The notes beneath the pieces are model-generated. The model ran no database searches. It saw only the letters and a program-made list of their open reading frames with translations, and was not told where the DNA came from. The translations under genes were made by a program, and so were the position numbers. Shown one piece after another: positions 1 to 64,000 of a stretch of DNA of 64,000 nt; position 1 is the stretch's first letter, and every line of letters starts with the position of its first letter. The DNA is from Agrococcus sp. SGAir0287. Lineage in GTDB: Bacteria; Actinomycetota; Actinomycetes; Actinomycetales; Microbacteriaceae. The stretch spans positions 2,418,001 to 2,482,000 of the forward strand of contig NZ_CP027942.1 of assembly GCF_005484985.1 (NCBI RefSeq), read 5' to 3'.

Positions 1-274
1 ACACGACGTAGACGATCGTCGCGCCCCACAGCGGCAGCCAGTCCTGGTCGTCGAGGATCGCGGGCAGCGCCGTGTCGACGCCGTAGGCGATGATCGCAGG
101 GCCGACGACGCCGGCGCCGGCCGAGATGACGACGAGCACCATCGTCCACGCGATGCGCCGCAGGTGCGGGCGCACGAGCTGCACGAGCAGCCTGCGCGAG
201 CGCAGGCGGATCGCCCGCGACTCCTCCTTCGTGTAGTCGTCGCGGTCCTCGCCGGAGACGCCGTGGACGCTCAC
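1..274 (-). CDS. ABC multidrug exporter, second half-transporter (5' part only)
   Basis: This is the N-terminal part of a fused membrane/ATPase half-transporter, and it runs off the left edge of the window. The GTG start at 274 lies in a GTGA overlap with the stop of the preceding ABC gene, so the two are translationally coupled. The roughly 91 visible residues show a charged cytoplasmic leader rich in Arg and Lys ([11 protein letters not shown]), then a first membrane segment (about residues 40-62) and the beginning of an extracytoplasmic loop. Two adjacent half-transporters of this type normally form a heterodimeric drug or lipid exporter in the cytoplasmic membrane. The substrate cannot be read from this fragment. 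Confidence 0.8.
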
Positions 275-2064
275 AGGTTCACCTCTCGGTTGCGCTCGGC
301 CTCTTCCAGGCTCGAGATGACGAATCGGTAGTGGTCGTTGCGGTCGAGCAGCTCGGAGTGCGTGCCGACGTCGTCGATGCGGCCGTCGCGCATGAGCGCG
401 ACGCGATCGGCGAGCTGCACGGTCGACGGACGGTGGGCGACGATGAGCGCGGTCGTCTCGGCGAGCACCTGCCGCAGCGCCGCCTCGACCTGCGCCTCGG
501 TGTCGACGTCGAGCGCGGAGAGCGGGTCGTCGAGCACGAGCACGCTGGGCTTCGCCGCGACGGCGCGCGCGAGCGCGAGCCGCTGACGCTGCCCGCCCGA
601 CAGCGACAGTCCCTCCTCCCCGATCACGGTGTCGACGCCGTCCGGCAGCTCGTGCACGAAGCCCGCCTGCGCGATGCGCAACGCCTCCTCGAGCACGTCG
701 TCGCCGGCGTCCGGGACGCCGAGCAGCACGTTCTCGCGCACGGAGCGCGAGAACAGCGTCGCGTCCTCGAACGCCATCGACACGTGCGTGCGCAGCTCCT
801 CGCGCGCGAGGTCGCGCACGTCGACCCCGTCGAGCAGCACGCGACCGCCCGTGACGTCGTAGAGCCGCGCCGGCAGGGCCGTCAGCGTCGTCTTGCCGCT
901 GCCGGTCGAGCCCACGAGCGCCATGGTCTCCCCCGGCTCGAGCACGAGGTCCGCCCCGTCGACGAGGTCGCGCTCGTGCGCGGCGGCGTCCTGGTAGCGG
1001 AAGTGCACGCCCTCGAACGCGAGCCGCCCGCGCGGCTCGGCGATCGTCGCCGGACGCTCGGGGTCGTCGATCGTGTTCTCGGTGTCGATGACCTCGTGGA
1101 AGCGCACGGACGCGTTGGCGGCGTCGATGGCGAAGGCGTAGAGGAAGCCCATCGACTCGATCGGCCAGTTGAGCACCACGGCGGTCGCGAAGAAGGCCAG
1201 CAGCTGGCCGATCGTGAGCTGGTCGATCGTGACGAGCCAGACGCCGACGAAGAGGCACACGGCGTAGGAGACGAAGGGGATGATCGTCAGCCACATCCAC
1301 AGCGACGCGTCCTGGCGTGCCTTGGCGATCTCCGTCGAGCGCAGCTCGCTCGCCTGCGACGTGAAGCCGTCGAGGGCGTGCGCGCCGCGGCCGAACGCCT
1401 TGAGGACGCGGATGCCGTGCACCGACTGCTCGACCGTCGTCGCGAGGTCGCCCGCCTGGTCCTGCGCGCGACGCGAGACCCGGTGGTAGCGCTGCTCGAA
1501 GCGGAAGGCGACGACGACGATCGGCAGCGACAGGAGCACGAAGAGGCCGCCGAGCAGGGGGCTCCACCACACGAGGACGGCGACGCCGACCACGAGGGTC
1601 AGGAGGTTGACGACGAAGAGCACGGAGCCGAAGGCGAGGAAGCGTCGCAGCGTGCCGAGGTCCTGCACCGCACGCGAGAGCAGCTGGCCCGACTGCCAGC
1701 GGTCGTGGAAGGCGACGGGCAGCTGCTGCAGGCGCGCGTAGAGGTCGCGCCGCATCGACGCCTCGATGTACGTCGAGGGCGACAGCACGAAGAAGCGGCG
1801 CAGGAAGATGCACAGCGCCTCCGCGACGCCGAGCGCCAGCACGGCGATGGCAGCCGGCCACACGGCCTCGCGTGCGCCATCGGTGAGCGGACCGTCGACG
1901 AGGGCGCGCAGGACGAGCGGGATCGCGAGCGCGAGCAGCGCGCCGACGAGGGCGGCGACGACGCCGGCGACGAGTCGGGGCATGTACGGCCGCACGTACG
2001 GCATGAGCCGCGCCAGCGACGGGAGGATGCGGGGCTTGGTGGGGGCAGCGGGCTGCGACGGCAT
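271..2064 (-). CDS. ABC transporter, fused permease and ATPase (multidrug exporter subunit)
   Basis: A 597-residue half-transporter. Residues about 20-320 form a six-helix exporter membrane domain, and about 345-580 form the ATPase domain. The ATPase has a Walker A (GSTGSGKTT), an ABC signature ([14 protein letters not shown]) and a Walker B ending in VLVLDDP, where the usual catalytic Glu is Asp. In heterodimeric exporters of the BmrCD/TM287-288 kind, one subunit typically has such a weakened site, which fits its pairing with the overlapping gene at 1-274. The ATG start at 2064 has a GAGGAA Shine-Dalgarno about 8 bases upstream. A strongly translated 15-codon reading frame precedes the gene, suggesting attenuation control. 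The substrate is unknown. Confidence 0.9.
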
Positions 2065-2193
2065 GGGGGATTCCTCGATGACGCGCTCGTGACGCGCGTG
2101 GAAGGCGGTGCTGGATGTCGGGCGGGATGCGCCCGGGGAGGTTCGCGCCGGGTGGGGCGCTGGCGATGCGGCGGTGCGGGTGGTCGTGCTGCC

Positions 2194-2241
2194 CTAGCGG
2201 GCGACGACGCCGACGAGCGTGGGAGCGGGTGCGATGAGCAT
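2194..2241 (-). CDS. putative leader peptide of the ABC exporter operon
   Basis: A 15-codon open frame (MLIAPAPTLVGVVAR, then TAG) lies about 130 bases upstream of the ABC exporter and is read in the same direction. A near-perfect ribosome-binding site (AAGGAGG at 2247-2253, five bases before the ATG) is much stronger than most in this window. Between it and the exporter start are mutually exclusive pairings: GCGCCC at 2129-2134 can pair with 2155-2160, while 2145-2149 can pair with 2156-2160. A hairpin also lies at 2081-2099. Leader peptides that sense stalled ribosomes precede many antibiotic-resistance ABC genes, so this could be an attenuator. That role is inferred from layout only. Confidence 0.5.
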   Translation of the reverse strand: MLIAPAPTLVGVVAR

Positions 2242-2301
2242 GGCGTCCTCCTTGGTCGGCGAGAGCCCTCCAGGCTATGCGCGCGACGCCTCGACGCGCA
2301 A

Positions 2302-2341
2302 GCGGGAGGCCCCGCATCCTCTCGGATGCGGGGCCTCCCGC
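2302..2341 (-). terminator. terminator of the LPQTG surface-protein gene
   Basis: A perfect 18-bp inverted repeat (2302-2319 with 2324-2341) has a four-base TCTC loop and begins 20 bases after the stop of the surface-protein gene. It is very GC-rich with no long T run, as is usual in this genome. Confidence 0.8.
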
Positions 2342-2361
2342 GTGGTGGCGTGGTGCCTGGA

Positions 2362-3870
2362 TCAGCCGTGCGCGCGGAGGCGACGGGTGACGAGCGCGGC
2401 GCCTGCGAGCGCCAGCAGCGCGCCCAGGGCGAGCATCGGCGTCACGTCGAAGCCCGTCTGGGGCAGACGCGGCGTGGTCGCCTGCGGCGGCGTCTGGCCG
2501 GCCGGCGGCTGGGCCGGCGGCGTCGCGACGGTGCAGAGCTCGCCACCGGCTGCCGGCACGTCCACCGTGAAGGTGCGCGTCGTCAGGTCGCTCGAGACGC
2601 CGGGCAGACCGGCCTGGAAGGCCGCGCCCTGGTCGGCCACGGCGACGAAGGTCGCCTGGCCGCCCGCGGCGGGGGCGTCCGTCACGGTCCACGAGGCGTT
2701 CTCGATGGCGCCGGTCGTCGCCGACCCGGGAGCCGTGCAGGACGCGGGCGTGACCGTGACGTCGGCCGTGGCGACGCCCGTGACCGGGGTGTCGCACTCC
2801 TGCTCCTGCAGGGTGAACGTCCACGAGGTCTGGGCACCCTCGGGCGCGGTCCAGCCCTCGTCGAACGCGACGGTGATCGTGATGACGCGCTCGCCGTCGG
2901 TGTAGGTGCCCGGGTCGGTCACCACGTAGCGGTAGTGCTCGCCGTCGGCGGGCAGCGTGTACGGCGCGTCGCCGTCGGGGCCGCAGATCTCGGTCGGCGT
3001 GGGTGCGGGGATGGGCCCGGTCGTGCACGGCTCGTTCGTCACGTCGAAGGTGAACTGGCGCGGCGCGGTGGTGCCGTCGTCCCACGTGAAGCCCTCGGCG
3101 AGGGTTGCGGTGATCACGACCGTGCCCTGGCCGTCGACGACGCCGCTCTCGTCGACCGAGAAGGAGTAGCCGTCGGCGTCCGTCACGGCGGGCAGCTGCA
3201 CGTCGTAGCCGGGGCCGCACTCGTCGACGACGTTCGGCGTGCCCTCGATGGTGGTGGGCACGTCGCACGGCTCGTTCGTCGCGTGGAACGTCCAGGTCTT
3301 CGGCGCGGTCGAGCCGTCCTCCCACACGTAGCCGTCGTTCAGGGTCGCGGTGACGACGACGTCGCCGGCGCCGTCCTGCGTGCCGTCGGCCACGCTGAAG
3401 CGGTAGCCCTCGGTGTCCGCCGGGACCGTCAGCTGGAAGTCCGGGCCGCAGACGTCGTGGAAGGAGGGCTCGGTCGTGATGCCGACGTGCGTCGCGGGCG
3501 GCTCCTCGCACGCCGTCTGCGTGCCGGAGCCGTGGTAGTCGTACTGGTCCCCGTCGCCCTGGTCGATCGTCACGGCCCAGGTGTGGTCGACGGTGTCGTC
3601 CCACGGGAAGGAGCGCACGAAGCTCGCACCGAACGTCTCGTCGACGACGGTGTCGCCGTCGATGACGACGGTGACGCGGTTCGGAGCGTTGCCGTTGTAG
3701 TTGGTCGCGGACACGTCGAGGGACGTGCACGTCGGGTTCGCCGCAGGCGTGTGCGCCTGCGCGGCCTGGGGCGAGACGGTCACGAGCAGGGCGCTGAGGA
3801 GCGCCGTCAGCAGGAGAACCGCCGCGAGCGCGAGGGCTCGCGGACGCCTGGAGATGGAGGTGTCGAGCAC
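2362..3870 (-). CDS. sortase-anchored surface protein with three cysteine-bounded repeats
   Basis: A 502-residue cell-wall protein. Residues 1-40 are a signal peptide (basic start, then a long hydrophobic stretch ending near QAAQAHT). The C-terminus has LPQTG at about 469-473, a hydrophobic helix and a basic tail (RRLRAHG), the classic sorting signal for sortase anchoring to peptidoglycan. The middle carries three related blocks of about 65-70 residues. Each starts with a CGP motif, has a VVITATL-like strand and a W.(D/E)GTTAP turn, and ends in NEPC or EQEC. This looks like stacked beta-sandwich domains, each possibly closed by a disulfide. GTG is taken as the start, with no strong Shine-Dalgarno. 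Ligand and role are unknown; adhesion is a guess. Confidence 0.75.
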   Translation of the reverse strand: MLDTSISRRPRALALAAVLLLTALLSALLVTVSPQAAQAHTPAANPTCTSLDVSATNYNGNAPNRVTVVIDGDTVVDETFGASFVRSFPWDDTVDHTWAVTIDQGDGDQYDYHGSGTQTACEEPPATHVGITTEPSFHDVCGPDFQLTVPADTEGYRFSVADGTQDGAGDVVVTATLNDGYVWEDGSTAPKTWTFHATNEPCDVPTTIEGTPNVVDECGPGYDVQLPAVTDADGYSFSVDESGVVDGQGTVVITATLAEGFTWDDGTTAPRQFTFDVTNEPCTTGPIPAPTPTEICGPDGDAPYTLPADGEHYRYVVTDPGTYTDGERVITITVAFDEGWTAPEGAQTSWTFTLQEQECDTPVTGVATADVTVTPASCTAPGSATTGAIENASWTVTDAPAAGGQATFVAVADQGAAFQAGLPGVSSDLTTRTFTVDVPAAGGELCTVATPPAQPPAGQTPPQATTPRLPQTGFDVTPMLALGALLALAGAALVTRRLRAHG

Positions 3871-4130
3871 GGAGGATCACCGATTCGTCGAGAGGACAGG
3901 GGCGGTGGCGCCCGCGCGAGGATCGTGCCGCGGAGGCCGACGACGAACCTAGGAACGGCGCGCATCCCTGGCGACCGCGGGGGGACGGATCGGGGGACCG
4001 ATCCATCGGAAGCATTGCTATCAGCACCAGCAGACGACGGATTCCGAAGGGGACGACGTACCCCGCAGGCCGACACGTCCGTTCGACGATCGAGACATCC
4101 TCGGCCTCGCGTGCGTGCCGCCGACGACGA
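3871..4130. other. intergenic region upstream of the surface-protein gene
   Basis: No gene is seen here. The stretch must hold the promoter of the leftward surface-protein gene. It includes a locally less GC-rich patch near 4010-4030 and a short inverted repeat (GATCGG near 3988 with CCGATC near 4000). No promoter boxes can be assigned with confidence. Confidence 0.4.
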
Positions 4131-4160
4131 CGCCCCGCATCCCTCGAGGGGTGCGGGGCG
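4131..4160 (-). terminator. terminator after purH
   Basis: An inverted repeat has GCCCCGCA and CCC on one side and GGG and TGCGGGGC on the other, around a TCGA loop. It starts about 30 bases beyond the purH stop. One wobble pair interrupts the stem. Confidence 0.75.
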
Positions 4161-4189
4161 TGGCCGCTCGAGCGCCGCGGCGCGGCGCG

Positions 4190-5845
4190 TCAGTGGAAGA
4201 AGTGCCGCTCCCCCGTGAGGTACATCGTGAGACCCGCGGCCTCGGCAGCTGCGATCACCTCGTCATCGCGCTTCGATCCCCCGGGCTGGACGATGGCGCG
4301 CACGCCGGCGTCGATGAGGATCTGCGGACCGTCGGCGAACGGGAAGAAGGCATCCGACGCGGCGACGGAGCCGCGTGCGCGGTCGCCGGCGCGCGAGACG
4401 GCGAGCACGCACGAGTCGACGCGGTTGACCTGGCCCATGCCGACGCCCACGGCGGCGCGGTCGGCGGCGAGCAGGATCGCGTTCGACTTCACCGCGCGCA
4501 CGGCGCGCCAGGCGAACTCGAGGTCCGCGAGCGTCGCGTCGTCGACGTGGGCGCCCGTGACGCGGCGCCACGTGTGGCTCGAGAAGCCGTGGAAGGTGTC
4601 CGGCTGCTGCAGCAGCAGGCCACCCGAGATCTGCCGCAGCTCGCTCGCCTCGCGCGCGTAGCCCTCCGGCAGACGCAGCAGCCGGATGGCGGCCTTCGCG
4701 CTGAGGATCTCGATCGCCTCGGGCTCGAAGTCGGGCGCGACGACGACCTCGGTGAAGATGCCGGCGACGGTCTGCGCCATCGCCGCGGTCACGGTGCGGT
4801 TGGCGGCGATGACGCCGCCGAACGCCGACACGGGATCGCATGCGTGCGCGCGCTCATGGGCGGATGCGATCGGATCGGTCGCACCTGCGGCGGCGAGCGC
4901 GACGCCGCACGGCTGCGCGTGCTTGATGATCGCGACGGCCGGCTCGTCGTGGTCGAAGGCGGCGCGCAGCGCTGCATCGGCGTCCACGTAGTTGTTGAAC
5001 GACATCTCCTTGCCGTGCAGCAGCGTCGCCTGCGCGATGCCGCGGCCGGCGGGGAGGGTGAACAGGCCCGCCTGCTGATGGCTGTTCTCGCCGTAGCGCA
5101 GCGGCGTCGCGAGCGTCGCGTCGCCGATCGCGGCGAGCAGCTGCGCGGCCGCGCCGGCGGGCTGCTCGGCCGACTCCTCCGCGGTCGCGGGGCCGGCTGT
5201 CGCCGCATCCTGCTCCTCGACGGACCCGGTGGCGAACCAGCGGGCGACCGCGGCGTCGTAGGCCGCGGTGTGCGCGAACGCGTCGCTCGCGAGCGCGCGG
5301 CGCTGCGCGAGCGAGAGGCCGGTCGGCAGCGCCCGCGCGACGAGGTCGTACGCGCGCGGATCCGTGACGATCGCCACGTTCGCGAAGTTCTTGGCGCTCG
5401 CGCGCACCATCGCCGGGCCGCCGATGTCGATCTGCTCGACGACGGCGTCGGCCGCGGCGCCCGAGCGCACGGTGTCGACGAACGGGTACAGGTTCACGAC
5501 GACGAGCTCGAAGGGCGCGATGCCGAGCTCGGCGAGCTGCTGCTCGTGGTGCTCGAGCCGCAGGTCGGCGAGCAGACCCGCGTGGATGCTCGGGTGCAGC
5601 GTCTTCACACGACCGTCGAGCGCCTCCTGGAAGCCTGTGACGTCGGCGACCTGGGTCACGGGGATGCCCGCGTCGGCGATGCCCTGGGCCGTCGACCCGG
5701 TGGAGACGAGCTCGACGCCGGCCGCGTGCAGCGCAGCGGCGAGCTCGAGGATGCCGGTCTTGTCGCTCACCGACAGCAGCGCGCGGCGGATCGGCACCAC
5801 GTCCCGCTCGCGGTAGAGGCTCTCGTCGTGGGTGGGACCGCTCAC
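4190..5845 (-). CDS. purH: bifunctional AICAR transformylase / IMP cyclohydrolase
   Basis: This enzyme catalyses the last two steps of IMP synthesis: formylation of AICAR with 10-formyl-THF, then ring closure. The N-terminal cyclohydrolase domain begins at [17 protein letters not shown], with TGST and the [13 protein letters not shown] motif. The C-terminal transformylase domain has [11 protein letters not shown], the KHAQPCGVA motif and [11 protein letters not shown], and it ends [11 protein letters not shown]. The GTG at 5845 gives 551 residues, the normal family size. A longer in-frame extension upstream only translates the purN gene and was rejected. The start lies one base after the purN stop, so the two are coupled. 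A terminator follows at 4131-4160. Confidence 0.97.
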
Positions 5846-5846
5846 G

Positions 5847-6407
5847 TCAGGACTCCTGGTTCCAGTGCGTGACGACGTCCGCGAGCAGGTCGCGCTCGAC
5901 CGGCTTGATGCGGTCGTGGAGGCTCGCCTCGTCGTCGTCGGGGTGGATGGGCACGCGCACCTGCGCGAGGACGGGACCGGTGTCGACGCCGGCGTCGACC
6001 ACGATGACGGATGCGCCGGTCTCGGTCGCGCCGGCCGCGAGCGCGTCGCGCACGGCATGGGCACCGGGGAACTCGGGCAGGTAGGCGGGGTGCGTGTTCA
6101 CGAGGTTCGGGCTCAGCCGCGCCACGGCATCCGCCGACAGCAGCCGCATGAAGCCGGAGAGGATCGTGAGGTCCGGGGCGTGCTCGAGGACGCGGTCGAC
6201 GATGCGGCCGCTCCACGCGGCCCGGGGCTGCGCGAAGGGCTCGACGAAGGTCGGGATGCCCGCGGCACGAGCGAGGTCGATGCCGCCGCACTCCTGGTCG
6301 GCGCCGACCGCGACGATCGCCGCAGGCACGCGGCCGTCGCGCGTGCGCTCGAGCAGGTCGGCGAGGTTGCTGCCGCCACCGGAGACGAGGACGACCAGAC
6401 GCAGCAC
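5847..6407 (-). CDS. purN: phosphoribosylglycinamide formyltransferase
   Basis: Transfers a formyl group from 10-formyl-THF to GAR, the third step of purine synthesis. The protein starts [19 protein letters not shown], the typical N-terminal substrate loop. It continues with an [10 protein letters not shown] segment, the [16 protein letters not shown] motif (catalytic Asn and His), and [15 protein letters not shown] with the conserved Asp. The GTG at 6407 gives 186 residues, the usual length, and lies 10 bases after the DUF6350 stop. It is in one operon with DUF6350 (upstream) and purH (downstream), a common actinobacterial order. Confidence 0.96.
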
Positions 6408-6417
6408 GCCCGCCAGC

Positions 6418-7983
6418 CTATCGGCGGCCGGATGCGCCGCTCGCGCCGTCGGGATCGTCCGGGTCGCGCTCGACACCGGGGGGCTGCGCGTCGCGCTCGG
6501 CCGGGTCGACGACGTCCTCGAGCGGGAGCACGGGCTCCGTCTCCTGCTCGTCGGCGGCGAGCGGACGCGCGGGCGCCGCCTCGGCATGGGTCTGCGTCGC
6601 CGCGAGCGGCGCGACGGGCGCGGTCTCCGCGTCCGCCAGCCGCCCGGCGACCGCGCCGTCCGACGATGCCGAGCCCCCGCCGTCGGCCGACAGCGACGGC
6701 AACGGCCCCGTCTCCCCCGCCGCGCGAGCACGGGCCGCCGCGGCGAGCGCCGCGACGTCGAGGTCGGCGGTGTCCGCGTCGTCGTGGTCGTCGTCCACGT
6801 CGCCATCGGTCGTCTCGGGCGAACGGCCGGAGAGCAGTCCGGCCGTCAGGCCGACAGCGGCCACGCCCGCGGCGACGAGGCCCACGATCCACCACGTCGG
6901 CCCGGCGACGTCGAGCCGGCCGGGGCCCATGCCTCCCGACGTCGCAGCCGCGAGCGCGGCGAGCACCGCGCCTGCGACGACGCCGCCGCCGACCGCGACG
7001 ACGACGGACTGCCACCAGCGCGTCAGCGTGGATCGCTGCCGCACGAGGGCGCCGATGCCGACCGCCGCGACGAGCGGCACGACCACGACGACGAGCGACC
7101 ACGGCTGCACGCCCGGGGCGATCGCGCCGAGCAGCGGCAGCGTCGGCACGGGGCCGAGGTCCGTGCCGAGCGGCGAGACGCTCGAGCCGGCGCCGATGGC
7201 GAAGCCCGGCCCGAGCATCCACGACGTCGACCACACGACGGCCGTCGGCAGCAGCGCGAGCTGCACGAGCCACAGCACGACGACGCCGAGGTGGTCGGGC
7301 TGCAGCGCCTCGAAGAGGCCGATGACGTCGGCCTGCCGCACGAGGAGCGCGATCGCGAGCAGGACGGCGCCGAGCCCGACGAAGGCGGCGGCGACCGCGA
7401 GCCCCGCCCGAAGGGACGCGCGCACGAGCGGCACGGCCGAGGCGTCGATCGCGAGCCACGAGCCCGCGTCGCCCACGACGTCGCGCGCCTCCCACAGCGC
7501 GCCGATCGCGAGCCCGAGCAGCATGCATGCAGCGGGTCCGATCGCGGCGTGCACGACGTTCGGCGCCGCCGCCTCGTGCTGCGCCGTCAGCGCGAGCGCG
7601 ACGCCGACCGCCGAGGTCGCGAGCACGCCGCCGACGAGACCCCACGCCGGCTCGGCCGTGCGGGCGAGCCGCATGCCGCTGCGCGCGGCGAGCAGGATCG
7701 TCGCAAGGCCGATGCCCCATGCGCCGACGCCGAGCACGAAGGGCTGCGCCGCGGCGTCCGTGCCGACGGCGGCGACCGCCGCGTCGCCGAGCGCGACCCC
7801 GACGTCGACCCCGTGGCCAAGCATCCACGCGTCGACCGCGATGCGCCAGGGCACGGCCGCGTCGCCGGAGAGGCCGCCCGCTGCGAAGGTCACGACGGCG
7901 GGCACGAGCGTGAGCACCAGCGTCGCGAGCGCGATGGAGGTCGACTCGACCGCCTGCAGCAGGACGGACGAGAGGCGACGCAC
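6418..7983 (-). CDS. DUF6350 family polytopic membrane protein
   Basis: A 521-residue membrane protein with many hydrophobic helices from residue 10 to about 400, starting [22 protein letters not shown] hydrophilic, acidic, Ala/Asp-rich cytoplasmic tail of about 120 residues follows. The start, the spacing of helices and the position immediately upstream of purN-purH match the DUF6350 family of actinobacteria, whose function is not established. The GTG start at 7983 is preceded six bases upstream by TAGGCT, suggesting a leaderless transcript. In relatives the gene usually follows sucD directly. Here sucCD lies 4.3 kb away, with four genes between it and this one's promoter. Confidence 0.8.
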
Positions 7984-7989
7984 GCGGCG

Positions 7990-7995
7990 AGCCTA
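7990..7995 (-). promoter_or_regulatory. -10 box, leaderless promoter of the DUF6350-purN-purH operon
   Basis: TAGGCT (minus strand) lies six bases before the GTG start at 7983. The spacing puts the transcription start on or next to the start codon, and no Shine-Dalgarno is present. Confidence 0.55.
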
Positions 7996-8132
7996 GTGGC
8001 GCTGGCCCCGGCCTCCCGGCCGCCTCGCCCGCGACGCGGGCGACCCGCGCCGCAGCCGCGATAGGTTGGGATGCGGGCCTGCGCCGCCATCCGGCGCGCC
8101 CCCACCGACCATCGACGAGGGACGACGCATCC

Positions 8133-10352
<2,220 letters not shown>

Positions 10353-10355
10353 CGC

Positions 10356-10410
10356 GTCGAGACGCAGCAGAGGGGACCCGGTCGATGCCGGGGCCCCTCT
10401 GCGTCTCGAC
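10356..10410 (+). terminator. terminator of icd
   Basis: A long inverted repeat pairs GTCGAGACGCAG...AGGGG with CCCCTCTGCGTCTCGAC through a three-base bulge, starting four bases after the icd stop. Confidence 0.85.
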
Positions 10411-10414
10411 GCCA

Positions 10415-10485
10415 GCACGAGATGCGCGTGAGGGGCGCCGCGAGGGCGCATTCCACCTCATGCACCGCTCCCGTTCATCTCGTGC
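10415..10485. repeat. left flanking repeat of the first DUF559/AbiEi gene
   Basis: The 10-bp inverted arms GCACGAGATG (10415-10424) and CATCTCGTGC (10476-10485) enclose this unit. Its part 10442-10485 is a 44-bp near copy (37 of 44 identical by eye) of 11397-11440 on the other side of the gene, in the same orientation. The last codons and stop of the gene lie inside the repeat. Confidence 0.65.
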
Positions 10486-11305
10486 GGGGAGCACGATGCA
10501 CGTCGGCGCGGACGAGCGCCAGGATGTCCCGCTCGACGGCCGGCCAGTCGTCGAGCACCTGCCGGTAGGTCAGTCGGATGACGCGGTAGCCCAGGACCAC
10601 GAGCCTGCGATCACGAGCCCGGTCGGCTGCATGCGCAGCCCATGAGCCGTGGTGCTCGGCGCCATCGCATTCGATGACCAGGACCTCCCCCACCACCATG
10701 TCCACGCGCATGTCCTCGATCTGCACCTGCGTCCGGACGACGATGCGGTGGCGGCGCAGTCGGAGTCGCACGATGCTCTCGAGACCCGACTCGGCAGCAG
10801 CGGTGCGCGACAGGAGCGCACGGAACCGGCTCGGCGACGTGTCGACCCACCGCTCGAGGTCGTGCATCGTCGCGAGCCGCAGGTGGAGCAGCGAGTCCGC
10901 GACCACCACGACGTCCTCGTCGCTCCCGCACCTCAGCAGGCAGCGGAACGCGACGTCGATCGGGTCCACCGCGTCGTGCACCGGGGGCATGCGTCCGTGC
11001 GGTCGGCATCCCCGACCCGTCCCGGCTCCGTCGGCGCGCCGGGCGAGCCGCACGTGAACGCGGCCGAGCGACTCCGGCACCCACGCACCGTGGGCCCGCA
11101 GCGCGGTGGCGCAGGCGAGGCAACCTCCTGCGGCGACGGCCGCGACCACCCGGGGGTCGGCCGCCGGCTCCGCGAACCAGCCGTCCCTGATGCGCGTCAG
11201 ATGCCCGTTCGCGACCGAGGCGTCGCGATCCCTCCTCGACCAGCCGAGGAGGCGCAGCTGCGCGGCCGTCAGCACGCCGTGTCGGATGAGCACCGGATCG
11301 ATCAC
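10475..11305 (-). CDS. DUF559-domain, AbiEi/VSR-like nuclease-type protein
   Basis: A 276-residue protein of the type often labelled a type IV toxin-antitoxin (AbiEi-like) or DUF559 protein. Residues 1-50 form a predicted winged-helix (DPVLIRHGVLTAAQLRLLGW...SVANGHLTRIRDGWF). The C-terminal 110 residues resemble the very-short-patch-repair endonuclease fold: LESIVRLRLRRH, VDMVVGEVLVIECDGAEHHGS, then RDRRLVVLGYRVIRLTYRQVL. The Glu, Asp and ECDG residues are the likely metal-binding site. GTG at 11305 was preferred because the upstream extension is low-quality sequence. The gene is bracketed by two related 44-bp repeats, and the left one overlaps its 3' end. A mobile or selfish role is inferred, not shown. 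Confidence 0.65.
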   Translation of the reverse strand: MIDPVLIRHGVLTAAQLRLLGWSRRDRDASVANGHLTRIRDGWFAEPAADPRVVAAVAAGGCLACATALRAHGAWVPESLGRVHVRLARRADGAGTGRGCRPHGRMPPVHDAVDPIDVAFRCLLRCGSDEDVVVVADSLLHLRLATMHDLERWVDTSPSRFRALLSRTAAAESGLESIVRLRLRRHRIVVRTQVQIEDMRVDMVVGEVLVIECDGAEHHGSWAAHAADRARDRRLVVLGYRVIRLTYRQVLDDWPAVERDILALVRADVHRAPRTR

Positions 11306-11396
11306 TCGGCGAGGATGCCGTCGACCGACGCCGTCCCACCGCCAGCAGGCACGACAGGTGGATCGCACGGCACACGATGCACCTGTGGAGGACGAG

Positions 11397-11440
11397 GAGG
11401 GTGCATTCCACCGCACGCCCCGCCCACGTGCATCTCGTGC
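11397..11440. repeat. right flanking repeat of the first DUF559/AbiEi gene
   Basis: A 44-bp direct near copy of 10442-10485. It shares GCATTCCACC near its left end and CATCTCGTGC at its right end, and runs into a perfect 12-bp palindrome, CTCGTGCACGAG (11434-11445). Confidence 0.65.
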
Positions 11441-11523
11441 ACGAGCGCAAGCCCGATCGCGGATCGGGGATCCGTCAGGTGCGCATGCCATGGTGGACCG
11501 TCCCGTCAGGAAGGTCCTCCGTC

Positions 11524-12162
11524 ATGCGCCGACTCGCCACCGCCGCCACGCTGCTCGCAGCCTCGCTCGCCCTCAGCGGCTGCGTGCTCACGCCGCCCTC
11601 CGCACCGCCGCCGCCCACCGACGCCGCGCCTGCCCCCGATCCCACGTCGACGCAGCCGAGCAGCTCTCCGGACGCTGCGCCGTCCTCGACGCCGACGCAG
11701 GCCGCCGACGGCGAGCCGACCGGCACGGTGGAGGGCTCGACCGCCGTCATCTCCAACGACGGCGTCACCTGGCGACTCGAGCTGCTCGACTTCGGACCCG
11801 CACCCCTCGACCAGCTCACCGAGTACGCCGGCGAGGATGGCGCCCCCGCACCCGCGCCGCCGGCCGGCATGGAGGTCGGCTGGGGCTGCTTCCGCGCGAC
11901 GCTCGAGGAGGCCGAGAGCGGCTACGGCTCCCTCATCGACGTCGTCAGCCAGTTCACGGTGCCCGGCGGGGACGACGGCTGGGACTACGAGACCGTCGAC
12001 CGCGATCTCGACCTCTACGGCGCGAGCGGCGACGTCGGCACCGTCATCGACCGCGTGTGCCCCGTCGTGCTCGCACCGGAGGGCTTCGACTACGCGGCGA
12101 TCACGACGATCACCTACGGCAACCAGGGCGACGACCTCGAGCTGCAGATCCCCGCACCCTGA
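11524..12162 (+). CDS. putative lipoprotein, unknown function
   Basis: A 212-residue exported lipoprotein. MRRLATAATLLAASLALSGC gives a signal peptide with the lipobox LSGC, so Cys20 is the expected lipidated residue. A Pro/Ser/Thr/Ala-rich linker of about 50 residues follows, then a roughly 130-residue folded domain with two cysteines (WGCFRATLEE and RVCPVVLAPE) that could form a disulfide. No family was recognised. The ATG at 11524 was chosen because the signal peptide starts there, although the frame stays open to 11377. It converges with sucD and shares the terminator between them. Confidence 0.75.
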   Translation: MRRLATAATLLAASLALSGCVLTPPSAPPPPTDAAPAPDPTSTQPSSSPDAAPSSTPTQAADGEPTGTVEGSTAVISNDGVTWRLELLDFGPAPLDQLTEYAGEDGAPAPAPPAGMEVGWGCFRATLEEAESGYGSLIDVVSQFTVPGGDDGWDYETVDRDLDLYGASGDVGTVIDRVCPVVLAPEGFDYAAITTITYGNQGDDLELQIPAP

Positions 12163-12194
12163 TCGATCCGTCCGGCGCTCGGCGCTCGCGAAAT

Positions 12195-12228
12195 CAGGAG
12201 GGCCCCGGCTGATGCCGGGGCCCTCCTG
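12195..12228. terminator. bidirectional terminator between the lipoprotein gene and sucD
   Basis: A perfect 14-bp inverted repeat (12195-12208 with 12215-12228) with a CTGATG loop lies between two convergent genes. Confidence 0.85.
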
Positions 12229-12242
12229 TCGTCCGCTGCGCG

Positions 12243-13142
12243 TCAGAGCGCCGCGATGACCTCGCGCATGAGGCGCGCCGTCTCGGAGGGCGTCTTGCCG
12301 ACCTTGACGCCCGCGGCCTCGAGGGCGACCTTCTTGGCCTCGGCGGTGCCCGACGAGCCCGAGACGATCGCGCCGGCGTGGCCCATCGTCTTGCCCTCGG
12401 GAGCCGTGAAGCCCGCGACGTAGCCCACGACGGGCTTCGTGACGTTCGCCTTGATGAAGTCGGCCGCACGCTCCTCGGCGTCGCCGCCGATCTCGCCGAT
12501 CATGACGATCGCCTTCGTCTCGGGGTCGGCCTCGAACGCCTCGAGGGCGTCGATGTGCGTCGTGCCGATGATCGGGTCGCCGCCGATGCCGATGGCGGTC
12601 GAGAAGCCGATGTCGCGCAGCTCGAACATCATCTGGTACGTCAGGGTGCCCGACTTCGAGACGAGGCCGATGGGGCCCTTGCCCGTGATGTTCGCGGGCG
12701 TGATGCCGACGAGCGACTCCTCGGGCGTGATGATGCCGGGGCAGTTCGGGCCGATGATGCGCGTCGTGCCCGTGGCCTTCGCGTGCGCCCAGAACTCCGC
12801 GGAGTCCTGCACGGGGATGCCCTCGGTGATGACGACGAGCAGGCCGATGCCGGCGTCGACGGCCTCGATGACGGCGTCCTTCGCGAACGCCGGCGGCACG
12901 AAGACGATCGAGACGTCGGCGCCCGTCGCGGCCATGGCCTCCGAGACCGAGCCGAAGACGGGCAGCTCGACCGACGAGCCGTCCTTCGCGACGTGGCTCA
13001 CGGTGGTGCCGGCCTTGCGCGCGTTCACGCCGCCCACGACCTGCGTGCCGGCCGCGAGCATCCGCGCGGTGTGCTTCGAGCCCTCGCCGCCGGTGATGCC
13101 CTGGACGATGACCTTGGAATCCTTGTTCAGGTAGATCGACAT
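12243..13142 (-). CDS. sucD: succinyl-CoA synthetase alpha subunit
   Basis: Converts succinyl-CoA to succinate with substrate-level phosphorylation, together with SucC. The 299 residues start [21 protein letters not shown], the CoA-binding Rossmann domain. [20 protein letters not shown] and the phospho-His loop GHAGAIVSG are all present. The ATG at 13142 is 11 bases after the sucC stop. A much longer open frame extends upstream through sucC, but it is only the shadow of that gene in another frame. Confidence 0.97.
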
Positions 13143-13153
13143 GCTGCTTCCCC

Positions 13154-14320
13154 CTACGCCGCTGCCAGCTCGGCAGCCTTGGCGGCGGCCTCGTCCATGG
13201 TGTCCACGACCGTGACGAGCGGATGCGCCGCCTCGGCCAGGATGCGTCGACCCTCGTCGACGTTGTTGCCGTCGAGTCGCACGACGAGCGGCTTCGTCGC
13301 CGCGGATCCGAGGATCCCCAGCGCCTGCACGATGCCGTTGGCGACGGCGTCGCACGCCGTGATGCCGCCGAAGACGTTGACGAAGACGCTCTTCACGTCG
13401 TCGTCGCCGAGGATGACGTCGAGGCCCGCGGCCATGACCTCGGCCGAGGCGCCGCCGCCGATGTCGAGGAAGTTGGCGGGCTTCACGCCGCCGAACTGCT
13501 CGCCGGCGTACGCGACGACGTCGAGCGTCGACATGACGAGGCCAGCGCCGTTGCCGATGATGCCGACCTGGCCGTCGAGCTTCACGTAGTTGAGGTCCGA
13601 CTCCTTGGCCTTCGCCTCGAGCGGGTCCGCCGCGGCGGCGTCCTCGAGCGCGGCGTGGCCGGGGTTGCGGAAGCCGGCGTTCTCGTCGAGCGTGACCTTG
13701 CCGTCGAGGGCGACGATCGCGCCGTCGGCCGTCTGCACGAGCGGGTTCACCTCGACGAGCGTCGCGTCCTCCTTCTCGAAGACGTCGTACAGCGTGACGA
13801 GCACCGGCGCCGCGCGCTCGATGACGTCCGCGGGGAACGACGCCTGCTCGAGGATGCGGCGGGCGACGGGCAGGGTGATGCCGACGGCGGGGTCGACCTC
13901 GACCTTGGCGAGGGCCTCGGGGCGCTCCTCGGCGAGCTGCTCGATCTCCATGCCGCCCTCGTACGAGCACATGGCGAGGTAGGAGCGGTTCGCGCGGTCG
14001 AGCAGCACGGAGAAGTAGTACTCCTCCTCGATCTGCGCACCGGCGGCGACCATGACGCGGTGGACCGTGTGGCCCTTGATGTCGAGGCCCAGGATGGCCT
14101 CCGCCGCGGCGCGCGCCTCCTCGGGGCTCTTCGCCACCTTGACGCCGCCGGCCTTGCCGCGGCCTCCGGTCTTGACCTGCGCCTTGACGACGACGACGGG
14201 GGTGCCGATCGAGCGGGCTGCCGCCTCGGCCTCCTCGGGGGTGTCGGCGATGATGCCTGGCAGGACGGGAACGCCATGGGACTCGAACATGTCCCTGGCC
14301 TGGTACTCGTAGAGATCCAC
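13154..14320 (-). CDS. sucC: succinyl-CoA synthetase beta subunit
   Basis: The 388-residue nucleotide-binding partner of SucD. It begins [22 protein letters not shown], has [19 protein letters not shown] of the ATP-grasp fold, the NPLVQTADG segment and [13 protein letters not shown] at 14320 has an AGAAGGA Shine-Dalgarno seven bases upstream. TAGGCT about 35 bases before the start is a plausible -10 box, so this operon has a normal short leader, unlike several neighbours. Confidence 0.97.
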
Positions 14321-14574
14321 CGGAATCCTTCTGCTGGGAGTGGGGGCCGCCGACCAGCCTAGCCCGGTCGCGCCACCCGCCTCGTCGCGCGTGGTACGGC
14401 GTCTGCGGACGGTCGAGGACGCTCGCGGACGCGATGCGCGCGCCCGTGCGGATCGGCTCTCGGGCCGCCCCGAGGATTCGGTGCGCCGAAGCCGTTGCCT
14501 TCGGCTCCGTCGGCGCCGAGATGGCAGGCCCGCCCCCGTCGCGCGAGCGCGCGCATGCGCGGACGATGGAAGGC

Positions 14575-15300
14575 ATGGATCCCGCGCTGCACCGCCACCC
14601 CGACCTGCCCGCGCCGGTCGAGTCGACCGCCTCGCGGCTGTCGTGGCTGCGCGCGGCCGTGCTCGGCGCGAACGACGGCATCGTCTCGACCGCCGCGCTC
14701 ATCGTGGGCGTCGCGGCATCGGGCGCGAGCTCGGGCGCGATCCTCACGGCCGGCACCGCGGCGCTCGTCGCGGGCGCGCTCTCGATGGGCGTCGGCGAGT
14801 ACGTCTCGGTGTCGTCGCAGCGCGACAGCGAGCGCGCCGCGATCCGCCGCGAGCGCCGCTTCCTCGCCTCCAACCCCGTCGGGCAGGAGGCGCAGCTCGC
14901 GCACATGTACGAGCTGCGCGGCCTCTCGCCGCGCACGGCGCACGCCGTCGCCGCCGAGCTCTCGGCGGCCGACCCGCTCCGCGCGCACCTCGACATCGAG
15001 TACCGCCTCGACGAGGACGAGTCGCCGAACGACCCGTGGGCCGCTGCCGCCGCGTCTGCCGCGGCCTTCTCGGCGGGCGCCGTGATCCCGCTGCTCGCGG
15101 TGATCCTCATGCCGACGTCGTGGGCGCCGTGGTCGATCGTCGCCGCGGTCGTCGTCGCGCTGCTCGCGACGGGCTTCACGGCCGCGCGCATCGGCGCGGC
15201 GGGCAAGCGACGGGCGATGCTGCGCGTGCTCGTCGGCGGCGTCGGCGCCCTCGCGATCACCTTCGTCATCGGCTCGCTCTTCGGCACGCACGTCGCGTAG
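14575..15300 (+). CDS. VIT1/CCC1-family divalent metal transporter
   Basis: A 241-residue membrane protein of the VIT1/CCC1 family, which in yeast and plants moves Fe(II) or Mn(II); bacterial substrates are mostly unproven. The family signature is clear: [26 protein letters not shown], then [21 protein letters not shown]. The cytoplasmic metal-binding linker has repeated Glu residues, and [17 protein letters not shown] with two further helices closes the protein. The start at 14575 was chosen over the in-frame ATG at 14566 because GGACGAT seven bases upstream looks like the -10 box of a leaderless transcript. The same arrangement precedes the gene at 18586. Confidence 0.85.
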
Positions 15301-15333
15301 CGGCGCGGGCGACCGCGCGTCGGTGGTGCGGCG

Positions 15334-15339
15334 TAGCGT
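15334..15339 (+). promoter_or_regulatory. -10 box, leaderless promoter of the VOC gene
   Basis: TAGCGT lies six bases before the ATG at 15346, with no Shine-Dalgarno between them. Confidence 0.55.
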
Positions 15340-15345
15340 CGGCGC

Positions 15346-15747
15346 ATGGACACCACCGCGAACGAGGGCGGCGCAGCCCTCGAGGTCAGGATCGAGCTCG
15401 TCTTCGTGCCGGTCGCCGACGTCGACCGCTCGGTCGCCTTCTACGGCGAGACGCTCGGCTGGAGCGTCGACCACGATCAGCGCGTCTCCGACGCGCTGCG
15501 CTTCGTGCAGGTGACGCCGCCCGGCTCGGCGTGCTCGATCGCCTTCGGCACAGGCATCAGCGACGACGAGCCCGGGTCGATGCGCAACGTGCAGGCCGTC
15601 ATCCCCGACGCCGACGCCGCCCTGGCCGACCTGCGAGCGCGGGGCGTGGATGCCGAGGGCGTCGACGAGCTGGCGTGGGGCCGCTTCGTGTCGTTCGTCG
15701 ACCCCGATGGCAATCGCTGGGTGCTGCAGCAGCTGCCGCAGCGCTGA
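15346..15747 (+). CDS. VOC-fold (glyoxalase/bleomycin-resistance type) protein
   Basis: A 133-residue single-domain vicinal-oxygen-chelate protein: [26 protein letters not shown] at the start and [15 protein letters not shown] at the end. The conserved Glu of many VOC enzymes is replaced by Trp-Val in the last strand (NRWVLQQ), so metal chemistry is uncertain. It could bind a small molecule or be an enzyme of unknown substrate. It is convergent with the TetR gene, with only nine bases between stops. Confidence 0.8.
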
Positions 15748-15756
15748 TCCCGGCGC

Positions 15757-16314
15757 TCAGGGCTCGATGGCGGCGAGGATGCGGTCGAGGCCGTAGGCGA
15801 ACGCGGCATCGACGTCGCCGCCGAGGCGGAAGGCGCCGGCGAGGTCCATGGCGAGGAAGCCGTGGAGCCAGGCGGTGAGCAGTCGCGCCGCGTCGAGCGC
15901 GTCTTCGTCGCCGACGAGCTCCCGCGTCGCGGCGAGCAGCGGGTCCGCGGCGGTCGCGAGCGCTGCGGGATCCGGCGCCTGCGGCGACGGGGGCCCGAAG
16001 ACGAGGCCGTAGCCGACGGGCGCGCGACGCGCGAAGGCGCGCGTCGCCTCGGCGATCGCCACGAGCCTGCCGCGCGCATCCGTGCCGGCGTCGGCAGCCG
16101 CGGCGAGCTCGCTCGCGAGCTCGTCGAGGGTCGCGGCGACGACGGCCGCGAGAAGCGCGTCGCGACCTGCGACGCGCTTGTACAGCGACGGCGCCCGCAC
16201 GCCGACCCTCTCGGCGACGGCCTGCATCGTCAGCGCCGCCGCGCCGCCCTCCTCGACGATGGCGCGACCGGCGGCGATCACGGCGTCGGTCGTCGTGCGC
16301 TCGGGTGCCGGCAT
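15757..16314 (-). CDS. TetR-family transcriptional regulator
   Basis: A 185-residue repressor-like protein. The N-terminal helix-turn-helix is typical (AAALTMQAVAERVGVRAPSLYKRVAGRDALLAAV, residues about 25-60). It is followed by an alpha-helical ligand domain resembling the TetR WHG type (GYGLVFGPP, TAWLHGFLAMDLAGAF). It is divergent from a metallo-beta-lactamase-fold hydrolase. Two copies of a 17-bp inverted repeat lie in the 69-bp gap between them. It probably represses both itself and the hydrolase. A GAGGAGG ribosome-binding site lies six bases before the ATG. Confidence 0.9.
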   Translation of the reverse strand: MPAPERTTTDAVIAAGRAIVEEGGAAALTMQAVAERVGVRAPSLYKRVAGRDALLAAVVAATLDELASELAAAADAGTDARGRLVAIAEATRAFARRAPVGYGLVFGPPSPQAPDPAALATAADPLLAATRELVGDEDALDAARLLTAWLHGFLAMDLAGAFRLGGDVDAAFAYGLDRILAAIEP

Positions 16315-16341
16315 GCGCCCTCCTCGGTCGCCTCGAGCATA

Positions 16342-16380
16342 GGCTATTGACCGTAGCCATGAAGGCTATGTACCGTAGCC
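16342..16380. promoter_or_regulatory. paired TetR operators
   Basis: Two direct copies of the inverted repeat GGCTAnnnnnnnTAGCC occupy 16342-16358 and 16364-16380. Both end in ACCGTAGCC, and the centres are 22 bp apart. They fill most of the divergent gap, and the second ends three bases before the hydrolase start, so bound repressor would block both genes. Confidence 0.8.
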
Positions 16381-16383
16381 ATC

Positions 16384-17088
16384 ATGCAGCTCGCACCCGG
16401 CATCCACCGTCTCGGCGACGATCGTGTCGCCTTCCTGCTCGTCGTCGCCGACGACGGCCTCACCCTCGTCGACGCGGGCCTGCCCGGCCATCGACGCGAC
16501 CTGCGACGCGCGCTGCGCGCGCTCGGCCGCTCGGAGGCCGACGTGTGCGGCATCGTGCTCACGCACGGCGACGTCGACCACATCGGATTCGCCGAGGCGC
16601 TGCGCCGCGACCACGGCGTGCCCGTCTACGTGCACGGCGCCGACGCCGCACGCACGCGCGGCGACGAGGCCGCGCCGTCGACCGCGACGCCGCCGTGGCG
16701 CCCGGGCGCAGCGCTCGGCTTCATCGCCACGATGCTGACGAAGGGTGGCCGCACGCGACGCGTCGCCCAGGTGCGCACCGTCGTCGACGGCGACGTGCTG
16801 CCGCTGCCGGGTGCCCCGACGATCGTGGCGATGCCGGGGCACTCGCCGGGATCGATCGCCGTGCTCCTGCCCGAGCACCGCGTGGTCGCCGTCGGCGACG
16901 CGCTCACGACGCGGCACGTGCTCACGGGCGACGAGCAACCGCAGCTCGCGCCGTTCACCGACGACCCCGCCGCGGCCGCCGCCTCGCTCGACCGGCTCGC
17001 GGCGCTCGACGCCGACGTCGTCGTGCCCGGCCACGGCACCGTGGGGCGCGGCACGCCCCGCGCGCTCGTCGAGGCGATCCGCGCCTGA
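16384..17088 (+). CDS. metallo-beta-lactamase-fold hydrolase
   Basis: A 234-residue hydrolase. The metal motif reads LTHGDVDHIGF, in which the second His of the usual HxHxDH is Asp, a variant seen in some family members. Downstream ligands are present in MPGHSPGSIAV, VGDAL and VPGHGT. The substrate is unknown; such proteins hydrolyse thioesters, lactones or phosphodiesters. It is divergently transcribed from the TetR regulator at 15757-16314, and its start abuts one of the two operators, so it is probably the regulated target. Confidence 0.85.
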   Translation: MQLAPGIHRLGDDRVAFLLVVADDGLTLVDAGLPGHRRDLRRALRALGRSEADVCGIVLTHGDVDHIGFAEALRRDHGVPVYVHGADAARTRGDEAAPSTATPPWRPGAALGFIATMLTKGGRTRRVAQVRTVVDGDVLPLPGAPTIVAMPGHSPGSIAVLLPEHRVVAVGDALTTRHVLTGDEQPQLAPFTDDPAAAAASLDRLAALDADVVVPGHGTVGRGTPRALVEAIRA

Positions 17089-17125
17089 GCGAGCGCGCGC
17101 GGCATGCGCGCGCCGCGATGGCCCG

Positions 17126-18535
17126 TCAGTCGAGCGTGTCGAGGATGTCCGTGAGCACCTCGACCGTCGTGAGCGGACTCACGATGGCGAAGCGCAGCAC
17201 GGGCTCGCCGGCGTGCGAGCTCGGCACGCAGAAGGCGCGCTGCTCGTCGAGCAGCCGATCCGACCACCGCTGGTAGTCGGCGAGCGTCCATCCCTCCCTG
17301 CGGAAGACGACGACCGAGAGCTGCGGCGGTCGCACGAGCGAGAGCTGCGGGCGCTGCTCGATCTCGGCGGCGATCGCCGCCGCGGCGTCGATCCCGTGCC
17401 GGATCGCGGCGCGGTACTGCTCGGTGCCGTGCGTCGCGAGCGAGAACCACAGCGGGAGGCCGCGCGAGCGCCGCGTGAGCTGCACCGCGAGGTCGGAGGG
17501 GTTCCAGTCGGCCGACTCGGTGAGGGTGTCGAGGTACTCGGCGTGCTGCGTGTGCGCGAGGCGCGCCCCTGCCGGGTCGCGGTACAGCAGGGCGCACGCG
17601 TCGAAGGGCGCGAAGAGCCACTTGTGCGGGTCGACGACGAGCGAGTCGGCGAGCTCGACGCCGGCGAAGGCCGGGCGCAGGTCGTCGACGAGCATCGCGG
17701 CCAGCCCGTACGCGCCGTCGACGTGCAGCCACACGCCGCGGTCCTTGGCGGCGCGCGCGATCCCCGCGATGTCGTCGACGATGCCGAAGTTCGTCGTGCC
17801 GCCGGTCGCGACGACCGCGAAGACGCCGGGGTGCGCGTCGAGCGCCGCGGCGACGTCGTCACCCTGCAGCCGGCCGTCCTGGCCCGTCGGCACGCCCACG
17901 ACGTCGACGTCCATCACGGCGGCGGCCGACGCGATCGACGAGTGCGCCTCGGCGCTGCACACCACGGCGAGGCGCACGGGCGCCTGGTCGTCCATGGCCG
18001 CCCGATGGCGGCGATAGGCGTCGCGCGCGGCGACGAGCGCCGAGAGGTTGCCGATCGTGCCGCCCTGCACGAAGACGCCGCCCGCGCCCTCGGGGAGGCC
18101 GAACTCGCGCGCGAGCCAGTGCAGCACCTCGTTCTCGGCGTGCACGGCGCCCGCGCCCTCCATCCACGATCCGCCGTAGATCGCCGACGCGGAGACGACG
18201 AGGTCGAACGCGATCGCCGCCTTGCTCGGCGCCGAGGGGATGAAGGAGACGTATCCGGGGTGGTCGGTCGACAGGCACGCGGGGGCGAGCACGTCGGCGA
18301 AGAGCGTCGTCGCGCGCTCGGCGCCGATGCCCTCGGGCGTGATCGACGCGCCGGCCTGCGCGGCGAGCTCGTCGGGCGGCACCGCGCGGTCGAGGGGCAC
18401 GCGCTCGTAGAGGGCGCGCTCGCGGGCGTATCGCAGCACGCGGTCGACCACCTCGCGGGTGTCGTCGGAGATCTCGTGCATGGCATCGGGTCGCAGCATC
18501 GCGTCCCCAGGGGTCTCGGCAGGCATCGACTCCAT
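17126..18535 (-). CDS. PLP-dependent amino-acid decarboxylase (group II)
   Basis: A 469-residue enzyme of the aromatic-L-amino-acid/glutamate decarboxylase group. HPGYVSFIPSAPSKAA at about residue 90, GVFVQGGTIGNLSALVAARDA (phosphate binding), AHSSIASAAAVM, HVDGAYG and the PLP-lysine motif VVDPHKWLFAPFD are all present. The substrate cannot be fixed from sequence; tryptophan, tyrosine or DOPA-like amino acids are candidates. ATG at 18535 is used, though an ATG three codons downstream is equally possible. No obvious operon partner is present. Confidence 0.88.
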   Translation of the reverse strand: MESMPAETPGDAMLRPDAMHEISDDTREVVDRVLRYARERALYERVPLDRAVPPDELAAQAGASITPEGIGAERATTLFADVLAPACLSTDHPGYVSFIPSAPSKAAIAFDLVVSASAIYGGSWMEGAGAVHAENEVLHWLAREFGLPEGAGGVFVQGGTIGNLSALVAARDAYRRHRAAMDDQAPVRLAVVCSAEAHSSIASAAAVMDVDVVGVPTGQDGRLQGDDVAAALDAHPGVFAVVATGGTTNFGIVDDIAGIARAAKDRGVWLHVDGAYGLAAMLVDDLRPAFAGVELADSLVVDPHKWLFAPFDACALLYRDPAGARLAHTQHAEYLDTLTESADWNPSDLAVQLTRRSRGLPLWFSLATHGTEQYRAAIRHGIDAAAAIAAEIEQRPQLSLVRPPQLSVVVFRREGWTLADYQRWSDRLLDEQRAFCVPSSHAGEPVLRFAIVSPLTTVEVLTDILDTLD

Positions 18536-18585
18536 GGTGGCGTACGCGTGTGGCGGGCGGGACCCCCGCCTGGGACGATGGGAGC

Positions 18586-18771
18586 ATGCAGCAGCAGCGG
18601 GAGCCGTGGCACGAGCACGAGCGCGACCGCGTGCCGCCCGAGCTCGACCCCGCGTTCTCGGAGTTCGACGACGATCGTCCGTCGCGCACGATGGCGAACC
18701 GGCTGCGGCCCGTCATCTGGGTCGCGGCCATCGCGGCGCTCGTCGCCATGACGCTGACGTTCGTGCTCTGA
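18586..18771 (+). CDS. small single-pass membrane protein, unknown function
   Basis: A 61-residue protein with an acidic and basic hydrophilic N-terminus and one C-terminal membrane helix (PVIWVAAIAALVAMTLTFVL). GGACGAT six bases before the ATG suggests a leaderless promoter. No family was recognised. It is divergent from the decarboxylase, and a functional link is not evident. Confidence 0.6.
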   Translation: MQQQREPWHEHERDRVPPELDPAFSEFDDDRPSRTMANRLRPVIWVAAIAALVAMTLTFVL

Positions 18772-18835
18772 CCCGCTCGGGCGGCCCCCGCCAGCCCCTG
18801 TCGCGGCCGCGGCGGCGGCGATAGCGTGCGGATGC

Positions 18836-19927
18836 ATGACCCTGACGCGCAGGACGATGCTCTCGGGGATGCTCGCGACCGGCCTCGGGCTGGCAGGCTG
18901 CGCCACTGCCGACGTCGTCGTGCACTCGCCTGCCGACGCCGATCCCGACGCGGGCGCATCCCCCGCGCCGCCCGCACCGGCGTTCCCGACGCTCGATCGC
19001 ACGATCGCCTCGGGGCTCGCGGTGCCGTGGTCGCTGGCGTTCCTCGCCGACGGTGCCGCGCTCGTCTCCGAGCGCGGCACCGGCAGGGTGCTGCGCGTCG
19101 ACGACGCGGGCGCCGTCGACGAGGTCGGGGTCGTGCCAGGGGTCGTCGGCCGCGGCGAGGGCGGCCTCCTCGGCCTCGCCCTCTCGCCCGACGAGTCGGC
19201 GCTCTACGCGTACCTGTCGACCGAGTCCGACAACCGCATCGTGCGCATGCCGTTCGACGGCGGCCTCGGCACGCCGGAGGTGCTCGTCGACGGCATCGCG
19301 CTCGCGTCGAACCATCAGGGCGGGCGGCTTCGCTTCGGGCCCGACGGCATGCTGTACGCGACGGTCGGCGACGCCGCCGACGGGTCGAGGTCGCAGGATC
19401 CGGACGACCTGGCGGGCAAGATCCTCCGCCTCGACGCCGACGGGCGGGCCGCCGAGGGCAATCCCTTCGGCACGCGGGTGTGGTCGCTCGGGCACCGGAA
19501 CCCGCAGGGCATCGCATGGGACGGCGATCGGATGTGGTCGGCGGAGCTGGGGCAGAACCAGGTCGACGAGCTGAATCGGATCGATCCGGGCGCGAACTAC
19601 GGCTGGCCGACGATCGAGGGCACCGGCGGCGCCCCGACGTACGCCGATCCCGTCGTGACGTGGCCGACCTCCGAGTGCTCGCCGTCGGGCCTCGAGATCG
19701 ACCGCGGGGTCGCCTACGTCTGCGCGCTGCGCGGGCAGGGCCTGTGGGTCGTGCCGATCGCCGGCGACGGGGCGGGCACGCCCCTCAAGGCGTTCGACCG
19801 CGAGCTCGGCAGGCTGCGCTGCGTCGCGCTCGCCCCCGACGGTGCGCTCTGGATCACGACGAGCAACCGCGACGCGAACGGCACACCCTCGGCCGAGGAC
19901 GACCGCATCGTCCGCGTCTTGATCTGA
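18836..19927 (+). CDS. PQQ-type sugar dehydrogenase (glucose/sorbosone dehydrogenase family), lipoprotein
   Basis: A 363-residue exported beta-propeller. The signal MTLTRRTMLSGMLATGLGLAGC combines twin arginines with a lipobox (LAGC, Cys22), so it is probably a Tat-exported lipoprotein. Family motifs are LAVPWSLAFLADGAALVSERGTG, GEGGLLGLALSPD, NHQGGRLRFGPDGMLYATVGDA, GHRNPQGIAWD and GANYGWPTIEG. Relatives oxidise aldose sugars with pyrroloquinoline quinone. TAGCGT eight bases before the ATG fits a near-leaderless promoter. The gene ends three bases before the convergent response-regulator gene. Confidence 0.88.
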   Translation: MTLTRRTMLSGMLATGLGLAGCATADVVVHSPADADPDAGASPAPPAPAFPTLDRTIASGLAVPWSLAFLADGAALVSERGTGRVLRVDDAGAVDEVGVVPGVVGRGEGGLLGLALSPDESALYAYLSTESDNRIVRMPFDGGLGTPEVLVDGIALASNHQGGRLRFGPDGMLYATVGDAADGSRSQDPDDLAGKILRLDADGRAAEGNPFGTRVWSLGHRNPQGIAWDGDRMWSAELGQNQVDELNRIDPGANYGWPTIEGTGGAPTYADPVVTWPTSECSPSGLEIDRGVAYVCALRGQGLWVVPIAGDGAGTPLKAFDRELGRLRCVALAPDGALWITTSNRDANGTPSAEDDRIVRVLI

Positions 19928-19930
19928 CCC

Positions 19931-20614
19931 TCAGCCGCTCGTCGCGGAGTACCTGTGCTCAGGCCTCCCGGTCGAGCCGTACCGCGGCTCGACGCGCGCG
20001 ACGCCGAGCTCCACGAGCCGCTCGAGGTAGCGGCGTGCGCTCACGCGCGACATGCCGATCCGCTCGGCCACCTCGGCGGCCGAGGCGTCCGCGCCCACCG
20101 CGACGAGCGCCTCCTCGACCGTCTGCAGCGTGCGGTCGTTGACGCCCTTGCGCACGAGGCGGGGGCCGGCCTGGCTGCCGAGCACCGCGTCGATGCCCGC
20201 CTGGTCGAGCGTCGACGCGGCGAGCGCGCGCTCCTGCACGACGGCGCGATGGACGTCGTCGAGCCGCTGATGCAGCGTCTGCATGTCGAAGGGCTTCACG
20301 AGGTAGTGCCGCACGCCCTGCGTGCGCGCCATGCGCACCGTCTCGAGGTCGCGCGCTGCCGTCACCGCGACGACCTCGACGCGGCTGCCGCGCGACCGCA
20401 GCCGGCGCAGCACCGTGAGGCCCGACATGTCCGGCAGGTGCACGTCGAGCAGGACGACGTCGGGCGCGAGCGTCTCGGCGGCGTCGAGCGCCTGCTCCCC
20501 CGTCGGCGCGACCGCGACGACCTGGAAGCCCGCGTGCCGCTCGACGAAGCCGCGCGTCACGATCGCGACCTCGGGCTCGTCCTCGACGACGAGGACGCGC
20601 AGCACGACGGTCAC
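19931..20614 (-). CDS. CitB/DctR-type response regulator
   Basis: A 227-residue regulator. The receiver domain (about 1-125) has VLVVEDEPEV, phospho-acceptor Asp in VLLDVHLPDMSGL and Lys in YLVKPFDMQTL. The C-terminal winged-helix region (AAEVAERIGMSRVSARRYLERLVELGVARVEPRYGSTGRPEHRYS) is typical of the CitB/DcuR group that controls di- and tricarboxylate uptake. It overlaps the sensor kinase gene by GTGA, and the pair is divergent from tctCBA, its probable target. Confidence 0.92.
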   Translation of the reverse strand: MTVVLRVLVVEDEPEVAIVTRGFVERHAGFQVVAVAPTGEQALDAAETLAPDVVLLDVHLPDMSGLTVLRRLRSRGSRVEVVAVTAARDLETVRMARTQGVRHYLVKPFDMQTLHQRLDDVHRAVVQERALAASTLDQAGIDAVLGSQAGPRLVRKGVNDRTLQTVEEALVAVGADASAAEVAERIGMSRVSARRYLERLVELGVARVEPRYGSTGRPEHRYSATSG

Positions 20615-22245
20615 GGCGCGATCTCCGCCGCCGCACGCGTCCGCACCGGCATCACGACCGTCATCCGAGCGCCGCCGAGGTCGGAGTCGTCGACGCGCAC
20701 GTCGCCGCCGAGGCGCCGCGCGACGCGGCGCACGAGGGTGAGCCCGTAGCCGCGCGCACGACCCTCGCCCTTCGACGAGCGACCGAGCTCGAAGATCGCC
20801 TCGCGGTCCTTCGCCGGCACGCCCTGACCGTCGTCCTCGACGACGATGGACCCCGTCGCCGCCGCGTCACCGCCACTCGCGAGCGTCACGCGCACCCGAC
20901 CCTGCACGCCCGCCGCCTCGAGGGCGTTGTCGACGAGGTTGCCGACGATCGTGACGAGGTCGGCGCCGTCGGCGTCGAACGGCACGGCGAGCCCGGACGC
21001 GTCGATCGTGAGCCGCACGCCGAGCTCGCGCGCGCGGGCGCGCTTCGCGAGGACGAGCGCCGCGAGCTCGAGGTCGTGGATGCCGGAGTCCTGCGCGTCC
21101 GAGATCGCGCCGCCGACGCCCTCGCGCCGCACCATCGCGAGCGCCGCATCCGCCTCCCCGAGCTCGATGAGGCCGCCGATCGTGTGGAGCGTGTTCGCGA
21201 ACTCGTGCCGCTGCGCTCGCAGCCCCTCCGCCGCGGACTGCGCTCCGGCGAGCGCTCGCAGCGCCTCGTCGGTCTCGGTGCGGTCGACGAGGATGACGAC
21301 GCTCCCCGCCGTGCGCCCGTGCACGACCACCGGATCCGCGTGCGCGACGAGCACCCGCTCGCCCGCGAGGACCAGTCGCTGCCCGTCGTCGGCGAGCATG
21401 CTCGCGACGTCCGCGTCGAGCACGTGCTCGATCCGCTCGCCCACGGCGTCCGCGACGTCGACGTCGAGCAGGCGTGCGGCGGCGTCGTTGCACAGCGCGA
21501 TGCGTCCGTCGTCGCCGACGACGACGATGCCCTCGCGGATGCCGTGCAGGGTCGCGTCGCGCGTCTCGAGCATCGCCTTGATCTCGTCGGGCTCGACGCC
21601 GTGGATGCGACGGCGCACGACGTTCGCCGCCCACGTCGCGAGCAGCACGCCGATGATCGCCGCGACGGCGAGGAGACCCGAGAGCGACCAGATCGACCCG
21701 ACGAGGTCGGCGCGCAGATCGGACTCGAGGATGCCCACCGAGACCTGCCCGATGATGTCCCCGTCGGCGCCGAAGACCGGCACCTTCACGCGCCACGACT
21801 CGCCCAGGTTGCTCGTCTGCGTGCCGACCCACACCTCGCCCGTGCGCAGCGCGGTCGGATCGGTCGACACGACCTGCCCGATGAGATCGGTGTCGGGATG
21901 CGAGAAGCGCACGCCGTCGCGGTCGGTCACGACGACGAACGTCACGTCGGAGGCCTGGCGGATGAGCTCGGCGATCGGCTGGATCGTGATGGACGGCTCG
22001 GGATCGTCGAACGCCTCCAGCACCGCGGGCAGCTGCGCCACCGAGTACGCGACGCCGATCATGCGGTCGTACGCCGCCTCGCGCAGCTGCCGCTCCTGGA
22101 TCACGACCGCAGCGACGCCCGCGCCGAGGATGACGACGAGCATGATCGCCGACTGCAGCAGCACGAGCTGCCGGCGCAGCGGCATGGCGCGCAGCAGCGC
22201 GACGGGCCGCGCGAGGCGGCCCCGCAGCGCCGTCGCTCGAGCCAT
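20611..22245 (-). CDS. CitA/DcuS-type sensor histidine kinase
   Basis: A 544-residue membrane kinase. A helix at about 27-49 and another near 180-205 bracket an extracytoplasmic sensor domain like that of CitA (ITIQPIAELIRQASDVTFVVVTDRDGVRFSHPD). A PAS domain follows, then the H-box QRHEFANTLHTIGGLIELG and an ATPase domain with VGNLVDNALEA, VEDDGQGVP and GYGLTLVRRVAR. In this family the external PAS domain binds citrate or C4-dicarboxylates. The ATG at 22245 was preferred over an in-frame start further upstream because the family N-terminus begins there. It pairs with the overlapping response regulator. Confidence 0.92.
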   Translation of the reverse strand: MARATALRGRLARPVALLRAMPLRRQLVLLQSAIMLVVILGAGVAAVVIQERQLREAAYDRMIGVAYSVAQLPAVLEAFDDPEPSITIQPIAELIRQASDVTFVVVTDRDGVRFSHPDTDLIGQVVSTDPTALRTGEVWVGTQTSNLGESWRVKVPVFGADGDIIGQVSVGILESDLRADLVGSIWSLSGLLAVAAIIGVLLATWAANVVRRRIHGVEPDEIKAMLETRDATLHGIREGIVVVGDDGRIALCNDAAARLLDVDVADAVGERIEHVLDADVASMLADDGQRLVLAGERVLVAHADPVVVHGRTAGSVVILVDRTETDEALRALAGAQSAAEGLRAQRHEFANTLHTIGGLIELGEADAALAMVRREGVGGAISDAQDSGIHDLELAALVLAKRARARELGVRLTIDASGLAVPFDADGADLVTIVGNLVDNALEAAGVQGRVRVTLASGGDAAATGSIVVEDDGQGVPAKDREAIFELGRSSKGEGRARGYGLTLVRRVARRLGGDVRVDDSDLGGARMTVVMPVRTRAAAEIAP

Positions 22246-22417
22246 GAGCAGATGGTAGGCCCGAACGGCAGTCGCGGCGCACTCCGGTCGCGGACCGAAA
22301 CGACCGAAAGCACGGCTTTTGCACGCAAGCCGCCGCACGAGCGTCCGCGTCCCTATGGTCGCCGAAGATCGCGACCCGGCACGGCGCCGGGCGCTCGACG
22401 ATGAGAGGCGATCACCG
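22246..22417. promoter_or_regulatory. divergent control region between citAB-like genes and tctCBA
   Basis: A 172-bp intergenic stretch between two divergent transcripts. It is less GC-rich around 22295-22325, with ACCGAAAGCACGGCTTTT and short A and T runs, the most likely place for the response-regulator sites and promoters. No exact operator can be assigned by eye. Confidence 0.4.
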
Positions 22418-23452
22418 ATGACCGACGACGCTCAGACCACCCGCCTGCGGCGCACCCTCCTGATCGGGGCCGTGGGCCTCACGGCCGTGGCCCTCGCCGC
22501 CTGCTCCTCGAGCACCGGCGGCGGATCCGGCTCCGGCGACGGCGCGCCCGGCGCCATCACGACGCTCGACGTCATCGCCCCGGCCGACCCCGGCGGCGGC
22601 TGGGACCAGACGGCGCGCGCCGTCTCGGCCGCCCTCACGGGCGACGACCTCGTCGACTCCGCACCCGTGACGAACATCGGCGGCGCCGGCGGCACGGTCG
22701 GCCTCGCGAGCCTCGCGACCGAAACCGACTCCACGACGCTCATGGTCACGGGCTCCGTCATGGTCGGCGCCGTCGAGACGAACGCCTCCGAGAACCGCAT
22801 CGAGGACATGACGCCCATCGCGCGCCTCACCGAGGAGCCCCTCGTCATCGTCGTTCCCGCATCGAGCGAGTTCGAGTCGGTGCAGGACGTCGTGGACGCC
22901 ATCGAGGAGGACGGCCCGCAGGTCACCGTCACGGGCGGGTCCGCCGGCGGCATCGACCACATCCTCGCCGGCCAGCTGCTCATCGAGGGCGGCATGGACT
23001 CCGCCGACGTGCCCACGTCGCTCAACTACATCGCCAACTCCGGCGGCGGCGAGGCGCTGACGATGCTGCTCGGCGGCACCGCCATGGTCGGCATCTCCGG
23101 CGTCGGCGAGTTCGCCGAGTCCGTGCAGTCCGGCGACCTCCGGGCGCTCGCGGTGTCGTCCGAGGAGCCGGCGATCGCGCTGCCCGACGTGCCCACGCTG
23201 CAGGACGAGGGCATCGACCTCGCCATCACGAACTGGCGCGGTCTCCTCGCGCCCGGCGGCATCAGCGACGAGGAGCGCCAGGCGCTCGTCGACGTCGTCA
23301 CCGAGATGCACGGCTCGAGCGCGTGGACCGAGGCGGTCGAGACGAACGGTTGGACCGACGCGTTCCTCACCGGCGACGAGCTGCAGACCTTCCTCGAGGA
23401 GGACATCGCCCGCACGCAGGAGACGCTGCAGACGATCGGCCTCACCTCGTGA
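22418..23452 (+). CDS. tctC: tripartite tricarboxylate transporter substrate-binding protein
   Basis: A 344-residue lipoprotein with lipobox LAAC (about residues 26-29), the extracytoplasmic receptor of a TctABC system. The family signature is present: VIAPADPGGGWDQTARAV at the start of the mature domain, NIGGAGGTVGLASLA, GGTAMVGISGVGEF and a conserved NWRGLLAPGGISDEE. It would bind citrate or a related tricarboxylate and deliver it to TctB/TctA. The start at 22418 follows a GAGAGG Shine-Dalgarno. The stop overlaps tctB. Confidence 0.92.
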   Translation: MTDDAQTTRLRRTLLIGAVGLTAVALAACSSSTGGGSGSGDGAPGAITTLDVIAPADPGGGWDQTARAVSAALTGDDLVDSAPVTNIGGAGGTVGLASLATETDSTTLMVTGSVMVGAVETNASENRIEDMTPIARLTEEPLVIVVPASSEFESVQDVVDAIEEDGPQVTVTGGSAGGIDHILAGQLLIEGGMDSADVPTSLNYIANSGGGEALTMLLGGTAMVGISGVGEFAESVQSGDLRALAVSSEEPAIALPDVPTLQDEGIDLAITNWRGLLAPGGISDEERQALVDVVTEMHGSSAWTEAVETNGWTDAFLTGDELQTFLEEDIARTQETLQTIGLTS

Positions 23453-24003
23453 CCGCCGAGGCCGGCGCACCCGCCCAGGATGCGCCGGCCTCGCCCCGAG
23501 TGCTCCCCGCGGCGCACCGGGTCGAGGCCATGGTCGTCGTCGGCGTCGTGATCGCCCTCGCGGTCGCGTCGCTCGTGCTCACGACCCAGATCCACCAGAG
23601 CGGGCAGGCGACGACGCTCGGCGCCCGCGTCATCCCCTACGTCGTCGGCGGGCTCCTGCTCGTGTCCGGCGTTGGCGTGCTCATCGGCCAGCTGCGCGGA
23701 CGCTACGGCGAGCCCGACGAAGGCGAGGACGTCGACCTCGAGCACGGCACGTCGTGGATCACGATGGGCGTCATCGCGCTCGCGTTCCTGTCGCTCGTCG
23801 TCACCATCCCCTTCCTCGGCTGGCCGCTCGGCGTCACCGTGCTGTTCGCCGCCGCCGCCATCGCGCTCGGCGCGAAGCGCTGGTGGGTCGCGGTGCTCGT
23901 CGGCCTCGGCCTCGGCGTCGTGAGCCAGCTGCTGTTCGGCACCCTCCTCGGCCTCTCGCTGCCCGCCACGGGCACCCTCACCTCCTGGATCCCCCTTGGA
24001 TAG
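23449..24003 (+). CDS. tctB: tripartite tricarboxylate transporter small membrane subunit
   Basis: A 184-residue protein with four predicted membrane helices ([53 protein letters not shown]; the C-terminal pair around [11 protein letters not shown] and [17 protein letters not shown]). The size, topology and position between tctC and tctA identify TctB. GTG at 23449 overlaps the tctC stop (GTGA), and the 3' end overlaps the tctA start. Confidence 0.88.
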
Positions 24004-25675
24004 CCTCGGCCTGCTGCTCGAGGGCTTCGCGACCGCCGCGCAGCCCGTCTACCTCCTCTACGCGCTGCTCGGCGTCTTCGTCGGCACCGCCGTCGGCGTG
24101 CTGCCCGGCATCGGCCCCGCCATGACCGTGGCGCTGCTGCTGCCCATCACGTACGCGCTCGAGCCGACGGCGGCGCTCATCGTCTTCGCCGGCATCTACT
24201 ACGGCGGCATGTACGGCGGATCGACGACGTCGATCCTGCTGAACACGCCCGGCGAGTCCGCCTCGATCGTCACGGCCCTCGAGGGCAACAAGATGGCGCG
24301 CGTCGGCCGTGGCGCGGCAGCGCTCGCGACCGCGGCGATCGGCTCGTTCATCGCCGGCACCATCGCCACGGCGCTCCTCACCCTGCTGGCCCCCACCGTC
24401 GCCCGCTGGGCGGTGTCGCTCGGCCCGCGCGACTACTTCGCGCTCATGATCGTCGCCTTCCTCACCGTCGGCGCCCTCTTCGGCTCCAGCGTCTGGCGCG
24501 GCCTCGTCTCGCTCGCGCTCGGCCTGCTCATCGGCCTCGTCGGCGTCGACTCCATCTCGGGGCAGTCGCGCTTCACGCTCGGCATCCCGCAGCTCACCGA
24601 CGGCATCGACGTCGTGCTCGTCGCCGTCGGCCTCTTCGCCCTCGGCGAGGCGCTCTACGTCGGCTCCCGCCTGCGCTCGGGCGCGATCCCGATCATCCCC
24701 ATCACGCGCGGCTGGCGCACCTGGATGCGCCGCTCCGACTGGGCGCGCTCGTGGCGGCCGTGGCTGCGCGGCACCGCGATCGGCTTCCCGATCGGCACGA
24801 TCCCCGCCGGCGGCGCCGACGTGGCGACGTTCCTGTCGTACGCGACCGAGCGCGGGCTCGCGAAGGGCGAGTACAAGCAGCAGTTCGGCAAGGGCGCCAT
24901 CGAGGGCGTCGCAGGGCCGGAGTCGGCGAACAACGCCGCCGCCGCCGGCGTGCTCGTGCCGCTGCTCACGCTCGGCATCCCGACGACGGCGACCGCCGCC
25001 ATCATCCTGTCCGCGTTCCAGACGTACGGCATCCAGCCCGGCCCGCGCCTGTTCGAGTCGCAGGGTCCGCTCGTGTGGGCGCTCATCGCGAGCCTCTACA
25101 TCGGCAACGTCATGCTGCTCGTGCTGAACCTGCCGCTCGTCGGGCTGTGGGTGAAGCTGCTGCAGATCCCCCGCCCCTACCTGTACGCCGGCATCCTCGT
25201 GTTCGCCGGGCTCGGCGCCTACGCGGCGAACTTCACGACGTTCGACATCGTCGTGCTGTTCATCCTCGGCGTCATGGGCTTCTTCATGCGACGCCACGGC
25301 TTCCCCGTGTCCCCGCTCGTCGTCGGCGCCATCCTCGGCCCGATGGCGGAGGAGAAGCTACGCCAGGCGATGCAGCTCGGCGTCGGCGACCCCGTCTACC
25401 TCGTGCAGTCGCCGTTCGCGGTCGTCGCGTACGTGCTCGCGATCGTGATCATCGGCCTGTCGCTGTGGCTGCGACGTCGCAGCGCCCGCTTCGAGGCGCG
25501 CCTCGCGGCGGAGACCGAGGCCGCGTCGACGGAGGCGATCGCGACGATCGACGAGGCGATCGAGAGCCACGAGCCGCATCCGCAGCCGGAGCGCGGCGCG
25601 CTGTCGACGACGTCGATCCCGACGGCGCGGCGGCGGAGGTTGGGGCGTCGAGGCGAGGACCCGCCTGCGGAGTGA
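23996..25675 (+). CDS. tctA: tripartite tricarboxylate transporter large membrane subunit
   Basis: A 559-residue permease with about 11-12 helices. TctA motifs are [47 protein letters not shown] and [32 protein letters not shown]. It starts with a rare TTG codon at 23996, eight bases inside tctB, so it is probably translationally coupled. A hydrophilic tail of about 65 residues after the last helix is longer than usual. The operon is driven from the region facing a CitAB-like two-component system. Confidence 0.93.
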
Positions 25676-25685
25676 GGGTCGCTGC

Positions 25686-25725
25686 GACGCGCCCGCTGCG
25701 GACCTCGAGCCGCGGCGGGCGCGTC
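25686..25725. terminator. bidirectional terminator between tctA and pdxH
   Basis: An 11-bp inverted repeat, GACGCGCCCGC with GCGGGCGCGTC, encloses an inner GCGG/CCGC pairing. It lies in the 55-bp gap between convergent genes. Confidence 0.75.
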
Positions 25726-25730
25726 GTGCG

Positions 25731-26372
25731 TCAGGGCTGGAGGCGCTGGACGGCCCAGCCGTCCGCGGTGCGGGCGTAGACGAGGCGGTCGTGGAGGCGC
25801 GAGGTGCGTCCCTGCCAGAGCTCGATGCGATGCGGTCGCACGCGGTAGCCACCCCAGCGCGCCGGGCGCGGCACGTCGGCACCCTCGGGGAACGCCGCCT
25901 CGACCTGCGCGACCTTCGCCTCGAGGGCGGCGCGCGAGGCGATCGGCTGCGACTGCTCGCTCGCGGTGCCTGCGATGCGGGAGCCGTGCGGCCGCGACGC
26001 CCAGTACGCGTCGGACTCGGCGTCGTCGACGAGCGAGACCTCCCCGGTGACGTGCACCTGGCGATGCAGCGAGTACCAGGGGAAGAGCAGGGTCGCGATC
26101 GGGTGCGCCGCGAGCGCGCGACCCTTGCGCGACGACCGGTCCGTGTAGAACACGAAGCCGTCGGCGTCCACCGCGCGCAGCAGCACGGTGCGGCTCGTGG
26201 GCGTGCCGTCGGCCTCGACGGTGCCGAGCACCATCGCGTTCGGCTCGTAGACGCCCCGCGCGGCCGCCTCGGCGAGCCACGACTCGAACTGCGCGATCGG
26301 ATCGGCGGCGACGTCCGCCTCCTCGAGGCGCTCGGAGCCGTAGTCGGTGTGGCGGGCGAGCGGATCGGTCAC
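25731..26372 (-). CDS. pdxH: pyridoxamine 5'-phosphate oxidase
   Basis: An FMN enzyme that oxidises pyridoxamine- or pyridoxine-phosphate to PLP. The 213 residues carry the standard order of motifs: ADPIAQFESWLAEA, EPNAMVLGTV, PTSRTVLLRAVDADGFVFYT, SRKGRALAAHP, LHRQVHVTGEV, SDAYWASRPHGSRIAGTASEQS and the C-terminal RPHRIELWQGRTSRLHDRLVY. TAGGGT six bases before the GTG start suggests a leaderless transcript. Confidence 0.95.
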   Translation of the reverse strand: MTDPLARHTDYGSERLEEADVAADPIAQFESWLAEAAARGVYEPNAMVLGTVEADGTPTSRTVLLRAVDADGFVFYTDRSSRKGRALAAHPIATLLFPWYSLHRQVHVTGEVSLVDDAESDAYWASRPHGSRIAGTASEQSQPIASRAALEAKVAQVEAAFPEGADVPRPARWGGYRVRPHRIELWQGRTSRLHDRLVYARTADGWAVQRLQP

Positions 26373-26378
26373 GCCCCG

Positions 26379-26384
26379 ACCCTA
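26379..26384 (-). promoter_or_regulatory. -10 box, leaderless promoter of pdxH
   Basis: TAGGGT on the minus strand lies six bases before the GTG start at 26372. Confidence 0.55.
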
Positions 26385-26614
26385 GCCACTCTCCCCGATA
26401 GCGACCCCCGCGTCCTGCGCCCGCCGGACGACGCCGCGCCCGACTGCACCCCTCGCCCGCCCATCCCGCTCCGGCCCCGTCGGCATGCGACCCGCCGAGC
26501 ACGGCCGCGCGAAGCCGCCACGGCCCGTGACGCGCGCGCAGCCCACCCCACCCCCGCCCGGCACACCCGCTCGACCACCCAGTGGTCCCCCGCGCCCATC
26601 GATCCGCGAGCGAA
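26385..26614. other. non-coding stretch between pdxH and the hairpin beyond pcrA
   Basis: C-rich, proline-codon-like sequence with no convincing gene on either strand. Open frames here have no Shine-Dalgarno and repetitive Pro/Arg content. Nothing else is recognised. Confidence 0.5.
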
Positions 26615-26706
26615 GCGACGGGGATGGCCGGGATGCGCAGGCATCGGGTCTGGCGGGAGCTCGCGCTAGCGAGCGGGGGACTGCGCATCCCGGCCGTCCC
26701 CGTCGC
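26615..26706. repeat. long hairpin element after pcrA
   Basis: The arms 26615-26640 and 26681-26706 form a 26-bp stem with one G-U pair. Inside it is a smaller hairpin, GCTCGC-GCTA-GCGAGC (26659-26674). It lies 44 bases beyond the pcrA stop and could act as its terminator, but it resembles the intergenic palindromic repeats elsewhere in the window. Confidence 0.65.
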
Positions 26707-26749
26707 GCAGCGGGACCGAAGCCAACCCAGGACCGCGCGCCGAGACCGC

Positions 26750-29152
26750 CTACAGCTTCGAGATCGGCGCGATCTTGATCAGCAGCCGCTTCTTCCCGAC
26801 CGCATCGAACTGCACCTCCGCGACCCGCTTCGGCCCCGCACCCGTGACCGCGGACACGCGGCCCTCGCCGAAGTCCTTGTGGCGGATGCGGTCGCCGGGC
26901 ACGAGCTCGAGGTCGGAGTTGTCGCGCACCTCCGCGATGGTGTTCGGGAAGGCCTTCCTCTCGCCGGCCGGCAGCGCGTCGGGGTAGCGCGAGCCGGAGC
27001 GGCCGCCGAGGCCTCCCGTGCCGAGCGCGCCCTGGCGCGCGCCGCCCTGACGGGCGTTCAGCGCTCGCGACTGCGATCCGCCGCGGCCGTTGACGAAGCC
27101 GGGCGACTGGCGCCAGTCGATGAGCTCGGCCGGGATCTCCTGCAGGAATCGCGACGGCATCGCGACGGTGACCTCGCCGAACTGCGCGCGCGTCATGGCG
27201 AGCGAGAGGTAGAGGCGCTTGCGGGCGCGCGTCACGCCGACGTAGAAGAGGCGGCGCTCCTCGGCGGGCCCGCCGGGCTCGTTCGCCGAGATGCGGTGCG
27301 GCAGCAGGTCCTCCTCGACGCCCGTGATGAACACGGCGTCGAACTCGAGGCCCTTCGCGGTGTGCAAGGTCATGAGCGACACCTGCCCCTCCGAGTCGTC
27401 GAGCTCGTCGGCGGCGGCGACGAGCGCGACCTCGGTGAGGAAGTCGATGAGGGAGCCCGACGGGTTCGCCTTGCGGAACTCGCGCGTGACGGCGATGAGC
27501 TCCTCGACGTTCTCGGCCCGCGCCGCGTCCTGCGCGTCGGGCGAGGCGCGGAGCTGGTCGAGGTAGCCGGTGCGGCCCATGAGGTCGGCGAGCACCGTGC
27601 CGGGATCGGGGTTCTCGGCGTTCGTGTGCGCGTCGAGCAGGGCGGAGAGGTCGCGGATCGCGCCGGTGACCTTCGGCCCGAAGCCGAGCTCGTCGACGCG
27701 GCGCATCGCGTCGCGCAGCGTGATGTCGTGCTCGTCGGCGAACGACTGCAGCGCCGCCTCCGTCGCCGGCCCGATGCCGCGCTTGGGCACGTTGAGGATG
27801 CGCCGGAGGCTCATCGCGTCGTCGGGGTTCGCGACGGCGACGAGGTAGGCCATCGCATCCTTGATCTCGGCGCGCTCGTAGAACTTCGTGCCGCCGATGA
27901 CCTTGTACGGGATCGCGGAGCGGATGAGGATCTCCTCGAGCGCTCGCGTCTGCGCGTTCGTGCGGTAGAACACGGCGATCTGCGACCACGGCATGCCCTG
28001 CGTCTGCAGCGACACGATCTCGTCGGCGACGAACTGCGCCTCGTCGTGGCCGGAGTAGCCGGTGTAGCCGACGATCAGCTCGCCATCGCCCTCGTCGGTG
28101 AAGAGGTTCTTGTCGCGCCGGTCGAAGTTGTTGCGGATGACGGCGTTCGCGGCGGAGAGGATGTGCTGCGTCGAGCGGTAGTTCTGCTCGAGCAGCACGA
28201 CCTTCGCGTCGGAGAAGTCGCGCTCGAACTCGACGATGTTGCGGATGTCGGCGCCGCGGAAGGCGTAGATCGACTGGTCGGAGTCGCCGACGACCGTGAG
28301 CGACGCGCCGGGGATCTCGCCGCGCTGGTCGGGCAGCGTGCCCGGCGGCACGGGCTGCGTGAGCTCGCGGATGAGGGCGTACTGGGCGCGGTTCGTGTCC
28401 TGGTACTCGTCGACGAGGATGTGACGGAAGCGCTTGCGGTACAGCGCGGCGACGACGGGGAAGGCGCGGAAGAGGTAGACGGTCTGCGCGATGAGGTCGT
28501 CGAAGTCGAAGGCGTTCGCGCGGCGCAGCTCGTGGTCGTAGCGGCGCCAGATCTCGAGGAAGGCCTGCTCGCGCGGGTCCGAGAGGTTCGCGGTCTCGCG
28601 GTAGGAGTCGACGTCGTGGAGGTCGTTCTTCGCCTTCGAGATCTTCGCGGCGGTGCCGCCGGGCGTGAGACCGAGCGTGTCGGCGCCGGAGTCCTTGATG
28701 AGCCGCTTGACGAGCGCGCGGGTGTCGCCGGAGTCGTAGATCGTGAACGACTGCTTGAAGCCGAACTGCTCGGCCTCGCGACGCAGGATGCGCACGCACG
28801 CCGAGTGGAAGGTCGAGATCCACATGCCGCGGGCCTCGTCACCGATGAGCGACGAGACGCGCTCGCGCATCTCGCCGGCGGCCTTGTTCGTGAACGTGAT
28901 CGCGAGGATCTGGCTCGGCCACGCCTCGCGCGTCGACAGCAGGCCGGCGATGCGGTGCGTCAGGACGCGGGTCTTGCCCGAGCCGGCGCCGGCGACGATG
29001 AGCAGCGCGGGACCGCGGTGCAGCACCGCCTCGCGCTGCGGCGGGTTGAGGCCCTCGAGCAGCGCCTCGTCGACCTCGGGCGCGCCCGAGCCGCCGCGCC
29101 CGATGGGCGTCGGCACGAGCAGGGCGTCGTCGAGCCCCCACAGATCCGTCAT
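26750..29152 (-). CDS. pcrA: UvrD/PcrA-type superfamily 1 DNA helicase
   Basis: An 800-residue 3'-5' helicase for repair and replication. The ordered motifs are LNPPQREAVLHRGPALLIVAGAGSGKT (Q motif and Walker A), ILAITFTNKAAGEMRERV, LVDEYQDTNRAQY (motif II), VVGDSDQSIYAFRGAD (III), LEQNYRST (IV), GTKFYERAEIKD, LMTLHTAKGLEFDAVF (V) and VGVTRARKRLYLS (VI). The C-terminal beta-rich tail (DRIRHKDFGEGRVSAVTG) is typical of PcrA/UvrD1. The ATG at 29152 starts MTDLWGLDDALLVPTP; the frame stays open upstream but loses family character. TAGGCT ten bases upstream suggests a very short leader. Confidence 0.96.
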   Translation of the reverse strand: MTDLWGLDDALLVPTPIGRGGSGAPEVDEALLEGLNPPQREAVLHRGPALLIVAGAGSGKTRVLTHRIAGLLSTREAWPSQILAITFTNKAAGEMRERVSSLIGDEARGMWISTFHSACVRILRREAEQFGFKQSFTIYDSGDTRALVKRLIKDSGADTLGLTPGGTAAKISKAKNDLHDVDSYRETANLSDPREQAFLEIWRRYDHELRRANAFDFDDLIAQTVYLFRAFPVVAALYRKRFRHILVDEYQDTNRAQYALIRELTQPVPPGTLPDQRGEIPGASLTVVGDSDQSIYAFRGADIRNIVEFERDFSDAKVVLLEQNYRSTQHILSAANAVIRNNFDRRDKNLFTDEGDGELIVGYTGYSGHDEAQFVADEIVSLQTQGMPWSQIAVFYRTNAQTRALEEILIRSAIPYKVIGGTKFYERAEIKDAMAYLVAVANPDDAMSLRRILNVPKRGIGPATEAALQSFADEHDITLRDAMRRVDELGFGPKVTGAIRDLSALLDAHTNAENPDPGTVLADLMGRTGYLDQLRASPDAQDAARAENVEELIAVTREFRKANPSGSLIDFLTEVALVAAADELDDSEGQVSLMTLHTAKGLEFDAVFITGVEEDLLPHRISANEPGGPAEERRLFYVGVTRARKRLYLSLAMTRAQFGEVTVAMPSRFLQEIPAELIDWRQSPGFVNGRGGSQSRALNARQGGARQGALGTGGLGGRSGSRYPDALPAGERKAFPNTIAEVRDNSDLELVPGDRIRHKDFGEGRVSAVTGAGPKRVAEVQFDAVGKKRLLIKIAPISKL

Positions 29153-29222
29153 GACGGCTCCAAGCCTACGGGCGACCGCCGACGCGCCGCGCCCGAGACC
29201 CTGCTGCTCGGCGTACGCCATC

Positions 29223-29285
29223 AGCTGGTCGAGGAGCGCGCGAGCCGCCAGGCGAGCACGCGTCACGAGACCACGCGAGCGCCGC
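29223..29285 (+). repeat. REP-like element, family D, copy 1
   Basis: The sequence AGCTGGTCGAGGAGCGCGCG followed by GCGAGCACGCGTCACGAGACC recurs with small changes at 38651-38709, 38756-38812 (reversed), 58203-58251 (reversed) and 58317-58370. Related intergenic repeats are common in Microbacteriaceae. This copy sits between the pcrA promoter and the phosphodiesterase stop. Confidence 0.7.
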
Positions 29286-29337
29286 ACCCGCCCGGCCGCG
29301 CGCGCATGGCCGCGCCGGGGATGCAGCCCCGCGCTCC

Positions 29338-30345
29338 TCAGCGCGCCCGGCCGGTGCCGGAGGCGTGGTCGGCGGCGAAGACCGCGAGGTCGGGGTGGTC
29401 GGCGAAGATGCCGTCGAGGCCGGCGCCGATGAGCACGTCCCACTCCTGCATCCATGCGCCCCACTGCGAGGCGAGCGGTCCGCGGCGGAAGGCCTTGGCG
29501 AGGAAGCGGTTCTCGGGGCGGAGCGTCCAGGCGAAGACCTGGAGACCGGCGGCGTGGGCGCGGTCGACGAGGTCGGTGGCGCGCACGCCCTCGCGCCCGT
29601 CCTGCAGCAGCGTGCGCTTGTCCACGCTGACGCCGTCGAAGCCCTGCGCCGCGATGGCCGCGAGCCCCTCGTCGGTGCGCTGGGACGCGTACGTCGGCGC
29701 CGCGGACCCGAGGGACGCGACGGCGTCGGCCGGCGCTCCGCCCTCCTCCAGCAGGTACACCCAACGCGCCGCGACGTCGCGCGCGCGCAGCCTGCGCAGC
29801 ACGTCCTGCTCGAACGACTCCACGACGAGCCGCTCGGGCGTCGACGCCCACCCCCTCGCTCGGAGCTCGCTTGCGACGAGCTCGTCGAGCGGCAGGCCGA
29901 TGGAGGCGAAGTACGTGGCGTGCTTGACCTCGAGGACCATCTGCAGCCCGGTCTCGTCGAGGATGTCGAGCAGGTCCTGCAGCCTGAGGATGCCGAGCTG
30001 CCCGTCGAAGGTCGCCGACGCCTGGCGGATGCGCGGGAGCCGCTCGCGCACGGCGAGCTGCGACAGCTCCTCCCAGGTGAAGTCCTCCGTGAACCAGCCG
30101 GTGAGGGTCTCACCGTCGATCTCCTTCGTCGTGCGCCGGGAGAAGAACTCCGGCCGCGCGGCGACGTCCGTCGTGCCGGAGATCTCGTTCTCGTGGCGCA
30201 GCACGAGCACGCCGTCGCGCGTCGCGACGACGTCGGGCTCGATGGCGTCGGCGCCGAGGCGGGCGGCGAGGCGGTACGCCTCCTCCGAGTGCTCCGGGCG
30301 GTGGCCGCTGGCTCCGCGATGGGCGACGACGAGAGGCCTGCTCAC
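29338..30345 (-). CDS. glycerophosphodiester phosphodiesterase
   Basis: A 335-residue GDPD-family enzyme, expected to release glycerol-3-phosphate from phosphodiesters. VVAHRGASGHRPEHSEEAY carries the catalytic His and Arg, AIEPDVVATRDGVLVLRHE carries the metal-binding Glu and Asp and the second His, and MVLEVKH carries another acidic ligand. The C-terminus GLDGIFADHPDLA is typical. No signal peptide is seen, so it is probably cytoplasmic. GTG at 30345 follows TAGCCT by six bases (leaderless). The downstream end abuts a REP-like element. Confidence 0.9.
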   Translation of the reverse strand: MSRPLVVAHRGASGHRPEHSEEAYRLAARLGADAIEPDVVATRDGVLVLRHENEISGTTDVAARPEFFSRRTTKEIDGETLTGWFTEDFTWEELSQLAVRERLPRIRQASATFDGQLGILRLQDLLDILDETGLQMVLEVKHATYFASIGLPLDELVASELRARGWASTPERLVVESFEQDVLRRLRARDVAARWVYLLEEGGAPADAVASLGSAAPTYASQRTDEGLAAIAAQGFDGVSVDKRTLLQDGREGVRATDLVDRAHAAGLQVFAWTLRPENRFLAKAFRRGPLASQWGAWMQEWDVLIGAGLDGIFADHPDLAVFAADHASGTGRAR

Positions 30346-30351
30346 GCGCCC

Positions 30352-30357
30352 AGGCTA
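30352..30357 (-). promoter_or_regulatory. -10 box, leaderless promoter of the phosphodiesterase gene
   Basis: TAGCCT on the minus strand lies six bases before the GTG start at 30345. Confidence 0.55.
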
Positions 30358-30471
30358 GCCGCGGCGACGCCGCCGTGCGCCGGCGGCGAACGGCCGCACG
30401 GTCACAGCGAATCCATGGCGTCGCTGGCTACCCTGGTGCAGGACTTCCCATCCCGAACAGGAGTGCACACC

Positions 30472-31437
30472 ATGGCCGGCTTCGGCTTCTCGAACTCCCC
30501 CGCCTTCTCGCGGGACCCGCAGCGCGCCGCGCAGCTGCAGCAGGACGGCGCGTACGTCCCGGGGCAGACCTACGCGCCCCAGCAGGGTCAGGGCATGCAG
30601 CAGCCCGGCTTCCAGCAGTACGGCCAGCCTGCGCAGCAGGGCTACGGCCAGCCCGGGTACGCGCAGCCTGGCGCGCCCACGCCCGAGCAGCTGGGGCAGA
30701 TGTACGACCGCCCGGCGGCGACGCCGACCGACACCGGTCGCCTCACATACGACGGCGTCATCATGAAGACCGTCGTGACGCTCGGCGCCGTCGCGCTCGC
30801 GTTCGTCGTGCAGATGGGCCTCTTCCTCACGGGCAACGGCACGATCATGCAGGGCCTCATGTGGGTCGGCCTCGTGGCCGGTCTCGTGCTCGGCCTCGTC
30901 AACGCGTTCAAGCGCGAGCCGAGCCGTGCGCTCGTGCTCGCGTACGGCGCGGCGCAGGGCCTCATGATCGGTGGCCTCAGCGTGCTGCTCGAGTTCGGCT
31001 TCAACGGCCAGTTCTCGGGCATCATCCTGCAGGCGCTGCTGGGCACCGCGTCGGTGTTCGCGGCGACGCTCGCGCTCTACGCCTTCCGCATCGTGCGCGT
31101 CACGCCGAAGTTCACGCGGTTCTTCTTCATCCTGCTCATCGCCTACTCGCTGTTCGCGCTGGTGAACTTCGTGCTGCAGATGACGGGCGTGACGCAGGGC
31201 ATGTTCGGCCTGTACTCGGCAGAGATCGCCGGCATCCCGCTCGGCCTCGCGCTCGGCCTCCTGGCCGTCGCGCTCGGCGCCTACTCGCTCATGCTCGACT
31301 TCAACAACGTCGAGATCGGCGTGCAGCGCGGCGTGCCCGCGAAGTACGGCTGGCAGGCGGCCTTCGGCATCACGGCCACGATCATCTGGCTGTACGTCGA
31401 GATCCTGCGCCTCATCGCGATCCTGCGCAGCAACTAG
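30472..31437 (+). CDS. Bax inhibitor-1/YccA-like membrane protein with a Q/Y/G-rich tail
   Basis: A 321-residue protein. Residues 1-80 are a disordered Gln/Gly/Tyr/Pro-rich tail (QQYGQPAQQGYGQPGYAQPG). They are followed by seven helices of the BI-1/YccA type, starting LTYDGVIMKTVVTLGAVALAFVVQ and ending AAFGITATIIWLYVEILRLIAIL. The family includes calcium-leak channels and protease modulators; the bacterial role is unclear. The ATG at 30472 has AGGAG eight bases upstream. A TACCCT box near 30428 is a plausible promoter. The tail resembles that of the unrelated protein at 62856-63914. Confidence 0.85.
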   Translation: MAGFGFSNSPAFSRDPQRAAQLQQDGAYVPGQTYAPQQGQGMQQPGFQQYGQPAQQGYGQPGYAQPGAPTPEQLGQMYDRPAATPTDTGRLTYDGVIMKTVVTLGAVALAFVVQMGLFLTGNGTIMQGLMWVGLVAGLVLGLVNAFKREPSRALVLAYGAAQGLMIGGLSVLLEFGFNGQFSGIILQALLGTASVFAATLALYAFRIVRVTPKFTRFFFILLIAYSLFALVNFVLQMTGVTQGMFGLYSAEIAGIPLGLALGLLAVALGAYSLMLDFNNVEIGVQRGVPAKYGWQAAFGITATIIWLYVEILRLIAILRSN

Positions 31438-31450
31438 CGCAGATCGACGC

Positions 31451-31479
31451 GACGCCCCGAGCCATCGGCTCGGGGCGTC
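31451..31479 (+). terminator. terminator of the Bax-inhibitor gene
   Basis: A perfect 13-bp inverted repeat, GACGCCCCGAGCC with GGCTCGGGGCGTC, around a three-base loop, 13 bases after the stop. Confidence 0.85.
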
Positions 31480-31510
31480 GTCGCGTTCCCATGGATCCGG
31501 CATGAGCGCC

Positions 31511-31575
31511 AGCGGAATGGTTCGATTTGTAGTTTGCTAGATGAACTAATGATATGTTCGTCGAACGAACTACTC
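31511..31575 (+). promoter_or_regulatory. AT-rich promoter/operator of the DUF7882 cluster
   Basis: This is the most AT-rich patch in the window. It contains the imperfect palindrome TAGTT-N9-AACTA (31530-31548), a form resembling MarR-family operators, followed by TAATGATATG, which could hold a -10 box. A second inverted repeat (GTTCG/CGAAC) follows at about 31555-31570. Confidence 0.5.
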
Positions 31576-31609
31576 GCAGCACCCTCAACCGCTCGACGAA
31601 GGAGCACCC

Positions 31610-31933
31610 ATGGGCACCATGCACTACGGCAACGATGAAACGGGCATCGCGATCGACGACGAGACACTCGCCCACGTGGCTGCGGTGGTCGTCGCGAAGC
31701 TGCGCCGTCGTGAGCCCTTCCTGCTCACGACCGTGTCGGCGGGCGGTCGGGAGTCGGTGTGGATCCACGACGCCAGCACCCTGCGATGGACGTACGGCGC
31801 CGAGGCCAACCCCCAGCTCGACAAGGCGCGCCTTGAGGCGATGGTGCGCGACACCAACCGCCCGACCGGACTGACGGTCGAGAGCCTCGGTCGTCCGCTC
31901 GCCGCGGTCGACCGCCTCGCGGTCGCAGCATGA
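31610..31933 (+). CDS. DUF7882-like small protein
   Basis: A 107-residue protein starting MGTMHYGNDETGIAIDDETLAHVAAVVVAKLRRREPFLL and ending in a helix. Its pattern resembles the DUF7882 domain found widely in Microbacteriaceae: an acidic strand, the DD.TLAH helix, KLRR.E.F, then an S.W.H segment. The function is unknown. It has a strong GAAGGAG ribosome-binding site and an AT-rich, palindrome-bearing promoter. Its stop overlaps the start of a 35-codon frame (ATGA). Confidence 0.7.
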   Translation: MGTMHYGNDETGIAIDDETLAHVAAVVVAKLRRREPFLLTTVSAGGRESVWIHDASTLRWTYGAEANPQLDKARLEAMVRDTNRPTGLTVESLGRPLAAVDRLAVAA

Positions 31934-32037
31934 GGCGCCGACCCGCGCCCGTCGCGAGCGCCTGGAGCTCCGTAGGAGCGGTCGTCCTGCATCCCGTGCG
32001 TCCCGACCCCGCCTCCGACCCGTCGCCGCGGTCGTGA
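31930..32037 (+). CDS. possible 35-residue coupled small protein
   Basis: A 35-codon frame (MRRRPAPVASAWSSVGAVVL...) overlaps the upstream gene by ATGA and the downstream one by GTGA, so it exactly bridges two genes. It has no recognisable family and could instead be a translational relay with no useful product. Coding status is uncertain. Confidence 0.3.
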   Translation: MRRRPAPVASAWSSVGAVVLHPVRPDPASDPSPRS

Positions 32038-32492
32038 CGACCGCGCTGCACGGACCGCTGCAGGCGGCGTCGTCGGAGCTCTCGACGCTCGTGGAGCGTG
32101 CGCAGGCCGTCACGCGCCGGCTGCTGCTCGCGATGCTCGAGCTCGACGACGACGCGCTGGCGGCGCCGGCCGCGCGGGGCGCGACGCGCCGGCACGTGCT
32201 GGCCCGCTGCGTGCTCGAGAGCGAAGGCACCGCCCGCTCGCTCGGGCTCGACGTCCCCCATTCGTCGATCGAGGTGCTGCGACACGGCGCGCTCGTCGAG
32301 GTCGTGGACGCCGTCACCACGTCCCTCGGATCGGCGTTGGCATCGCTCACCTCGCTGCCGCCGGGCTCGGGGATGCACGCCGCGGTGGGGATCGCTCGCG
32401 AGCACCTCGCGACGCTCCAGGAGACGCTGGAGGACCTCGCGATGCCGCAGTCGGGCGCCGCGCAGCGGGACGAGGAGACCGTCGCGGTCTGA
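32034..32492 (+). CDS. helical protein of unknown function
   Basis: A 152-residue, mostly alpha-helical protein rich in Ala, Leu, Thr and Glu, with no membrane segment. The order of helices and the segment RRHVLARCVLESEGTARSLGLDV loosely recall DinB/maleylpyruvate-isomerase N-terminal bundles, but no metal ligands are clear and no assignment is made. GTG at 32034 overlaps the 35-codon frame. It probably belongs to the same transcript as the DUF7882 gene. Confidence 0.5.
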   Translation: MTTALHGPLQAASSELSTLVERAQAVTRRLLLAMLELDDDALAAPAARGATRRHVLARCVLESEGTARSLGLDVPHSSIEVLRHGALVEVVDAVTTSLGSALASLTSLPPGSGMHAAVGIAREHLATLQETLEDLAMPQSGAAQRDEETVAV

Positions 32493-32524
32493 GGCCGCCG
32501 TCCCGCCGGTCGCGTCGGCGCGAC

Positions 32525-32530
32525 TACCCT
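32525..32530 (+). promoter_or_regulatory. -10 box, leaderless promoter of the SDR gene
   Basis: TACCCT lies six bases before the GTG start at 32537, with no Shine-Dalgarno. Confidence 0.6.
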
Positions 32531-32536
32531 CGACTG

Positions 32537-34045
32537 GTGCCCGATCGCGACTCCCGGCCCACCGGCATCGACCCCGCCGACCTCGCCGTCGCGCTGCGCG
32601 TGCTCGAGGAGGCGCCTCGGCTCGCGCAGGACGACCCCGACCTCGTCGCGCTCAAGCGTGCTGCGTGGCTGCTGCAGAAGCGGCTGAAGAAGACCCGCCG
32701 CGACGAGAAGACCTGGGCGGAGCGCAAGGCTGATCGCGCGGTGCTCGAGGCGACCGCGACGGGCTCGCCGATGCGGATCGACGACGAGACGAAGGGCATC
32801 CCGCTCGTCTCCGCGGCGCAGGGCGCCTTCGCCGGCGAGCTGCGCAAGGCGCGGGGCTGCTACGTCTGCAAGCGCGAGTACACCCTCGTCGACGCGTTCT
32901 ACCACGGGCTCTGCCCCACGTGCGCCGCGCGCAGCCATGCGAAGCGCGACCAGCGCACCGACCTGACGGGTCGGCGGGCGCTGCTCACGGGCGGGCGAGC
33001 GAAGATCGGCATGTACATCGCGCTGCGGCTGCTGCGCGACGGCGCGCACACGACGATCACGACGCGATTCCCGAAGGACGCGATGCGTCGCTTCGCGCAG
33101 ATGGACGACGCGAGCGACTGGATCCACCGTCTGAAGATCGTCGGCATCGACCTGCGCGACCCGACCCAGGTCATCGCCCTCGCCGACGACGTCGCCGCGG
33201 CCGGGCCGCTCGACATCCTCGTGAACAACGCGGCGCAGACGGTGCGCCGCTCCCCCGGCGCCTACTCCGCGCTCGTCGAGCAGGAGTCCGCGCCGCTGCC
33301 CGCCGATCTCGCGCTGCCGGAGATGACGACGTTCGACGGCATCTCGTCGGTGCACCCCGCGTCGATCGCCGGCGCCCTCGACCACCACGCGACGCCCCAC
33401 CACGAGGGCGAGTCGCTCGAGCACGCCATGGCGGCGCAGACCGCGGCGTCGATGACGGCGCTCGCGCTGCGTGCCGGCCATGCGAGCCTCGACGCACACC
33501 TCGCCGGCACGGCGGTCGACGCCGGCGGCCTGCTGCCCGACCTGCAGACGACGAACTCGTGGACGCAGACGGTCGAGCAGGTGGATGCGCTCGAGATGCT
33601 CGAGGTGCAGCTGTGCAACGCGACCGCGCCGTTCCTGCTGGTCTCACGGCTGCGCGCGTCGATGCGCGCCGCGATCCAGGCGGGCGCCCGCCGCGCCTAC
33701 GTCGTCAACGTGTCGGCGATGGAGGGCCAGTTCGGCGGACGACGCTACAAGGGCGCCGGGCATCCGCACACGAACATGGCCAAGGCGTCGCTCAACATGC
33801 TCACGCGCACGAGCGGGCCCGAGATGTTCGAGACCGACCGCATCCTCATGACCGCCGTCGACACCGGCTGGATCACCGACGAGCGTCCGCACCAGGAGAA
33901 GCTGCGCATCGCCGCCGAAGGCTGGCACGCGCCGCTCGACCTCGTCGACGGGGCGGCTCGCGTCTACGACCCCATCGTCCGCGGCGAGGCCGGCGAGGAT
34001 CTCTTCGGCGTCTTCCTCAAGGACTACGAGCGAGCGCCCTGGTAG
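32537..34045 (+). CDS. SDR-fold protein with N-terminal zinc-ribbon region and altered active site
   Basis: A 502-residue protein, twice the usual SDR size. Residues 1-140 are helical and contain a CYVC...CPTC pair that looks like a zinc ribbon (about 112-135). The Rossmann domain follows: RRALLTGGRAKIGMYIALRLLRDGA, IDLRDP and DILVNNAAQTVRR. A roughly 100-residue insert separates this from the catalytic half. The catalytic Ser is visible (VNVSAMEGQFG), but the expected YxxxK reads TNMAK, with Thr where Tyr should be. The protein is therefore either a non-classical reductase or a nucleotide-binding sensor. Gene order gives no substrate. The GTG start follows a TACCCT box (leaderless). Confidence 0.75.
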   Translation: MPDRDSRPTGIDPADLAVALRVLEEAPRLAQDDPDLVALKRAAWLLQKRLKKTRRDEKTWAERKADRAVLEATATGSPMRIDDETKGIPLVSAAQGAFAGELRKARGCYVCKREYTLVDAFYHGLCPTCAARSHAKRDQRTDLTGRRALLTGGRAKIGMYIALRLLRDGAHTTITTRFPKDAMRRFAQMDDASDWIHRLKIVGIDLRDPTQVIALADDVAAAGPLDILVNNAAQTVRRSPGAYSALVEQESAPLPADLALPEMTTFDGISSVHPASIAGALDHHATPHHEGESLEHAMAAQTAASMTALALRAGHASLDAHLAGTAVDAGGLLPDLQTTNSWTQTVEQVDALEMLEVQLCNATAPFLLVSRLRASMRAAIQAGARRAYVVNVSAMEGQFGGRRYKGAGHPHTNMAKASLNMLTRTSGPEMFETDRILMTAVDTGWITDERPHQEKLRIAAEGWHAPLDLVDGAARVYDPIVRGEAGEDLFGVFLKDYERAPW

Positions 34046-34046
34046 G

Positions 34047-34445
34047 TCACTGATCGCGCGACGAGAGCACGCAGAACTCGTTGCCGTCGATGTCGGCGAG
34101 CACCGTCCACGTCACGTCCGGCCCCTGCCCCACGTCGACGCGCGTCGCGCCGAGGGACTCGAGGCGAGCGATCTCCGCCTCGCGATCGTCGCTCGTGTGC
34201 GGTGCGAGGTCGATGTGGAGGCGGTTCTTCGTCGTCTTCTCGTGGTCGACCCGCACGAACACGAGGCCGGGCGGCTGCCGATGGAACGGCAGCGACGCCG
34301 AGAGCTCCTCCGCCCAGCGCGGGATCGCGACGACCTCGTCGTCGGCCTCGTAGATGACCTCCCAGTCGAGGGCCTCGGCCCACCAGTGCCCCAGGCGGGC
34401 GGGATCGGTGGTCTCGACGACCACGGTGTACCAGCGCAGCGGCAT
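34047..34445 (-). CDS. VOC-fold (glyoxalase-like) protein
   Basis: A 132-residue vicinal-oxygen-chelate protein: MPLRWYTVVVETTDPARLGHWWAEALDW, then VFVRVDHEKTTKNRLHIDLAPH with a likely His ligand, and WTVLADIDGNEFCVL with the C-terminal Glu ligand. It belongs to the group often called glyoxalase-like domain proteins; the substrate is unknown. It is convergent with the SDR gene (one base between stops). The ATG at 34445 is chosen because the frame further upstream only reads the 32-bp tandem repeat. Confidence 0.82.
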   Translation of the reverse strand: MPLRWYTVVVETTDPARLGHWWAEALDWEVIYEADDEVVAIPRWAEELSASLPFHRQPPGLVFVRVDHEKTTKNRLHIDLAPHTSDDREAEIARLESLGATRVDVGQGPDVTWTVLADIDGNEFCVLSSRDQ

Positions 34446-34528
34446 GGCTGCTCCCTTCGTCGCCCCCGACGGTAGCCCCCGCCTCCGACGGCGTCGAGGG
34501 TGAGGCCTCCGGACGCCGCTGCTCAGAC

Positions 34529-34664
34529 CGCTCTCCCCTCCCGCTCGCGCTGCCCTCCCAACCGCTCCCTTCCCGCTCGCGCTGCCCTCCCAACCGCTCC
34601 CTTCCCGCTCGCGCTGCCCTCCCAACCGCTCCCTTCCCGCTCGCGCTGCCCTCCCAACCGCTCC
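34529..34664. repeat. 32-bp tandem repeat array
   Basis: Three identical 32-bp units (34563-34594, 34595-34626, 34627-34658) start CGCTCCCTTCCCGCTCGCGC. They are preceded by a divergent 34-bp unit and followed by a six-base partial unit. The array is non-coding and lies next to a long palindrome (34666-34748). Confidence 0.9.
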
Positions 34665-34665
34665 T

Positions 34666-34748
34666 TGAGGTGCGAGCGCAGCGAGCCTCGAAAGGTGCAC
34701 CACGGCGATCGAAGGGAACCCTTCGAGGCTCGCTTCGCTCGCACCTCA
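34666..34748. repeat. REP-like 30-bp-arm palindrome
   Basis: The arms 34666-34695 and 34719-34748 (TGAGGTGCGAGCG, then AGCGAGCCTCGAA) pair with two mismatches around a 23-base centre. The GAGCGAAGCGAGC core is typical of actinobacterial intergenic palindromes. Confidence 0.8.
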
Positions 34749-34784
34749 GGGGACGAAGGGATGCGTCCGACCGGTTGGGCGGCC

Positions 34785-36083
34785 TCAGCGGGTCGTCGCT
34801 GCCTTCGCCAGCAGCACCGCGCGCTCGGACGCGTTGCGCGTGCGCCGCGCCGCCTCCTCGAGCGCCTCGCGAGCCTCCTCGACGCGGCCGAGCCTCGCGA
34901 GCAGCTCGCCGCGCACGGAAGGCACGAGGTGGTGGTCGGCGAGGCGGCCGGATGCCTCGATGGCGTCGGCGATCGCAAGCCCTGCCGCGGGTCCGTCGGC
35001 CATCGCGACGGCGACGGCGCGGTTGAGCTCGACGATCGGCGAAGGACCGGCGGCGAGCAGGCCGTCGTAGCAGTCGACGATCGCGTGCCAGTCGGTGTCC
35101 TCGAAGCGCCGTGCGATGGCGTGCTGCTCCGCGATCGCCGCCTGCTGCGCGTAGACCCCGCGACCGATGCGCAGGGCGTCGGCACGGGCGAGTGCGGCCC
35201 TGCCTCGCTCGATGGCGCTGCGATCCCAGCGCGTGCGGTCCTGATCGGCGAGCAGCACGGGCCGGCCAGCCGGATCGACGCGCGCGGGCATGCGCGCGGC
35301 CGTGAGCTCCATGAGGGCGAGGAGCCCGTGCACCTCGGGCTCGCGCGGCAGCATCGCCTGCAGCGCGCGGCCGAGCCGCAGCGCCTCGCGCACGAGATCG
35401 GCGCGCACGGGGGCGTCGCCCGCGGAGGCGGCATGGCCCTCGGTGAAGACGAGGTAGATGCACGCGAGCACGGCCGGCAGCCGCTCGGCGAGCGCGTCGG
35501 CCTCGGGCAGCTCGAACCTCGCCCCGGAGTCCGTCAAGGCGCGCTTGGCGCGCACGATGCGCTGCTGGATCGTCGCGGGCGCGACGAGGAAGGCGGCGGC
35601 GATCTCGTCGGTCGTGAGGCCTGCGACGGTGCGGAGCGTGAGCGCGACGCGCGCCTCGGGTCCGAGCACGGGATGGCAGGCGATGAGCATGAGCCGCAGC
35701 TGGTCGTCGAGCGACGACTCGAGGTCCCACGGCACGGCGTCCGCCGCCTCGCGCTGCTCGAGCTCGAGGTCGTGGCCGATGGATGCGACGCGTGCGTCGA
35801 GCCGCTCGCGGCGCCGCCAATGGTCGATGGCCTTGCGCTTGGCGACGGCGGTGAGCCAGGCGCCGCCGTTCGCGGGCACGCCTTCGACCGGCCACTGACG
35901 CAGCGCATCGGCGAGCGCCTCCTGCGCGAGGTCCTCGGCGAGCGCGAAGTCGCCGACGTGGCGCGTGAGCGTCGTGACGATGCGGCGGGCCTCGATGCGC
36001 CACACGGCGCCGACGGCACGACGCGCCGCATCCCCGGCGGCGCCGTCGCCTGCCGGGGATGCTGCGCGGTCGCGGCCGGTCAC
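34785..36083 (-). CDS. ECF42-type RNA polymerase sigma factor
   Basis: A 432-residue sigma factor, far longer than ordinary ECF sigmas. Region 2 (about 30-95: VWRIEARRIVTTLTRHVGDFALAEDLAQEALADAL...WLTAVAKRKAIDHWRR) and region 4 (about 130-185: LTLRTVAGLTTDEIAAAFLVAPATIQQRIVRAKR) are followed by about 230 residues of helical repeats. The C-terminal helical region plus an adjacent DGPF-domain gene defines the ECF42 group, in which the extension and the partner are thought to control activity in place of an anti-sigma factor. GTG at 36083 overlaps the DGPF stop (GTGA). Target promoters are unknown. Confidence 0.88.
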   Translation of the reverse strand: MTGRDRAASPAGDGAAGDAARRAVGAVWRIEARRIVTTLTRHVGDFALAEDLAQEALADALRQWPVEGVPANGGAWLTAVAKRKAIDHWRRRERLDARVASIGHDLELEQREAADAVPWDLESSLDDQLRLMLIACHPVLGPEARVALTLRTVAGLTTDEIAAAFLVAPATIQQRIVRAKRALTDSGARFELPEADALAERLPAVLACIYLVFTEGHAASAGDAPVRADLVREALRLGRALQAMLPREPEVHGLLALMELTAARMPARVDPAGRPVLLADQDRTRWDRSAIERGRAALARADALRIGRGVYAQQAAIAEQHAIARRFEDTDWHAIVDCYDGLLAAGPSPIVELNRAVAVAMADGPAAGLAIADAIEASGRLADHHLVPSVRGELLARLGRVEEAREALEEAARRTRNASERAVLLAKAATTR

Positions 36084-36511
36084 GCCTGCTCGGCGGCCTT
36101 CCGCTCGGCGTCGGCGCGCCACTCCTGCTCCTTCTGGATCCACTCGTTGTCGGGGTCGAAGTCCGACTCGTCGGTGACGCGGCGCACCTCGAGCTTGGAT
36201 CCGGGGCCGAGCGGGCAGCGCTTCGCCCACTCCGCGGCCTCCTCCTTCGACGACACCTGCAGGATCCAGAAGCCGTTGAAGAGCTCCTTGATCTCGCCGT
36301 AGGGGCCGTCGGTGACGAGCGGCGGCGTCTCGTCGAAGTCGACGACGAAGCCCTCCGAGGCGTCGGCCAGGCCGTCGCCGCCGATGAGCACGCCCGCCTC
36401 GATGAGCGACTCGTTGTAGCGGCCCATCGCCGCGATGATCTCGTCGAAGTCGAACTCCTTCGACGCCTCGATCGCCTCGGCGGTGCTGCGCATGATGAGC
36501 ATGTACTTCAT
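36080..36511 (-). CDS. DGPF-domain (YCII-like) protein, ECF42 partner
   Basis: A 143-residue YCII-fold protein: MKYMLIMRSTAEAIEA at the start, GVLIGGDGL, then the name motif in PPLVTDGPYGEIKELFNGFWILQV and EVRRVTDESDF. Such DGPF proteins are nearly always encoded beside ECF42 sigma factors and may be their input or output. The C-terminal 30 residues are charged and helical. It is transcribed first in the operon, with a GAGAGGAT ribosome-binding site. A decayed paralogue lies at 38820-39187. Confidence 0.88.
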   Translation of the reverse strand: MKYMLIMRSTAEAIEASKEFDFDEIIAAMGRYNESLIEAGVLIGGDGLADASEGFVVDFDETPPLVTDGPYGEIKELFNGFWILQVSSKEEAAEWAKRCPLGPGSKLEVRRVTDESDFDPDNEWIQKEQEWRADAERKAAEQA

Positions 36512-36652
36512 GGTTCCGATCCTCTCGGGTGCGGGGCCGCTCGGTCGACCCTCTCATCCAGGACGTCGCGCATGCGGGGCGCAGGTCGACCGCGGTGCGG
36601 ATTCGTGCATCCCGGGCGTGTCGCGCCCTGGCATCCGTGGTTCGATCGAGGC

Positions 36653-37510
36653 ATGGCGACGATCCCTCCCGCAGCCGACCTCCCTGCGCTCGTGGACGAG
36701 CTCGCGGCGTGGCAGCGCGACGACGCGCCACTGCAGCTGCACCCGGGCGACCTCGGCTGGCAGCAGCGGCTCGGCGCGGAGCCGCTCGCCGCCTCGCTGC
36801 GCACGTGGCACCTGGGCGACGCGCTCGTGGCCCTCGGCATGCTCGACGGGCCGGTGCTGCGCATCGCGATCGAGCCGCGCCTGCAGGTCGACCTCGCGCT
36901 GGCGCAGACGCTCACCGACGACCTCTCCGACGTCGATGGCGCCCTGCCGGGCGCGGACGCCGCGATCGAGGCGCCGACCGGCGCCGTGCTGCACGCCGTG
37001 CTCGCCGCGCGCGGCTGGACGCCCGACGAGGTGTGGCAGCCGCTGCGCCGCGACCTCGCCGAGCCGGTGCCGCCGCTCGCCGACGGCCTGCGCATCGAAC
37101 TCGTCGACGCCGCGCTCACGGAGGAGCGCGTCGCGGTGCACCGGGCCTCGTTCGACGGCGGATCGTTCGACGCGGCTGCGTGGCACGCGATGGCCGCGGG
37201 GCCGGCCTACGCGGATGCGCGGTGCCTGCTCGTGCGCGACGCCGACGGCACGGCCGTCGCGGCCGCCACGGTGTGGTCGGCGGGAGCGGGACGCCCGGGC
37301 GTGCTCGAACCGCTCGGCGCGCACCGCGACCACCGCGGTCGGGGGCTCGGCACGGCGATCGCCGTCGCATCCGCGATCGTGCTGCGCGACCTGGGCGCGT
37401 CGAGCGCCCTCGTGTGCACGCCGTCGACGAACGTCCGCGGCATCGCGACGTACCGGTCGGCGGGCTTCGTCGACCTGCCCGAGCGCGCAGACCGGCGCAG
37501 GCCCCGCTGA
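36653..37510 (+). CDS. GNAT-family N-acetyltransferase
   Basis: A 285-residue protein. The C-terminal half is a GNAT domain with the acetyl-CoA loop HRDHRGRGLGTAIA and the final strand STNVRGIATYRSAGFV. The N-terminal 140 residues may be a degenerate second GNAT-like domain (WQQRLGAEPLAASLRTWHLGDALVALGMLDGPVLRIAIEP). The substrate is unknown. It is divergent from the DGPF/ECF42 operon. Confidence 0.8.
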   Translation: MATIPPAADLPALVDELAAWQRDDAPLQLHPGDLGWQQRLGAEPLAASLRTWHLGDALVALGMLDGPVLRIAIEPRLQVDLALAQTLTDDLSDVDGALPGADAAIEAPTGAVLHAVLAARGWTPDEVWQPLRRDLAEPVPPLADGLRIELVDAALTEERVAVHRASFDGGSFDAAAWHAMAAGPAYADARCLLVRDADGTAVAAATVWSAGAGRPGVLEPLGAHRDHRGRGLGTAIAVASAIVLRDLGASSALVCTPSTNVRGIATYRSAGFVDLPERADRRRPR

Positions 37511-37529
37511 TCCGGATCGGGGACGCGGC

Positions 37530-38531
37530 TCAGCTCGCCGCGGCGTCCGCGCGCTCGACGCGCGGGGCGCCCTTCGGCGGGCGGCGCGACCAGAACGACG
37601 CGAGCAGCGAGCCCGAGACGTTGTGCCAGACCGAGAAGATCGCGGCGGGCACGGCGGCCTCGGGCGCGAAGTGCGTGCGGGCGAGCCCGGCCGCGAGGCC
37701 GGAGTTCTGCATGCCGACCTCGATCGAGACGGCGCGGCGCGCGGGCTCCTCGAGTCCGACGGCACGCGCGGCGACGTACCCGAGCACGAGGCCGACGCCG
37801 TTCAGCGCGACGACGATGCCGAGGATCGCGAGCCCCGAGGCGAGGATCGTCGACGCCGAGCCCGACACCACCGCGAGCACGACGAGCGTGATGCCGACGA
37901 CCGACACGAGCGGCATCCACGCCACGATGCGCTCGACGGCGCGGGGCAGGAAGCGGCGCAGCAGCAGGCCGACGACGATGGGCACGATGACGATCTGCAC
38001 GATGGAGACGAACAGGCCGACGGGGTCGACGGGCAGGTAGTCGCCCGCGAGCCAGAGCACGAGCAGCGGCGTGACGACGGGCGCGACGAGCGTGGACACG
38101 GTGGTCATCGCGACCGACAGCGCCGTGTCTCCCTTCGCGAGGAAGACCATGACGTTCGACGCGGTGCCGCCGGGCGCGGCGGCGACGAGGATGACGCCGA
38201 CGGCGATCGCCGGCTCGAGCCCCAGCACCGAGACGAGCGCCCAGCCCGTGAGCGGCATGATGACGAACTGCGCGAGCACGCCGATGACGAGCGCGAAGGG
38301 CTTCCGGGCGACGATCGCGAAGTCGCTGCCGCGCAGCGTCATGCCCATGCCGAGCATGATGACCATGAGCAGCGGGGTCACGAGTGCCCCGAGCGGCAGG
38401 AACGGCGTGGGCACGAGCACGGCCAGGGCACCGGCCGCGAGCACGACGAGCGGGAACCACGTCCCCGCGATGCGCCCGACACGCGCGCCGGTCGTGTCGG
38501 AGGCGGTCGGTGCAGGGTCGTGCGCGGGCAT
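37530..38531 (-). CDS. bile acid:sodium symporter family (BASS) transporter
   Basis: A 333-residue membrane protein with about ten helices. FLPLGALVTPLLMVIMLGMGMTLRGSDF, GVILVAAAPGGTASNVMVFLAKGDTALSVAMTTVSTL (the crossover helix pair with sodium-site residues) and SIEVGMQNSGLAAGLA are hallmark segments. Bacterial relatives carry organic acids such as pantoate or 2-oxo acids as well as bile acids, so the substrate is open. The ATG at 38531 starts MPAHDPAPTASD; the frame upstream reads through a REP element and was rejected. Confidence 0.88.
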   Translation of the reverse strand: MPAHDPAPTASDTTGARVGRIAGTWFPLVVLAAGALAVLVPTPFLPLGALVTPLLMVIMLGMGMTLRGSDFAIVARKPFALVIGVLAQFVIMPLTGWALVSVLGLEPAIAVGVILVAAAPGGTASNVMVFLAKGDTALSVAMTTVSTLVAPVVTPLLVLWLAGDYLPVDPVGLFVSIVQIVIVPIVVGLLLRRFLPRAVERIVAWMPLVSVVGITLVVLAVVSGSASTILASGLAILGIVVALNGVGLVLGYVAARAVGLEEPARRAVSIEVGMQNSGLAAGLARTHFAPEAAVPAAIFSVWHNVSGSLLASFWSRRPPKGAPRVERADAAAS

Positions 38532-38650
38532 GCGGATGCTCCTCGTCGAGGTTCGGGTGGTCGCATCGACGCTATCGACGTGCGCATCCCGCGCCCGGAA
38601 GACGTCGGCTGCCGTGCCGTCGACTCCGCTTCCGTCGCGCTGCTCCCCAC

Positions 38651-38812
38651 GAGCTGGTCGGGGAGCGCGCGAGCCCGAGGGGCGAGCACGCGTCACGAGA
38701 TCACGCGACGTGCCCTTCCGACGCTACCATGCGCATGGCTGGGCAGGCGCGGCGCTCGCGTGGTCTCGTGACGCGTGCTCGCTGCGCTCGCGCGCTCCTC
38801 GACCAGCTGGAG
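38651..38812. repeat. inverted pair of REP-like elements, family D copies 2 and 3
   Basis: Copy 2 (38651-38709) reads rightward and copy 3 (38756-38812) leftward, 46 bp apart, so together they could form a large hairpin. Copy 3 ends just short of the remains of a DGPF gene. Confidence 0.7.
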
Positions 38813-38819
38813 GGACGTC

Positions 38820-39187
38820 GCGAGCTCGGCTCGGCACGTCGGCCTCGCCGTGGATGCGACGCACCTCGAGGTGCATGCCGTCGGCGAGCGGTGCGTCGGC
38901 GGCGAGGGCGGTGGCGGCGGCGAGGTCGGCGGCCTCGACGATCCAGAACCCGTCGAAGAGCTCCTCGATCTCGTCGTATGGACCGTCGGTCACGAGGGGT
39001 GGCACCCACCGAAGTGCACCACGGCACCGTTGGCCGGGGCGTCGAGCCCGACCGCGGCGACGAGGGCGCCGGCGGCCTGCAGCCGCTCGTCGTAGGCCCT
39101 CATGGCGGCCATCATCGTCGGCACGTCCCCGTCGCGTCGCTCGATCGCCGCCCGATCGTCGTCGCGCATGATGAGCATGAGCTGCAT
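38820..39187 (-). pseudogene. decayed DGPF/YCII-domain gene
   Basis: The first 65 codons (MQLMLIMRDDDRAAIERRDG ... GAVVHFGG) match the start of the intact DGPF protein at 36080-36511, but the frame stops shortly after, near 38990. The expected continuation (PPLVTDGPYDEIEELFDGFWIVEAADLA ... LEVRRIHGEAD) is found in another frame from about 39003 downward. This points to a small insertion or deletion near 39000. The reading then runs into REP copy 3 instead of a normal C-terminus. No ECF sigma gene accompanies it. Confidence 0.8.
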
Positions 39188-39312
39188 GTCGTGGCCGCAC
39201 TCCGAGAGACGCCCAGTGCATCCCTCTCTCGGCGGCCGCCGCGAGCGCGAGCGAGCGCCTGCCGCCGCAGCGCATCCCGCCCGCGCGGCCCCGAGCGCTC
39301 GGCGCGTGGATC

Positions 39313-39403
39313 GCGGGGTGTCGAGTGACGCAGACGACCGGAGGGGTCGTGGCCCCTAGGCCACGACCCCTCCGGTCGTCTGCGTTGTCCGAGCTGAGGA
39401 GCG
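39313..39403 (+). repeat. 91-bp hairpin element, copy A
   Basis: GCGGGGTGTCGAGT (39313-39326), one base, a perfect 27-bp stem (39328-39354 with 39359-39385), a CCTA loop, one base, then GTCCGAGCTGAGGAGCG (39387-39403). Two further copies with the same ends and geometry but different stems lie at 57924-58014 and 58528-58618. This copy begins 32 bases beyond the guaA stop and may end its transcript. Confidence 0.9.
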
Positions 39404-39434
39404 ATTCACGCGCCGAGCGCAGACCCGCGGGCCC

Positions 39435-41006
39435 TCACTCCCACTCGATCGTCCCCGGAGGCTTCGACGTCACGTCGAGCACGACGCGATTCACCTCCTC
39501 GACCTCGTTCGTGATCCGGTTCGAGATGCGGGCGAGCACGTCGTACGGCAGGCGCGTCCAGTCGGCCGTCATGGCGTCCTCCGACGACACGGGTCGCAGC
39601 ACGACGGGGTGGCCGTAGGTGCGACCGTCGCCCTGGACGCCGACGGAGCGGACGTCGGCGAGCAGCACGACGGGGCACTGCCAGATCTCGCCGTCGAGGC
39701 CGGCGGCGGTGAGCTCGGCGCGTGCGATGGCGTCGGCGCGGCGCAGGGTGTCGAGGCGCTCCTCGGTGACCTCGCCGATGATGCGGATGCCGAGGCCGGG
39801 TCCGGGGAACGGCTGACGGCCGACGATGACCTCCGGCAGGCCGAGCTCGCGGCCGATGGCGCGCACCTCGTCCTTGAAGAGGGCGCGCAGCGGCTCGATG
39901 AGCTGGAACTGCAGGTCGTCGGGCAGGCCGCCGACGTTGTGGTGCGACTTGATGTTGGCGGTGCCGGTGCCGCCGCCCGACTCGACGACGTCGGGGTAGA
40001 GGGTGCCCTGCACGAGCCAGCGGATGGGCGCGCCGTCGGCGGCTGCCTCGGCGACGAGGTCGCGCTCGGCCTGCTCGAACGCGCGGATGAACTCGCGGCC
40101 GATGATCTTGCGCTTCGTCTCGGGGTCGGTGACGCCGGCGAGCGCGGAGAGGAACTGCTCGCGGGCGTCCACCGTCACGAGGCGCACGCCGGTGGAGGCG
40201 ACGTAGTCCTGCTCGACCTGCTCCCGCTCGTCCTGCCGCAGGAGGCCGTGGTCGACGAAGATGCAGACGAGCTGGTCGCCGACCGCCTCGTGCACGAGCG
40301 CGGCGGCGACGGCGGAGTCGACGCCGCCGGAGAGGCCGCAGATGACGCGGTCGGTGCCGACCTGCTCGCGGATGCGCTGCACCTGCTCCTCGATGATGTT
40401 GTCCGACGCCCAGTCGCCTGGGAGTCCGGCGATGTCGTGGAGGAACGCCTCGATGACGCGCTGGCCGTGCTCGGAGTGCCGCACCTCGGGGTGCCACTGC
40501 ACGCCGGCGAGTCGACGCTCGCGATGCTCGAACGCTGCGACGGGGGTGTCGACGGACGAGGCGAGCACCTCGAAGCCCTCCGGTGCCTCGGCGACGGCGT
40601 CGCCGTGGCTCATCCACACGGTCTGCGCGTCGGGCTGCTCGGCGAGGAGGCTGCCGGCGGCGCCGACGGTGACGGCGGTGGAGCCGTACTCGCGGTTGCC
40701 GGTGCGGGCGACCCGGCCGCCGAGCTGCGCCGCCATGACCTGGAAGCCGTAGCAGATGCCGAGCGTCGGGATGCCGAGGTCGAGGATCTCGGGGTCGAGG
40801 CGCGGCGCGCCCTCGGCGTAGACGCTCGACGGTCCGCCGGAGAGCACGATCGCGGCGGGATCCTTGGCCCGCACCTCCTCGGCGGTGATGCTCGACGGCA
40901 CGATCTCCGAGTAGACGTCGGCCTCGCGCACGCGGCGGGCGATGAGCTGCGCGTACTGGGCGCCGAAGTCGACGACGAGGACGGGACGCTGGGAGGTGTC
41001 TGCCAT
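39435..41006 (-). CDS. guaA: GMP synthase (glutamine-hydrolysing)
   Basis: Converts XMP to GMP using glutamine and ATP. The N-terminal class I amidotransferase domain has [20 protein letters not shown], the nucleophile Cys in LGICYGFQ and the His-Glu pair in GVQWHPEV. The PP-loop ATPase follows ([17 protein letters not shown]), and the C-terminal dimerisation domain ends [12 protein letters not shown]...[11 protein letters not shown]. The 523-residue length is normal. ATG at 41006 is eight bases after the DUF3817 stop. Hairpin element A lies just downstream. Confidence 0.97.
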
Positions 41007-41014
41007 CGGTTCCT

Positions 41015-41440
41015 TCACTGGCTGGGTGCGGCCGCCTGCTGCTCGAGCGCGGCGAGCTCGGCCTCGGCGATGCGGTGGATGCGGCGCTCGACGAAGAACG
41101 ACAGCAGCGGCACGACGCCGCCTGCCGCCATGGCGAGCAGTCTGAGGAACGGCCAGCGCAGCAGGAGGAAGAGCCGGAAGTTCGAGATGAGGTAGACGAC
41201 GTAGACCCAGCCGTGCACGATGAGCACGACGCGGGAGAGGTTGACGCCGGTCGTCGTGCCGTCGGGCACGAGACCCAGCACGCCGCTGCGGCCGAACGCC
41301 TCGATCTCCATGAGGAAGCCGTACTTGGCGACCATCTCGACGACGACGAGGAGCAGCAGCACGCCGGTGACGTACGCCATCACGCGGTAGAAGGCCAGCG
41401 CGCTCCGGATCTGCGGGATCTGCTGGACGGGCCTGGGCAC
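41015..41440 (-). CDS. DUF3817 integral membrane protein
   Basis: A 141-residue protein with three or four helices: [43 protein letters not shown] and [22 protein letters not shown]. This is the DUF3817 pattern, often encoded next to guaA in actinobacteria, with no known function. GTG at 41440 is preferred to the in-frame ATG at 41449 because TAGGAT lies seven bases before it, matching other leaderless genes here. guaA follows after eight bases. Confidence 0.8.
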
Positions 41441-41447
41441 GCACCCC

Positions 41448-41453
41448 ATCCTA
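41448..41453 (-). promoter_or_regulatory. -10 box, leaderless promoter of DUF3817-guaA
   Basis: TAGGAT on the minus strand lies seven bases before the GTG at 41440. It overlaps the alternative ATG at 41449, which argues against that start. Confidence 0.5.
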
Positions 41454-41494
41454 CCGGCGGCGGATGCCGCGCCGAGCCGCGCGGGGACCGCTCC

Positions 41495-42283
41495 CTAGGT
41501 CGTCGAGGGCTCGTCGGCGGTCGCCGCCGCGGCGTCCTCGGCCGCCTCGCGCTCGCGCTCGCGCGCGTCCTGCACGAGTCGGAACCAGAGGTAGAAGGCG
41601 AAGATCGCGAAGGCGACCCATTCGATGGCGTAGAAGACGTTGAGCCAGTTCAGCTGCGTCTGCTGCTGCGGCGGCAGGGACACGATCGGCGCGAGGTCCG
41701 TGGGCGCCTCGTCGAGGATGACGTAGCCGGCGTAGACGTCGCCCTCGAAGCCCGGCCAGCGGTTGATGAGGTCGCCGACGCTCATCGCCTCGGTCGTGTC
41801 GCCCTCGAAGTCGGTGACGGTCGGGGACTCCGACGGCATGTAACGGCCCACGAGCATCCTGGGGCCGAGGTCGACGTCGGCGGCAGCAGCCTCGGCCTCG
41901 CCGCGCGTCGGCGCCCACCCGATGGCGACGGCGAGCGAATCGCCGGCGTCCGTGATGGCGCGCGCCGTGAGCCACGCGCCGCTGACGCCGTCCTGGTCGC
42001 GCCCGACGATCGTGAGGAACGAGGCGGGGTCGATCGCAGCCTCGGCCTCGACGATGCGTCCGCCCGCGACCGACAGCAGCGGCTCCTGCGGCTCGGCGAC
42101 GGACGCGAGCGCGACGGGCGTCTCGGTGTCGCGCTCGTCCGCCTGCCCCTGCTCGACGGCGCGACCGATCTGCCACTGCCCGAGGGCGGCGAAGATCGCG
42201 GCGACCGCGAGCGCCGCGAGCAGCGCCCCGATCCACCGGGGGCGCCGCGCGACGTCGAGGAAGGAGGAAGCGGTGGCGGTCAT
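41495..42283 (-). CDS. SURF1-family cytochrome oxidase assembly protein
   Basis: A 262-residue protein with two membrane helices: RWIGALLAALAVAAIFAALGQWQIGRA at the start and LNVFYAIEWVAFAIFAFYLWFRL near the end. An extracytoplasmic domain between them has the SURF1 pattern (LTARAITDAGDSLAVAIGW, and PQQQTQLNWLNVFYAIEW). SURF1 proteins help insert heme into cytochrome oxidase. The ATG overlaps the stop of the rhamnan-synthesis-type gene by ATGA, an odd operon partner. Confidence 0.85.
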   Translation of the reverse strand: MTATASSFLDVARRPRWIGALLAALAVAAIFAALGQWQIGRAVEQGQADERDTETPVALASVAEPQEPLLSVAGGRIVEAEAAIDPASFLTIVGRDQDGVSGAWLTARAITDAGDSLAVAIGWAPTRGEAEAAAADVDLGPRMLVGRYMPSESPTVTDFEGDTTEAMSVGDLINRWPGFEGDVYAGYVILDEAPTDLAPIVSLPPQQQTQLNWLNVFYAIEWVAFAIFAFYLWFRLVQDAREREREAAEDAAAATADEPSTT

Positions 42284-44373
42284 GGTCGCGATCCTCGCTG
42301 GTCGACGAGCGCGTCGAGGATGGCGGGCCCCTCCTCGTCGAGCCGCAGCCGGTCGAACTCGATGGTGAACGACTCCCCGGGCACGAGCGCGCCGACGACG
42401 CGCAGCGATGCGTCCTCGTCGAGCAGGAGGTCGTCGCCCGCCTCGACGGCGCCGTCGATGCGCAGCTCGAGGGCCCCGCGGCTGCGGATGCGCGGCACGT
42501 CGCACAGCACGCGCGCCCCGTCGACCGGGTCGAGGTGCGCGCTCACGGCGCCCGGCGGCGGCACGAGGGTGATGCGCGACGTCCCGGCGCCGTCGGTGAC
42601 GAACGCGACGTGCTCTGCGTCCACGCGACTGCCCCCGACGTCCCAGGCGATCGAGAAGGCGACGATCGTGCGCGCGTGGTGCCCGGGCTGCCCCGCCTCG
42701 GCCATCTGGCGCACGCGGTGCAGCAGCGCGCTGAAGCGCTCCTCGCCACCGCTGCCGACCTGGCTGCCGAGGCGGCGCAGGTAGTCGAGCGACGTGACGA
42801 GGGCGACGCTCGCGTGCTGCGGAGTGGTGACATGGCGCGTGAGCAGTCCGTTGGAGGCGACGATCGACGGCAGCGCCGTGCGCGCGTCCTCCGCGGACAC
42901 GCCGAGCGTCTCGAGCCCCTCGGCGGCGTCGGGCAGGAGCCAGAGCGCCCCCGATGCCAGCGAGATCGGGTCCCGGCGCTCGTTCGTCGGCACGGCGCGG
43001 CCGATCGCGGCGAGCGCGGCGCGGATCCGATCGTGGCTGCCGCGCCATCCGTCGCCGAGCGCACCGAACCACGTCGCGTGCACCGGCGGCGCGGCGACGA
43101 GCAGACCGGTGTCGTCCGTCTCGAGCAGCCGCAGGATCCCTTCGACGTGCTCGCGGCTCGCGAGCACGTCGTCGATCGCCTGTCGCGCCGTCGACTCGGC
43201 GGCGGAGAAGGGGAAGGAGAGGCCGCTCGAGGGCCCTAGGAGGACGCACGCCGCGTCGATCGGATGCTCGCGGATGTCGCGCAGGCTCGTGCGCAGAGGA
43301 TCGCCGCCGTCGAGCAGCACGCGCGACGCCTCGTCGCACGCGCCGCGGCAGCCGTGCTCGCACAGCACGACCACGTCGTCGACGCCGGCGGCGCGCGCGG
43401 CACGCACCGCCCGCACGGCGTCCATCCCCGCGCACGAGACGTAGGCGCGCAGACGCCGTGCCCGGTCGGGCTCGCGCGGCTCGACGACCTCGTGCAGCGC
43501 GAGCGTCGCATGGAGGTCGGCGACGTCGCAGGTGCGCAGCAGGTGCCGCAGCAGCGCGCGATGGTCGTACGACGTCCCGTCGCGCAGGTGGTCGTAGAGC
43601 CGTCGCGCGACGTCGTGCGAGGTCTCGTCGACGTAGGCGGCAGGACCTGCGAAGAACGACTTGCGCTTGAAGACGGGGCTGCGATGCTCCTGCAGGAGGC
43701 GCACCGGGTCGTTGAACAGCGGGTAGTACTGCTGCCCGATGGTGTCGGAGGTGTCGACGTATGCCGTCCAGCGGAAGCCGAGCTCCGCGAAGCGCTTCGT
43801 GAACACCACCTCGTGCTTGCCGACGGCGTCCGCGTAGGAGTGGATCGGAACCATGTGCTCCCAGTAGTCGCGGAACTCCGGCGACGTCGCGAGCGACCGG
43901 CGCACCGCGATGAAGTGCGACTGCAGATGGACCGGCAGGTAGCCGAGCTCGGAGTGCGTCGAGAAGGGGTCGAACGTCGCGCCGTTGTGCGTCGTGAGGC
44001 CCCAGAAGTCGTCGTCGCGGGCGGCCATCTCGTCGAACATCTCGGAGAGCGGGTGCACGGGCCCGAGGATCGTGAAGTTGCACAGCACGACCTCGTCGAA
44101 GCGCTCGAGCTCGTCCCACCCCTTCGCCCGCAGCGCCGTGCGGTACGCCCACACGTCGAAGCCCTCGTTGGCGCGCTGCAGCACGGTCGTGCGCGGCAGC
44201 GTCTCGAGCCGGTCGCGACCGGCGTCGTCGAGGAAGCCGTTCACCACGACGATGAGCTCGTGGCAGTGCGCGTGGATCGCCTCGAGCATGAGGAAGGTCG
44301 CATCGTCGACGACGCCCTCGGCGTCGTAGAGGAAGTAGATGCCGAGGCGACGCGCGTCAGGGCCGAGGATCAC
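42280..44373 (-). CDS. rhamnan-synthesis F (RgpF)-family protein
   Basis: A 697-residue glycan-assembly protein. Residues about 10-290 match the RgpF/rhamnan synthesis family: FLMLEAIHAHCHELIVVVNGFLDD, LQRANEGFDVWAYRTALRAKGWDELERFDEVVLCNFTILGPVHPLSEMF, DDDFWGLTTHNG and HLQSHFIAVRRSLA. The remainder includes a Cys-containing Rossmann-like part (AYVSCAGMDAVRAVRAARAAG) and a beta-rich C-terminus. It probably builds or polymerises a rhamnose-containing cell-wall polysaccharide. GTG at 44373 overlaps the preceding glycosyltransferase gene (GTGA); the 3' end overlaps SURF1 (ATGA). Confidence 0.8.
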   Translation of the reverse strand: MILGPDARRLGIYFLYDAEGVVDDATFLMLEAIHAHCHELIVVVNGFLDDAGRDRLETLPRTTVLQRANEGFDVWAYRTALRAKGWDELERFDEVVLCNFTILGPVHPLSEMFDEMAARDDDFWGLTTHNGATFDPFSTHSELGYLPVHLQSHFIAVRRSLATSPEFRDYWEHMVPIHSYADAVGKHEVVFTKRFAELGFRWTAYVDTSDTIGQQYYPLFNDPVRLLQEHRSPVFKRKSFFAGPAAYVDETSHDVARRLYDHLRDGTSYDHRALLRHLLRTCDVADLHATLALHEVVEPREPDRARRLRAYVSCAGMDAVRAVRAARAAGVDDVVVLCEHGCRGACDEASRVLLDGGDPLRTSLRDIREHPIDAACVLLGPSSGLSFPFSAAESTARQAIDDVLASREHVEGILRLLETDDTGLLVAAPPVHATWFGALGDGWRGSHDRIRAALAAIGRAVPTNERRDPISLASGALWLLPDAAEGLETLGVSAEDARTALPSIVASNGLLTRHVTTPQHASVALVTSLDYLRRLGSQVGSGGEERFSALLHRVRQMAEAGQPGHHARTIVAFSIAWDVGGSRVDAEHVAFVTDGAGTSRITLVPPPGAVSAHLDPVDGARVLCDVPRIRSRGALELRIDGAVEAGDDLLLDEDASLRVVGALVPGESFTIEFDRLRLDEEGPAILDALVDQRGSRP

Positions 44374-45872
44374 CGCCGGCGCCCTGCGTCCGCGTCGTCG
44401 CCCGCGACCCGGCCGAGCCGGTAGAACCGCGACTCGAGCACCTCGTCGTGCATGCGCCGCAGCGCCGCCGGGTCGGCGGCACGGACGTCCTGGAGCCGGA
44501 TCGGGTAGCGACGCGTGATCCACCCCACGAGGTGGCGTGCCGCTCCGGTCACCATCCAGGGCCGTGACAGCAGCAGCTCGACCAGCGCGAGCCGCTGCTC
44601 CTCGAGCCGCTGCTGGCGCGCGAGCCGACGCTCGGCCCGCTCCCGCGCACGCTCGGCGGCCTCGGCGCGCTCGATCGCGCGATGCATGTCGGCGCGGGCT
44701 GCGGTGAGGCGCTGCCCGATCACGAGCACCTCGGTCTCGCGGCGGTCGCGGGCCTCGGCTGCGGACGCGTGCGACTCCCGGACGAGGGCGAGCTCGCGCT
44801 CGGCCTCGCGCGCGGCGTGGTCGCGGCTGCGCATGAGCCGGTAGAGGTCGCCGTAGAGACGGCCGAAGGAGGCGAGGCGTCGGACGTCGGCCTTGGACGC
44901 GGGTGGTGCAGGTCGCAGGCGCTCGTCGGCGAGCAGGGCGTCGATGCGCGTCGAGAGCCGCCAGCGCTCGGCGTGCCGGGTGCGATGCCGCTCGGCGAAC
45001 GCGCGCGCGACGGGGAACCCCTCGACGAGCTCGCGCGCCAGGGTCTCCGCGTCGATGCGACGCTGTGTCTTCTGGCCCGAGAACGCCCAGTGCAGCTCGG
45101 GCTCCAGCGTGGTGTCGTCGAGCCAGCCGACGCCACCGAAGTGGTCGTATACGTACGCCGGGATGCCCATCGAGAGCGCGTACTGCACGGTCTTGCCGAT
45201 GGTGACCACCGCGTCGTACTGCTCGAGCACGTCGGGCGTCACGCGCTTGGGCTCGTCGTGCACGCCGAGCCTGCCCACGACGATGCCGCGAGCCTCGAGC
45301 AGCGCGACGGCGTCGCGCACCTCGTCCGGCGGATGGTTGGAGACGACGAGCACGCGCTCCAGCGGGCCGGTGCGCGGCTCGCGCGGGTGGTCGGCGAACG
45401 CGTCCGGTGCAGGGTTGTCGACGAGCAGCATCCTGTCGTCGGCGACGCCGAACTCGCCGAGCACCTCGAGGACACGGCCGCACATGCCCGCCGAGAGCGC
45501 GGTCACGCGCGACTCGACGTCCGCGAGGATCGGCATCTCCACGTCCTGGAAGCGCGACAGGTGATGCCACACGATCGGTGCGTCGACGCCTTCCTCGAGC
45601 CGCTCGAGGAAGGCGGGCGGCAGCACGCCGTGCTGCATCCACACGAGGTCGTAGTCGTCGTCGAAGCGCTCGGACGGGCTCGCCTCGACGAGCCGGAGGC
45701 GCCCCTCGTGCGGCAGCGACGTCAGCTCGTCGACCATCGGCGAGCCGAGCTCGTTGGTGTAGACGTCGACGCGCCAGCCGCGACCGATCAGGTGCTCGAC
45801 GAGCTCGAGCACGACCATCTCGGACCCCGCATAGGACCGGAGGTGGTTCGTCCCGATCAGTGCGTGCGGCAT
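44370..45872 (-). CDS. glycosyltransferase with C-terminal coiled coil
   Basis: A 500-residue protein. The first 330 residues look like a GT-B fold related to family 4: MPHALIGTNHLRSYAGSEMVVLELVEHLIGRGWRVDVYTN, SRVTALSAGMCGRVLEVLGEFG, VLVVSNHPPDEVRDAVALLEARG and TIGKTVQYALSMGIPAYVYDHFGG. A charged coiled coil of about 80 residues (about 370-450) follows. It overlaps the RgpF-like gene, so the two probably act on the same surface polysaccharide. An AGGAGC ribosome-binding site precedes the ATG by one base only, so the start is slightly uncertain. Confidence 0.75.
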   Translation of the reverse strand: MPHALIGTNHLRSYAGSEMVVLELVEHLIGRGWRVDVYTNELGSPMVDELTSLPHEGRLRLVEASPSERFDDDYDLVWMQHGVLPPAFLERLEEGVDAPIVWHHLSRFQDVEMPILADVESRVTALSAGMCGRVLEVLGEFGVADDRMLLVDNPAPDAFADHPREPRTGPLERVLVVSNHPPDEVRDAVALLEARGIVVGRLGVHDEPKRVTPDVLEQYDAVVTIGKTVQYALSMGIPAYVYDHFGGVGWLDDTTLEPELHWAFSGQKTQRRIDAETLARELVEGFPVARAFAERHRTRHAERWRLSTRIDALLADERLRPAPPASKADVRRLASFGRLYGDLYRLMRSRDHAAREAERELALVRESHASAAEARDRRETEVLVIGQRLTAARADMHRAIERAEAAERARERAERRLARQQRLEEQRLALVELLLSRPWMVTGAARHLVGWITRRYPIRLQDVRAADPAALRRMHDEVLESRFYRLGRVAGDDADAGRRR

Positions 45873-45886
45873 GCTCCTATCGTGCC

Positions 45887-47680
45887 CTAGCCAGCCTGGG
45901 CCCGCGTCCCGACCGGCTCGGCGACGGGCAGCGCCCCCAGCGGCACGATCTCGGGCGCCTCCGTGCGCGCGCGGTCGGCGGACTCGTCGTCCGGCAGCTC
46001 CTGGCTCGCGAGCTCGGCCGCGACGCGCTTGTTGTAGGTGTTGATCTCCTTCTCGATCCGCTCCTCGTCCCAGCCGAGCGCCTCGGCCATGATGCGAGCG
46101 GCGACGGGCGCTGCGGCGACGCCGCGATCCCACGCCTCGATCGAGATGCGCGTGCGGCGCGCGAGCACGTCGTCGAGGTGCAGCGCACCCTCGGCGAGGC
46201 ACGCGTAGCGCACCTCGGCGCCGAGGTAGTCGTCGGCCCCCGGCAGCGGCTCGGCGAGCTCGGGGCGCTCGCGGATGATGTCGAGCAGGTCGTCGGTCAT
46301 GACGCCGTAGCGGTTCAGCAGGTGCTCGACGCGGTGCTTGTGCAGCCCGAACGCCTTCGCGATCTTGCCGCGCTTGTTCCACGCGGCGCGGTAGCCGACG
46401 GCGCCGAGCAGCGGGATGTCCTCCGTGCACGACGGCGGGACCTTGCCATCGATCGCCGACACCGCCTCGTCGATCGCGTCCTTCGCCATCACGCGGTACG
46501 TCGTCCACTTGCCGCCGGCGATCATGACGAGGCCGGGCACCGTGTGGGAGACGTGGTGCTCGCGCGAGAGGTTCGCGGTCGAGCCGCCCTCCGCGGCGGC
46601 GAGCAGCGGCCGCAGCCCCGCGTAGACGCCCTCGACGTCGGCGCGCGTGAGCTTCGTCGCGAGCACGGAGTTCACGTGCTCGAGGATGTAGTCGATGTCG
46701 GCCGCCGTCGCCGCCGGGTGCGCCTTGTCGAGCTCCCAGTCGGTGTCCGTCGTGCCGATGATCCAGTGCCGCCCCCACGGGATCACGAAGAGCACCGACT
46801 TCTCGGTGCGCAGCAGCAGGCCCATCGAGGAGTGGAAGCGGTCGCGCGGCACGACGAGGTGGACGCCCTTCGACGCGCGCACGCGGAAGTCGCCGCGCTC
46901 GCCGACCATCGCCTGCGTGTCGCCCGTCCACACGCCGGTCGCGTTCACGACCTGCTTCGCGCGGATCTCGAAGCGCTCGCCCGTCTCGTAGTCGTGCGCC
47001 TGGATGCCGACGACGCGCTCGCCGACCTTGAGGAACCCCTCGGCGCGGACGCGGCTGGCGACGTGGGCGCCGTAGAACGACGCCGTCCGCGCGAGCTCGG
47101 CGACGTAGCGGGCGTCGTCGACCTGCGCGTCGTAGTAGGTGAGGCCGCCGACGAGCGCGTTCGGGTCGAGCGACGGGATCTCCTTGAGCATCTGCTTCTT
47201 CGTCAGGTGCCGGTGGAGGGGGACGCCCGGGCGCATGAACCCCGTGTAGCTGAAGGCGTCGTACAGCGCCATGCCCGCGCCGATGTAGCCGCGCTCGAGC
47301 TGGTTCGTCAGCGGGTACAGGAAGCGGACGGGCTTCACGAGGTGCGGTGCGATGCGCTGCAGCAGCAGGCCGCGCTCGATGAGCGCCTCGCGCACGAGCC
47401 CGAAGTTCAGCTGCTCGAGGTAGCGGATGCCGCCGTGGATGAGCTTCGACGACCGGCTCGACGTGCCCGAGGCGAAGTCGCGCGCCTCCACGAGCCCGAC
47501 GCGCAGGCCGCGCGTCACGGCGTCGAGCGCCGATCCGACGCCGACGATGCCGCCGCCGATCACGAGCACGTCGACCTCGCGCTCGCGCATCGACGCGAGC
47601 GCCTTCGCGCGCTCCTCCGGACCGAGGTTGGCCGATCGACGCACGCTCTTCGACGGCGCGGTCTGCTGCTTGCCTGCCAT
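45887..47680 (-). CDS. glpD: aerobic glycerol-3-phosphate dehydrogenase
   Basis: An FAD enzyme oxidising glycerol-3-phosphate to DHAP at the membrane. The 597 residues contain VDVLVIGGGIVGVGSALDAVTRGLRVGLVEARDFASGTSSRSSKLIHGGIRYLEQ, IIGTTDTDWELD and the VMIAGGKWTTYRVMA motif, plus the DAO C-terminal domain. The ATG at 47680 follows GGGAGG. It lies 60 bases after guaB3 and 14 bases before the glycosyltransferase. Confidence 0.95.
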   Translation of the reverse strand: MAGKQQTAPSKSVRRSANLGPEERAKALASMREREVDVLVIGGGIVGVGSALDAVTRGLRVGLVEARDFASGTSSRSSKLIHGGIRYLEQLNFGLVREALIERGLLLQRIAPHLVKPVRFLYPLTNQLERGYIGAGMALYDAFSYTGFMRPGVPLHRHLTKKQMLKEIPSLDPNALVGGLTYYDAQVDDARYVAELARTASFYGAHVASRVRAEGFLKVGERVVGIQAHDYETGERFEIRAKQVVNATGVWTGDTQAMVGERGDFRVRASKGVHLVVPRDRFHSSMGLLLRTEKSVLFVIPWGRHWIIGTTDTDWELDKAHPAATAADIDYILEHVNSVLATKLTRADVEGVYAGLRPLLAAAEGGSTANLSREHHVSHTVPGLVMIAGGKWTTYRVMAKDAIDEAVSAIDGKVPPSCTEDIPLLGAVGYRAAWNKRGKIAKAFGLHKHRVEHLLNRYGVMTDDLLDIIRERPELAEPLPGADDYLGAEVRYACLAEGALHLDDVLARRTRISIEAWDRGVAAAPVAARIMAEALGWDEERIEKEINTYNKRVAAELASQELPDDESADRARTEAPEIVPLGALPVAEPVGTRAQAG

Positions 47681-47740
47681 GTGCCTCCCCTTTCCCTCGA
47701 GGGATCCTTCGGGCCCAGTGGGTCCTCGAGCCATCCGGCG

Positions 47741-48856
47741 CTAGCGTCGCGGTGCCACCACGACGTCGATGCGCTGGAACTCCTTGACGTCCTTGTAGCC
47801 GGTCGTCGCGAGCGCCTTGCGCACCGCTCCGACGATGTTCGCCGTGCCGTCGGCGACGGGCGCGGGGCCGTTCAGCACCACCTCGAGGTCGCCGACCTGC
47901 TCGACCTGGACGCGGTTGCCGCGCGGCAGCTTCTGGTTGTGCGCCTCCGGGCCCCAGTGCCAGCCGCGACCCGGCGCATCCGTCGCCCGCGCGAGCGCCG
48001 TGCCGAGCATCGCAGCGTCGGCACCGCAGGCGAAGGCCTTGACGATGTCGCCGGAGGTGCCCAGCGAGCCGTCGGCGATGACCTGCACGTAGCGGCCGCC
48101 CGACTCGTCGAGGTAGTCGCGGCGAGCCGCGGCGACGTCGCTGACCGCCGTCGCCATCGGCGCGTGGATGCCGAGCACCGAGCGGCTCGTCGAGGCCGCG
48201 CCGCCGCCGAAGCCGACGAGCACGCCGGCCGCGCCCGTGCGCATGAGGTGCAGCGCAGCCGTGTACGTGACGACGCCGCCGACGATCACCGGCACGTCGA
48301 GCTCGTAGATGAACTGCTTGAGGTTCAGCGCCTCGCCGGACTTCGTGACGTGCTCGGCGGAGACAGTGCTGCCGCGGATGACGAAGAGGTCGACGCCCGC
48401 CTCGATGACGGTCTGGTAGTGCTCCTGCACGGCCTGCGGGCTCAGCGAGCCCGCGACCGTGACGCCGGCGTCTCGGACCTCGGACAGGCGCTGCCGGATG
48501 AGCTCGGGCCGCACGGGCTCGGCGTAGATCTCGCGCATGCGGCTCGTCGCGAGGTCGGCGGGCAGGCCCGCGATCTCGGCGAGCAGCGGCTCGGGGTCGT
48601 CGTAGCGCGTCCACACGCCCTCGAGGTTGAGCACGCCGAGGCCGCCGGCGCGTCCGAGCGCGATGGCGGTGCGGGGGCTCATGACCGAGTCGGTCGGCGC
48701 GCCGAGCACCGGCATCTCGAACCGGAACGCGTCGATCTGCCACGCGAGCGAGACGACGTCGCTGTCGCGCGTGCGCCTCGTCGGCACGACCGCGACGTCG
48801 TCGAATCCGTACGCCGGTCGTGCGCTCTTGGCCAGCCCGAGCTCGATCTCCGCCAC
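47741..48856 (-). CDS. guaB3: GuaB3-family IMP dehydrogenase-related protein
   Basis: A 371-residue TIM barrel without CBS domains, smaller than IMPDH. The GuaB3 start is clear (EIELGLAKSARPAYGFDDVAVVPTRRTRD), followed by MPVLGAPTDSVMSP and IRGSTVSAEHV. The loop where IMPDH has GSICTTR reads GGAASTSR, so the nucleophilic Cys is Ser, and classical IMPDH chemistry is unlikely. RYVQVIADGSLGTSGDIVKAFACGADAAMLG closes the phosphate site. A true guaB is present at 52041-53549. GTG at 48856 follows TAGGCT by six bases. Confidence 0.9.
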   Translation of the reverse strand: MAEIELGLAKSARPAYGFDDVAVVPTRRTRDSDVVSLAWQIDAFRFEMPVLGAPTDSVMSPRTAIALGRAGGLGVLNLEGVWTRYDDPEPLLAEIAGLPADLATSRMREIYAEPVRPELIRQRLSEVRDAGVTVAGSLSPQAVQEHYQTVIEAGVDLFVIRGSTVSAEHVTKSGEALNLKQFIYELDVPVIVGGVVTYTAALHLMRTGAAGVLVGFGGGAASTSRSVLGIHAPMATAVSDVAAARRDYLDESGGRYVQVIADGSLGTSGDIVKAFACGADAAMLGTALARATDAPGRGWHWGPEAHNQKLPRGNRVQVEQVGDLEVVLNGPAPVADGTANIVGAVRKALATTGYKDVKEFQRIDVVVAPRR

Positions 48857-48862
48857 GACCCC

Positions 48863-48868
48863 AGCCTA
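48863..48868 (-). promoter_or_regulatory. -10 box, leaderless promoter of guaB3
   Basis: TAGGCT on the minus strand lies six bases before the GTG start at 48856. Confidence 0.6.
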
Positions 48869-48949
48869 GTCCCGCGCGACGATGCGCTCCCCCGGCGTCC
48901 GCTGAGGGAGGACCCTCGTGCGCGACGTGCTACCGGTGCGTGCCGCCGC

Positions 48950-49060
48950 GTTCGATCTCGTCCCGAAGTACGCATCTCGTTCCGAGGTACTCGTCCTGCT
49001 ACCAGGTACGCCGATTGCAGCACCTGGTCGCGAGATGGGTACCTCGCAACGTCGGGCGGG
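48950..49060. repeat. variant of the GAGGTGCG repeat family (GGTAC form)
   Basis: It contains GTTCCGAGGTACTCGTCCTG near 48979 and, on the right side, GGGTACCTCGCAACG, an inverted pair. The motif parallels GTTGCGAGGTGCGCCTGCTG around the nuclease gene at 50799-51725, but with GGTAC for GGTGC. It lies between guaB3 and the PadR gene, with no nuclease gene beside it. Confidence 0.5.
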
Positions 49061-49074
49061 ATGCCCAGCCGCGC

Positions 49075-49734
49075 CTAGCGACCGACGATCGCCCGGATGC
49101 GGGCGGCGGTCGCATCCACCTCGGCCAGGACCTCGCGTGCCGTCGCCGCCGTCACCGACGCGCCACGGACGAGCGTGCGCACCTCCGCGCGCAGCCGCGT
49201 GGCGGCGAGGTCGACCTCGTGCACGGCGGCGCGCAGCTCGGCGCGATCCTCGCCGCGCGGCTCCGAGCGTCCATGCGTGGTCGACGACGCGGGCTCGGGC
49301 TCGGCATCGTTCGACGGCGAGGGCGACGGCGCGGCAGTGCGCGACGAGCGCGCCTCGCGCTCGGCGGCGGCGAGGTCGGCACGCAACGTGCGCATGGCGT
49401 CGCGGACGCCGCCGCGCACCTCGTCGGCGAGGCGCCGCACCGAGTCGCCGATCTCCGACTCGAGCGCGTCGAGCTCGCCCTGCCGATCGGCGAGGTGCGC
49501 GCGTCCCGCATCCGTGATCTCGTACCGGGTGCGACGCCCGTCGGCGTGCTTGGCGACGAGCCCCTCCTCCTCGAGCCTCGACAGGCGCGGATAGATGGTG
49601 CCGGCCGACGGCTGGTAGGTGCCGCCGAAGCGTCGCTCGAGGGCCTGCATGACCTCGTACCCGTGCATCGGGGACTCCGCGAGCAGCGCGAGCAGGTACA
49701 GGCGCAGCGCGCCGTGCGCGAAGACGGGGCTCAT
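49075..49734 (-). CDS. PadR-family transcriptional regulator
   Basis: A 219-residue regulator. The N-terminal PadR winged helix is complete (FAHGALRLYLLALLAESPMHGYEVMQALERRFGGTYQPSAGTIYPRLSRLEEEGLVAKHADGRRTRYEITDAGRAHL). It is followed by a long, partly disordered helical C-terminus with a Ser/Pro-rich hinge. The ATG overlaps the DUF4097 gene (ATGA), so the operon is DUF4097-padR. Two palindromes upstream of the operon are the likely autoregulatory operator. In several bacteria this gene pair responds to envelope stress or drugs. Confidence 0.92.
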   Translation of the reverse strand: MSPVFAHGALRLYLLALLAESPMHGYEVMQALERRFGGTYQPSAGTIYPRLSRLEEEGLVAKHADGRRTRYEITDAGRAHLADRQGELDALESEIGDSVRRLADEVRGGVRDAMRTLRADLAAAEREARSSRTAAPSPSPSNDAEPEPASSTTHGRSEPRGEDRAELRAAVHEVDLAATRLRAEVRTLVRGASVTAATAREVLAEVDATAARIRAIVGR

Positions 49735-50570
49735 CGACGGACGACCGCGTGGTCGCCGGAGACGCTGTTGAGCGTGATCCGCGCCGCGGGGCCCGTGCCC
49801 GGCTCGCTGTGGCGTCCGCCGCGCTTCGGCAGCGCCGTGCCCAGCACGCGACCGCTGCCGGAGACCGTGTTCGTGACGACCTCGAGCGCGACGTCCTCGT
49901 CGACGCGCACGGTGGCGTCGCCGGAGACGCCGTTGACCGAGACGGCGTCGACGGGGCCGAGCACGTCGAGCAGCACGTCGCCCGAGACCGTGTCGACGCC
50001 GACGCGGCGCGACCTGCCGGACATCGTGACGTCGCCCGAGAGGGCGTGCACCTGCACGTCGCCGTCGAGGCCGGTCGCCTCCACGTCGCCGGAGACCGTG
50101 TTGACCTGCACCGTGCCCGTCACGCCGTCGAGCTGCACGTCGCCCGAGACGGTGCTGACGTCGGCGCCGGCGGAGAGGCCCGCGACGAGCCCCTGCGCCG
50201 TGACCTGGCCGTAGGTGAGCGAGACGTGCCGCGGCACGAGGATGCTGACCTCGACGCGACCGCGCTCGGTGCCCAGCGACTTCAGCGACTCGATGAGGTT
50301 CGACCAGCGCAGCAGCGGATGCGCGACGGTGAGCGCGCCGTCGTCGAGCGACACCTCGAGGTCGCGTCCGTCGACGCGGTGCACCTCGACGCGCGCCCAC
50401 GGCTCGTCGTGTCCGACGACGTCGACGCTGCCGGCGATGACGCCCACCTTGAGCCGGCGCACGCCCTCGAGGGTGATCGTGCGCGTCTCGCCCGGTCGCA
50501 CCGTCCAACGCTCGAGGCTCGAGTCGGCCGGCGTCGACCCCTCGAACGTGCCCTGCTCGTTCGTCTCCAT
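49731..50570 (-). CDS. DUF4097-type beta-helix/adhesin-like protein
   Basis: A 279-residue protein without a signal peptide. After about 110 residues it becomes a regular array of short strands of the type VSTVSGDVQLDGVTGTVQVNTVSGDVEATGLDG, the DUF4097 fold, with the (T/N)VSGD motif repeated about eight times at 18-20 residue spacing. The function is unknown. Its order before a PadR regulator is widespread. The ATG at 50570 follows GGGAG; two other in-frame ATG codons further upstream lack this. Confidence 0.85.
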   Translation of the reverse strand: METNEQGTFEGSTPADSSLERWTVRPGETRTITLEGVRRLKVGVIAGSVDVVGHDEPWARVEVHRVDGRDLEVSLDDGALTVAHPLLRWSNLIESLKSLGTERGRVEVSILVPRHVSLTYGQVTAQGLVAGLSAGADVSTVSGDVQLDGVTGTVQVNTVSGDVEATGLDGDVQVHALSGDVTMSGRSRRVGVDTVSGDVLLDVLGPVDAVSVNGVSGDATVRVDEDVALEVVTNTVSGSGRVLGTALPKRGGRHSEPGTGPAARITLNSVSGDHAVVRR

Positions 50571-50596
50571 GACGGCTCCCCACTCCATGCGCGACT

Positions 50597-50634
50597 CGCG
50601 ATGCATCGCGTCTTCCAAGTCACGATATATCGCG
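50597..50634 (-). promoter_or_regulatory. twin PadR-type palindromic operators
   Basis: CGCGATGCATCGCG (50597-50610, perfect) and CACGATATATCGCG (50621-50634, one mismatch) have centres 24 bp apart and lie just upstream of the DUF4097-padR start. The shared form CGCGATnnATCGCG resembles known PadR sites with ATAT cores. Confidence 0.75.
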
Positions 50635-50663
50635 TTCTTCGCTGCCGCAACCCTCGAGCCCTG

Positions 50664-50782
50664 CCGTTGCGAGGTGCGCTTCCTGCGCCGGGGTGCGCTT
50701 CCTACGGCGTCCGCCGATGCGAGGTGCGCGTGCTGCAGTGAGGTGGCGTTGCAACGGCACCTCAGTGCAGCAACCGCACCTC
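50664..50782. repeat. left repeat cluster of the second DUF559/AbiEi-type gene
   Basis: Two partial units (GAGGTGCGCTTCCTGCG and GGGTGCGCTTCCTACG) are followed by a 62-bp imperfect palindrome at 50721-50782. Its ends are GAGGTGCG and CGCACCTC and its centre is CGTTGCAACG. The palindrome stops 16 bp from the gene's stop codon. Confidence 0.8.
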
Positions 50783-50798
50783 CCAACGTCGGTCTGCG

Positions 50799-51725
50799 TC
50801 ACGGGAGGAGGCGCACGCCAGCCGGCAGCACGGGGTCGCGCCGCCGCAGGCCCGCAGCGCGCAGGATGCGTGCGAGTCGCTCGGGTCGCACGACGTCGTC
50901 CCACGTCCACCGACAGAGGTCTGCCACGCGGCGGATCGCATCCTCCCGGCGCTTCTCAGCGACGAGCGCATCGACGCCCGTGCGGCCCGAGGCCGATGCG
51001 AGGGCGCCGTACTTGACGAGGCCATCGAACTCGCCCAGCAGCCATCGATCGTCGAGCCGCCAGCCGAAGTCGGCTCGGAACGATCCGAGATCCGTCCGGA
51101 CCTCGACCTGCAGCTCGGGGGCAGGAAAGCCGAGCAGCGCGATCGCCACCCGGCTGCGCGACTCCCCCACCGACTCCGACCGACCATCGGCGAACGCGAC
51201 CGACCACCGCGCGCGGGCGCCGCCCTGCCGGCTCTGATACGCGAGCGCTCCGAGGATGTCGTCGACGTCGACCGTCCCCGCTGCAAGCGCAGCGTCCACG
51301 GATGCGACCGCAGCGCTCGGGATCCGCCGTCGGCCGATGTCGGCCAAGGTCCATGCGACGCTCGAGCACCGCAGTCCTTCGACCTCGACGACGTGCTCGG
51401 GGCGGATCGGCAGATGCGAGTTGCGGACGCCGGCACGACCGCCCGACATCGCGGGATCGCCGGTGCTGAACACGTGGCTCGGCTCCGAGCCGAACGGCAG
51501 GCCGTGCAGCATGAGGGCGGACTCGAGCGCGAGCACGATGCCGGGTCGCGCCAACCCGACCGCCTTCACCCGCGCGCGGTACCGCTGCTCGGGGTCGGCC
51601 GCTGCGAGGGCAGCAGCGTCCACGTAGGCGCCGCGACGGACGCGTGCGAGTCCTCGTGAGCGCGAGGGCACGAGACCGAGCGCGTGCACCTGCGAGGTCT
51701 GGACGATGTCGAGCGGATCCGGCAT
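50799..51725 (-). CDS. AbiEi-like protein with PD-(D/E)XK-type nuclease domain
   Basis: A 308-residue protein. Residues 1-45 resemble a degenerate winged helix (QVHALGLVPSRSRGLARVRRGAYVDA), and residues 60-150 are AbiEi-like (LESALMLHGLPFG, HVVEVEGLRCSSVAWTLADIGRR). The C-terminal part has a nuclease-like series: GESRSRVAIALLGFPAPELQVEV, FRADFGWRLDDRWLLGEFDGLVKYG. The spaced Glu, Asp, Glu and Lys fit a PD-(D/E)XK active site. It is distantly related in plan to the gene at 10475-11305. Homologous 62-64 bp palindromes bracket it. Whether it is an immunity factor, a repair enzyme or a selfish nuclease is not known. Confidence 0.6.
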   Translation of the reverse strand: MPDPLDIVQTSQVHALGLVPSRSRGLARVRRGAYVDAAALAAADPEQRYRARVKAVGLARPGIVLALESALMLHGLPFGSEPSHVFSTGDPAMSGGRAGVRNSHLPIRPEHVVEVEGLRCSSVAWTLADIGRRRIPSAAVASVDAALAAGTVDVDDILGALAYQSRQGGARARWSVAFADGRSESVGESRSRVAIALLGFPAPELQVEVRTDLGSFRADFGWRLDDRWLLGEFDGLVKYGALASASGRTGVDALVAEKRREDAIRRVADLCRWTWDDVVRPERLARILRAAGLRRRDPVLPAGVRLLP

Positions 51726-51810
51726 GGTCGCACCCTGTCGGCCAGCCGTCGATCGCGTGCCGACAGCATCCGAGGCTGTGGATGCCGCCGGCCTGTGAGG
51801 GACGCTTCAT

Positions 51811-51986
51811 CGTTGCGAGGTGCGCCTGCTGCACTCAGGGGCCGTTGCAACGGCACCTCGCAGCAGCAGGCGCACCTCGGAACGATTGCGGCGTCGGGAA
51901 CCGCACCTCACTGCACGAAACGCACCTCGGAGCGACCACATCGGCCGCAAGCGCACCGCACTGCACGAAGCGCACCTCGGAACGAC
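51811..51986. repeat. right repeat cluster of the second DUF559/AbiEi-type gene
   Basis: A 64-bp palindrome at 51816-51879 has perfect 17-bp outer arms (CGAGGTGCGCCTGCTGC) and the same CGTTGCAACG centre as the left cluster. Two direct units follow, 50 bp apart (51901-51936 and 51951-51986), each of the form CGCACCKCACTGCACGAA then CGCACCTCGGARCGAC. Confidence 0.85.
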
Positions 51987-51990
51987 GACA

Positions 51991-52015
51991 CGCCCCCCCG
52001 CCGGAGCGAGGGGCG
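51991..52015 (-). terminator. weak terminator of guaB
   Basis: CGCCCC (51991-51996) pairs with GGGGCG (52010-52015), beginning 26 bases after the guaB stop. The stem is short and confidence is low. Confidence 0.35.
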
Positions 52016-52040
52016 CGCACGAGGTCCAGCGGAGCGCGCG

Positions 52041-53684
<1,644 letters not shown>

Positions 53685-53705
53685 TCACGGACCACTGGAG
53701 GACAT

Positions 53706-55100
53706 GTGGAGACGACACTCCGACGCACGCGATGGTGGTTCCCCCTCATCGCGCTGCTCGTCGCCGTCGGCGCCGCGATCGGGCTGGGCGCAGCGCCCGC
53801 CGACGCGACCTCGACGCCGGCGCCGACCGACCCGAGCCAGACGTACCAGTTCCAGGGCATCGTCCGCTCCGACCCGCAGACGCCCCTCGCCGGCGTCGTC
53901 ATCACCGCGACCGGCGACGGCTTCGAGGGCACCGCGACCACCGGGGCCGACGGCCGCTGGTCGATCGCCGTGCCGGGCCCGGGCGCCTACACGGTGACGA
54001 TCGACGAGGCGACGATCCCCTCGGGCCTGCAGGTGAACCCCGAGCACGTCTCACGCGAGTTCACGATCGGCACGACGAACTCGCAGGGCGTCCTGTTCCA
54101 GATCGGCGAGCCCGGATCCTTCGATGGCGCAGGATCCGGTGGCGACGACGGCGAGGGCACGAGCTCCGGCTCGGGATCCGGCTCGAGCTCGGGCGAGTCC
54201 AGCAGCAGCCGCTTCTCGTGGTCGCAGCTCGGGCAGCGCCTCTTCACCGGCCTCAACTTCGGCCTGCTGCTGGCGCTCGGCGCCATCGGCATCACGCTCA
54301 TCTTCGGCACGACGGGCGTCAACAACTTCGCCCACGGCGAGATGCTCACGTTCGGCGCGCTCGTCTTCTACATGCTGACCACGGCGCTGCACCTGCCGGT
54401 GTGGCTCTCGGTGCTCGGCGTGCTGGTCGCGAGCGCCGCGTTCGGCTGGCTCCACGACGCCGCGATCTTCCGACCGTTGCGCCGCAGGCGCGTGGGCCTC
54501 GTGCAGGTGCTCATCGTCACGATCGGCCTGTCGATCGCGCTGCGCTACTTCTTCCAGTTCCTCTTCGGCGGCGGCAGCGAGACGCTCGCGGTCGACAACT
54601 CGGCGGTCATCTCGTTCGGCACGTTCAACGTGCGCGTGTCGAACATCGTGAGCATGGTCGTCTCGGTGATCATCCTGCTCGCCGTCGCGTTCTTCCTGAC
54701 GCGCACGCGCATCGGCAAGGCGACGCGCGCGGTGAGCGACAACTCCGGGCTCGCGGCAGCCTCCGGCATCAACGTCGACCGGGTCATCCGCATCGTCTGG
54801 GTGCTCGCCGGCACGCTCACGGGCCTGTCGGGCGTGCTGTACGCCTACTTCGTCGGCGCCAGCGTGCGGTGGGACATGGGCTTCATCATCCTGCTGCTGC
54901 TGTTCGCATCCGTCACCCTCGGAGGCCTCGGCAGCGCGTTCGGTGCCCTCGTCGGCGCCGTGATCATCGGACTCGCCACCGAGCTGTCCACCCTCTGGCT
55001 GCCCACGGACCTCCGATTCGCGGTCGCCCTCGTCATCCTCATCCTCGTGCTGCTGCTCCGGCCGCAGGGTGTGCTCGGTCGCAAGGAGAGGATCGGCTGA
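53706..55100 (+). CDS. livH: LivH-type ABC permease fused to an exported beta-sandwich domain
   Basis: A 464-residue membrane protein. Residues 1-35 form a signal-like helix (RTRWWFPLIALLVAVGAAIGLGAAPADA). Residues about 45-130 are a carboxypeptidase-regulatory/prealbumin-like domain (YQFQGIVRSDPQTPLAGVVITATGDGFEGTATTGADGRWSIAVPGPGAYTV), and a Gly/Ser/Asp-rich linker follows. From about 180 the LivH permease begins (LFTGLNFGLLLALGAIGITLIFGTTGVNNFAHGEMLTFGAL...VLIVTIGLSIALRYFFQFLFGG). The GTG start has GGAGG four bases upstream. The extra domain would sit outside the membrane. It is first in livHMGF. Confidence 0.88.
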   Translation: METTLRRTRWWFPLIALLVAVGAAIGLGAAPADATSTPAPTDPSQTYQFQGIVRSDPQTPLAGVVITATGDGFEGTATTGADGRWSIAVPGPGAYTVTIDEATIPSGLQVNPEHVSREFTIGTTNSQGVLFQIGEPGSFDGAGSGGDDGEGTSSGSGSGSSSGESSSSRFSWSQLGQRLFTGLNFGLLLALGAIGITLIFGTTGVNNFAHGEMLTFGALVFYMLTTALHLPVWLSVLGVLVASAAFGWLHDAAIFRPLRRRRVGLVQVLIVTIGLSIALRYFFQFLFGGGSETLAVDNSAVISFGTFNVRVSNIVSMVVSVIILLAVAFFLTRTRIGKATRAVSDNSGLAAASGINVDRVIRIVWVLAGTLTGLSGVLYAYFVGASVRWDMGFIILLLLFASVTLGGLGSAFGALVGAVIIGLATELSTLWLPTDLRFAVALVILILVLLLRPQGVLGRKERIG

Positions 55101-56083
55101 TGCTCGATGTCCTGCTCGGCTCGCTCGGCGAGCTCATCTCGGCCTCGTCGGCGGCGTACGCGCTCGCGGCGATCGGCCTCGGCATCCACTTCGGCTACGC
55201 GGGTCTGCTGAACTTCGGCCAGGCCGGCTTCATGGCCATCGGCGCCTACTCGTTCGCGATCTTCACCAGCATGGCGAACCCGACCGAGAACTGGGGATGG
55301 CCGCCGGCGCTGTCGCTGCTCGCGGCGACGCTCGTCGGCATCGCGTGCGCGACGGTGTTCGCGCTCATCCTCGGCATCCCCACCCTGCGCCTACGCGGCG
55401 ACTACCTCGCGATCGTCACGATCGCGTCGGCGGAGATCGTACGGTTCACCGTCCGCACGCAGGACCTCACCGACGTCACGGGCGGCTCGCAGGGCATCCG
55501 CGGCACCGACTACAAGGGCGACATCCAGGCCGTCAACGACGGGCTGCTCGACCTGTCGAACAACACCTGGTACACGCTCGTGAGCTGGATCATCGTCATC
55601 CTGGCGATCCTCCTCGTCTGGGGCCTCATGCGCAGCCCGTGGGGCCGCGTCATCAAGGGCATCCGCGAGGACGAGGATGCGGTGCGCTCGCTCGGCAAGA
55701 ACGTCTACGCGTACAAGATGCAGGCGCTCGTGCTCGGCGGCGTCATCGGCGCCATCGCCGGCATCCTGTTCATCTTCCCCCGTGCCGTCCAGCCGGACAG
55801 CTTCGCGACGACCCTCACGTTCAACGTGTGGACGGCGCTGCTGCTCGGCGGTGCGGCGACCGTGCTCGGACCGGTGCTCGGCGGCGTGCTGTTCTGGTTC
55901 CTGCTGTCGTTCGTGCGCGGCCTCATCGGCGAGCTGCACGACCTCGGCCTCTTCGGAGCCATGTCGGCCACGCAGGCCGGCCAGCTCGCGTTCGTCGCCG
56001 TCGGCGTCGCCCTCATCGCCCTCGTCGTCTTCCGACCGCAGGGCATCATGGGCAACAAGAAGGAGCTGTCGTTCAATGTCTAG
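55100..56083 (+). CDS. livM: LivM-type ABC permease
   Basis: The 327-residue partner permease, with about nine helices. Typical LivM segments are GIHFGYAGLLNFGQAGFMAIGAYSFAIF, GIPTLRLRGDYLAIVTIASAEIVR, GSQGIRGT, GRVIKGIREDEDAVRSLGKNVYAYKMQALVLGGVIGAIAG and LLLGGAATVLGPVLGGVLFW. Its ATG shares one base with the livH stop (TGATG), and its 3' end overlaps livG. Confidence 0.94.
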   Translation: MLDVLLGSLGELISASSAAYALAAIGLGIHFGYAGLLNFGQAGFMAIGAYSFAIFTSMANPTENWGWPPALSLLAATLVGIACATVFALILGIPTLRLRGDYLAIVTIASAEIVRFTVRTQDLTDVTGGSQGIRGTDYKGDIQAVNDGLLDLSNNTWYTLVSWIIVILAILLVWGLMRSPWGRVIKGIREDEDAVRSLGKNVYAYKMQALVLGGVIGAIAGILFIFPRAVQPDSFATTLTFNVWTALLLGGAATVLGPVLGGVLFWFLLSFVRGLIGELHDLGLFGAMSATQAGQLAFVAVGVALIALVVFRPQGIMGNKKELSFNV

Positions 56084-57005
56084 CGCCACGAAGACCCATC
56101 CCCTCGTCGACGGCGAGGTCGGCCCCGGCTGCGCCAAGGTCGACCCGATCGTCGTCGCCGACGGCGTGCGCCGCCAGTTCGGCGGCCTCACGGCCGTCGA
56201 CGTCGAGCACGTCGAGATCCCTCGCGGCGCCATCACGGCGCTCATCGGGCCGAACGGCGCCGGCAAGACGACGTTCTTCAACCTGCTCACGGGGTTCGAC
56301 AAGCCCAACGAGGGGTCGTGGTCGTTCGACGGCCAGTCGCTCGCCGGCGTCCCCGCCTACAAGGTCGCCCGCCGCGGCATGGTGCGCACCTTCCAGCTCA
56401 CGAAGTCGCTCGGCCGCCTCACCGTGCTGCAGAACATGCTGCTCGGCGCGACGGGTCAGCGCGGCGAGCGGCTCGGCTCCGCCCTCTGGGCCTTCCTCTG
56501 GCGCAAGCAGGAGCAGGAGAACATCGTTCGCGCCGACGACCTCCTCGCCCGGTTCAAGCTCGACGCCAAGCGGGAGGACTTCGCCGCCTCGCTCTCCGGT
56601 GGTCAGCGCAAGCTGCTCGAGATGGCCCGCGCACTCATGTCGAAGCCCAACCTCGTCATGCTCGACGAGCCGATGGCCGGCGTGAACCCCGCGCTGACGC
56701 AGTCGCTGCTCGACCACGTGCTCGGCCTCAAGGCCGACGGCATGAGCGTGCTCTTCGTCGAGCACGACATGCACATGGTGCGGCACATCTCCGACTGGGT
56801 CATCGTCATGGCCGAGGGCAAGGTCGTCGCCGAGGGTCCGCCCGAGTCGATCATGCAGGACCAGGCCGTCGTCGACGCCTACCTGGGCGCGCACCACGAC
56901 ACCGACCTGGGCACGCTGACCAACCAGGAGATCCAGCAGATCGAGCAGGAGGCCGCCGAGGAGCTCGACGAGGTCCAGGCCGCTCGCGAGGAGGACAAGG
57001 CATGA
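56076..57005 (+). CDS. livG: LivG-type ABC ATPase
   Basis: A 309-residue ATPase: Walker A IGPNGAGKTTFFNLLTG, the LivG-specific RTFQLTKSLGRLTVLQNML, signature LSGGQRKLLEMARALM, Walker B LVMLDEPMAGVNP and the H-loop FVEHDMHMVRHISD. An acidic tail of about 40 residues (QEIQQIEQEAAEELDEVQ) is longer than usual. It starts eight bases inside livM and overlaps livF by ATGA. Confidence 0.94.
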   Translation: MSSATKTHPLVDGEVGPGCAKVDPIVVADGVRRQFGGLTAVDVEHVEIPRGAITALIGPNGAGKTTFFNLLTGFDKPNEGSWSFDGQSLAGVPAYKVARRGMVRTFQLTKSLGRLTVLQNMLLGATGQRGERLGSALWAFLWRKQEQENIVRADDLLARFKLDAKREDFAASLSGGQRKLLEMARALMSKPNLVMLDEPMAGVNPALTQSLLDHVLGLKADGMSVLFVEHDMHMVRHISDWVIVMAEGKVVAEGPPESIMQDQAVVDAYLGAHHDTDLGTLTNQEIQQIEQEAAEELDEVQAAREEDKA

Positions 57006-57841
57006 CCGCCGTGCTCGAGACGAAGGACCTCGTCGCCGGCTACCTGCCGGGCGTCAACATCCTCAACGGCTGCTCGATCGTCGCGAACGAAGGCGACCTC
57101 ATCGGCATCATCGGCCCGAACGGCGCCGGCAAGTCGACGCTGCTGAAGGCGATCTTCGGCCAGGTCAACGTGCGCGGCGGCTCGATCGTGCTGAACGGCG
57201 AGGAGATCACGGGCCTCAAGGCCGACCGGCTCGTCGGCAAGGGCGTCGGCATGGTGCCGCAGAACAACAACGTGTTCCCCTCGCTCACGATCGAGGAGAA
57301 CCTCGAGATGGGGCTCTTCCAGCAGCCGAGGATGTTCAAGGAGCGCTTCGAGTTCGTCGCAGGGCTCTTCCCCGAGCTCGCGAAGCGACGCAGGCAGCGC
57401 GCCGGATCGCTCTCGGGCGGCGAGCGGCAGATGGTCGCCATGGGCCGCGCGCTCATGATGGATCCGTCGGTGCTGCTGCTCGACGAGCCATCGGCCGGCC
57501 TCTCCCCCGTGCGCCAGGACGAGACGTTCCTGCGCGTCGCCGAGATCAACAAGCACGGCGTGACGATCGTCATGGTCGAGCAGAACGCGCGCCGCTGCCT
57601 GCAGATCGCGCACCGCGCGTACGTGCTCGACCAGGGCAGGGACGCGTACACGGGCTCGGGGCGCGAGATGCTCAACGACCCGAAGGTCGTCGAGCTGTAC
57701 CTCGGCACGCTCGCGACCGACGTCGAGGAGAAGGCGAAGACGTCGACGAACGCGATCGTCGTCGACTCGGGGGCGTCGGCGGAGCCGGGTGGTGCGGACG
57801 AGATCGCGGCGTCGTCGGAGCCTCGGGACGAGTCGAAGTAG
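57002..57841 (+). CDS. livF: LivF-type ABC ATPase
   Basis: A 279-residue ATPase with IGPNGAGKSTLLKAIFG, GMVPQNNNVFPSLTIEENLEMG, signature LSGGERQMVAMGRALM, Walker B VLLLDEPSAGLSP and MVEQNARRCLQIAHRAYVLDQGR, the standard LivF features. A Ser/Ala/Glu-rich tail of about 40 residues is added at the end. It is last in the livHMGF operon. The matching binding protein gene is on the other strand at 58745-59995. Confidence 0.94.
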   Translation: MTAVLETKDLVAGYLPGVNILNGCSIVANEGDLIGIIGPNGAGKSTLLKAIFGQVNVRGGSIVLNGEEITGLKADRLVGKGVGMVPQNNNVFPSLTIEENLEMGLFQQPRMFKERFEFVAGLFPELAKRRRQRAGSLSGGERQMVAMGRALMMDPSVLLLDEPSAGLSPVRQDETFLRVAEINKHGVTIVMVEQNARRCLQIAHRAYVLDQGRDAYTGSGREMLNDPKVVELYLGTLATDVEEKAKTSTNAIVVDSGASAEPGGADEIAASSEPRDESK

Positions 57842-57857
57842 GGTCTTCGGATCGAGC

Positions 57858-57889
57858 GGAGGCGTCGCACCTGCGGGTGCGGCGCCTCC
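57858..57889 (+). terminator. terminator of the livHMGF operon
   Basis: A 14-bp stem (57858-57871 with 57876-57889, one G-U pair) with a TGCG loop is followed by a short T-rich run (TTCGTTCT), 16 bases after the livF stop. Confidence 0.85.
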
Positions 57890-57923
57890 TTCGTTCTCCC
57901 GGGGTGGGCGGTCGGCGGGACGT

Positions 57924-58014
57924 CGCTCCTCAGCTCGGACGATGAGGGTGGGGCGCGGGGTCGCGGCCTGGCGGCCGTGACCCCGCGCCCCACCCTCATG
58001 ACTCGACACCCCGC
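57924..58014 (-). repeat. 91-bp hairpin element, copy C (reverse orientation)
   Basis: On the minus strand it reads GCGGGGTGTCGAGT, one base, a 27-bp stem (57942-57968 with 57973-57999 in plus coordinates, one wobble), a four-base loop, one base and GTCCGAGCTGAGGAGCG. The ends match copies A and B exactly. The outer half of the stem is different. Confidence 0.9.
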
Positions 58015-58202
58015 GACATCCCGTCGACCGCCCACCCCTCGCGTCCTCGAGGGCTGAGCGGTCTAGAGGATCCTGGACGAGCCGCACCGCTGGGGTGGGC
58101 GCTGCGCGCGCGTTCCGCCGACCGGCGTCGGCGCGCGGCCGTTCCCGACCTCGACGGTGCTCACCGAGGGACGCTCGCGCGCACCGCGGACGGCGAGGTG
58201 CG

Positions 58203-58370
58203 GGTCTCGTGACGGCTGCTCGCTGTGCTCGCGGCCTCCTCGACCAGCTGGGAGGGGGCAGAGCGACGACATCGCCGAATGAGGCTTCCCCTCGATCGGG
58301 ACGCTGCGCTCCCGCAGCCGGTCGAGGAGCGCGTGGGCTTGCGCCGCATGCGTCACGAGACCCGCGCACC
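58203..58370. repeat. inverted pair of REP-like elements, family D copies 4 and 5
   Basis: Copy 4 (58203-58251, leftward) and copy 5 (58317-58370, rightward) face away from each other across 65 bp. Their outer edges, GGTCTCGTGACG and CGTCACGAGACC, are exact complements. The surrounding non-coding sequence (58015-58202 and 58371-58527) shows no gene. Confidence 0.65.
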
Positions 58371-58527
58371 TCCGGAGCGCCGACCCGTGGTGACGCCCAC
58401 GCGGACCCGCGGAGGGCTGGGAACGGCCGCGCGAGGACGCCGGGTCGACGGACGCGCGCGCAGCGCCCCAACGATTCGGCGTTCGCTCCTCACCCGAGAC
58501 GGAGGGACGGCGGTGCGCGGAGATGGC

Positions 58528-58618
58528 GCGGGGTGTCGAGTTATGGGGAAGGGAGGAGGGGGTGCGGCCGCTAGGCCGCATCCCCTCCTCCCTTCCCCAT
58601 TGTCTGAGCTGAGGAGCG
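58528..58618 (+). repeat. 91-bp hairpin element, copy B
   Basis: GCGGGGTGTCGAGT (58528-58541), one base, a 27-bp stem (58543-58569 with 58574-58600, one G-U pair), a GCTA loop, one base, then GTCTGAGCTGAGGAGCG. It is oriented opposite to copy C, 513 bp away. Confidence 0.9.
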
Positions 58619-58679
58619 CCATCGCCGTGCACCGCCGACCCGGTCATGGCAGACGAACCCCCGCACGACACCGGAACAG

Positions 58680-58713
58680 CAGAAGGACCCCGGATGACTC
58701 CGGGGCCCTTCTG
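58680..58713 (-). terminator. terminator of livK
   Basis: A 15-bp stem (58680-58694 with 58699-58713, one mismatch) with a TGAC loop begins 31 bases beyond the livK stop. Confidence 0.8.
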
Positions 58714-58744
58714 GTGTGCTGTGGATTCGGAAGGCCCGAACCGA

Positions 58745-59995
58745 CTACTCGTTCAGCGAGCCGAACTCCGTGGTGAGCAGCGTGTAGCGGTTGTCGGCAC
58801 CGTACTGGTAGATGCCGATGTACGCCTCGGTCGGGTCGCCGTTGTCATCGAACTCGATGGGTCCGGAGACGCCGTCGTAGTCGATGTCCTCGCCGTCCGC
58901 GATGAGCTGCAGGCACTCGGCGACGTCGGTGCACTTCGTGCCGCCCTCCGAGACCGACTGCATGTTGTCGCGGATGGTCTCGGGGTCGGTCGAGCCGCCC
59001 TGCGCGGCCGCGAGGGCCGCGAGGATGACCGCGTCGTACGACTCGGGAGCGTACGAGAAGTCGGTCAGCGAGTCGTCGATCTCGAGGAGGCGGTCCTGGA
59101 AGGTGTCGTCGGCGGGGTTGCCGGGCAGCGTGCCCTTGGCGCCCTCGAGCGTGCCCTCCGGGAACTCGTACGAGTTGGAGAGGTTGCCGTCGACGAAGTA
59201 CACCTGGCTGGCCGCGTATCCCTGCGTCGAGACGAGCTCGGGGATGATGTTCGCCGTCTCCTCGAACGCGAGGATGCCGATCGCGTCGGGGCTCGCGGCG
59301 AGGATCTCCGACACCTGCGACGAGAAGTTCGTGTCGCCCGGGTTGTACGAGACGGAGGCGACCACCGAGCCGCCGCCGGCCTCGACGGCTGCGCCGGCGT
59401 TGTCCGCCAGGCCGATGCCGTAGGGGTCGTTGATGTAGAGGAACGCCACGTTGGCGGCGCCGTCGTTCACCATGAGGTTGCCGAGCACGCGACCCTGGAG
59501 CACGTCCGAGGGGGCGGTGCGCCAGTAGTAGCCGTCGTCGTCGTAGGTCGAGAAGTCGGGCGACGTGTTCGCCGGCGAGATCTGCACGATGCCCGCGTCG
59601 ACGAACTGGTCGATGAACGTGAACGACACGCCCGACGAGGCGGCGCCGATGACGACGGACGCGCCGGCGTCGACGAGCTGGCCGGCCGACTGGATGGCGA
59701 TGTCGGTCGTCGTGTCGCCCGAGTCGGTGTCGATCTGCTCGATGTCGAACGGGAAGTCGGCGGCCTCGAGGTCGGCGACGGCGAGGTCGACGCCTGCGAA
59801 CTCGGGCGGGCCGAGGAAGGCGAGGTTGCCGGTCTGGGGCAGGATCGTGCCGACGATGAACGGGTCGTCGCTCGGCGCGTCGCTCTCGCCACCGGCGCCG
59901 CCCCCGGTGGAGCAGGCGGCGAGCACGACGATGCCCGCGGTGGATGCAGCGAGCAGCGCGGCGCGGCGCGAACGCTGGTGAAGGGATGCCTTCAT
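58745..59995 (-). CDS. livK: branched-chain amino acid/amide ABC substrate-binding lipoprotein
   Basis: A 416-residue receptor. Signal peptide with lipobox LAAC (Cys28), then a Gly/Ser linker. The type I periplasmic fold follows: FIVGTILPQTGNLAFLGPPEFAGVDLAVADLEAA, VIGAASSGVSFTFIDQFVDAGIVQISPANTSPDFS, and a C-terminal half with CTDVAECLQL, a likely disulfide. Specificity for Leu/Ile/Val is not proven; amides, urea or aromatic compounds are also carried by this class. It has its own promoter (TAGGGT near 60048-60053) and a GAGGAG ribosome-binding site. It is convergent with livHMGF across a repeat-rich gap. Confidence 0.92.
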   Translation of the reverse strand: MKASLHQRSRRAALLAASTAGIVVLAACSTGGGAGGESDAPSDDPFIVGTILPQTGNLAFLGPPEFAGVDLAVADLEAADFPFDIEQIDTDSGDTTTDIAIQSAGQLVDAGASVVIGAASSGVSFTFIDQFVDAGIVQISPANTSPDFSTYDDDGYYWRTAPSDVLQGRVLGNLMVNDGAANVAFLYINDPYGIGLADNAGAAVEAGGGSVVASVSYNPGDTNFSSQVSEILAASPDAIGILAFEETANIIPELVSTQGYAASQVYFVDGNLSNSYEFPEGTLEGAKGTLPGNPADDTFQDRLLEIDDSLTDFSYAPESYDAVILAALAAAQGGSTDPETIRDNMQSVSEGGTKCTDVAECLQLIADGEDIDYDGVSGPIEFDDNGDPTEAYIGIYQYGADNRYTLLTTEFGSLNE

Positions 59996-60158
59996 GGTGC
60001 TCCTCAGGAGTCCTCAGGGTACGCCCGGCCACGCCGGGTTGCCGTCAACCCTAGGCGCGCACGGAAGCGAAGAACGCTCGATTTCGTGACGAACGTGTAA
60101 CGGTCTGGTCGCGGTTCGATCACGGCTCCTGCACCGTGCGTCGCACCGCGAGGACGCG

Positions 60159-61082
60159 TCAGGGCGCGGGCGCAGGCACCGCCGGCGAGCGGCGTCGACG
60201 ACCCTCGGCGACGACGAGGTCGACCATGAGCACGGCGAGCGAGAGCCACACGAGTCCGAAGCCGATCAGTCGCTCGGGCGGCATCGGCTCGCCCATGACG
60301 AGCCAGCCGAAGAGGAGGGAGAGGATCGGCGCGAGGTACTGCGTGAAGCCGAGCGTCGTGAGCGAGACGCGACGGGCCGCCGCCGAGAACAGCATGAGCG
60401 GCACGGCCGTGACGACGCCGAAGCCGACGACGGCGAGCTGCACGAGCGGCGGGACGTCGAGGATCGTCGGCCCCGCGACGATCGTGGAGACGACGAGCAT
60501 TCCGATCGCGAACGGCACGGTGGCTGCGGTCTCGAGCGTGAACCCCGTGATCGCGTCGACGCGGGCGCCGACCTGCTTCTTGAGCAGGCCGTAGACGGAG
60601 AAGGCGAGCGCGAGCAGGATCGCGATCCACGGGAACGAGCGGTAGGCGACGACGAGCACGACGACGGCGACGACGCTGATGCCCACCGCCACCCACTGCG
60701 CCGGTCGCAGGCGCTCGTGCAGCACGACGACGGCGAGCACGATCGACAGGATCGGGTTCAGGAAGTAGCCGAGGCTCGTCTCGATGATGTGGCCGGAGAG
60801 GACGGCGTAGGCGAAGACCGTCCAGTTCACGAGGATCGCGAGGCCGGAGGCGCCGAGCGCCAGGAGCGAGCGCCGGTCGCGCAGCACCGCGCAGAGGGCG
60901 CCCCAGCCGCGCACGGCGGTGACGATGAGCGCGGCGACGACGACGGACGCCAGCACGCGCCAGCCGACGAGCTCGATTGCGGCGACGCCCTGCATGAGCA
61001 CGACGTACGCAGGCACGACGCCCCACACGGCGTATGCGCCCACCGCGAGCGCCAGCCCGCGCCCCGACTCCGTCGTCCTCAT
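60159..61082 (-). CDS. rarD: RarD/EamA-family transporter
   Basis: A 307-residue exporter-like protein with ten helices and two EamA repeats. ALAVGAYAVWGVVPAYVVLMQGVAAIELVGWRVLAS, NWTVFAYAVLSGHIIETSLGYFLNPILSIVLAVVVLHERLRPAQWVAV and LTTLGFTQYLAPILSLLFGWLVMGEPM are the RarD signatures. The substrate is unknown (related proteins export amino acids or drugs). The ATG at 61082 is chosen over one nine codons upstream because GGGGAG lies just before it. Confidence 0.9.
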   Translation of the reverse strand: MRTTESGRGLALAVGAYAVWGVVPAYVVLMQGVAAIELVGWRVLASVVVAALIVTAVRGWGALCAVLRDRRSLLALGASGLAILVNWTVFAYAVLSGHIIETSLGYFLNPILSIVLAVVVLHERLRPAQWVAVGISVVAVVVLVVAYRSFPWIAILLALAFSVYGLLKKQVGARVDAITGFTLETAATVPFAIGMLVVSTIVAGPTILDVPPLVQLAVVGFGVVTAVPLMLFSAAARRVSLTTLGFTQYLAPILSLLFGWLVMGEPMPPERLIGFGLVWLSLAVLMVDLVVAEGRRRRSPAVPAPAP

Positions 61083-61116
61083 CGTCTCCCCATCCTCACG
61101 CATGCCCATGGACGCA

Positions 61117-61150
61117 GCGACGGCGGCACCCCATCGGGTGCCGCCGTCGC
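61117..61150 (-). terminator. terminator of groES
   Basis: A perfect 15-bp inverted repeat (61117-61131 with 61136-61150) with a four-base loop begins 17 bases beyond the groES stop. Confidence 0.85.
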
Positions 61151-61167
61151 GGATGCGTGGCGTCGCG

Positions 61168-61464
61168 TCAGCGCACGACCACCGCGAGCACGTCGCGAGC
61201 CGACAGCACGAGGAACTCCTCGCCGCCGAACTTCACCTCCGTGCCGCCGTACTTCGAGTAGATGACCCGGTCGCCCTCGGCGACGTCGACGGGCACGCGG
61301 TTGCCGTTGTCGTCGACACGGCCGGGGCCCACGGCCACGACCTCGCCCTCCTGGGGCTTCTCCTTGGCGGTGTCCGGGATGACGAGACCGCTGGCAGTCG
61401 TCGTCTCCGCCTCGACCTGGCGGATGACGATGCGGTCCTCGAGCGGCTTGATGGAGACCGACAC
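61168..61464 (-). CDS. groES: co-chaperonin GroES
   Basis: The 98-residue Gro[49 protein letters not shown] (mobile loop included), [32 protein letters not shown]. No groEL follows: a terminator and then rarD come next, so groEL must be elsewhere, as is common in actinobacteria. The GTG at 61464 has AAAGAGG seven bases upstream. Two CIRCE operators lie just upstream, so HrcA heat-shock repression is expected. Confidence 0.96.
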
Positions 61465-61495
61465 GGTTGCCTCTTTCCTCAGTCGGATGTCTTCG

Positions 61496-61522
61496 TTGGC
61501 AGTCGACGGTGTCGAGTGCCAG
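61496..61522 (-). promoter_or_regulatory. CIRCE operator 1 (HrcA site)
   Basis: TTGGCAGTC, nine bases, GAGTGCCAG: an inverted repeat matching the CIRCE form TTAGCACTC-N9-GAGTGCTAA with a few changes. It lies 31 bases upstream of groES. Confidence 0.8.
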
Positions 61523-61541
61523 AACGACTGTACGCGAGCGG

Positions 61542-61568
61542 CTGGCACCTGGGCAACATGAGTGCCAA
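61542..61568. promoter_or_regulatory. CIRCE operator 2 (HrcA site)
   Basis: CTGGCACCT, nine bases, GAGTGCCAA. The right arm is close to consensus and the left arm is degenerate. It lies between groES and the divergent methyltransferase gene, 43 bases before the latter, so it could affect both. Confidence 0.65.
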
Positions 61569-61611
61569 CTCGGAGGCCGATCCGGGTGGCGGCGGCTGCT
61601 TGGATGGTGGG

Positions 61612-62790
61612 ATGGATGCCGCCGCCCTGCGTCTGCTGCTCTCGCGCGACGGGCTCGCGCTGCTCGACGAGGTGTCGGCGACGCTCGACGACCTCGGCGG
61701 CGCCGTGCAGGCGGTGCAGTCGCTGCGCCGCCGCGGGCACGACCCGGCGCTCGTCGCCGCCGTGCTGACCCAGGCTCGGCTCCGTCGGCGGGGCGCGGCG
61801 AAGTTCGGCCCGTTCGCAGCCTCGATGCTCTTCACGGAGGCCGGGCTCGAGCAGGCGACGCGCCTGCGGGTCGCGGCGGTCCATGCGGGGCGCATGCGCG
61901 ATGCGGGCGTGGCCTCCGTCGCCGACCTCGGCTGCGGCATCGGCGGCGACGCGATGGCGATCGCCGCGACCGGCTGCACGGTGCGCGCGGTGGATGCGGA
62001 CGAGGTGACCGCGGCGGTCGCCGGGTTCAACCTCGCACCGCTGCCCGAGGCGACCGTCGTGCACGGCCGCGCGGAGGACGCGGACCTTCGGGACGTGGAC
62101 GCGATCTGGGCCGACCCGGCTCGCCGCGACGCGACGGGTCGGCGGCTGCCGGTCGAGGCGTGGTCGCCGTCGCTGCCGTGGCTCCTGTCGCTGGCCGACG
62201 AGCGGCCGATGGGCGTGAAGCTCGGACCCGCGATCGACCACGAGCACCTGCCCGCCGACGGCGAGGCGCAGTGGGTGACGGTCGACGGCGAGACGGTGGA
62301 GGCCGTGGCGTGGACGGGGTCGCTCGCGCGTCCGGGCGTGCGCACCTCGGCGATCGTGCTCGACGACGCCGGGGCGCACGAGCTCGCGGGCTCCCCCGAC
62401 GAGGATGCCGTCGACGTGCGCGCGCTCGGCGCCTGGCTGCACGAGCCGGCCGGCGCCGTCATCCGCGCGCGGCTCATCGGCGCCGTGGCGGCCGAGATCG
62501 ACGCGGGGCTCGTGAGCGAGCGCATCGCCTACCTCACGACCGACGCGGACGTCGTGAGCCCCTTCACGCAGCGCTTCCGCGTGGTCGCGACGATGCCGCT
62601 CGACGAGCGCGCCATCCAGCGCGAGCTCCGGGCGCGCGGCATCGGGACGCTCGAGGTGAAGAAGCGCGGCGCCGACGTCGACCCCGACCGGCTGCGTCGG
62701 CGCCTGCGGCTCGCGGGCGACGGCGCCGCGACGCTGCTCGCGACGCGCGTCGACGGCAGGCACCGCGCGATCCTCGCCGAGCGCGCCTGA
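61612..62790 (+). CDS. class I SAM-dependent methyltransferase with THUMP-like C-terminus
   Basis: A 392-residue protein. After a helical N-terminus (about 1-75) comes a Rossmann methyltransferase core: [34 protein letters not shown] (SAM motif I), then [15 protein letters not shown], resembling the DPPR/NPPY-type motif. The last 80 residues ([47 protein letters not shown]) match the THUMP-like domain that follows this methyltransferase in many actinobacteria, suggesting an RNA substrate. TTGGAT six bases before the ATG suits a leaderless start. It is divergent from groES. Confidence 0.85.
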
Positions 62791-62810
62791 GCCGTCGTCG
62801 GCGACGGACG

Positions 62811-62843
62811 CACGAACGCCCCGCGGATCGCGGGGCGTTCGTG
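62811..62843. terminator. bidirectional terminator between the methyltransferase and YGQ-protein genes
   Basis: A perfect 15-bp inverted repeat (CACGAACGCCCCGCG with its complement) around a three-base loop, between convergent genes. Confidence 0.88.
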
Positions 62844-62855
62844 CTGCGGGGTCGG

Positions 62856-63914
62856 CTAGAAGGAGCCGCCGCTGGCGAACCACGGCAGCCAGATCACCGC
62901 GTAGACGATCGTGATGATGATGGCCACGACCAGCAGCACGCCGCTGCCGATCGTCGCGATGAGGCCCCACGGCTTGTTCTGCGGTGCGCGGCGCATGCTC
63001 ATGACGCCCGTGACGATGCCGCCGATGAGCGGCAGGCCCGCGATCGGCGCGAAGAGGATCGTGAGCAGGAGGCCGACGCCCGTGAGCACGATCGCGGTGA
63101 TCGTGATGCCCGTGAGCTTGCCGCGCGGTGCCTTCGCGGGCTGCGCGCCGTACTGCTGCTGGCCGTACTGGCCGTAGCCGGCCTGCTGGCCGTACTGCTG
63201 CTGGCCGTAGCCCGGCTGCTGCTGCGCGTAGGCGGGCGCCGACGACGACTGCTGGCCGTACGACGGGGTCGACTGCTGGCCGTACTGCTGCTGGCCGTAG
63301 GCGGGCGCCGACGACGGCTGGCCGTAGGACGGGGTCGACTGGCCGTACGAGGGCTGCTGCTGCGAGGGCTGACCCCACGACTGGTCGGACTGCTGCGCGG
63401 GCTGCCCCCACGACTGCTGCTGGTCGGACGACTGCGCCTGGCCCCACGCGGGCGCCTGCTGCTCGGACTGCGACGACTGCCCGTAGGCGGCCGACGACTG
63501 GCCGTACGACGGCGTCTGCTCCGACTGACCGTACGAGGGCGTGGCGGACTGGTCCGACGACTGGCCGTACGACGTGGCGGACTGGTCCGACGACTGGCCG
63601 TACGACGTGGCGGACTGCTCCGACTGGCCGTACGACGGAGTCTGCTCCGACTGGCCGTACGACGGCGTGGCGGACTGCTCCGACGACTGGTCGTACGACG
63701 GCGCCGCGGGCTGCTCGGCGGCGGGCTGCCCCCAGGGCTGCGCCTGCTGGTCGCCGGTGGCCTGGGGCTGCTGCGTGGCGGGCTGTCCCCACGATCCCGA
63801 CTGCTCGGGCTGCTGCGCCTCCTGTCCGGCGCTCGACGCGGATGCGGACTGCTCGGTGCTCTCGGACGGCGCGAAGCGTCGCTCGTCGCCCTGCTGCGGG
63901 AACTGGTCGCTCAT
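62856..63914 (-). CDS. DUF4190-like membrane protein with a FUS-like YGQ low-complexity domain
   Basis: A 352-residue protein. Residues 1-255 are a disordered Gln/Ser/Gly/Tyr/Pro-rich tail with about sixteen YGQ motifs (for example [11 protein letters not shown] repeated and PSYGQSEQ repeated), strikingly like the prion-like domain of human FUS. A short basic stretch (AKAPRGK) leads to two helices ([46 protein letters not shown]) with the loop [11 protein letters not shown], the DUF4190 pattern. The tail should be cytoplasmic by the positive-inside rule. DNA-level 33-bp exact tandem repeats (63541-63606) show recent expansion. The function is unknown. Confidence 0.78.
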
Positions 63915-64000
63915 GGTCCCTCCTGGGATGCTCGCCTGCGTCGGCAGGCTCGGGTGGCGGTCGCGAGACGCGGTGCGACGCGCGGGCTCACGCTATCGCA
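63915..64000. other. upstream region of the YGQ-protein gene
   Basis: Contains an AGGAGG-like ribosome-binding site just before the start at 63914 and presumably the promoter. No gene is seen before the window ends. Confidence 0.4.

Follow-up and report, generated by a model that had tools for sequence, protein, structure and literature searches.

In integrons, one strand of the attC site folds and is used, its structure is kept over the sequence of its stem, and the site is situated after a gene. The ERIC elements, or intergenic repeat units, are palindromic intergenic elements of ~127 bp whose copies keep their sequence. In two papers (PMC3733652, PMC3116915) REP sequences are described as short (20-40 bp), present in high copy number and marked by a GTAG or CGTC tag, and REPINs as tied to RAYT transposases; the same papers place these extragenic hairpins often downstream of genes or between convergent genes, in pairs of opposite orientation, and mention that a possible RNA role has been proposed for REPs.

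The element analyzed here lies in a stretch of 64,000 nucleotides from Agrococcus sp. SGAir0287, a member of the Microbacteriaceae (contig NZ_CP027942.1, positions 2,418,001 to 2,482,000), referred to as the window. The original prediction placed in it three 91-bp hairpins with fixed ends, exact length and rewritten stems. All three were confirmed at the predicted positions, each with the layout 14+1+27+4+27+1+17 and with an inner hairpin of 27-bp arms (96-100% complementary) and a 4-nt loop. The fixed ends are indeed conserved in sequence but do not terminate the element: the 14-bp and 17-bp "conserved flanks" form the opposite sides of an internal loop that separates two stems, the outer one (~20 bp, surrounding the 27-bp inner stem) having been missed earlier, and the whole unit comprises ~130 nt. 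The features of the window are as follows.

39294..39422, + strand: element copy 1, 13 nt past the guaA stop codon and antisense to guaA; its 91-bp part is 39313-39403
39328-39354/39359-39385: inner arms of copy 1, 100% complementary
39435..41003, - strand: guaA (GMP synthase), the neighbour of the family in 9 genera
57858..57889, + strand: the livF-like gene's own terminator hairpin (ordinary type), separating the stop codon from copy 2
57901..58038: outer stem of copy 2 (arms 57901-57926 / 58013-58038), 92% complementary
57905..58033, - strand: element copy 2, antisense to the livF-like gene and past its terminator; the copy's 91-bp part is 57924-58014
57942-57968/57973-57999: inner arms of copy 2, 96% complementary
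58034..58508: space between the diverging copies 2 and 3, its halves being imperfect inverted repeats (72% over ~165 bp)
58504..58641: outer stem of copy 3 (arms 58504-58529 / 58616-58641), 88% complementary
58509..58637, + strand: element copy 3, antisense to the substrate-binding-protein-like gene and past its terminator; the copy's 91-bp part is 58528-58618
58543-58569/58574-58600: inner arms of copy 3, 96% complementary
58681..58712, - strand: the substrate-binding-protein-like gene's own terminator hairpin (ordinary type), separating the stop codon from copy 3

Copies 2 and 3 diverge from each other, and copy 1 likewise possesses an outer stem. The architecture of the family consists of the outer stem, an asymmetric internal loop of fixed sequence (GGGGTGTCGAGTT / TGTYTGAGCTGAGGA), the inner stem and an apical loop; as read from the sequence, the internal loop looks like tandem sheared G·A pairs adjoining a small bulge. 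The 3.08-Mb source genome holds no copy beyond these three by pattern search or by the covariance model described below.

The halves of the space between copies 2 and 3 resemble the equivalent stretch upstream of other element copies in the clade. Other repeats were also seen in the window. A 12-bp repeat of the CTCGACCAGCTG type (38798-38809, 58239-58250, 58315-58326, 29222-29233 and others; nine matches with at most one mismatch against 0.9 expected, three of them exact) is part of a larger inverted-repeat unit, which is present between element pairs too. In the Agrococcus clade with several copies, the box ACGCGCGCGCAGCGCC precedes many of the elements (L113:7482 and similar); its two-mismatch count in the window is at chance level, and its two exact matches there (58098-58113 and 58452-58467) flank the element pair. 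Large imperfect palindromes with GAGGTGCG / CGCACCTC units are situated at 50704-50799 and 51799-51996.

The element resembles REPs and REPINs in being an extragenic hairpin, often downstream of genes or between convergent genes and in opposite-orientation pairs, but it is far longer (~130 nt), occurs in 1-11 copies per genome in the genus, combines a fixed internal loop with replaceable stems, and by eye shows neither GTAG nor CGTC tag. Like attC, it folds on one strand, keeps its structure over stem sequence and follows a gene; unlike attC, it carries a long invariant internal loop on both sides and has housekeeping neighbours in any orientation. From the ERIC elements, which are of similar size and also palindromic and intergenic, it is distinguished by stems that are replaced between copies.

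When the two loop strands were searched as an exact pattern in the genome collection, 27 stretches were obtained, of which 24 came from Cryobacterium, Agrococcus, Mycetocola and Glaciibacter; three of the 27 (L028, L035 and L045) had no stems and were removed before alignment as chance matches. Removal of near-duplicates (L016 and one of L030) from 38 copies left an alignment of 36 distinct ones, in which 94.4% of 1260 cells are paired in the stated structure and double-sided changes occur at 33 of 35 pairs; the same structure slid by 1-3 columns, used as a control, pairs 39-49% of cells. The covariation thus goes beyond the slid controls, as for a structured RNA family: the loop is conserved and both stems covary. 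Chance as the origin of the hairpins in the window is excluded by the same loop-strand pair recurring with covarying stems in other genera. Exact length did not hold as a family trait, the span from GGGTGTC to GAGGA being 81-88 nt in the pattern-found copies (the three chance matches left out) and whole aligned elements measuring 101-161 nt, plus one odd copy of 207 nt. Of the observations named beforehand as speaking against the proposal, variable length elsewhere was therefore encountered; absent flanks, or stems differing only by unpaired point changes, were not.

A covariance model built from the 36 aligned copies, the search suggested with the original prediction, has hits in 13 of the 24 genomes from the window's genus and, with stricter filters that make the count a lower bound, in at least 46 of 398 sampled Microbacteriaceae genomes from 20 of 85 genera. 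In an order-wide sample 5 of 396 genomes match, four within the family and a doubtful fifth (G432, whose match lies at a contig end and on both strands). The class-wide pattern search gave matches in 3 of 394 genomes, two in the genus and one doubtful (G838), with reversed control patterns ringing in 4 genomes. Doubtful matches aside, the element family has been seen only in Microbacteriaceae, mostly with a length of 100-160 nt. The 81 model matches include two short shadows on the opposite strand (49 and 55 nt); without them the set comprises 79 copies. Rfam 15 has no family for the element and gave no match in the window; a search of eight loci with E values of 1 or less yielded, at the element, nothing but chance miRNA hairpins scoring under the gathering threshold. 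Searches of open-licence PMC papers by motif letters and topic brought up nothing on it. The family is apparently undescribed, although its kind, the covarying intergenic element, is already known; the combination of strand polarity, placement and block renewal presented below is unusual.

G·T and A·C stem mismatches are mirror images of each other on the two strands. On the GGGGTGTCGAGT strand of the pattern-found set, which had been selected without regard to stems, 56 G·T stand against 15 A·C after removal of repeats (p ~1e-6); the model-found set gives 102 against 24, the model itself favouring G·T. Terminator-type hairpins between the neighbouring stop codon and the element (n=13) served as the control. 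On the same strand they show the reverse, 4 G·T vs 18 A·C (Fisher p 4e-7 against the element), their wobble pairs sitting on the mRNA strand of the neighbouring gene, as expected of terminators; some of the 13 are mutually orthologous and three are doubtful (L126, L133 and L152), the ratio without those three being 3:13. Since the neighbouring terminators have the opposite polarity, a regional mutational strand bias was ruled out as the source of the G·T excess, and it follows that selection acts on the GGGGTGTCGAGT strand to fold in single-stranded form. The predicted RNA fold is more stable on this strand in 75 of 77 distinct copies; for 9 of the 13 control hairpins the prediction favours the gene's mRNA strand. 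What functions is probably the folded single strand, most likely as RNA. The ratio of G·T to A·C is 63:18 in convergent spaces, 15:2 where the upstream gene has the same direction, 13:5 where both neighbours are opposed and 13:0 elsewhere, and the bias drops slightly for elements directly next to a stop codon (23:10 at distances below 25 nt). Selection of one strand to fold supports, as a pair, two of the explanations offered originally, a structured RNA family and structured-DNA recognition.

The same asymmetry of mismatches speaks against a DNA site, double-stranded or cruciform, bound by a chromosome protein, for example one that would mark a domain or a replication barrier. The long palindrome would suit such a site, as would the confinement of the copies of one genome to 19-52 kb in three Agrococcus genomes, but in G085 the copies are scattered over the chromosome, and we consider this explanation very unlikely.

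Genomic context was recorded for the genus matches and for the best-scoring part of the family match list, with genes called by a codon-usage script without curated annotation and guaA cases resting on blastp clustering. The copies occupy gene-end spaces, above all after guaA. Convergent genes enclose 47 of the 79 copies; the folding strand is opposed by both neighbours in 19 copies, both neighbours share its direction in 7, and 6 copies are arranged otherwise. Where a gene has been called on the 3' side, the element faces the 3' end of that gene in 66 of 74 copies, and the commonest distance from the stop codon is 8-16 nt. Orientation toward the neighbours is automatic in convergent spaces, and the independent evidence on placement is therefore narrower. 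At guaA, 24 copies from 9 genera always stand in the identical relation to the gene. Spaces with two copies have them diverging in 11 of 12 cases (7 of 8 independent loci), the exception being a repeated rRNA-operon end (L117) in which both copies have the same direction. In four genomes (L033, L117/L030, L031 and L025) the element follows the 5S gene of an rRNA operon in the same relation, facing 5S; L039, with 5S on the wrong side, is an exception. Tandem gene spaces outside guaA show no preference (4 copies in one orientation, 7 in the opposite one). The remaining neighbours with an NCBIfam name are genes of ordinary metabolism or housekeeping, such as icd, sucD, gcvP and glpK, and a pcrA-like helicase gene, with an NCBIfam score below the family cut-off, is also among the neighbours.

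Position at gene ends could point to a terminator, or a stabiliser of the 3' end, acting in the sense direction of the abutting gene. The element has in common with intrinsic terminators a GC-rich hairpin at the end of a gene, the commonest distance of 8-16 nt fits this role, and at icd the Agrococcus genome G007 has an element where G008 has an ordinary terminator. It differs from intrinsic terminators, however, in its invariant loop, its outer stem and the absence by eye of a T run after the outer stem (the inner stem is followed by TTGTYTG on the folding strand). Some copies, moreover, lie beyond the ordinary terminator of the same gene, the 13 hairpins used above as the control, and the mismatch polarity is opposite to that of these terminators. 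The stabiliser or terminator function is unlikely, and an ordinary sense terminator of the abutting gene has been set aside on strand polarity. Canonical terminators standing separately beside some copies, with opposite polarity, also bear out the initial view that the hairpins are neither ordinary terminators nor dispersed repeats. Strong structure on one strand would equally be expected of a small RNA gene transcribed from a promoter of its own toward the neighbouring gene; this is quite unlikely, the upstream sequence being unconserved between genera and showing no promoter by eye.

Most carriers in the genus have a single copy, 8-36 nt past guaA, and the element is absent at guaA in 10 of 23 genus genomes with this locus. 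In G001 the element is gone from the guaA locus but part of an outer arm remains; that loss was therefore not a clean excision. Several copies are found in G000 (3), G007 (11, one further match being an opposite-strand shadow left out of the count) and G008 (5), within 19, 52 and 34 kb around guaA, respectively. Of the 11 G007 copies, six (spread over four spaces) lack a counterpart in G008 and eight (over five spaces) lack one in the window. Similarity among the copies of this multi-copy clade reaches ~300 bp upstream.

Inner hairpins are replaced in discrete blocks. Between G007 and G008 they are identical on the tct and pcrA sides (29/29 on both arms), and at guaA the inner hairpin has been replaced (17/29 and 19/30) next to a gene whose last 300 nt are identical at 293 of 300 positions. 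At livF the window and G007 share the outer stem (21 and 20 of 22) and differ by a replaced inner hairpin (19/29 and 18/28). Two copies in one G008 space have a similarity of 0.84 to each other vs 0.60-0.78 to their orthologs, but the mean similarity of inner hairpins is not higher within a genome (0.71) than it is between genomes (0.69). The predicted rewriting of stems with pairing kept is thus seen both between loci and between orthologous copies. The simplest reading of the block replacement would be copying between element copies via the fixed loop strands; the template-switch renewal of one arm from the other that had been proposed may also be compatible with it.

One-strand folding with freely changing stems, placement at gene ends and the recent gain of copies by one clade (in G007 inside 52 kb) would also suit a single-stranded DNA unit of recombination or transposition like attC or REPIN, in which the strand would fold, an enzyme would read the loop and copies would be moved to gene 3' ends. 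Y1 transposases (IS200/IS605, RAYT) were nevertheless found in none of 23 genomes, whereas 5 of 14 control genomes gave a signal in that search, and integron integrase (TIGR02249) was found in none of 20 genomes by a search in which no control genome rang; both weaken the transposition and integron variants of the original prediction. The element is usually single-copy per genome in the genus, it has no exact pattern match in viral contigs, and the arm remnant in G001 also counts against such a unit. We regard this explanation, the main rival of the one favoured below, as doubtful. Mobilisation of the RAYT/REPIN kind was rejected on the absence of Y1 transposase, and a viral element on the absence of exact matches in viral contigs.

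Several structures related in position were noted. At the 3' end of a pcrA-like gene, where G007 has an element, the window carries at 26615-26706 another hairpin, whose stem has 26 bp and whose asymmetric loop is a different one; as a sister family it was rejected, its loop having a single exact match in 24 genomes and looser matches not exceeding the control. A gene block of ~7.5 kb lies in G007 between two element pairs, between icd and sucD (L112:6033-13554 vs window 10350-12199), and is absent from the window and G008. Tandem partial copies were seen by eye in L152 around 2900-3290 and in L120 upstream of 3188; one of those in L152 is without the inner stem, and another has its 5' half replaced by a terminator-like hairpin.

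The explanation which we favour, tentatively and with its mechanism inferred, is that the element acts as RNA within transcripts crossing the space at a gene 3' end. The two stems would keep the internal loop in shape, and the folded structure would stop, process or mark the crossing transcripts, with its greatest use ahead of their antisense entry into the adjacent gene; the element would thus be a transcription-unit boundary, a backstop working alongside ordinary terminators. The stems would drift freely because they only have to pair, and whole inner hairpins would be replaced as blocks, probably copied between element copies through the fixed loop strands. Strand polarity, divergence of paired copies, placement past some terminators and enrichment between convergent genes all accord with the RNA boundary reading. 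Single-stranded DNA would, however, give the same strand signature, and by eye neither a promoter upstream nor a T run after the outer stem is recognised. The 19 copies with both neighbours against the folding strand are still biased (13:5), and copies without a visible origin of transcripts for the folding strand stay unexplained. The weaker bias close to stop codons, the automatic orientation in convergent spaces, the 4 vs 7 copies in tandem spaces, the same-direction pair of L117 and the misplaced 5S of L039 also count against it.

The analysis establishes a strongly supported family of structured elements that is missing from Rfam 15 and from the open-licence PMC papers that were searched. 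Comparison of wobble pairs with A·C mismatches, with neighbouring terminators as an internal control, reveals the working strand of a palindrome, and the replacement of well-paired stems as blocks at orthologous sites offers a testable case of concerted change in hairpin arms. More speculatively, the family could represent a new class of transcription-boundary RNA: a two-stem structure facing outward at the 3' border of a gene, which would stop opposing antisense transcripts, be kept beside guaA and some rRNA operons, and renew its arms as blocks. If such a guard of gene ends is real, it would provide bacteria with a dedicated device against antisense run-through between convergent genes.
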